Assembly (NCBI GenBank): GCA_021824175.1
Contig: JAKALP010000046.1
Location: 1 to 35,942, forward strand
Direction of reading: 5' to 3'
Length of the DNA: 35,942 bases
Source: Deltaproteobacteria bacterium
GTDB taxonomy: Bacteria; Desulfobacterota; Desulfobacteria; Desulfobacterales; Desulfosarcinaceae
Below the pieces are notes generated by a model. It was given only the letters and a program-made list of their open reading frames with translations. It was not told the origin of the DNA and ran no database searches. The position numbers were made by a program, and so were the translations under genes. Of the stretch, positions 1 to 35,942 are shown piece by piece (positions within the stretch are counted from its first letter, which is position 1; each line of letters starts with the position of its first letter).

Positions 1-70
1 AATTGCCGTCGCACTTTGGAAAATCTTCTCCAAAATACCACTTTAATTTGGCAAAGGGGCAAAAATGGCC

Positions 71-883
71 CTAAATTCTACGACCGCTAATTCGGCAAAA
101 GGTATGATAGTATTTTGGCAAATCACACTTAACCGCCCCATTGATGGTCACATGTGCGGGCGCTGGTGCTTTGATGGTGTTGGCGGCGCCTACAAAGGGC
201 GGATATCCGTCCGTGGAGTAGTAGATCGTCGCGGTTTCACTGCAACTCAAGTCAACGGTTAACTTACTATCCGGAAAGTTACCGCCGGTGATACTCGGCG
301 TAGTAACCGGGGCGATAGTATCGACGACAAAAGAGATAGGCACCGTTGTCGCATTATGCAGGTGATCTTCCAGTATCAGGCTAAAGTTGTATTGGCCGTT
401 CACTGGGTTTGAAATAGTATAGTCAATGGTGTTTGTTGTTAAGCTGGCCTGGGCAGTAATGTCTTGTCCATTTGCGTCACGGAGAACAACGGAGCCAACG
501 CCGGCACCGGCATCGCCGAAGGTGATTAAGATATGCAATTGAGAGGTGCCGGCGGTGCCCACCAATCCGCCATTGGTAGGATAGGCGCTCAGGATTACCG
601 GCGGTGCAGTATCGGTGCCAAAGAGGCGAGTGCGAAATTTAGCACCGTCCTGCACCTTGAAACCAGGCCCTAATTTGATACCATGGCTTGCATTGAAAGA
701 GACATTGGCGCCGCCTTGAATGGTATAATATCTTGCCAATATATTGTCGGGTGCATATTCATCCACCACTTGGCCTGCGGCAACTGTCCGGTTTTCGAGT
801 ACCAAATCCGCGGCAAATGAAACCGACCAGGAAGCAGCGATCAGACCGCAGATCAGAAAGACCTCAATCCATCTTTTTTTCAT
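71..883 (-). CDS. Secreted protein with chitobiase/CHB_HEX-like C-terminal repeat
   Basis: 270 residues, function not recognised. Residues 1-24 form a clear Sec signal peptide (KK, hydrophobic core, then SFA before AD). Residues 25-87 resemble the short beta-rich segment with an 'LGPGF' motif seen in surface and adhesin-like proteins. Residues about 95-190 look like an Ig-like fold. Residues about 192-245 (TIYYSTDGYPP) match the CHB_HEX_C-type repeat of secreted carbohydrate-active or surface proteins. After NGAVK the sequence turns into a basic, Tyr/Cys-containing tail that does not look like the usual end of that repeat, so a frameshift or truncation is possible. ATG start behind a weak AGGTAGGA site. 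Likely exported; substrate unknown. Confidence 0.7.
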   Translation of the reverse strand: MKKRWIEVFLICGLIAASWSVSFAADLVLENRTVAAGQVVDEYAPDNILARYYTIQGGANVSFNASHGIKLGPGFKVQDGAKFRTRLFGTDTAPPVILSAYPTNGGLVGTAGTSQLHILITFGDAGAGVGSVVLRDANGQDITAQASLTTNTIDYTISNPVNGQYNFSLILEDHLHNATTVPISFVVDTIAPVTTPSITGGNFPDSKLTVDLSCSETATIYYSTDGYPPFVGAANTIKAPAPAHVTINGAVKCDLPKYYHTFCRISGRRI

Positions 884-1252
884 TGTTTCCTACCTAATTT
901 GTTGATTCAAAGATAGCTATGCATTCCGCGATTCCCGCAATTTTTACATGCCTTATGCCAAGAGGCTCGTTATGAGCGCCGTGCTATTACCATTCTATTG
1001 AAATGACTGTTGATGGCTTATAATGAATCATGGAAAATATTTAAATTTTCATTATATTCTCTTCTGCTGTGCCCATCGCGCCTCACGGGCGAATGACGGT
1101 GGCGTAAGGCATCAGCGGCTTGTCTCCCTCAACCCGCTCAGAGCGCAGGATCAATCGCGGCGGGAGTAAAAACTTGTTGAGCTTTCTGTATCCCCCCATT
1201 CGCGGGGATGATCGTTACGGGCAACTTGCCACTATTCACGAGGCCGTCAAAA
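884..1252. other. Intergenic spacer (369 bp), no gene seen
   Basis: No convincing coding sequence on either strand. It contains an AT-rich stretch near 1030-1060 and a GC-rich hairpin at 1190-1209, listed separately. It should hold the promoter of the downstream secreted-protein gene, but I could not pick a convincing -35/-10 pair. Confidence 0.6.
1190..1209. repeat. Small GC-rich inverted repeat (ATCCCC / GGGGAT)
   Basis: Perfect 6-bp arms around an 8-nt loop, just past the stop of the S74-domain gene. It has no T-tract on the minus strand, so it is a poor intrinsic terminator. The surrounding words (a CATCCCCGCGAA-like core) resemble dispersed palindromic repeats common in bacterial spacers. 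Whether it is repeated elsewhere in the genome cannot be told from this window. Confidence 0.4.
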
Positions 1253-2395
1253 TTACTTCTTTTCCAGTGCGTCCAAACGGGCCATGATATCGTTCAGGCT
1301 GGATTTCAAGGACTGGTTTTCGGAAGCAAGCTGGTCATTTTGGGCTTTCAGTTCTTTTACTGCTTCGATGAGGGGGGCTACGAGCTTGCTATATTCCACT
1401 GACTTGAAGCCTTGCTCATTGGTAGAGACCAACTCGGGAAACACCTGTTCCACTTCCTGCGCGATCACGCCCACTTGGCGGTCTTTGCCACGAGATTTAT
1501 CGGCCCAGTTGTAGGTAACACCACGGAGTAGGGAAATTTTTTCAAGAGAACCATCGAGAGTTTTAATGTCTTCTTTATAGCGTGCGTCGGAAGTAGTGTT
1601 ATATCTGACCGCAGATATAGCGCCATCTCGACTCATATAAGCCGTCAAGGACCCTGACGTTCCAACTCCAACGCTCCCCTCTGCATAAACATCCCAGGTG
1701 TGGACTCCTCCGCCCCAGAGATAGGGATAGCCTGAGTTTGGGTCAAAACCAAAGGTGCCTATTTTATCGCTTATTTTTGCCGACCCAGTTACCTCCAGCT
1801 TTCGCTGGGGGGTGGTTGTGCCGATGCCCACGTTGCCATTATCGATAACAGTGAGTAAGGGTGTTGCTCCACCAGTGGAATTTGGTGAGTTTGTTCCTAT
1901 TTGAAATCTGCTGTTTACTTGATCGTTATTGGCATCAATATTGATAAACAAGCTATCATCAGTGTTAATTGTGCCATTATACGCTCCTGTCCGGCCTAAG
2001 TAGAGACCACCCTGAACATCCAAATTATTGGGAACGTCAACAGTGACGCGAGGGTTTGATGTGCCGATGCCGACATTGCCGTTTCCTTTAATGGTCATTA
2101 CCTCGTTTGAATCTCCAGCGAGAAACGAAAAGCGGGCATTTGTGTTTCCGACTTGAAGCCTCAGTTGATATGACTGAATTCCAAACCCGTACCAATCACT
2201 AGTACTGTCATGCAAACTTAACTCCCTGCTTTGGACCGGTGTTCCAAGGGATAATTTCGTACTTGGGGTGGTCGTTCCAATACCAACGTTGCCTGTTTCA
2301 GTGACAATTAATTCATCGGCAAAGCCAGGGAGATGAAACGCGGTGACCAATGTGAACACCAGCAGTATGGACTCTATAACCTTGATTGTCTTCAT
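1253..2395 (-). CDS. Secreted tail-fibre-like protein with C-terminal peptidase S74 (intramolecular chaperone) domain
   Basis: 380 residues. A signal peptide covers 1-26 (cut after GFA). A low-complexity beta region follows, with VGIGT-type motifs at about 37-41, 108-112 and 189-193 and a variant VGVGT at 242-246; these are typical of fibre stalks. The C-terminal S74 domain starts near residue 266: S269-D-A-R-Y-K274 fits the Ser/Lys (S, S+5) self-cleavage dyad of the phage endosialidase chaperone family, followed by VGVIAQEVEQ and a predicted coiled coil from about 340 to the end. By family knowledge the domain trimerises the fibre and then cleaves itself off. A signal peptide plus no phage genes nearby suggests a cell-surface fibre rather than a prophage. 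AGAGGAG ribosome site 6 nt before the ATG. Confidence 0.85.
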   Translation of the reverse strand: MKTIKVIESILLVFTLVTAFHLPGFADELIVTETGNVGIGTTTPSTKLSLGTPVQSRELSLHDSTSDWYGFGIQSYQLRLQVGNTNARFSFLAGDSNEVMTIKGNGNVGIGTSNPRVTVDVPNNLDVQGGLYLGRTGAYNGTINTDDSLFINIDANNDQVNSRFQIGTNSPNSTGGATPLLTVIDNGNVGIGTTTPQRKLEVTGSAKISDKIGTFGFDPNSGYPYLWGGGVHTWDVYAEGSVGVGTSGSLTAYMSRDGAISAVRYNTTSDARYKEDIKTLDGSLEKISLLRGVTYNWADKSRGKDRQVGVIAQEVEQVFPELVSTNEQGFKSVEYSKLVAPLIEAVKELKAQNDQLASENQSLKSSLNDIMARLDALEKK

Positions 2396-2511
2396 CTTGA
2401 TCTCCTCTCTATGTGATCCGGTGGGGTAGAATTTTGCTATTTACCTGGCTAAGATAGAAACAAGAAACGTATGCCGAATTCAATCCAAAACCCAACGCAT
2501 ATCCTGGTTTC

Positions 2512-2525
2512 CCGCCCGCGGGCGG
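2512..2525. repeat. 14-bp perfect GC palindrome
   Basis: CCGCCCGCGGGCGG is its own reverse complement and lies in the noncoding spacer upstream of the S74-domain gene. It could be part of a dispersed palindromic repeat or a protein-binding site. The window holds no second copy that I noticed. Confidence 0.6.
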
Positions 2526-2845
2526 ATAACCCAATAGGGCATGTTCAGGCGCTGGAGTAATAATGACATTGCATGAAGGAAGGAGGGGGGGATTTGCTTC
2601 GCCCATTCAAGTCATCTTCAGCGTAATTTTCCAGCCTGACCGCAGATCAGATCCCCGCATCAGCCGAGACGGCTAAAGCATATGGAATCGGAAGCTGATT
2701 TAGAATCAGCGTGCTCTTTGCAAATTAAAGTAGTGTCTTGTTAAAAGCCCTGGAACAGATGTCGCCGTTTTAATCTGCTCTTTTGGATGAGTCAAGCAAA
2801 AAATTAGGGGGCGTTCAATGCGCTGGTGACCCAAATATTGGTGGG

Positions 2846-2908
<63 letters not shown>

Positions 2909-3134
2909 TAGGAATCCGCGCCGGCAGGCGGTGTTTGGGTGTTCAATTACAACAATGTTTACCGGCGGGTTCGGTAATCTGAGTGAATGAATCAGGGATG
3001 AAGAAAAGTCCAATATAGCGTTTAATAGCCCCCTCACCCCGTGTGGAGTGGGGGCACTTGCTCGTGAATCCGATGATATAAACGGCCCATCGGCATATTG
3101 CGTTTCCCTAAATGCTTCTACGTTTATCAGGCTG

Positions 3135-4121
3135 TTACTTGCCAAAAGGCACTTTCAGTAGCCTCCCCCCGCCTTCCCGGACATAAACTGCATCTTCGCC
3201 GATCCCGACCACGGAAAATCCTTCGAGGGTTCCGCCTTCCCGCACCACATTACTGTTCACCACGGCCATGCGGTCAGCCGGTGCTGGCGCCCAGACAATG
3301 GCCTGCACCTTGAGCCGGCCATCGGTCATGCGTTCGGCATTGGCAAAAAGATTGCTGTCTTGAGAGGCGGCCGGGGGCGGCTGTGGTTGTGGCTGCGCTG
3401 GGTTCAAAGCCGGGCGAGGTGAGGTTTTGGAATGATTAAACGAGGGCACAGCAGAGGTCATCGGGCCGGGTTGCAGATCAGCCGGCAATTTCGCAGACGG
3501 GGCCGGATCAGGCTTTGTCAGCGGGATTTGCGGTGCAATAGTCGGTTTCTCTTCATCTGGGGGGGGTTGATCATTTTGGTCAGGAGCCGTTTCCTGCATT
3601 TCCTGGGTCGCGGGTGCCTCCGCTGGTTGCTCCAATTTTGCCAATTGCTCCTCCATATTGGGCATAGTCACAGGGGCAACCTGTGGAATAGCCGCGGGTG
3701 CCATTGGCGCCGATGGCTGCGAAATAGGAATGGGCGCGAGCGGCATTGGGACTGAAGGGTGCGATGCGGCTTGTGCAGGCGCTTCCATTGGAGGCTGTGC
3801 CTTAGCCATTGGATCGGGTTGGCGTGGGATGGCCGCCATATTTGACCGGGGTACTTCCGGGTGTTGAGTCTGGAAAGTTTGCGGTTGAATCTTATGGGGC
3901 GCCTTATTTGGTCGCAAGTATGCATAGAGGACCGAGATACTGGTGAGCACAATCATGGCCGCAACTGCCCACCGGAAGAATTTTGTTTGCAGCCAGGCAA
4001 ATTTTACCCTGCGATGCATGGCCTGGGATGCAGCATGGGGGGAGAGCAAAGAACTGGCGGGGCCACCATAACTCTCTTTTTCTTTTTCGAGCCGCTTGAG
4101 TGATCTTAGAATAGTGCTCAC
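3135..4121 (-). CDS. gspB: GspB-like general secretion pathway accessory protein
   Basis: 328 residues. The N-terminus MSTILRSLKRLEKEKE is the signature of GspB/ExeB-like proteins. One transmembrane helix lies at about 51-68, followed by a long Pro/Ala/Gln-rich periplasmic linker (about 70-260). A compact C-terminal domain from about 265 (DGRLKVQAIVWAP, then GFSVVGIGEDAVYV) matches the T2SS GspB C-terminal fold. In the family GspA and GspB form an inner-membrane complex that helps place the secretin in the cell wall. The GTG start overlaps the stop of gspA by 4 nt (GTGA), so the two are translationally coupled. No other type II secretion or type IV pilus gene is in the window. Confidence 0.85.
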   Translation of the reverse strand: MSTILRSLKRLEKEKESYGGPASSLLSPHAASQAMHRRVKFAWLQTKFFRWAVAAMIVLTSISVLYAYLRPNKAPHKIQPQTFQTQHPEVPRSNMAAIPRQPDPMAKAQPPMEAPAQAASHPSVPMPLAPIPISQPSAPMAPAAIPQVAPVTMPNMEEQLAKLEQPAEAPATQEMQETAPDQNDQPPPDEEKPTIAPQIPLTKPDPAPSAKLPADLQPGPMTSAVPSFNHSKTSPRPALNPAQPQPQPPPAASQDSNLFANAERMTDGRLKVQAIVWAPAPADRMAVVNSNVVREGGTLEGFSVVGIGEDAVYVREGGGRLLKVPFGK

Positions 4122-5932
4122 GCGCCGTTTCCCCCTTTATCAAAACTCAACTGCGGATAATCTGAAATTCCAGCTTCCCGGATGAGAAAAATTTTGGTTA
4201 ATGGTCCAACCAATCCATCTGGGGTTAAGCTGTGTTTCATCTGAAAATCCATGACCGCCTGCTGGGTGGCGTCATTATATTCAGGTGTGAGTTCAATCTG
4301 ATCATAGCCTACTCTGAGGAGCAGGTTCTTTAGCGCCCGCACCGCATGAGGAGGCGAATCAGAAGAAATGATATCATCTACTTTCATCGCATTTTTCCAG
4401 TAAACATAAATCGGGCCGGACAGATGCGGTAGCAAAGTATCTAAATCTACCAGAATTGTTTTACGATTGTTGGTTGAAGCCAGCTCAATCTGGCCACCGG
4501 TCCAGCCCACCATGGCCATGTACAATATTGTGCCGGGTTGCATGGTTTTGAAACTCACGATGGCAGGCAAATTGAGCTGCCTAATTAATACCAAGTCCGA
4601 TCGTACCAAATACATGCGCATTCCATATTGGTGCGCGGCGATATCAAAGTATTCAAAATCCTCAACCTGATTGGGCAGCTGAGCGGCATTAGGTGGAGGT
4701 TGCTGCCAACACTCCAATAGTCTAGCTACGGCATCCAGTCTTGAAGTCTGATGGTCCATGGCATTGACCACCTCCCCAAGAGAGTTCTGAGTAGATTTAT
4801 TCGTAGCAATTTGCGCAGGGACTGCCGCTGTGGCTGTTGCGGCGGCCGTTGCAGTGGCAGGTATCACAGGATCGATGGCAGTCGATTCGGCTGGGATATA
4901 GTCATGAATTTTATAGGTACGAACTGGCTGACCAGACGGCGTTGCAGAATCCGCGGGGTGGGAGGAAGCATCGATGGGGTGTGGGGTCGTCGTTAAATTT
5001 CCCGAAATCCTATCCACGCCCCAACGTTGGATTTGCGAATAAACGGCCCCTGATACAATCAAGGCCCCTAAGCAAGCGGCCGACCATAACACTACGCGTC
5101 TGCCGATAGAGTGGGTCGGCACGAGGCGACGGGTACTCAGCTCCTGGATAGCCACCTTGGCCACTGTTGAGGTGACTTCAGTTCGGTTCAGGCTATAAGC
5201 CGTCAATAATGCACGATCACAGGCAATGTTAATCATGCGCGGGATGCCGCGGGAATACTGGTATATGACCCGACAAGCCCCACGGGTGAAAAGGTTGGCC
5301 TGACGCTGGGCCGCGATGTTAACCCGATGCTGTATATAACCGGCTGTTTCTTCGGGGCCCAATGGCGTCAGGTGGGCGCTCAGGGATATGCGCTGAGCAA
5401 GTTGCCGCAGTTCATATGAATCAAGTTTATCCGCCAATTCGGGTTGTCCCACAAGGATAATCTGCAACAATTTATTGCGCGTAGTCTCCAGGTTGGACAA
5501 CATCCGCACCATTTCGAGGTTTTCGATGCTAAGGTTCTGAGCCTCATCGATGACGAGCAGCACTTTACGGCCGTCCTTGTTCTTCATGATCAGGTAGCCG
5601 TTAATCACATCCAACAACTGCTTAAGGTTGTTATAGTTAGTGCGAATCCCGAACTCATTGCAAATGGTGGTCAGCAGTTGGACCGAATCCAATTTGGGGT
5701 TGAATATATAGGCGGATTCAATGGATTCATCCAAACGCTCTAAAAAGATGCGGCATAAGGTGGTTTTTCCAGTCCCGACTTCACCGGTAATAACGACAAA
5801 ACCATCGCCCTGACTGGCCGCGTAAGTCAGATGCGCCAAGGCGACTTCATGTATTTTGCTCAAAAAAAGAAAGTCGGGATTGGGCACCAGCTTAAAGGGC
5901 TTTTCGCGAAATCCAAAATGAGAGTTGTACAT
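4118..5932 (-). CDS. gspA: GspA/ExeA-like AAA+ ATPase with peptidoglycan-binding domain
   Basis: 604 residues with four readable parts. First comes a cytoplasmic AAA+ ATPase with the MYNSHFGFREKPF start typical of ExeA, Walker A GEVGTGKTT at 50-58 and Walker B VLLVIDEAQ at 124-132. Next is one transmembrane helix at about 280-299. A degenerate C39-peptidase-like periplasmic region lies at about 400-510. Last is a PG_binding_1-type domain at about 535-597. This is the full architecture of GspA, which with GspB couples ATP hydrolysis to remodelling or binding of peptidoglycan for secretin assembly. It is first in a two-gene operon with its own promoter. The SD is weak (GAGG, 9 nt before the ATG). 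Confidence 0.9.
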   Translation of the reverse strand: MYNSHFGFREKPFKLVPNPDFLFLSKIHEVALAHLTYAASQGDGFVVITGEVGTGKTTLCRIFLERLDESIESAYIFNPKLDSVQLLTTICNEFGIRTNYNNLKQLLDVINGYLIMKNKDGRKVLLVIDEAQNLSIENLEMVRMLSNLETTRNKLLQIILVGQPELADKLDSYELRQLAQRISLSAHLTPLGPEETAGYIQHRVNIAAQRQANLFTRGACRVIYQYSRGIPRMINIACDRALLTAYSLNRTEVTSTVAKVAIQELSTRRLVPTHSIGRRVVLWSAACLGALIVSGAVYSQIQRWGVDRISGNLTTTPHPIDASSHPADSATPSGQPVRTYKIHDYIPAESTAIDPVIPATATAAATATAAVPAQIATNKSTQNSLGEVVNAMDHQTSRLDAVARLLECWQQPPPNAAQLPNQVEDFEYFDIAAHQYGMRMYLVRSDLVLIRQLNLPAIVSFKTMQPGTILYMAMVGWTGGQIELASTNNRKTILVDLDTLLPHLSGPIYVYWKNAMKVDDIISSDSPPHAVRALKNLLLRVGYDQIELTPEYNDATQQAVMDFQMKHSLTPDGLVGPLTKIFLIREAGISDYPQLSFDKGGNGA

Positions 5933-5977
5933 AATGCTCAGCCTCGCTGGTTGATAAAATTCAAGCAGATAGCCCTA

Positions 5978-6006
5978 ATATTACAAATTCTGAATTAATG
6001 TTTCAA
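5978..6006 (-). promoter_or_regulatory. Sigma70-type promoter for gspA-gspB
   Basis: On the minus strand TTGAAA is followed after exactly 17 nt by TAATAT. The expected start point is about 35-40 nt before the gspA ATG. It lies between the terminator of the ribosomal block and gspA, as expected for an independent operon. Inferred from motif match only. Confidence 0.65.
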
Positions 6007-6117
6007 GCATACGCAGTGAGGATAGGGAACACCCTGGTGGGAAAATAGGAATTGCATGGTTTATTGTAATAGGAGTTTTCATATGCATGACTCCGAACAG
6101 GCCATGGAGATAAGAGA

Positions 6118-6156
6118 AACATAAAGGCCCCTGCCACAGACTCGGTGGCAGGGGCC
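6118..6156 (-). terminator. Intrinsic terminator of the ribosomal-protein block
   Basis: A perfect 12-bp GC-rich stem (GGCCCCTGCCAC / GTGGCAGGGGCC) with a 7-nt loop is followed on the minus strand by a T-rich run (TTTATGTTTCT). It lies about 30 nt past the rplQ stop and is the clearest Rho-independent terminator in the window. Confidence 0.93.
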
Positions 6157-6188
6157 CTAATACCATAATTCGGATTAATCTGATATTA

Positions 6189-6719
6189 TTATTCTTTTGC
6201 CGAATCTTCACCAGCTCCAGGTGCAGCTGCTTCGTCGGTTTTTTCAGCGACGGTTTCACCTCCTGGTGAAGCGGCCGTTTCAGCGGGTTTTTCCGCCGTT
6301 TGGGCCGCCTCGGGTTTCGGAGAGGCGGCTGCGCCTTTTTTCTTGCTCTTTTTTTCTTGTGCTTGTGCTGCCACAAGTTCAATCAGTGAAATCGGAGCCG
6401 AATCCCCAGGGCGAAATCCGATTTTTACGATGCGGGTATAGCCACCGTGAATATTCCCGTATCGCTCCTTGGCTTCCGCGAAAAGCTTATGAACAACATC
6501 TTTTTCGCGCATCACGGCCAACACTTGACGTCGAGCGTGTAAATCGCCACGCTTTGCCAAAGTGATCATTTGGTCCGCCCACTTCCGAAGTTCTCTAGCT
6601 TTGACGTCAGTGGTGCGAATACGGTCATGTTTAAACAAGGAGGTCACCATGTTCCTTAACATGGCCTGGCGATGACTGGTCGTGCGGTTAAGTTTAACAC
6701 CTGCTTTTCTATGTCTCAT
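6189..6719 (-). CDS. rplQ: 50S ribosomal protein L17 with long charged C-terminal tail
   Basis: The N-terminal ~118 residues ([17 protein letters not shown], then [19 protein letters not shown]) are standard bacterial L17, which binds 23S rRNA near the exit-tunnel side. Total length is 176 residues against about 120-130 for the usual protein. The extra ~55 residues are Lys/Ala/Glu/Pro-rich and probably disordered. It is the last gene of the alpha cluster, 8 nt after rpoA; the GAG codons that end rpoA form its purine-rich ribosome site. The terminator follows directly. Confidence 0.96.
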
Positions 6720-6727
6720 GGATCAAA

Positions 6728-7756
6728 CTACTCCTCTTCCTCTTCATCTTCGATCTCTTCCGGTGGCGCAACGAAACCTTCAATCTTCATGCCCAAAGAC
6801 AATCCCATCTCGCTGAGTACCTCTTTGATCTCGTTGAGCGATTTACGACCGAAGTTTTTGGTCTTGAGCATTTCATTTTCTGTTTTTTGAACCAGCTGAT
6901 AGATTTTATGAATCTCGGCATTTTTAAGGCAATTGGCGCTTCTTACCGACAGCTCCAATTCATCAACGCTACGCAGCAAGTTTTCATTGAATTCCGCGGG
7001 CTCTTCCTCACCCATCTTTTTGATGGCATCAGTTTCAACCTCTTCGTCAAAACTGATAAACATGGTTAACTGGTCTTTGAGGATCTTGGCCGCAAAGGCG
7101 ACGGCATCTTCGGGAGTGATACTGCCGTCAGTCCATACTTCTAAAGTTAATTTATCATAATCGGTGCGTTGTCCTACACGGGCATTGCCGACCACATAGT
7201 TGACTCGCTTTATCGGAGAAAATACTGCATCGATAGGAATTGTACCAATAGGGGCATTTTCTTCCTTATTGCTTTCAGACAGCGCATATCCTTTCCCTAC
7301 ATGGACGACCAATTCCATGTTGAGCTTACCGTCTGCTGAAAGGGTTGCGATGTGCAAATCAGGATTAAGAATCTCTACAGCACCATCGGGACTGGTAAGC
7401 TGCCCCGCCGTGACGACACTTGGCCCCTGGGCCTTGCAGGTAAGCTTGCGAGTTTGCGTATCTTTGGTTTTTAGGCGTACTTGCTTTAAATTCAATATGA
7501 TTTCAGAAACATCTTCCAATACTCCAGGAACAACACTGAACTCATGTTCGACATTTTCGATTCTGATGGAGGTTATGGCGGCACCGTGGAGGGACGATAA
7601 AATGATCCGCCGCAGAGAGTTGCCCATGGTGATACCATAGCCCCTCTCCAAGGGCTCACATACGAACTTGCCATATGTTGGCGTACTGGATACTTGGACC
7701 TTCTCCGGCTTGATCAACTCTCGCCAGTTCACGGACATAAGTTCATAAGATGGCAT
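6728..7756 (-). CDS. rpoA: RNA polymerase alpha subunit
   Basis: 342 residues from the chosen start. The N-terminal dimerisation domain includes [19 protein letters not shown]; the C-terminal domain ([14 protein letters not shown], then [16 protein letters not shown]) keeps the residues that contact UP elements and activators. It ends in an acidic tail ([10 protein letters not shown]). An upstream in-frame ATG at 7762 sits directly on the GGAGA site with no spacing, so the ATG at 7756 (7 nt from GGAG) is preferred. An internal MSVNWRELI start at 7738 is also conceivable. It follows rpsD as in the alpha operon. Confidence 0.96.
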
Positions 7757-7841
7757 ACCCATTCTCCAGCCTTAGGGAATTAATGATGGTTTACTTTTGG
7801 GCCTGATCGCCAAATTCGATTCCTGTTGGAATGTTTCGACG

Positions 7842-8471
7842 TTACTTGGAATATAGTTCGACGATGAGTTGTTCCTGCATCGGCATAGTCAAATCATCTC
7901 GAACCGGGTAGCTCTTGACAACGCCTTTCAATTGGCCCTTTTGCAACTCCAACCATTGGGGGACACCACGCCGGACCATGGCTTCGAGCGAGTCATTAAT
8001 CGCTTTGACTTGTTGGCTTTTTTCATTAACCGAAATTTCATCACCGACCTTGATTAAGTAAGAAGGAATATTGACCGCTTTTCCATTAACCATAAAATGG
8101 TTGTGGCGAACGAAATGCCGGCCTTGGGTGCGTGAATTAGCAAATCCCAAACGATACACCACGTTGTCCAAGCGCCGTTCTAGTAGTACTAGTAGGTTGG
8201 TGCCGGTAATGCCTTTCTGGCGATCAGCGGACTGGAAGAAAAGGTGGAATTGTTTTTCAGATAATCCATACATCCGTTTGACTTTCTGCTTCTCGCGGAG
8301 CTGTACCCCATAATCTGAGGATTTGCCCCGGCGACGCTGACCATGCTCACCAGGCGCGTAACCGCGTCGGTCAAATGCACATTTGTCTGAATGGCACCGA
8401 TCGCCTTTCAGGAACAGCTTTAAATTTTCCCTTCGGCATATTCTGCAAACTGAACCAATATAACGTGCCAA
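7842..8471 (-). CDS. rpsD: 30S ribosomal protein S4
   Basis: 209 residues from a TTG start placed 5 nt after AGGAGG, giving (M)[19 protein letters not shown], the normal S4 N-terminus. The longer open frame starting at 8519 would add 16 residues overlapping rpsK and is rejected. CRICRR and CHSDKC suggest the zinc-binding four-cysteine form, and the S4 RNA-binding domain ([19 protein letters not shown]) is present. In E. coli S4 represses the alpha operon; no target pseudoknot was identified here. Confidence 0.96.
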
Positions 8472-8484
8472 AATTGCCTCCTTT

Positions 8485-8871
8485 TTAAACCCTACGCCGT
8501 TTCGGCGGTCGGCAGCCATTGTGCGGAACGGGTGTTACATCCTTGATCTGGGTGACGTTAAAACCAGCCGCTTGTAGTGATCGCAAAGCGGATTCACGCC
8601 CAGCCCCCGGCCCCTTGACGAACACTTCCACATTACGCATGCCGTGTTCCATAGCCTTTTTAACTGCATCTTCGGCCGTCATTTGGGCAGCAAAGGGGGT
8701 ACTCTTCCGAGACCCTTTAAACCCCATAACACCGGCACTGGACCATGATACAACATTTCCGGCCGTATCAGTAATTGTGATAATGGTGTTGTTGAAGGTC
8801 GACTGAATATGAACCACACCATTGGAAATATTCTTTTTTTCTTTCTTCTTTGTCCGGGTTTTTCTTGGCAT
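8485..8871 (-). CDS. rpsK: 30S ribosomal protein S11
   Basis: 128 residues. [29 protein letters not shown] and the C-terminal [15 protein letters not shown] are diagnostic of S11, a platform protein near the Shine-Dalgarno helix. It lies between rpsM and rpsD as in the alpha operon. The N-terminus is very lysine-rich. An AAGGA site precedes the ATG. Confidence 0.98.
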
Positions 8872-8899
8872 CTGTCTTGTTCCTTAACGTGATGGATGA

Positions 8900-9283
8900 C
8901 TACTTTTTCTTTGCTGGCCCTTTTTTCTTAATGGCAGATCGTTTGGGCCCTTTTCTGGTCCGGGCATTGGTTTTTGTGCGTTGCCCGTTAGCCGGCAAAC
9001 CACGTCGATGGCGCAGTCCTCGGTAACAGCCTAGATCCATAAGACGTTTGATATTCATGGATACTTCGGACCGTAACTCACCTTCAACCTTATAGTTACT
9101 ATCAATGACCTTACGGATATTGTTCACCTCAACGTCCGTCAGGTCATCGGTAGAGGTATTAGGATCAAGATTGATTTCCTTAAGAATTTTGTTGGCCGTG
9201 GTACGACCAATACCGTAAATGTACGTCAAGGCGATTTCGATCCGTTTGCGCCTCGGTAAGTCTACACCAGCAATACGTGCCAA
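8900..9283 (-). CDS. rpsM: 30S ribosomal protein S13
   Basis: 127 residues. [21 protein letters not shown] and [25 protein letters not shown] are typical; S13 sits in the 30S head and contacts the P-site tRNA and the 50S bridge. The start codon is TTG, 7 nt after a strong GGAGG, with no in-frame ATG upstream. First gene of the alpha cluster after rpmJ. The Lys-rich C-terminus is normal for the family. Confidence 0.98.
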
Positions 9284-9312
9284 AGCGATTCCTCCTCTAA
9301 AAAATAAGACCC

Positions 9313-9426
9313 TTAGCCCTGTCTTTGCTTATGGCGTTTATTTTCACAAATGACCCTTAGAACGCCTTTACGGCGAACGATTTTACATTTACTGCAGATT
9401 TTCTTTATCGATGCTCTGACCTTCAT
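9313..9426 (-). CDS. rpmJ: 50S ribosomal protein L36 (zinc type)
   Basis: 37 residues: [20 protein letters not shown], then [17 protein letters not shown]. It has the CxxC...C...H zinc ligands of the zinc-binding paralogue. It is short and sits in the usual place between infA and rpsM. ATG start follows a GGAG site 8 nt upstream. Confidence 0.97.
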
Positions 9427-9492
9427 TGACTGTAACTCCTCTTTCCAGATCGTGCGTTTTGTGCTTTGTGACGCTGGAGGGTATTATTAAAA

Positions 9493-9711
9493 CTATTTTG
9501 AACGGTAAGTGATCCGCCCTCGGCTCAAATCATATGGTGAAAGTTCAACCGTCACTTTATCTCCAGGCAGTATTTTAATAAAATGCATGCGCATCTTACC
9601 ACTAATATGAGCCAAAACCTGATGCTTGTTCTCCAATTCAACTTTGAACATTGCATTGGGCAGTGTTTCAAGTACAACACCTTCGACCCGAATCGGCTCT
9701 TCTTTCGCCAT
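9493..9711 (-). CDS. infA: Translation initiation factor IF-1
   Basis: 72 residues, the usual length, a single S1/OB-fold domain ([46 protein letters not shown]). IF-1 occupies the A site during initiation. It directly follows secY; the map and adk genes that often lie between the two are absent. Confidence 0.98.
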
Positions 9712-9738
9712 TACTTCCCCCTGCCTCTCTACTTTCGA

Positions 9739-11052
9739 TTACCTGCGACCCTTGATACTGCCTTTTTTCAAGAATCCCTCATAATGCCGTGTCAACATGT
9801 GGGATTCCATTTGGGCAATAGTGTCGATGGCTACACCTACTACAATCAGCAGGGCCGTTCCACCAAAATAGAAAGGCACGTTGAACTGGGTGATCAATAT
9901 CGTCGGCAATACACAAACTAATGAAACATAAATTGCGCCCCCCAAAGTAATTCGGGTAAGTACGCGGTCAATGTAATCTGCAGTGCGTTTGCCAGGACGG
10001 ATCCCCGGAATAAATCCGCCGTGCTTTTTCATGTTTTCAGCCACGTCCACTGGGTTGAAAGTCACAGCGGTGTAGAAATAGCAGAAGAACACGATAAAAG
10101 CGATATATAATAGGTTGTAATAAATGCCACCGGGCCGCATAGCATCGGAAATCGCTTTAAGCCAAGAAACATCTCTGGCAAATTGACCGATGGTGGCAGG
10201 AAACATGATGATCGAGGAAGCAAAAATGGGCGGAATAACGCCAGCGGAGTTGATCTTTAAAGGCAAATGGGTGCTTTGGCCTCCATACATTCTACGACCT
10301 ACGACCCTTTTCGCATACTGTACTGGAATCCGTCGCTGGCCTTGCTCAACGAAGATAATGCAAGCGATCACGAGGACCATTAAAACGAAAATGATCAACA
10401 GCCCGAAAATGGAGATTTCATCCTGTTGAAGGAGTCGGAGGGTGTTGCTGATGGCTGCGGGCATTCTAGCCACGATACCTGCAAAGATAATCAGAGAGAT
10501 GCCATTACCGATTCCTCGCTCCGTGATTTGCTCTCCTAACCACATGATGAAGGCTGTTCCCGAAGCCAGGGTAATGACTGTCATTAGCCTAAAGCTTAGG
10601 CCTGGTTCGAAAACAACGCTTGCGCCGGTGGGCGATGTTTGCCCTTCGAATCCAACGGCGATCATAAATCCTTGTATGACGCTGAGCAAAACCGTGCCAT
10701 AACGCGTGTACTGAGTGATCTTCTTTTGTCCTTGCTCGCCCTCTTTCTTTAATTCTTCTAGATGGGGTACGACGACGGTCAGCAACTGCAAAATGATCGA
10801 GGCGCTGATGTAGGGCATGATCCCTAGAGAAAATACGGAAAAATGCTCCAACGCGCCGCCAGTGAACATGTTGAAGACGCCGAAGAGTGTGCCTTGCATC
10901 TGATTAAACAGATCCTTCAAGGCATTTCCATTGATGCCTGGCGTTGGCACGAATACTCCAACACGATAAATAGCGAGCAACGCTGCTGTGAAAACCAAGC
11001 GCTTTCGTAATTCAGGGATCTTAAAAATGTTACCGAATCCGCCGCCAACCAT
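9739..11052 (-). CDS. secY: SecY, core channel subunit of the Sec translocon
   Basis: 437 residues with about ten hydrophobic membrane segments. The N-terminus ([20 protein letters not shown]), the plug and lateral-gate region ([22 protein letters not shown]) and the C5 cytoplasmic loop ([20 protein letters not shown]) are all standard. It forms the protein-conducting channel with SecE, also encoded here. Its ATG overlaps the rplO stop by 1 nt (TAATG), indicating translational coupling. Confidence 0.98.
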
Positions 11053-11492
11053 TAGATGACCTCTATAGACCCACCCGCCGCTTCAATTTTCGTCTTTGCG
11101 CTGCGACTGATGGCATTCAGTTTGATTGTGAGCGAAACGTTGATATCACCTTGGCCAAGTAATTTAATACCGTCGTGCCGACCTTTTACTATCCCACTTC
11201 GTAGGAGCTCCGCTTGGTCTACAATTGTGCCGGAAGTGAATTGGGCCAGGTCGCCCACATTAACAATCGCAAGCTCTTTTTTGAAAACGTTTTTAAACCC
11301 TCGCTTAGGAAGCCGGCGGTGCAGTGGCATTTGCCCGCCTTCCCACCCTGGACGGATGCCGACGCCGCTGCGAGCTTTCTGGCCTTTGCTACCACGTCCA
11401 GCGGTCTTGCCCCAGCCTGATCCAACACCACGGCCTTTCCGTTGACGATCCTTGGAGGCGCCCTTGGCCGGTTTCAGTTCATGCAGCTTCAT
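11052..11492 (-). CDS. rplO: 50S ribosomal protein L15
   Basis: 146 residues. [20 protein letters not shown] and the Gly/Lys/Arg-rich stretch [20 protein letters not shown] are typical of L15, a late-assembling 23S rRNA-binding protein. It overlaps both neighbours by 1 nt (TAATG at the rpmD stop and at the secY start). GGAGGAG lies inside the end of rpmD. Confidence 0.98.
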
Positions 11493-11677
11493 TACTTGAT
11501 CTCCTCCGCCTCTACCAGATGTAAGACCTTCAGAATCATACCTCGGATCGCCGGGGTGTTCTCCAACTCAACGGTTTTGTTCAGCTTTGTCAGGCCTAGA
11601 CCTCTCAACACACTGCGATGCTTTTCAGGTCGGCCAATCATAGATTTGCGGAGAGTGACTTTCAATTTTGCAGTCAT
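11492..11677 (-). CDS. rpmD: 50S ribosomal protein L30
   Basis: 61 residues: [20 protein letters not shown] then [20 protein letters not shown], the compact bacterial L30. It is absent from some phyla, so its presence is a weak taxonomic hint. ATG start after AAGGA. It lies between rpsE and rplO in the standard spc order. Confidence 0.97.
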
Positions 11678-11688
11678 TGCACTGTTCC

Positions 11689-12186
11689 TTACCTTAAGTC
11701 TTCAACCTGCAATCCACGACGGTCGGCGACCTGTTTAACACTTTGAAGTTGTTTCAGACCTTCAATGGTTGCCTTGACCACATTATGAGGGTTGCTGGTC
11801 CCCATGCACTTAGTTAATATGTTTTGAATTCCGACGGCCTCCAAAACAGCGCGAACAGCGCCACCAGCAATAACGCCGGTTCCTTCCATGGCAGGCTTCA
11901 ACATTACCCGTCCTGCTCCGAAACGGCCAATGACCTGGAAGGGGATGGAGCCTTCTTTTAAAGGAACTTGGACCATGCTTTTCTTGGCATTTTCCACGCC
12001 CTTGCGAATTGCTTCTGGAACTTCGCCTGCCTTGCCTAAGCCACAACCTACACTGCCACGCCCATCCCCCACTACTACTATGGCACTGAAGCTAAAACGG
12101 CGACCACCTTTAACGACTTTGGCCACGCGGCTAATGTGGACAACTTTATCGATCAACTGTGTTTCGTCGAAATCTTGAGTAAACAA
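11689..12186 (-). CDS. rpsE: 30S ribosomal protein S5
   Basis: 165 residues. The N-terminal double-stranded-RNA-binding fold ([38 protein letters not shown]) and the C-terminal domain ([20 protein letters not shown]) are standard. S5 shapes the mRNA entry channel with S3 and S4. The start codon is TTG, 7 nt after GGAGG; there is no in-frame ATG near the N-terminus. Confidence 0.97.
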
Positions 12187-12220
12187 AGGCTTGCCTCCTT
12201 ATGCGCTTTATAGCCGCGGA

Positions 12221-12589
12221 TTAAAAATCCAATCCGCCTTCCCGTGCTCCGTCGGATATTGCTTTGATTCGGCCATGGTAGAGAAATCCGTTGCGATCAA
12301 AGACAACCTTCTTAATTCCTTTTTCCAAGGCGCGTTGGGCAATGGTTTTGCCGATGAAGCTGGCTGCAGCCACCTTACTTTCGAACTTGGAGTGCCCTTT
12401 ATAAGAAGTTTCTACGCTGGAAGCAGCCACCAAGGTAACACCGGCGCTATCGTCGACGATTTGAGCATAGACATGTCGACCGCTCCGAAATACGGTCAGT
12501 CGTGGCCGTTCCGGCGTCCCGGAAATCTTCTTCCGGATTCGCGTTTTGCGCTTTGCCCACGCTACTTTTTTTGGATTCGTTGAGCTCAT
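12221..12589 (-). CDS. rplR: 50S ribosomal protein L18
   Basis: 122 residues from the chosen [23 protein letters not shown] and [15 protein letters not shown] are diagnostic; L18 binds 5S rRNA. In-frame ATGs at 12613, 12610 and 12601 have no ribosome site, whereas the ATG at 12589 follows GGGGA by 5 nt and gives the usual family length. Confidence 0.96.
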
Positions 12590-12674
12590 GGTTTTCCCCA
12601 TTATTGTCATCATTCAAACGATGGTTCGATTAATTACTACTTTTCAGCAGCGGACCGGTCATTTAAGCCGCGAT

Positions 12675-13214
12675 CTATTTGGTACCTGTTTTGCCGGCCT
12701 TTCGTTGAATATGTTCTTCTGCGTACTTGATGCCCTTGCCCTTGTAAGGCTCTGGTGGTCTCAGTTGTCTGATCCGTGCCGCTGTTTGCCCAAGAAGGTA
12801 TTTATCTATTCCGGATAATTTAACGATGTTGTTCTTTTCCACTGAAGCTTTCACTCCTTGTGGCAACGGGAATTCAATAGGATGAGAATATCCTAAGCTA
12901 AAAATGAGATTATTCCCTTTTGCTTCAGCTCGATACCCGATACCGTTAATCTCCAGGACGCGTTCGTATCCCTTGGTAACCCCAACGACCATGTTGGATA
13001 CAATACTGCGTGTCATGCCTTGCAAGGCCCTGTTTTCCCGGCTTTCGCTTTTCATGACAATGTCTATTCGATCTTTGCCGACATGTAGATCGATCGCTGG
13101 GTGCACTTTGTGGACTAATGAGCCGTTGGCACCTTTGACTGTTATCATCCCATTTTGATAGGTCACCGTTGTCTTATCAGGTACGGTAATGGGCTTTTTT
13201 CCTACTCGAGACAT
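12675..13214 (-). CDS. rplF: 50S ribosomal protein L6
   Basis: 179 residues from MSRVGKKPITVP, the conserved L6 start; an in-frame ATG seven codons upstream lacks a ribosome site. Two tandem L6 folds end with GQTAARIRQLRPPEPYKGKG. L6 lies next to the factor-binding centre near the sarcin-ricin loop. A 123-nt gap separates it from rpsH, longer than most in this cluster; I saw no strong structure in it. Confidence 0.97.
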   Translation of the reverse strand: MSRVGKKPITVPDKTTVTYQNGMITVKGANGSLVHKVHPAIDLHVGKDRIDIVMKSESRENRALQGMTRSIVSNMVVGVTKGYERVLEINGIGYRAEAKGNNLIFSLGYSHPIEFPLPQGVKASVEKNNIVKLSGIDKYLLGQTAARIRQLRPPEPYKGKGIKYAEEHIQRKAGKTGTK

Positions 13215-13337
13215 CTTTCCACCTCTGTCCTGCATCCGGATCCAAATTGGGGCTGTTATATGCTGTCGTGGTACCCTTCGACGTTTTCAATTCGGATAAA
13301 GCCGGCAATAAGTATGGTCAGCACCTCAGGCTGGCGA

Positions 13338-13736
13338 TTAAAAAATTGTGCAAAGGATTTCGCCACCCACATTTTCCTTGCGGGCCTGTTTGTCAGTTAA
13401 GATCCCCTTGGAGGTAGACAAAACTGCTACTCCCATTCCGTTATAAATGGGTTGGACATCGCTAGCCCTGGTGAAAATTCTGCGAGACGGTTTGCTGATA
13501 CGATTCATTTCGAGAATTACATGGGACTGGTCATCACCGTATTTCAGATAGATCCTCAAAATCCCTTGCTTGCCGTCCTTGATGAATTTATAGTTACGGA
13601 TAAATCCTTCGACTTTCATAACTTTGGCAAGTTCGGTCTTGATCTTGCTTCCCGGGATGTCCACACTGTTTTGTTTTGCTTTTCCGGCATTTCTTATCCG
13701 GGTAAGCATATCAGCAATAGGGTCGGTGATCGCCAT
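13338..13736 (-). CDS. rpsH: 30S ribosomal protein S8
   Basis: 132 residues. ITDPIADMLTRIRNAGKAKQ and the C-terminal GMGVAVLSTSKGILTDKQAR are typical of S8, a primary binder of the 16S central domain. In E. coli S8 also represses the spc operon at a site near rplX-rplE; an equivalent structure was not identified by eye. Confidence 0.98.
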   Translation of the reverse strand: MAITDPIADMLTRIRNAGKAKQNSVDIPGSKIKTELAKVMKVEGFIRNYKFIKDGKQGILRIYLKYGDDQSHVILEMNRISKPSRRIFTRASDVQPIYNGMGVAVLSTSKGILTDKQARKENVGGEILCTIF

Positions 13737-13800
13737 CGTATACTCCGTTTAGCCAAAAACGTTTGCTATTTTCTTCAATCGCGTAGGGCCGTTATTTTCT

Positions 13801-13986
13801 CTACCAGCTTGATTTGATAACGCCCGGTAACTTTCCTTGGGATGCCATATTGCGGAAGCAGATACGGCAGATACCGAATTTTCGGATAAACGCGCGCGGT
13901 CGCCCGCAAAGTGGGCAGCGGTTATAAGCACGTACACTAAATTTGGGACTGCGCTGCGCTTTCAATCGTAATGATGTCTTTGCCAA
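13801..13986 (-). CDS. rpsN: 30S ribosomal protein S14, zinc type
   Basis: 61 residues, the short zinc-binding form: CPLCGRPR and CRICF give the CxxC-x12-CxxC finger. The start codon is TTG, 5 nt after AAGGAGG. Zinc-type S14 is usual in deltaproteobacteria-like lineages, unlike the longer zinc-free form of gammaproteobacteria. It lies between rplE and rpsH. Confidence 0.98.
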
Positions 13987-14007
13987 TTCTTCCTCCTTAC
14001 AAGAACC

Positions 14008-14547
14008 TTATTGTCTAAAAGGCATCCCCATCAGGGCCAGCAATTCCCGACCTTCATTATCGGTCTTGGCACTGGTAACAATACAAATGTTCATCCCTTT
14101 GATCTTATCGATCTTATCATACTCAATCTCAGGAAAGATAATATGCTCTTTAATGCCCAACGTGTAGTTACCGGCCCCGTCAAAGGCCTTGGGGGAGACA
14201 CCACGAAAATCCCTGACGCGCGGCAGCGCGATATTCACGAGCTTTTGGAGGAAGTCGTACATGCGTTCACGCCGCAGGGTTACCATGCATCCGATGGGCA
14301 TGCCGGTTCGCACTTTAAAAGCTGCGATGGATTTCTTCGCGCGGGTGATAACCGGCCGCTGGCCAGCAATGCTCATGAGCTCTTCCACCGCCGAATCAAG
14401 TATCTTGATATTTTGAATGGCTTCTCCCAGCCCGATATTAAGCACAATCTTCTCGATTTTGGGGATCTGATGAACATTGGCGTAGCTGAACTTTTCCTGT
14501 AGCTTGGGGACAACCTGTTCTTTATATATTTTTTGAAGCTGTGACAT
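14008..14547 (-). CDS. rplE: 50S ribosomal protein L5
   Basis: 179 residues from [20 protein letters not shown], chosen because GGAGG lies 6 nt upstream and the length fits the family; a longer open frame to 14589 would overlap the rplX stop. [14 protein letters not shown] and [19 protein letters not shown] are diagnostic. L5 binds 5S rRNA and contacts S13 across the subunit interface. Confidence 0.97.
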
Positions 14548-14585
14548 TCCGAACCTCCGCAAGATCCTGCCAGGGCAAAAACCCA

Positions 14586-14915
14586 TCATGCATCGATCTG
14601 CTCATTACATTTACGGCAAACGCGGACTTTTTTACCATCATCCAATTGCTGCATCTTAATGCGGACTGGTTTAACACATTTGTTGCACAGCAGCATTACA
14701 TTGGACCAGTGGATTGGCGCTTCGGACTCAACGATGCCTCCCTGCCGATTTTGTGCGGAGGGACGCTGATGCCGTTTGATGATATTGATATTTTCAACGA
14801 GCACACGTTCTTTTTTACGGTCTACCTTTAGCACTTTACCGACCTTGCCTTTGTCCTTGCCGGCAATGATCTTTACTTTATCTTCTTTTTTCAGTTTGCA
14901 AGTCTGTCGTAGCAT
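14586..14915 (-). CDS. rplX: 50S ribosomal protein L24
   Basis: 109 residues. A KOW motif ([20 protein letters not shown]) and [20 protein letters not shown] are typical of L24, an assembly-initiator protein. The C-terminus has a CNKC...CRKC four-cysteine finger (residues about 78-105), which only some L24 proteins carry. It lies between rplN and rplE. Confidence 0.97.
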
Positions 14916-14930
14916 AGGATATTGCTCCCT

Positions 14931-15299
14931 CTATAAAACTTCGGGGGCCAACGAAACAATCTTCATGAAACGTTTGGCGCGAAGTTCACGGGCAACGGGC
15001 CCGAAAATGCGGGTTCCTAACGGCTCCCGTTGATTGTTAATCAGAACCGCTGAATTATCATCAAAGCGGATGTAGGAGCCATCCGGCCGACGCACTTCCT
15101 TAGTGGTCCGAACGACGACTGCTTTATGCACATCGCCCTTTTTTACTTTTGCGTTAGGTATCGCATCTTTGACCGACACAACAATGACATCGCCAAGGCT
15201 GGCATAACGCCGTCGGGACCCGCCCAAAACTTTAATACAGTACAGCACCCGTGCGCCTGAATTGTCCGCGACTGTAAGTCTGGTTTCGCTCTGAATCAT
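14931..15299 (-). CDS. rplN: 50S ribosomal protein L14
   Basis: 122 residues, the family length. [20 protein letters not shown] and [20 protein letters not shown] are near-invariant in L14, which sits at the subunit interface under the factor-binding site. It lies between rpsQ and rplX in the standard spc order. Confidence 0.99.
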
Positions 15300-15317
15300 T
15301 TTCTTCTTCCTCTGTCT

Positions 15318-15578
15318 TTAGACCGCTTTCTCAACGATGCGACATACGCGCCAACGCTTGGTTTTGCTCATCGGTCGAGTCTCCATAATGAGCACCCGAT
15401 CACCAATGCCGCATTTGTTGTCGCTGTCATGGGCCACGAATTTATGCTGACGACGGACGAATTTTTTGTACAAGCGATGTTTGACCAATCGCTCAGCCAC
15501 GACCACTACCGTTTTGTCCATTTTGTTACTGACAATGGTCCCGATAAACTCTCTTTTTGTGCCACGTGTGTTATTCAT
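15318..15578 (-). CDS. rpsQ: 30S ribosomal protein S17
   Basis: 86 residues. An OB-fold protein with GTIVSNKMDKTVVVVAERLV and VLIMETRPMSKTKRWRV, diagnostic of S17, a primary 16S 5'-domain binder. ATG start; it follows rpmC by 8 nt. Confidence 0.98.
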   Translation of the reverse strand: MNNTRGTKREFIGTIVSNKMDKTVVVVAERLVKHRLYKKFVRRQHKFVAHDSDNKCGIGDRVLIMETRPMSKTKRWRVCRIVEKAV

Positions 15579-15586
15579 ATGCGCCC

Positions 15587-15796
15587 CTAGTTATTCTTTT
15601 CTTTGGGGTTACGCGTCAGTTCGGAGTTGACCGTTTTAATACGCGCAATATCTCTTTTAATCTGCTTTATCTTGCCAGGGTTCTCAAGCTGTCCAGCACC
15701 TTTTTGAAAACGCATGTTGAATAGCTCATGCTTCAGATCAACCAGCTTTTGATCCCGCTCCCCTACGCTTAGCGCTCGGATATCTTCGACTTTCAT
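15587..15796 (-). CDS. rpmC: 50S ribosomal protein L29
   Basis: 69 residues from [20 protein letters not shown]. The helical hairpin with [20 protein letters not shown] is typical; L29 lies at the polypeptide exit and helps dock trigger factor and SRP. A longer open frame to 15934 is only the rplP shadow; the true ATG overlaps the rplP stop by 4 nt (ATGA). Confidence 0.97.
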
Positions 15797-16209
15797 ATTG
15801 TCTCGCTCCTTTCCACGAAGCGTGTCTTGATAGCCAATTTGCGCGCAGCCAGCTTCAATGCTTCCTGAGCGATTTCCCTTGAAATTCCAGACATCTCGTA
15901 CAATATGCGCCCTGGCCGAATGACGGAGACCCACATCTCGGGAGCGCCTTTACCTTTACCCATGCGGACTTCAGCGGGCTTTTTGGTAAGTGGTTTGTCC
16001 GGAAAAATACGAATCCAGATCTTCCCGCCGCGTTTGACATGGCGCGTCATTGCGATACGGGCGGCTTCGATTTGCCTGGCGCTGATGAAACCGCAGTCAA
16101 TAGCCTGCAAACCATATTCTCCAAAGTTGAGAGTTGCGCCGCGTGTGGCCATGCCTCTCATCTTGCCTTTCATCTGTTTTCGGAATTTAACCTTTTTGGG
16201 GCTTAACAT
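15793..16209 (-). CDS. rplP: 50S ribosomal protein L16
   Basis: 138 residues, the usual length. [19 protein letters not shown] and [20 protein letters not shown] are diagnostic; L16 organises the A-site and peptidyl-transferase region. Its stop overlaps the rpmC start by 4 nt. Confidence 0.99.
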
Positions 16210-16270
16210 AACCGTATCTCTCCTGGTTCATTCAACTGCGCCCGGCCGAACTGATGCGTCCCGGAAGGGA

Positions 16271-16921
16271 TTAACTTTCGAGCTGCGGCTGATCCTTCTT
16301 CAAGATCTCTCCCTTAAAAATGTACACTTTGATCCCAATGATACCGTAAGTAGTCCGCGCTTCTGCAAAACCGTAGTCAATGTCTGCGCGCAAAGTGTGC
16401 AATGGTACTCTGCCTTCACGGTACCACTCTCGTCGTGCCATCTCAGCGCCACCCAAACGGCCAGAACAAATTATTTTAATTCCTTCGGCACCGAAGCGAA
16501 TAGCTGAAGTGACGCCTCGTTTCATGGCTCGCCGAAACGCCACGCGACGCTCGAGTTGCATTGCCACATTTTCGGCAACCAGCTGGGCATCGATTTCGGG
16601 CTTGCGAACTTCCTGGATGTCAATCATTACTTCTTGGGCAATAGATTTCTCCAGTTCCTGCTTCAGGCGTTCGATTTCAGAGCCCTTTTTGCCAATGACA
16701 ATCCCTGGACGAGCGGTATAGATACGCAACCGGATACGCTTTGCAGACCTTTCAATTTCAATCCGTGACACGCCAGCGTGAAATAGCTTTTTCTTCAAAA
16801 GGTTGCGTAAATTGTGGTCTTGTTGGATATATTCAGAGTACTTCTTATCCGCATACCATCGGGAATCCCAGGTCTTAATGATCCCTAACCTTAATCCTAT
16901 GGGATTGACTTTCTGGCCCAA
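16271..16921 (-). CDS. rpsC: 30S ribosomal protein S3
   Basis: 216 residues. [20 protein letters not shown], a KH domain ([20 protein letters not shown]) and the C-terminal domain ([20 protein letters not shown]) are intact. S3 forms the mRNA entry helicase with S4 and S5. The start codon is TTG, 7 nt after GAGGAGG; the encoded N-terminus matches the family exactly from this codon. Confidence 0.98.
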
Positions 16922-16938
16922 GCTGTTACCTCCTCATA

Positions 16939-17277
16939 TTACAACGACGCTTCGGTCAATATGACCGTCACATGACTGGTTCGCTTCAAAATCCGCGTGC
17001 CTCGTCCGCGCGCGCGAGCAGCAAACCGCTTGAAAGTCGGTCCGCAGTCGGCAATGATATTGCTGACAATCAGATCATCGATGTCTATGTCGGGGATCTG
17101 ATCAGCATTGGCTACTGCGGATCGTAGCACTTTTTCAACAATGCCTGCAGCCTTCTGGGGCATGAACTTGATAGTGGCCAAGGCTTTTTCCACTGATTTG
17201 CCTTTTATACTGCGGCCCAAAACTCTCACTTTTTGAGGAGAGACGCGTACATAACGGGCGACTGCTTTTACCTCCAT
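16939..17277 (-). CDS. rplV: 50S ribosomal protein L22
   Basis: 112 residues. [20 protein letters not shown] and the tunnel hairpin with [20 protein letters not shown] are typical. The beta-hairpin lines the exit tunnel where macrolide-resistance changes map; no insertion or deletion is seen there. It lies between rpsS and rpsC. Confidence 0.98.
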
Positions 17278-17300
17278 GATGCCACTCCTATACTACCTGA

Positions 17301-17579
17301 CTATTTCTTTTTGGTCTTTTTATCTGCCGCGTGTCCGTAAAAGGTGCGGGTCGGAGAGAACTCTCCTAACTTGTGCCCAACCATATTTTCGGTCACAAAA
17401 ACGGGCAAAAATTTTCGACCATTATGAACCGCGAGGGTTAACCCGACCATTTCCGGTACGATGGTCGAACGTCGAGACCAGGTTTTAATAACCCTGTTGC
17501 TCCGTGTTTCTTGCGCTACGAGAACTCTTCTCATCAGCTTATCTTCTATAAACGGGCCTTTTTTCAGTGACCGTGGCAT
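17301..17579 (-). CDS. rpsS: 30S ribosomal protein S19
   Basis: 92 residues. [19 protein letters not shown] and [20 protein letters not shown], then [12 protein letters not shown], are diagnostic. S19 pairs with S13 in the 30S head. It lies between rplB and rplV as in the S10 cluster. Confidence 0.99.
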
Positions 17580-17654
17580 AACTTCTCCTGTCTAACAGCG
17601 CCTTGCGATGGTTGCCGTGTGTTTGCCTCTTTCTTAACGGCTACCTTGTATTGC

Positions 17655-18476
17655 CTACTTTCTGCGTTTCACAATGAAGCGATCCGTGGATTTGTTCTTG
17701 CGCGTTCGATACCCTTTGGTAGGCATACCCCATGGAGAGCAGGGATGACGGCCGCCAGAAGAACGCCCTTCACCACCGCCCATCGGATGATCCACCGGGT
17801 TCATAGCCACGCCGCGGACCCTGGGGCGATGACCGAGCCAGCGACTGCGGCCGGCCTTACCAATGGAGATGTTTTCATGGATAACATTTCCCACTTGGCC
17901 AATGGTCGCTTTGCATTTCATTAACACCATTCGAACTTCGCCGGAGGGCAATTTGACCAGAGCATATGGATCTTCTTTGGCCATTAACTGAGCATAGGTC
18001 CCGGCACTACGCACAATTTGCCCTCCTTTGCCCAGCCGCAACTCTATATTATGAATGTGAGTCCCCAATGGGATATTGGCCAATGGCAGAGCATTACCAG
18101 GTTTGATGTCTGCTTCGGGACCGGACATAACCATATCACCAACTTGCAAATTGACTGGTGCAAGAATATAGCGCTTCTCCCCGTCTGCATAGTTCAACAA
18201 TGCGATTCGAGCACTGCGATTAGGATCATATTCAATAGACGCAACTTTAGCAGGGATACCATCCTTATTGCGCTTAAAATCAATGATGCGGTAATATCGC
18301 TTATGCCCCCCACCGCGGCGACGCGCAGTAATGCGGCCGTAGCTGTTACGGCCAGCATTTCGTTTGAGCATTTGGATCAGACCTCTTTCCGGATGATCTT
18401 TGGTGATCTCTTCGTAATCGTAAAAGGTCTGAAACCTGCGGCTGGAGGTCGTTGGTTTAACTTTTTTAATTCCCAT
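17655..18476 (-). CDS. rplB: 50S ribosomal protein L2
   Basis: 273 residues. The N-terminal OB fold ([20 protein letters not shown]) and the C-terminal region with [13 protein letters not shown] keep the conserved histidine near the peptidyl-transferase centre. L2 is required for subunit association. It lies between rplW and rpsS; ATG start. Confidence 0.99.
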
Positions 18477-18501
18477 TTCTAATAACTCCTACGCTTTGAC
18501 C

Positions 18502-18789
18502 TTAGGCCCCTTCAAAGAACTCAATACGCTCTCCTGGCATGAGCGTGACTATGGCCTTCTTCCAATTGCGGCGTTTCCCTAAAATTCGCCCGCGTCTTTT
18601 CACTTTTCCCTTAACATTCATGGTGTGAACGTCGGCCACCTTGACTTTGAAAATCTTTTCTACCGCACGTTGGACTTCGATTCGATTCGAGCGTGGATCA
18701 ATTTCAAATGAAACTTGGTTGTGGCTATCTTTTTGCGCATTGGTTTTTTCAGTGATTATTGGCCGCTTAATGATGTCGTAGTTGATCAT
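18502..18789 (-). CDS. rplW: 50S ribosomal protein L23
   Basis: 95 residues. [20 protein letters not shown] and [20 protein letters not shown] are typical of L23, the exit-site protein that docks trigger factor, SRP and SecY. The ATG overlaps the rplD stop by 4 nt, so the two are coupled. Confidence 0.98.
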
Positions 18790-19409
18790 GACAACAGTCT
18801 CCCTTCGATGCCCTTAATGGCACCCTCGATAAGAACCAACTTTTCGTACTTGAGGATGTCATAGACATTGAGACCTTCCAGACGCATCACTTTCACGCCG
18901 GGCACGTTGCGTGATGATAACTCAAGATTTTGATTTTGAGCGGCAGTGATAATCAAAGCATTAGGGGCTTGGATGGTCTTGATCGCCGAGATGAAATCCT
19001 TTGTTTTGATTTGGGCCATCTCAAATTGATTGACCACCACAAGTTCGGATTCTTTCAGCTTGGCGGTAAGCGCCATTCGCAGAGCCGCTTTTCCCAACTT
19101 CTTTGTGACTTTTTGCTGATAGGAACGCGGATGCGGACCAAAAATAACGCCTCCGCCACGCATCAGTGGCGATTTGATATCGCCACGGCGTGCTCGGCCG
19201 GTCCCTTTTTGACGATACAGTTTGCGAGTCGAACCTGCGACGTCGTGCCGGTTTTTGACACTTGAAGTACCGGCGCGACGATTGGCCAATTGTGCCGTGA
19301 CCACTTGATGCAATACGGTTTTTTTAATCGGCACATTAAAAATGGCATCCGCCAACTCGGCCTGGGATACCTTATTCCCCTTAATATCTATCACATCTAC
19401 AGTTGCCAT
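18786..19409 (-). CDS. rplD: 50S ribosomal protein L4
   Basis: 207 residues. [40 protein letters not shown] and [20 protein letters not shown] contain the tunnel loop and are diagnostic. In E. coli L4 also represses its own S10 operon. An unusually long, structured 79-nt gap precedes the gene and is listed separately. Confidence 0.98.
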
Positions 19410-19433
19410 GCTGTTCCTCGTTCGGGACTATTT

Positions 19434-19478
19434 GCCGCTTAGAAAATGCTTTGCATTCGCGGCGCGCCCTCGCGGGCT
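19434..19478 (-). promoter_or_regulatory. Nested hairpins in the rplC-rplD gap
   Basis: On the minus strand the gap holds GCCC-GCGA-GGGC, then an outer GCCGC/GCGGC pair that encloses an inner AATGC/GCATT stem. The gap is 79 nt where most neighbours are spaced under 40. It may be a pause, processing or regulatory site for L4; this is inference from pairing alone. Confidence 0.35.
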
Positions 19479-19488
19479 GCGGTTCGTA

Positions 19489-20121
19489 CTATTTTTCAAT
19501 TTTTGGTTTTTTGATCATCACAGGCGCATCGCGGTGCCCAGGAATGGCGCCTTTAATCAAAATTAAGTTGTCCTGGGGACGGATATCGACGATCTTAAGA
19601 TTGCGCGTAGTGAACCGTTCAACACCGTATCTTCCAGGGAATCTTTTGCCCTTGATTACTTTAGAAGGCCAAGCGCTGCTCCCAACTGAGCCAGGAATAC
19701 GGAAACAGCGACCACCGTGGGTCTTGCGGCCGCCACCGAACCGGTGACGTTTTACCACACCGGCAAATCCACGGCCCTTGCTGTGTCCAACCACATCTAC
19801 GCGCTCGCCAACGGCAAACAGATCCGGGCCTAAACTCTGACCAAGCTGGAATGCCGCAGGATCATCCACATCAAATTCACGGATATGGGCGTAGCAGTTG
19901 GCACCGCTTTTCTTAAAGTGGCCCTGGAGGGGTTTAGTGGTCCGGGAGCTTTTTTTCTCCTCAAAACCCAGTTGAAGGGCGTTGTAGCCGTCATTGGCCT
20001 CAGTCTTGATCTGGGTGACGATGCATGGTCCGGCCAGTACCACCGTTACGGGGATATATTGGCCGTCAGCGGTGAAGATGCTCGTCATTCCCAGTTTTTT
20101 TCCGATCAGTCCTTTACTCAT
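19489..20121 (-). CDS. rplC: 50S ribosomal protein L3
   Basis: 210 residues. [20 protein letters not shown] and the W-finger region ([40 protein letters not shown]) are typical. The position usually holding Gln of GHGSK-like loops reads THGGR, which is within family variation. L3 reaches the peptidyl-transferase centre. ATG start. Confidence 0.98.
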
Positions 20122-20138
20122 GGCTCGTCGTTCCTACC

Positions 20139-20450
20139 CTACAGTTTGATCTCCACATCTACGCCTGGAGACAAATCAAGTTTCATCAGCGCATCAACGG
20201 TTTGTTGGGTTGGTTCAAGGATGTCCAACAACCGTTTGTGCGTGCGCATCTCGAATTGTTCCCGGGATTTTTTATCAATGTGGGGAGACCGCAACACGCA
20301 AAATTTATTAATGATTGTTGGCAAAGGAATCGGCCCAACCACTTTGGCTCCAGTCTTACGGGCGGTGTCTAGAATGTCCGTAGCAGACTGATCTAGCAAT
20401 TTGTGGTCGTATGCCTTTAACCTAATTCTAATTTTGGCATTCATTATCAT
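20139..20450 (-). CDS. rpsJ: 30S ribosomal protein S10
   Basis: 103 residues. [39 protein letters not shown] and the end [17 protein letters not shown] are diagnostic. S10 (NusE) also joins the NusB antitermination complex. It follows the tuf stop by 13 nt; two ATGs two codons apart are possible, and neither has a strong ribosome site, so coupling to tuf translation is likely. Confidence 0.97.
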
Positions 20451-20463
20451 GGGTCAATCTTTC

Positions 20464-21657
<1,194 letters not shown>

Positions 21658-21668
21658 CGTGTCCTCCA

Positions 21669-21749
21669 CTAATCGGGCTATCGATTAGACAAAACAATAG
21701 GTTTTAAATGCCAAGCTTTGCGGTGGTTCGCGGAATTTAAAACCTATTG
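21669..21749 (-). promoter_or_regulatory. tuf leader with two perfect hairpins, possible attenuator
   Basis: Perfect 15-bp arms CAATAGGTTTTAAAT / ATTTAAAACCTATTG (21735-21749 and 21695-21709) enclose a 25-nt loop and are followed on the minus strand by TTTTGTCT, a terminator-like tail. A second perfect hairpin, CTAATCG / CGATTAG (21669-21688), ends 1-2 nt before the GGAGG of tuf. The layout suggests attenuation, processing or translational control of tuf; the mechanism is inferred. Confidence 0.7.
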
Positions 21750-21768
21750 CGCGTTCGAAGAGATCCTT

Positions 21769-22239
21769 TTACCAGCGATAATGGGCAAATGCCTTATTCG
21801 CCTCGGCCATTTTATGTGTATCCTCTTTCTTCTTTACAGCAGCTCCTCGGTTGGCTGAAGCATCAAGCATTTCGCCGGCCAATTTCGCAGCAAACCCTAG
21901 CTCAGTGCGGCTACGCGCGTATGTAATCAGCCAGCGAATGGCCAAGGCCGTTCGACGTGATGAGCGTATTTCAGTCGGCACCTGGTAGGTCGAACCGCCC
22001 ACCCGTCGTGACTTGACTTCGATCACCGGACGAATGTTATCCAAGGCTTGCTCGAATACTTTGAGAGGGTCTTGCTTAGATTTCTGCTCAATGAGATCAA
22101 AAGCACCGTATAGGAGCGACTCAGCCACACTCTTTTTACCGTCACGCATGACTGATGCGATGAATTTGGCCACCAACTTGCTATTGTACTTGGCGTCTGG
22201 AATGATGACCCGCTCGGGAACTTCTCTTCTTCTTGGCAT
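21769..22239 (-). CDS. rpsG: 30S ribosomal protein S7
   Basis: 156 residues. [40 protein letters not shown] and [19 protein letters not shown] are diagnostic. S7 nucleates the 30S head and, in E. coli, represses the str operon. It follows rpsL by 41 nt. The gene normally next in the str operon, fusA, is not here. Confidence 0.99.
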
Positions 22240-22280
22240 ATCCTACACCACCGTATTAACTCTGGTTTGCTTCGTTGACG

Positions 22281-22652
22281 CTATTTGGGTTTCTTGGCTC
22301 CGTATTTGGAACGTCCTTGCCGACGATCCTCAACGCCCAGTGTGTCAAGGGTGCCGCGCACAATATGATAGCGCACGCCGGGCAGGTCTTTTACACGTCC
22401 GCCACGGACCAACACCACCGAGTGCTCCTGGAGATTATGGCCAATACCGGGAATATAAGCAGTCACTTCAATCCCCGTGGTTAAACGAACGCGCGCAACC
22501 TTACGCAAAGCTGAGTTCGGCTTTTTGGGCGTTGAGGTATAAACACGCGTACAAACACCTCTTTTTTGTGGTGCCCCTTTCAACGCAGGCGTGTTGGTCT
22601 TTTTCTTGATCCGTTCACGACCGTTGCGCACGAGCTGGTTTATCGTCGGCAT
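22281..22652 (-). CDS. rpsL: 30S ribosomal protein S12
   Basis: 123 residues. [37 protein letters not shown] and [20 protein letters not shown] are diagnostic of S12, the decoding-centre protein. The lysines of TPKKPNS and RVKDLPG, where streptomycin-resistance changes occur, are wild type. It is first gene behind the str-type promoter. Confidence 0.99.
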
Positions 22653-22717
22653 ATTACCCTCTTCAATTCCTTACTTTCCTGAAACCCCACGTAGGGGTAC
22701 CCACTGAAAAAAGCGGA

Positions 22718-22746
22718 TTAGTATATAGATACCTGTTGGTTGTCAA
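22718..22746 (-). promoter_or_regulatory. Promoter of the rpsL-led (str) cluster
   Basis: On the minus strand a perfect TTGACA is followed after 17 nt by TACTAA (or after 15 nt by TATACT). It lies about 65-95 nt before rpsL in the 188-nt gap after rpoC. A small hairpin (ACCCC / GGGGT) follows in the expected untranslated leader. Motif-based. Confidence 0.75.
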
Positions 22747-22840
22747 GCACTTTTCCTGAGCTTGCGCAATTTTTTCTGTAAGCCCATGGGAGGTCTTGCT
22801 TCAGTGCTGTCTGCCTTCTCCCAGGTCCATTGCTAAGTCC

Positions 22841-25800
22841 TTATTCTGCTGGTAGCTCACTTTGAGCCACATCCAACCCCATATAATCGACTAGTCCGGT
22901 ACCAGCAGGAATCAACCGGCCCATAATAACGTTTTCCTTAAGGCCTCGCAGATAATCGATGGCTCCGGAAATGGAGGCGTCAGTCAGAACCTTGGTAGTC
23001 TCTTGGAACGAGGCCGCCGAGATAAAACTGTCGGTGCTCAAAGAGGCTTTGGTGATACCCAAAATTAGTGACTCGGCTGACGCCGGCTTGCCACCAGCGG
23101 CAATGACAGCCCGATTGGCGTCTTCAAAAGCGATTCGATCAATTTGTTCCTCTACAATGAAGTCAGTATCGCCCACCTCGGTGATCTTGACGCGGCGCAT
23201 CATCTGCCGGACGATGACCTCAATATGTTTATCATTGATGCGCACACCTTGCAGCCGGTAAACCTCCTGGACCTCATCCACCAGATAGCGCGCCAAAGCA
23301 ACCTCGCCTTTGATTCTCAGAATGTCCTGAGGAATGGCCGAGCCGCCCACCAGATGTTCGCCCGCTTTGACGTAATCGCCTTCGTATACGTTAATGTGCT
23401 TACCCCGGGGAATAAGGTACTCTTTTTTATCGCCCACATCCACGGGGGTTACGGTTACCTTTTGTTTACCTTTTTTAGTGGATTTGGCGATGCTGACATA
23501 CCCTTCGATCTCACTCAGAACAGCAATATCTTTGGGCTTGCGCACTTCGAACAGTTCAGCCACGCGGGGCAAACCACCGGTGATGTCTTTGGTTTTGGTG
23601 GTGGCCCGGGGCAGCTTGGCGACCACATCGCCGGCTTTCACCTCATCGCCTTCTTCCACCATCAAAATGGCATCTACCGGCAACATGTAACGGGCCATGC
23701 CGCTGCCGCTTTTGAGTTTGGCGGTTTTACCATCTTCGCCCTTAATGGAGATGCGCGGACGCTCTTCACCCGTTTTGGACTCAGTAACGGTGCGGCTGGA
23801 TTTTCCAGTAACCGGGTCGACCTTTTCCTGCATGGTTTTTCCGGGAACTAGATCGCCGAATTTAACCAAACCATCCACTTCGGTGATAATAGGGGTCGTG
23901 AATGGATCCCAAGTAGCCAATAGTTGGCCAGGCTCAACCTTATCGCCATCCTTGACCAGAATATGGGCACCGTAAATAACCGGACAACGTTCGCGTTCAC
24001 GGCCAGCCTTGCCAATGATGGAAAACTCACCACCGCGCCGGTTCATGACCACATAATGGCCCTGGGCATTCTGAACAATCTGAAGGTCCATATACTTGAC
24101 TTCACCCGCCGTACGCGCCCTGATATCGGCCTGCTCAACGCGGCGGCTGGCCGTACCACCAATGTGAAAGGTACGCATGGTCAACTGCGTGCCCGGCTCG
24201 CCGATGGATTGGGCTGCCAGAATGCCAATAGACTGGCCGATTTCCACCCGGCCGCCATGGGCCAAATCACGGCCATAACAAGCAGCACAGACACCGAACT
24301 TGGTTTGGCAGGTCAATACGCTACGAATGCGCACCCGGGTGATACCGGCATCTTCGATAAGGCGCACTCCTCGCTCGTCGATTTCCTGGTTGGCCTGGAT
24401 GAGCACCTCGTCGGTAAAGGGATCCAAAATATCTTCGACTGTGATGCGTCCCAGCACGCGTTCTCCAAGCCGTTGGATTACCTCACCCCCTTCCATCAAG
24501 GGTTCGACTTCAACGCCCATCATGGTACCGCAATCATGCTCGGTAATAGTTGCATCCTGGGCCACATCCGCCAAGCGCCGGGTCAAGTACCCCGAGTTGG
24601 CGGTCTTAAGGGCCGTATCAGCCAGACCTTTACGGGCGCCGTGAGTCGAAATGAAGTATTGCAACACCGACAACCCTTCCCGGAAATTGGCTTGAATGGG
24701 AGTCTCTATAATTTCACCCGAGGGCTTGGCCATCAACCCACGCATTCCGGCTAGCTGGCGCATTTGATCTTTACTACCACGGGCACCGGAGTCAGCCATC
24801 ATGAAGATGGGATTGAGGCTTTCAGCGATGATGGGATGTCCATCGTCGTCCATCACCGGTTTTCCTTTGACATCAAAAACCGGCATGTTTTTCATGGCTT
24901 CCATCATTTCATTGGCCACATCATCAGTGGCCTTGGCCCAAATATCGACCACTTTATTATACTTCTCACCCTGGGTGATCAGACCTTCGGTATATTGACG
25001 GCCGATCTCAGAGACTTGACTCTCGGCGGCTTTGAGAATTTCCCATTTCTTCTCCGGGATAATCATGTCATCAATACAAATGGAGAGTCCGCCCTTGGTA
25101 GAGTATTTATACCCGATATCCTTGAGACGGTCAGATAAAATGACCGTGGCCTTGGGGCCAAGGTTGCGGTAGACAAAATCAACCAAATCGCGCAACGCGC
25201 CTTTATCCATGATCTTGTTGATTGCGTCGAAGGGCATCTCCGGCCTTTTTTCAATAACCTTAAATATATGGTATCCGTCATCAGCTTTAATGATGGGGCT
25301 GACATCCCCTTCATTAAGACTGAAAACCAGGCCCACTTCCCTGTCGCTGGTGTCAAAAATGCGCTGGAACTCATCCTTTCGCAACAAGCCGATAAAACCC
25401 TCGTTGGTTCGGGCAGCGCTTTGGGAGTAGGTTTTTACCAGCTCGATAAAATCCGCTCCATTTTTAATTTCTTCCAGCAGAGATAGAGCTTTGTCTCTTT
25501 CTTTGACCAGAATATGGCGCATTACCATCATGTGGTCTTTGGGCATAATCTCCCACAGCAGCACTCTTCCCACGGTGGTTTCATAACGTTTTTCGCCGAT
25601 GCGTACCGATACTTTTGCATGTAGATCAGCTTGGCGGGAATCATAGGCAATGCGGACCTCATCGGGATTGGCGAAAATTCTCCCCTCTCCTTTGTGTCCA
25701 TCAATACCACGCGTCATGTAGTAAGTGCCCAAGACGATATCCTGGCTGGGCACTATAATGGGGCTGCCATTGGCCGGTGAAAGAATATTATTAGAAGACA

Positions 25801-27253
25801 ACATCAGTACCCGGGCTTCGATCTGGGACTCCACCGACAAGGGCACATGCACAGCCATCTGGTCACCATCAAAGTCGGCGTTGAATGCGGTACACACCAA
25901 CGGATGGAGTTGAATGGCTTTGCCTTCAATCAGCAGAGGCTCAAAGGCCTGGATACCTAAACGGTGCAGCGTGGGGGCCCGGTTCAGCATAACCGGATAT
26001 TCCCGCACCACTTCATCTAAGGTATCCCACACTTCGGGCACCTCGCGTTCCACCATCTTCTTGGCGCTTTTAACTGTGGATACCAATCCTTTTTGTTCCA
26101 AACGGTAGTAGACAAATGGCTTGAACAGCTCCAGGGCCATCTTTTTGGGAAGACCACATTGATGTAATCGCAGATTGGGCCCAACCGTGATTACAGTACG
26201 ACCCGAGTAATCGACGCGTTTGCCGAGCAAATTCTGACGAAAACGTCCTTGCTTGCCCTTAAGGGTATCGCTGAGGGATTTCAGGGGACGCTTGTTGGTG
26301 CCAGTGATCACGCGGCCATGTCGGCCGTTATCGAACAAAACATCCACAGCTTCCTGGAGCATACGCTTTTCATTGCGGACGATGATGTCGGGGGCCTTGA
26401 GATCCATTAGCCGTTTGAGGCGGTTATTGCGGTTAATGACCCGCCGGTACAAATCATTGAGATCGGAAGTGGCGAAACGGCCGCCCTCAAGAGGTACCAG
26501 CGGTCGCAGATCCGGCGGTAATACTGGGATGACATCCATGATCATCCATACCGGATTGAGTCCGCTCTTACGAAAAGCATCCACGATGCGCAACCGTTTG
26601 GAGAGTTTTTGCCGTTTGGCGGCGGAGTTGGTATTGCGCACCTCATCACGCAGGGAAGTGTACAATTCATCCAAATTGAGACCTTCGAGCAGACGTTTGA
26701 TCGCCTCTGCGCCGATCCCGGCTTCGAATTTGGCACCATATTGTTCCAATGCTTCGCGGTATTTCTCTTCCGTCAACAATTGACAAGGAGTTAACGGTGT
26801 TTCCTTGGGGTCGATGACGATATAGGAATCGAAGTAGAGCACCTTCTCCAAACTCTTCAAGGTAAGGTCAAGCAGATTGCCAATTTTGCTGGGAAGGCTC
26901 TTGAGAAACCAGATATGAGAAACGGGCGTGGCCAATTCAATATGCCCCATACGCTCACGGCGTACCTTGGATTGAATAACTTCCACACCGCACTTTTCAC
27001 AAATAACGCCCCGATGCTTCATGCGCTTATATTTACCGCAATTGCATTCATAGTCTTTGGTGGGGCCAAAAATTTTGGCGCAGAACAGGCCATCCCGCTC
27101 AGGTTTGAAGGTTCGATAGTTGATGGTTTCCGGCTTCTTGATTTCACCATGAGACCACTGGCGGATTTGCTCGGGCGAGGCCAGGGCCACCCGAACACCT
27201 CGGTACTGTCGCGGATCGGTCGGTTTGGCAAAAAAGTCGTACAAAGTTTCCAT
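22841..27253 (-). CDS. rpoC: RNA polymerase beta' subunit with inserted parvulin-like domain
   Basis: 1470 residues, longer than the roughly 1400 of relatives with the same layout. The order is standard: zinc ribbon ([19 protein letters not shown]), catalytic NADFDGD at 458-464, the rim helices beginning near [13 protein letters not shown], bridge helix (about [20 protein letters not shown]), second zinc site ([13 protein letters not shown]), trigger loop with a proteobacterial-type SI3 insertion, and the C-terminal end. The extra element is residues 573-672, a PpiC-like domain described separately. The frame is continuous across both junctions and the flanking beta' sequence aligns normally. 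ATG start; 78 nt after rpoB. Confidence 0.99.
25238..25537 (-). other. Parvulin/PpiC-type isomerase domain inserted in RpoC (residues 573-672)
   Basis: Beta' homologues read LLWEIMPK then directly into a helix like the [12 protein letters not shown] found here at 673. Between them lie 100 extra residues with the parvulin order: MRHILVK (His580), a helix with [17 protein letters not shown], a loop, the EFQRIF helix, [10 protein letters not shown], and [12 protein letters not shown] (His662). Against Pin1 the two core histidines are kept, the Cys/Asp position is Ser612, the hydrophobic pocket reads Phe629 and Phe633. The GGDLG-type glycines are partly lost (EGFIG). The insert is just before the secondary-channel rim helices. 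Catalysis is possible but not shown; it might serve only as a binding module. Confidence 0.88.
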
Positions 27254-27331
27254 GCATATTTCCTTGTTTAGGGGAATAATTAAAATATATCTTCACACGG
27301 CCATGGGTAGTTGAGCCTCCAGGCAGTGCGC

Positions 27332-30300
27332 CTATGATTTAGGAAGATCTTTCTCTTCTAACAACATGACCTCCAATCCCAGGGCTTGTAACTCCTTGGT
27401 TAACACCTTGAATGATTCTGGAAGCCCAGGCTCCAAAATATTTTGGCCTTTGACGATCTTTTCGTACATGCGCGTGCGCCCTGCCATATCATCCGACTTA
27501 ACCGTTAGAAATTCTTGCAGGGCATGCGCCGCACCATAAGCTTCCATTGCCCATACTTCCATTTCGCCAAGACGTTGGCCACCGAATTGCGCTTTACCTC
27601 CCAAAGGTTGCTGGGTAACCAGCGAGTAGGGTCCGATGGAACGAGCATGGATCTTGTCGTCGACCAAGTGATGCAGCTTGAGCATGTACATGGTGCCTAC
27701 GGTTACTTTTTCTTTGAAGGGCTCGCCAGTGTGGCCGTCAAAAAGCGTGGCTTGTCCACTGATTTCGACGCCGGCTTCGGTGAGCAGCTCTTTGATCTCA
27801 CCCTCTTTTGCTCCGTCGAAGACCGGAGTGGCCATGAACACACCATTTTGGTAGTTCGCAGCCATTACCATGATCTGCTTTTCTTCCAATTGCTCGATGC
27901 CTTCGATGGTTTCCTTGACGTTGAAGATCCGTTTGAGCTTTTTCCGTAACTCGGTGATCTTGTTCTCCTCCATCAGGCGTTTGATCTGATCGCCCAGTCC
28001 TTTGGCCGCACGGCCCAAATGAATTTCTAAAATCTGGCCGACATTCATACGCGATGGCACGCCCAAGGGATTAAGCACCATGTCCACGGGGGTGCCATCT
28101 TCGAAGTAAGGCATATCTTCCACGGGTAAAATACGAGATACGACGCCTTTATTGCCGTGCCGACCAGCCATTTTGTCGCCAACAGAGAGTTTGCGCTTCA
28201 TGGCCACATAGACTTTGACCATTTTGATGACGCCCGGAGGCAGTTCATCGCCGCGCTCAAAGCGCTGCAGTGAATTTTCAAAGGTTTCCCGAACGCGATC
28301 GCACTGCTGACGGTAGTTCTCCAGCAGGTCGTGAACTTTTTCGGTTGCTTCGGCGTTGCTCAAGACCAATGTTTCCAATTGAGACATTGGAATATCGTCT
28401 AATACGCCCGCTTCTACAGCATCATCTTTGCCGGCATAGACCTTCTTACCCTTCTTCAATGGAACGGATAGCTTTTCTCCAACCACAACCTTTTCAATTT
28501 GGGAGCGAACGATCTCTTCGAGGATTTTCAGCTCATCATCACGGTTGCGTTCAAGCACTAGTATTTCCGCCATTTCAATAGCCTGGGTGCGCTCGTCTTT
28601 TTCAGTACCGCGGCGGGCAAACACTTTGGCGTCAATGACAATACCCTCAACCCCCGGTGGCACCCGTAGAGAAGTGTCCTTCACATCGCCGGCCTTTTCA
28701 CCAAAAATTGCACGCAGCAACTTTTCTTCCGGCGACAATTGCGTTTCGCCCTTGGGGGTAATTTTACCCACCAAAATGTCGCCTTGAACTACTTCTGCGC
28801 CTAGACGAACAATACCGCTTTCATCCAAGTTGCGCAGGGCTTCTTCACCGACGTTAGGGATGTCCCGCGTGATCTCTTCTTTTCCTAACTTGGTGTCGCG
28901 CGCCACCACTTCAAACTCTTCGATGTGAATTGATGTGTAGACGCCGTCCCGCACCAACCGTTCGGACACCAGGATTGAGTCTTCAAAGTTATATCCGCCC
29001 CAAGGCATGAAGGCTACTGTGACATTCTTGCCTAAAGCCAACTCGCCATGGTCCGTGGCCGGGCCGTCGGCAATGATATCGCCTGGAACTATTTTCTGGC
29101 CCTTCTTAACGATGGGGCGGTGGTTAAAACAAGTATTCTGATTGGACCGGATAAATTTGGATAGATTGTAAATTGAAACCGCTTTCTTTGGTCCTTTTGT
29201 CTCCGGATCATGCCGGATAACGATACGGGAAGCGTCGACAGCCACTACCACACCTTCACGGTCGGTAACGATGGTGACACCAGAATCTTTGGCTACTACG
29301 CCTTCAATACCAGTACCGACTAGTGGCGCTTCACTGCTCATCAATGGAACGGCTTGCCGTTGCATATTGGAGCCCATAAGCGCGCGGTTGGCATCGTCGT
29401 TTTCAAGAAAGGGGATCAAAGAAGCCGAAACGCTGACCAACTGATTGGGCGATATGTCCATCAGTTCAATCTGTTCGCGTTCGACCATCATGAATTCACC
29501 CGCCACACGGGAAGTGACCCATGGATTGATATAGATCCCTTTATTATCAATAGGTGCATTCGCTTGGGCAATGGGATGCTTTTTCTCTTCAAAAGCGCTG
29601 AGAAATTTTACTTCCTTGGTTACCGCGCCCTCCTTGACTACTCGGTATGGAGTTTCAATAAAGCCATAGTCATTGACCCGCGCGTAAGTGCTTAGTGAAA
29701 CAATTAACCCAATGTTGGGGCCTTCCGGCGTCTCAATAGGGCAAATGCGCCCATAATGGGAAGGATGCACGTCGCGGACCTCAAACCCTGCTCGCTCTCG
29801 GGTCAAGCCACCCGGTCCAAGGGCGCTCAAGCGTCGCTTGTGGGTGGTCTCCGATAATGGGTTGGTTTGATCCATAAACTGGCTCAGCTGGCTGGTGCCG
29901 AAAAATTCTTTGACGACGGCAGAGACTGGCTTGGGGTTGATCAGATCGTGGGGCATCAGCGCATCAACTTCCTGCAGACTCATACGCTCTTTGATCGCAC
30001 GCTCCATGCGCACCAAACCGATGCGGTATTGATTCTCCAGCAGTTCTCCGACTGCACGCACCCGACGGTTACCGAGATGATCGATATCATCTACTACCCC
30101 TTGAGTATCGCGTAACTCAATGAGGGTTTTGGTGGTCAAAAGAATATCTTCCTTGCGCAAAGTTCGCAGGTGAACAGGTGCTTGGATGCCTAAACGCAAG
30201 TTGATTTTAAGACGACCCACGCTTGAAAGATCGTAATAGGCGGACTTGAAAAAAAGGTGGTCCATGAATTCTTGAGCGACCTCCGGTGTGGCCGGGTTGC

Positions 30301-31441
30301 CCGGACGCATCAGACGGTAAATCTCGATCAATGCTTCTTCTTTGCTGGTCACCTTATCCAAGTGCAATGTCTTGCGGACTGAGTCACTGCTGGAGACACC
30401 ATCGACATGCAAGATATCGAACTCATTAATGCCGAAGCTCTTGAGTTTGGTCAGCGTCGTTTCATTGACTTCATCATTGGAGCTGACGATCAACTCACCA
30501 CTTTTGGGGTCGGTAATAGCAACCGCAAATACTTTGCTTAGTAGTTCTTCGGGGCCTATTGGAATGCTCTCCATATTGGCGGCCTTCATTTGCTTGATGG
30601 CCCGCTGCGTAAACATGCGCCCTTTTTTTACAAGTACTTCACCGTTGGTGGGATCCACCACATCCCGACTGGCCCGCTGGCCCTTGAGCTGCTCCTCGTT
30701 GAACAGCTTAAACGCACGCCTTCCTTCCACTACTACCCGTTCCTTGCCGTAGAAGTAATTGAGCAAGTCCTCGGTGGTGTACCCGAATGCTTTAAGTAAA
30801 GTAGTAACTGGGAATTTACGTCGACGGTCAATGCGAATATAGACAATATCTTTCGGATCGATCTCCAAATCGATCCATGAACCGCGTACAGGAATAATTC
30901 GCGCGCTATAAATAATTTTTCCGCTTGAATGGGTCTTGCCTTTATCATGATCAAAAAAGACACCCGAGGAGCGATGCAACTGGCTGACCACCACACGCTC
31001 TGTGCCATTGATAATAAAAGTCCCTTTTTCGGTCATTAACGGAATCGTACCGAAATAGATCTCCTGCTCTTTGATGTCACGAATATTGGAGACACCCGTT
31101 TCTTTGTCCACTTCATAGACTACCAGTCGGACCGTAATCCGGACCGGGAGCTCATAAGTCATGCCACGCTGGATACACTCTTCTTCGCTGTGCTTAACCT
31201 CTGAAAATCGGTAAGAAACAAATTCCAGGGAAGCGCTGCCGGTGAAATCCTTAATCGGGAAAACCGATTTAAATACCGCCTGCAATCCAATGTCCTCGCG
31301 CCGTTCGGGAGGAATATCGAGTTGCAGAAAGCGTCGATAAGATTCTTTTTGCATGCCGATAAGATCCGGGATCTCTACGATTTTTTTGATCTTACCGAAG
31401 TTCTTCCGAATTCGCTTGTCAAGCGCCAACCGTGCAGCCAT
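27332..31441 (-). CDS. rpoB: RNA polymerase beta subunit
   Basis: 1369 residues from [20 protein letters not shown], chosen because GGAGA lies just upstream and the N-terminus then matches the family. The longer open frame to 31519 runs through a hairpin and is rejected. The rifampicin region [20 protein letters not shown], then [12 protein letters not shown], keeps the susceptible-type Asp, His and Ser, so susceptibility is inferred. The length and inserts resemble proteobacterial beta. No unusual domain was seen. Confidence 0.99.
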
Positions 31442-31479
31442 GGTCTCTCCAATGTTTTTTTTCGATGACTTTAGGAAAC

Positions 31480-31525
31480 GCGAAAATGGGATAAAAGGTT
31501 CGTCGCCTTTCCACCCCATTTTCGC
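31480..31525 (-). promoter_or_regulatory. Long hairpin between rplL and rpoB
   Basis: Perfect 11-bp arms GCGAAAATGGG / CCCATTTTCGC enclose a second stem AAAGG / CCTTT with a 7-nt loop. The spot matches the rplL-rpoB gap of E. coli, which carries an attenuator and an RNase III cut site. A long interrupted duplex suits RNase III processing better than termination, as no T-tract follows directly. Function inferred from position and pairing. Confidence 0.75.
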
Positions 31526-31580
31526 ATTGTACTAATCGTATGTTCAGCAGGGAGACGATTGATGCCTCCGCCAGGCGCAA

Positions 31581-31970
31581 TTATTTAAGTTCCACTTGAG
31601 CGCCGGCGCCTTCCAATTGGGCCTTGATTTTCTCGGCCTCGTCCTTGGGAATGCCTTCCTTTACTGGTTTAGGAGCTCCATCCACCAAGTCTTTGGCTTC
31701 TTTCAGCCCCAGACCTGTGATGGCGCGAACCTCTTTGATCACCTGAATCTTCTTATCTCCCGCAGTGGTCAGAATTACGTCAAACTCGGTCTTTTCGGCA
31801 GCGGCCGCGCCAGCATCGCCAGCGGGGCCAGCGGCGGCGGCCATCATGGCCACTGGGGCCGCAGCCGAAACGCCAAACTTGGTTTCCAATTCTTTAACCA
31901 TCTCGGAAAGTTCCAAAACGGTCATGTTCGCAATAAAATCGATAACAGCTTGTTTTGTGACATCAGCCAT
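31581..31970 (-). CDS. rplL: 50S ribosomal protein L7/L12
   Basis: 129 residues. The N-terminal dimerisation helices ([20 protein letters not shown]), an Ala/Gly-rich hinge (about 38-60) and the C-terminal factor-binding domain ([33 protein letters not shown]) are complete. It forms the flexible stalk with L10. It follows rplJ by 87 nt. Confidence 0.99.
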
Positions 31971-32057
31971 GGGTTTTGATCCTCCGCTATCTTAATCTTT
32001 ATCGTGCGCTCCCAGCGCAGCGAATTAAACTTAAAATTTTGATAATGCCATACTAAA

Positions 32058-32585
32058 TTATGCCGCTTGCTTTTCTTTTTGCTCTTTAATGGCCTGCAAT
32101 ACATTAAGCATGCGGCGCGGCACGTCGCTAAGTGCCCGCACAAGTGATGTGGGTACTGCGATCATCGCCGATAGCACGGTGGCCAGCAGTTCTTCGCGTG
32201 ATGGTAATGAAGAGAGCGCTTTGATAGACGCCAGATCTAAAACTTTGCCATTAAGCACGCCGATTTTGATTTCAAGCTTTTCATTGGCCTTGGCAAACTC
32301 AGTCAACACTTTTGCGGGTGCAACTGGATCGTCGTAGCTTAGCGCAATGGCATTGGGGCCTTTAAAAAAACCTTGAATAGGCGCCACTCCCGTACCATCG
32401 GACGCTAAACGCAACATTGTATTTTTGACGACTTCATACTCAACATTGGCTTCACGCAGTTTTCTCCGCAACTCGGTCATGGTGCCGACACCTATGCCCT
32501 TGTAATCGGTCACGATAACAATTTTGCTCTTTTCAAACCGCTCGCGGAGCTGTTGGACAAATTGTCTTTTCGCCTCGATATCCAC
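32058..32585 (-). CDS. rplJ: 50S ribosomal protein L10
   Basis: 175 residues. The N-terminal rRNA-binding part (VIVTDYKGIGVGTMTELRRK, REANVEYEVVKNTM) and the C-terminal helix that carries L7/L12 dimers are present. The start is GTG, 11 nt after AAGGAGGT, a rather long spacing. An L10-leader-like structure upstream suggests autoregulation. Confidence 0.97.
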   Translation of the reverse strand: MDIEAKRQFVQQLRERFEKSKIVIVTDYKGIGVGTMTELRRKLREANVEYEVVKNTMLRLASDGTGVAPIQGFFKGPNAIALSYDDPVAPAKVLTEFAKANEKLEIKIGVLNGKVLDLASIKALSSLPSREELLATVLSAMIAVPTSLVRALSDVPRRMLNVLQAIKEQKEKQAA

Positions 32586-32916
32586 TCTAACCTAACACCT
32601 CCTTCCCTAACTGTAAAAACCGGAAGGGACATCATGAACTGGCCACTATCGGGGGTGATTTTATCAGTAGAAAATTAAAAATATTTTAAGAAAACCACCG
32701 CACCGTTTTGAGCCTGTCTCGGTAGGCCGGCATTTGCCGATTATACACGCGAGTTTGTTGGAGCCCGAGCATGTGTACCTACGGTCTTTGACAGCGTATT
32801 TGGTATCCGCTAAAATCTTGATCAATTACGCGATCTGTTGATCGCCATTCTTTTACTTAGTCTCTTTACCTAAAACATCCGCATAAAGCCGAGGGCTTAC
32901 TTCCCCCACGGGCAAA
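32586..32916. other. rplA-rplJ spacer (331 bp)
   Basis: No gene. On the minus strand it holds, in order, a short AAGCC/GGCTT hairpin past the rplA stop, a GCGATC-AACA-GATCGC hairpin (32830-32845), the L10-leader-like element, an AT-rich stretch, and the ribosome site of rplJ. On the plus strand there is a consensus-like promoter at 32788-32816. No equally good minus-strand promoter was seen. Confidence 0.6.
32710..32795 (-). promoter_or_regulatory. L10 leader-like autoregulatory RNA
   Basis: The RNA reads GUCAAAGACCGUAGGU, then about 50 nt, then GGCCUACCGAGACAGGC. The GUAGG/CCUAC stem flanked by purine-rich AAAGAC and CGAGAC bulges is the hallmark of the kink-turn-containing L10 leader bound by the L10-L12 complex. 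It lies 125 nt before rplJ, the expected place. Recognised by eye; a covariance-model search was not possible. Confidence 0.7.
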
Positions 32917-33621
32917 TTACTTCGTTGTTTCTTTAATTAGTGAAGTATCAATCCGAATACCAGGCCCCATGGTGGTCGATATCGCAATGCTTTTAAGATA
33001 CGTACCCTTGCTGGATGATGGTTTCAGCCGCATAATGGTGTCAATAAAAGTCGACAAATTTTGCAATAACTTATCCGGGCCAAAAGAGACTTTACCCAAG
33101 GGAGCGTGCACAATACCGGCCTTTTCCACTCTGAAATCAATTTTACCGGCTTTAAGTTCTTGGACTGCTTTGCCGATTTCAAAAGTAACGGTTCCAGTTT
33201 TGGCATTGGGCATCAAACCACGAGGTCCTAATACACGCCCAATTTTCCCCACTGCTCCCATCATGTCGGGTGTGGCGACTACCTTATCAAACTCAAACCA
33301 GCCGCCTTGGATTTTCTCGATCAATTCATCATTGCCTACGAAGTCGGCTCCAGCTGCTCTAGCTTCAGCCTCTTTTTCTCCTTTGGCAAAGACCAGAACT
33401 TTAACTTCTTTTCCGAGGCCATGGGGCAACACAACGGTTCCCCGAACCATTTGATCGGCGTGGCGTGGATCGACACCTAAACGCACCGCTATATCCACGG
33501 TCTCATCGAATTTTGCATACGATGACTTTATGGCGGATTCTACAGCTTCAGCTATCGAGTAGCGTTTTTGTGTATCGACTTTGCTTCTGACTTCTCTGTA
33601 TTTTTTACCCCGTTTCGGCAT
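32917..33621 (-). CDS. rplA: 50S ribosomal protein L1
   Basis: 234 residues, the usual length. [40 protein letters not shown] and [20 protein letters not shown] are diagnostic of L1, the mobile stalk protein. In E. coli L1 represses rplK-rplA; an L1 site upstream of rplK was not identified. The ATG is far (12 nt) from its AGGAG. Confidence 0.99.
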
Positions 33622-33698
33622 TTTATGTTCCCACTCCTTGACCTATGGCATCTTTTTTTGCAGTACGGCTCACAACCTAATATGATGAAAGGCAGTGC

Positions 33699-34121
33699 CT
33701 ACACAACCTCGATTCCCATGCTGCGAGCCGTTCCGCTGATGATACGACAGGCCGCATCCAAATCACTGGCATTCAGGTCTACCATCTTTAGCTTGGCGAT
33801 CTCTTCCACTTGCGCTTGGGTAACCTTGCCTACCCGATCCCGTTTTGGATCACGAGCGCCTTTGGCGATCTTGGCGGCTTTTTTCAACAAAACGGAGGCC
33901 GGAGGTGTCTTAGTGATGAAGGTGAACGACCGGTCTTGATAAACGGTGATTACCACAGGAATAACCATTCCTGCTTCACCAGCCGTGCGCGCATTAAAGG
34001 CTTTGCAGAAGTCCATAATGTTGACGCCGTGCTGACCCAATGCCGGCCCAATCGGGGGCGAAGGCGTGGCCTTGCCCGCCGTTACTTGCAGTTTGATTTG
34101 TGCCATTACCTTTTTTGCCAT
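33699..34121 (-). CDS. rplK: 50S ribosomal protein L11
   Basis: 140 residues. [20 protein letters not shown] and [20 protein letters not shown] are diagnostic, including the prolines of the thiostrepton region. L11 forms the GTPase-associated centre and is needed for RelA activation. It lies between nusG and rplA. Confidence 0.99.
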
Positions 34122-34163
34122 GGTTTTCTAATGTCTCCTAAATCATTTCTATCCGCAGATGCA

Positions 34164-34694
34164 TTAAAGCTTGGTTACCTGAACAAATTCCAATTCCACT
34201 GGGGTGGATCGACCGAAAATACTGACGAGCACTTTAATCTTGCCCTTCTCGTGGTTAACCTCCTCAACTGTCCCATTGAAATTGGTAAAAGGACCATCCA
34301 CCACTCTAACCTCGTCGCCGGTATCAAAGAAGTATTTGGGCTGAGGCTTGAGTTTTCCGGCCTCCATTCGGTTAAGAATTCGATCCGCTTCTTCATCAGT
34401 AAGAGGAGTTGGCTTGTCGCGTCCGCCTAAAAAACCGGTTACCTTGGCGGTATCATTAACGATATGCCACGTTTCATCGTCCAACTCCATCCGAACGAGC
34501 AGGTAACCTGGATAAAATTTACGGGCCGATGTCCTTCGTTTTCCTTTGACCAGCTCTATTACCTCTTCCGTTGGAACAACCACTTCTCCGAATTTCTGAG
34601 GATTGGAAGAGTTGGAAATGCGCTCTTTCAAAGCGGCTTTCACTTTGTTCTCAAAGCCGGAATAAACGTGGACAATGTACCATTTAAGCGCCAA
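34164..34694 (-). CDS. nusG: Transcription termination/antitermination protein NusG
   Basis: 176 residues. The NGN domain ([40 protein letters not shown]) and a C-terminal KOW domain ([20 protein letters not shown]) are complete with no insertion. It clamps the polymerase and links it to Rho or S10. The start codon is TTG behind AAGGTGA, and the encoded (M)[12 protein letters not shown] matches the family. Confidence 0.98.
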
Positions 34695-34712
34695 GGAATC
34701 ACCTTCTTTGAT

Positions 34713-35075
34713 TTATGGAAGCACCGCTTGAATCAATTTAGACAGACTGAAGTCGACGATCCCGAGAAAGAAAGCAATCACCATCACCAAAACGATAACC
34801 ACGAGGGTCGATCCCATAGTCTGCTTACGTGAAGGCCAAGTTACTTTTTTGAGTTCAATTTTTACTTCTCGCAGAAATTGAAGACTTTTTTGCACGACAC
34901 CATCGCCAATCTCTGCAACCTTTGGCTTGGCCGGCGGCGTAGTTTTCTTGACAGCCAATACGGGTTTATTAGCCGGAGCACCGTTCTCCCCATTGGCAGA
35001 TGAGTCATCAGAAGCTTTTTCAGCGCGTTGCCCCTTCTTTTTCAGAGGATCTTTCTTCTTCAGTATCCGTCCCAT
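34713..35075 (-). CDS. secE: SecE subunit of the Sec translocon
   Basis: 120 residues. The conserved amphipathic motif FLREVKIELKKVTWPSRKQT is followed by one membrane helix at about 86-112. The first ~60 residues are a charged, Lys/Ala/Pro-rich cytoplasmic extension not found in minimal 60-residue SecE. Only one membrane segment is present, unlike the three of E. coli SecE. It lies directly before nusG as usual. Confidence 0.96.
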   Translation of the reverse strand: MGRILKKKDPLKKKGQRAEKASDDSSANGENGAPANKPVLAVKKTTPPAKPKVAEIGDGVVQKSLQFLREVKIELKKVTWPSRKQTMGSTLVVIVLVMVIAFFLGIVDFSLSKLIQAVLP

Positions 35076-35162
35076 GCCGCTCCTAATAGTTTAAATGAGG
35101 CGTTATTCCTTTGAAGCTCACCGCCGCCATCACACCTCTTGAGATCCCACACTCATAAAGAT

Positions 35163-35238
35163 TGGCAGGCCAGGAGGGACTCGAACCCCCAGCACCCGGA
35201 TTTGGAGTCCGATGCTCTACCATTAGAGCTACTGGCCT
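35163..35238 (-). tRNA. tRNA-Trp (CCA anticodon)
   Basis: 76 nt with a perfect 7-bp acceptor stem (AGGCCAG / CTGGCCT), D arm with GGTA, anticodon loop CTCCAAA giving anticodon CCA, T loop TTCGAGT, discriminator G, and an encoded 3' CCA. It lies between rpmG and secE, a common location for tRNA-Trp. Confidence 0.98.
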
Positions 35239-35271
35239 GCGAGAACACCATAGCATCTTAGCGCCCCAGCC

Positions 35272-35421
35272 CTATTTCGTTTCCTTATGGGGCGTATGTT
35301 TCTGGCAGAACGGACAATACTTGCTGAACTCCAGCTTATCTGGGGTAGTCCGTTTATTTTTAGTCGTCGTATAATTACGGCGTTTGCATTCGCCGCAAGC
35401 AAGCGTAATAATTACTCTCAC
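35272..35421 (-). CDS. rpmG: 50S ribosomal protein L33
   Basis: 49 residues: [20 protein letters not shown], then [20 protein letters not shown], then KHTPHKETK. Two CxxC pairs (CGEC, CPFC) make it the zinc-binding form. The start is GTG, 7 nt after AGGAG, 18 nt past the tuf stop. Confidence 0.97.
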
Positions 35422-35439
35422 AGATGGACTCCTTGGTCG

Positions 35440-35942
<503 letters not shown>

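Follow-up and report, generated by a model that had tools for sequence, protein, structure and literature searches.

The window analyzed here, a stretch of 35,942 nucleotides of contig JAKALP010000046.1 from a deltaproteobacterium of the family Desulfosarcinaceae, carries on its minus strand the rpoB-rpoC genes and a ribosomal-protein cluster. The rpoC gene (positions 22841 to 27253, minus strand) is a single open frame encoding an RNA polymerase β' subunit of 1470 amino acids, which matches the TIGR02386 model with 1760 bits and contains the Pfam Rpb1 domains 1 to 5. It is directly followed by rpsL, rpsG, and tuf (20464 to 22652); within this segment, there is no frame for elongation factor G between rpsG and tuf, where the gene for this factor is often found. 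Elsewhere in the window, a 604-amino-acid frame (4118 to 5932) matches with its residues 1 to 266 the XrtA/PEP-CTERM system ATPase, slightly below the cut-off (300.7 of 324.5 bits).

The β' subunit contains an additional in-frame domain of approximately 100 residues with the features of a PpiC-type parvulin (residues 573 to 672; 25238 to 25537, minus strand, residue 573 starting at 25537 and residue 672 ending at 25238). These are the coordinates given by a sequence-only reading of this DNA, and the domain is indeed enclosed in one open frame on the minus strand. The β' stretch ahead of it (residues 453 to 572; 25538 to 25897, minus strand) bears the catalytic NADFDGDQM motif, and the stretch past it (residues 673 to 860; 24674 to 25237, minus strand) comprises the rim helices and the next loop. 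The 16 aligned RpoC loci of other orders lack the domain; their junction is uninterrupted (e.g., ...EILP/EEIPF...), so that the added piece corresponds to approximately residues 572 to 671. In the chain alignments, E. coli β' resumes at residue 587 past the insert, and the match ahead of the insert ends at 584 to 585 in two other chains for which alignments were shown, in agreement with the entry point near E. coli residue 585 proposed earlier. The cyanobacterial RpoC1 profile matches up to residue 555 (position 557 of the 619 in the profile), and the match to the RpoC2 profile starts at residue 678 (profile position 3). The insert is thus located approximately at the site of the cyanobacterial gene split, a junction where a break in the chain is tolerated. 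The rim helices, defined as E. coli β' V673 to E685 in PMC7527559, correspond to residues 759 to 771 of the RpoC in the window and lie about 90 residues beyond the insert. The domain is perhaps also close to the secondary-channel rim in space; a model that included the β' flanks (431 residues) was poor (mean pLDDT of 67.8) and does not position the domain relative to the rim helices. Further along the chain, at residues 1096 to 1216, weak and strong matches to barrel-sandwich-type Pfam models fit the SI3 insertion that had also been claimed for this protein, Biotin_lipoyl_2 being the sole model of this type above its cut-off.

The assignment to the parvulins is based on three types of data. 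(i) With the whole RpoC as query, the Pfam models Rotamase_3 (2.3e-10), Rotamase (6.2e-10), and Rotamase_2 (1.9e-9) all matched above their gathering scores. The NCBIfam PpiC and PrsA models also match residues 573 to 672, with scores under the whole-protein cut-offs of those models. (ii) Among solved chains, E. coli PpiC matched best by sequence (6.8e-9), and PpiC and PrsA were the top matches. (iii) An AlphaFold model of the domain, generated from 78 aligned inserts, had a mean pLDDT of 87.9 and the parvulin fold. The best 50 of its 313 Foldseek matches were all parvulins or parvulin-bearing proteins, among them YacD, which we take to be a protein with a parvulin domain; the match to the PrsA PPIase 1zk6 had a TM score of 0.88 (by target) and an rmsd of 1.6. 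Two outcomes that the sequence-only reading had named as refuting it, the lack of a significant match to a parvulin profile and a predicted fold other than parvulin, thus did not occur, and the data confirm by profile, sequence, and predicted fold that a parvulin domain is built into RpoC. Of the features of this class, the profile match, the fold, and the histidine pair are present, whereas in the window the catalytic Cys/Asp position is occupied by Ser612; the missing Cys/Asp bears on standard catalysis, not on the fold. Within the phylum, the domain also has the properties of a lineage-specific β' insertion, being an in-frame extra domain that sister lineages lack and that leaves the core intact on both sides. 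An insertion of the HABAS (SI3) type was rejected, since the segment contains no barrel-sandwich hybrid and has a parvulin profile and fold instead. We rejected an assembly chimera or a mistaken match as extremely unlikely, since the insert lies in one frame, occupies an identical location in assemblies made independently for 128 genera, and matches three Pfam models above their cut-offs.

The alignment with PpiC relates H580 (25514 to 25516), S612 (25418 to 25420), F629, F633, and H662 (25268 to 25270, all on the minus strand) to PpiC H8, C40, M57, F61, and H84, respectively. It thereby supports the earlier placement of Ser612 at the Cys/Asp position. We compared these positions among the inserts of 120 of 121 loci (L038 was left out, since it had no frame passing the criterion), which collapsed to 89 distinct inserts; the segment from residue 563 to 685 is 123 amino acids long in 81 of these. 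The statement that both core histidines survive is correct for the window but not for all of its kin: position 580 is His in 75 and position 662 in 83 of the 89 distinct inserts, both are present in 74 of 91 inserts, and a quick tree of 98 rows required a minimum of 6 changes at each position. A Cys or Asp at the position of Ser612 has a catalytic role in parvulins. Among the 89 inserts, this position is occupied by Ser (43), Gly (24), Ala (15), His (3), Cys (1), Asp (1), Asn (1), and Leu (1), so that Cys or Asp occurs in only 2. For comparison, 34 free parvulin domains were retrieved with the insert profile (E ≤ 0.01, at least 70 aligned columns), mostly from insert-carrying genomes and including two loci of other orders; they have Cys (14), Asp (7), Gly (7), Ser (4), Asn (1), and Ala (1), i.e., Cys or Asp in 21 of 34.

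The inserts have, in addition, a signature of their own. It is located at residues 625 to 633 (25355 to 25381, minus strand) and reads D627-E628-F629-x-R631-I-F633, with E628 conserved in 86, F629 in 84, R631 in 79, F633 in 74, and D627 in 59 of the 89 inserts; F664 is conserved in 87. The nearly invariant positions 628, 629, 631, and 664 set the inserts apart from the free domains: position 629 is Phe in 84 of 89 inserts versus Met in 22 of 34 free domains, and position 664 is Phe in 87 of 89 inserts versus Ile in 27 of 34 free domains. The hydrophobic character of the pocket positions 624, 629, and 633 has been kept in the inserts. Together with the purifying selection described below, this remodelling is what would be expected of a fold retained for a new, constrained purpose.

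The distribution of the insert was analyzed in the phylum, as the sequence-only reading had proposed, using a flank-insert-flank query against 297 genomes, 12 of them from the order of the window, Desulfobacterales (its own genome included), and 285 from other orders. All 12 genomes of the same order matched at 1.4e-43 or better, that of G254 in two pieces. None of the 285 genomes of other orders had the insert among the matches listed, in which the best (2.0e-16) covered a flank alone and a much changed insert could escape. We then extended the search to 389 genomes of the order, including that of the window, with a threshold of E ≤ 1e-20. Matches, some of them weak and partial, were found in 333 genomes and in 128 of 150 genera. 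With a longer query, the remaining 56 genomes comprised 10 with an rpoC region without the insert, 1 in which the region was cut at a contig end, and 45 in which no rpoC region was found, so that 333 of the 343 genomes that could be judged match. The 10 genomes without the insert belong to four families (f100, f112, f115, and f151), in whose examined genomes it is absent. A scan of named genomes, based on one flank pattern and taking in 80 of 170 relatives with names of the Desulfobacterales type, Deltaproteobacteria, or broader, found the insert under the names Desulfobacterales, Desulfobacteraceae, Desulfosarcinaceae, Desulfatitalea, Desulfococcus, Desulfonema, and Desulfosudis, plus broader labels. 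Taken together, these data and the tree described below indicate that the insert is an inherited trait of one order. Two individual loci stood out in the comparison: relative L134 is filed under Myxococcota by NCBI, and the locus of genome G254 (L017:1615-2061, minus strand) has about 27 extra residues inside the parvulin domain, ahead of the part that ends in YS.

The history of the insert was reconstructed on a quick RpoC tree of 63 of 149 rows from which the insert columns were excluded. On the best tree, the trait needs three changes. All 40 insert rows fall into one clade of 44 rows (SH-aLRT of 100). Families f100 and f151 split off ahead of this clade; f112 and f115 sit within it, in a fork with a support of 85. 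The junction of f100 and f151 has the plain ancestral form, and that of f112 and f115 is longer by 4 to 5 residues, which might be deletion remnants. A single gain of the insert in an ancestor of most Desulfobacterales is most likely, and the best tree is most simply read as one gain followed by one or two losses. We rejected two losses as a firm conclusion: although the best tree needs three changes, its starred branches force only one, and the AU test did not reject a single clade of insert rows (p = 0.247). In addition, a tree in which f112 and f115 were constrained as one clade outscored the free tree. There may thus have been two losses, one, or none; later losses are probable, although the trees do not prove them. 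A tree of the domain itself, made with 26 of the 89 inserts and excluding that of the window, grouped 25 of the 26 together on a long branch (support values of 94/100), with the long row L016 astray, and resolved no donor; this makes a single origin likely, although not proven. We rejected a recent origin by copying from another parvulin gene of this genome, since the four parvulins found there with the insert as query are 32 to 35% identical to it and the domain tree sets 25 of the 26 inserts apart.

Purifying selection on the insert was shown by the ratios of nonsynonymous to synonymous changes (NG86) in the 16 closest pairs from 98 rows, which are not independent of each other. The dN/dS of the insert was between 0.04 and 0.32 in 15 of the pairs and 0.91 in one with a dS of 0.05. 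In 15 of the 16 pairs, the dN of the insert exceeded that of the RpoC stretch from residue 440 to 560. We considered whether the insert is a tolerated passenger, i.e., an accidental insertion into a loop that accepts breaks, with no function of its own or one restricted to the folding of β'. Its faster evolution compared to nearby RpoC would be compatible with this, as would the start of the cyanobacterial RpoC2 profile at the junction and the position of f112 and f115 within the insert clade of the best tree, as if they had lost the domain. This explanation is nonetheless quite improbable in light of the low dN/dS in 15 of 16 pairs, the signature at positions 628, 629, 631, and 664 (79 to 87 of 89 inserts), and the match in 333 of 343 judged genomes of the order.

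The stretch past the insert was inspected for a possible partner of the domain. We scanned RpoC residues 345 to 964 outside the insert in 30-residue windows for prolines, using 114 distinct rows. The largest gain of prolines in carriers over both other groups was at residues 790 to 819, in the loop after rim helix 2, with means per 30 residues of 3.0 in 91 carriers, 1.57 in 7 non-carriers of the order, and 1.44 in 16 RpoC proteins of other orders. The end of rim helix 2 together with this loop (residues 780 to 817, approximately E. coli 694 to 723; 24803 to 24916, minus strand) is a candidate partner in cis, to be taken as a lead only. The stretch after rim helix 2 has 37 to 41 residues in f112 and f115 as opposed to 48 in most carriers; however, the long loop is also present in two families without the insert and a short one in some carriers. 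On the tree, the association of insert and proline loop comes down to only 1 to 3 independent pairs, and the link between both, as read from the sequences, can be called suggestive. We saw no relation between loss of the histidine and the proline loop, as the mean was 3.14 prolines in the 14 rows without His580 and 2.97 in the 77 rows with it. A very doubtful possibility is that of a built-in proline switch, in which the parvulin domain would hold on to the loop rich in prolines that ends rim helix 2 of its own subunit. How long the secondary channel stays open to Gre- and DksA-type factors would then be set by a slow cis-trans isomerization of this loop or by its being captured and released.

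These factors are also central to another explanation, in which the domain acts as a gate of the secondary channel by mimicking the globular domain of Gre and competing at the rim helices. According to PMC7461557 and PMC7527559, the C-terminal domains of GreA and GreB are FKBP-like in fold and lie near the secondary channel, and the β' rim helices are bound by the globular domains of Gre and DksA (PMC7527559). The distance in sequence of about 90 residues between the insert and the rim helices and the higher number of prolines past rim helix 2 in carriers (3.0 versus 1.57 and 1.44 per 30 residues) argue for such a gate. We judge it improbable because (i) the Gre and DksA families have been kept, (ii) the flanked model is too poor to place the domain in space, (iii) the proline link amounts to 1 to 3 independent pairs and the loop length is mismatched in some families, and (iv) no Gre factor was among the best 50 of the 313 fold matches. 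Unlike the insert, GreA and GreB are separate factors. The GreA family was found in 17 of 19 genomes, namely, in 11 of the 12 that carry the insert and in 6 of the 7 that lack it, and the DksA-type family in all 19. The genomes thus give no sign of the domain replacing a channel factor, and a role of the insert as a replacement of Gre or DksA factors was rejected.

The explanation that we favor, with modest confidence, is that the insert is a peptide-binding module which, tethered to the polymerase, tunes it, perhaps in the vicinity of the secondary channel, and whose catalysis is weak or dispensable. The parvulin domain would have entered RpoC, most likely once, at a break-tolerant β' junction ahead of the rim helices, and would have been retained by selection since then. 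Its remodelled pocket would hold a segment of β' itself or of a bound factor on the surface of the polymerase, and would in this way tune how the secondary channel is accessed or used; prolyl isomerase activity would be weak or unnecessary. We infer both the binding role and the weak catalysis. A binding module fits better than a normal enzyme, since 87 of the 89 inserts have neither Cys nor Asp at the catalytic position and related inserts differ in their histidines. On the other hand, the retention of the histidine pair in 74 of 91 inserts exceeds the requirements of a fold with a purely passive role and speaks against this explanation. The existence of four families without the insert indicates that the order can live without it.

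The main competitor of a binding module is a working isomerase, which would still catalyze prolyl cis-trans isomerization in nascent proteins or in proteins bound to the polymerase, and would do so with Ser, Gly, or Ala instead of Cys/Asp. The frequent presence of both histidines and the hydrophobic pocket positions 624, 629, and 633 are consistent with this alternative. In addition, 7 of the 34 free parvulin domains have Gly in place of Cys/Asp, so that a change there is no proof of inactivity. Since Cys or Asp is present in only 2 of 89 inserts, compared to 21 of 34 free domains, and each histidine has repeatedly changed without loss of the domain, we regard a working isomerase as unlikely, although it deserves serious consideration.

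Comparison with known systems showed which part of the finding is new. PpiC (parvulin 10) and the PrsA PPIase share with the insert the fold, the pocket positions, and the histidine pair. The insert differs from both in (i) its location in RpoC, (ii) the replacement of Cys/Asp by Ser, Gly, or Ala in 82 of 89 cases, (iii) the change of the pocket Met to Phe, and (iv) its own DEFxRIF and HIF signature. Pin1 and Ess1, in contrast to the insert, are separate proteins that act on C-terminal repeats, which the bacterial polymerase lacks. They resemble it in that a parvulin is tied to an RNA polymerase, in their case RNA polymerase II (PMC7994582). SI3/β'i6 and the other HABAS and BEAN inserts are, like the parvulin domain, in-frame extra domains of β' that mark a bacterial lineage, as described in passages of PMC11515920. 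In these passages, the bacterial polymerase inserts are built of few fold types, namely, HABAS, BEAN, or sLC, whereas the present insert has a parvulin fold; the words parvulin, isomerase, rotamase, PpiC, or Desulfo do not occur in the text of this survey, nor is parvulin mentioned in that of PMC13114784. PMC11515920 further suggests that bacteria no longer acquired insertions at later stages of their evolution; the parvulin insert, in contrast, arose inside an order. In line with the sequence-only reading, which knew of no described parvulin insert, the literature searched contained no earlier description of one in RNA polymerase; the insert surveys of 2004 and 2010 could mention one. The kind of element, a lineage-specific polymerase insertion, is therefore already known, and the parvulin fold is the new part. 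That a folding-enzyme domain became fixed in β' of a major sulfate-reducing order suggests that this core enzyme gained new domains late. The insert also provides a clade marker and raises the question of what role a prolyl-isomerase fold has for a transcribing polymerase.

Free parvulin genes of the genomes searched provided two further observations. Loci L185 and L186 (genomes G210 and G186 of the order, respectively) contain a free small parvulin frame of 97 to 100 amino acids that starts with ARHILV and has Cys at the catalytic position and that may represent a donor type. Contig C12 of the genome from which the window derives (G000) contains two parvulin genes with equal scores (31437 to 31772 and 36907 to 37242) that are approximately 5.5 kb apart and perhaps arose by duplication.
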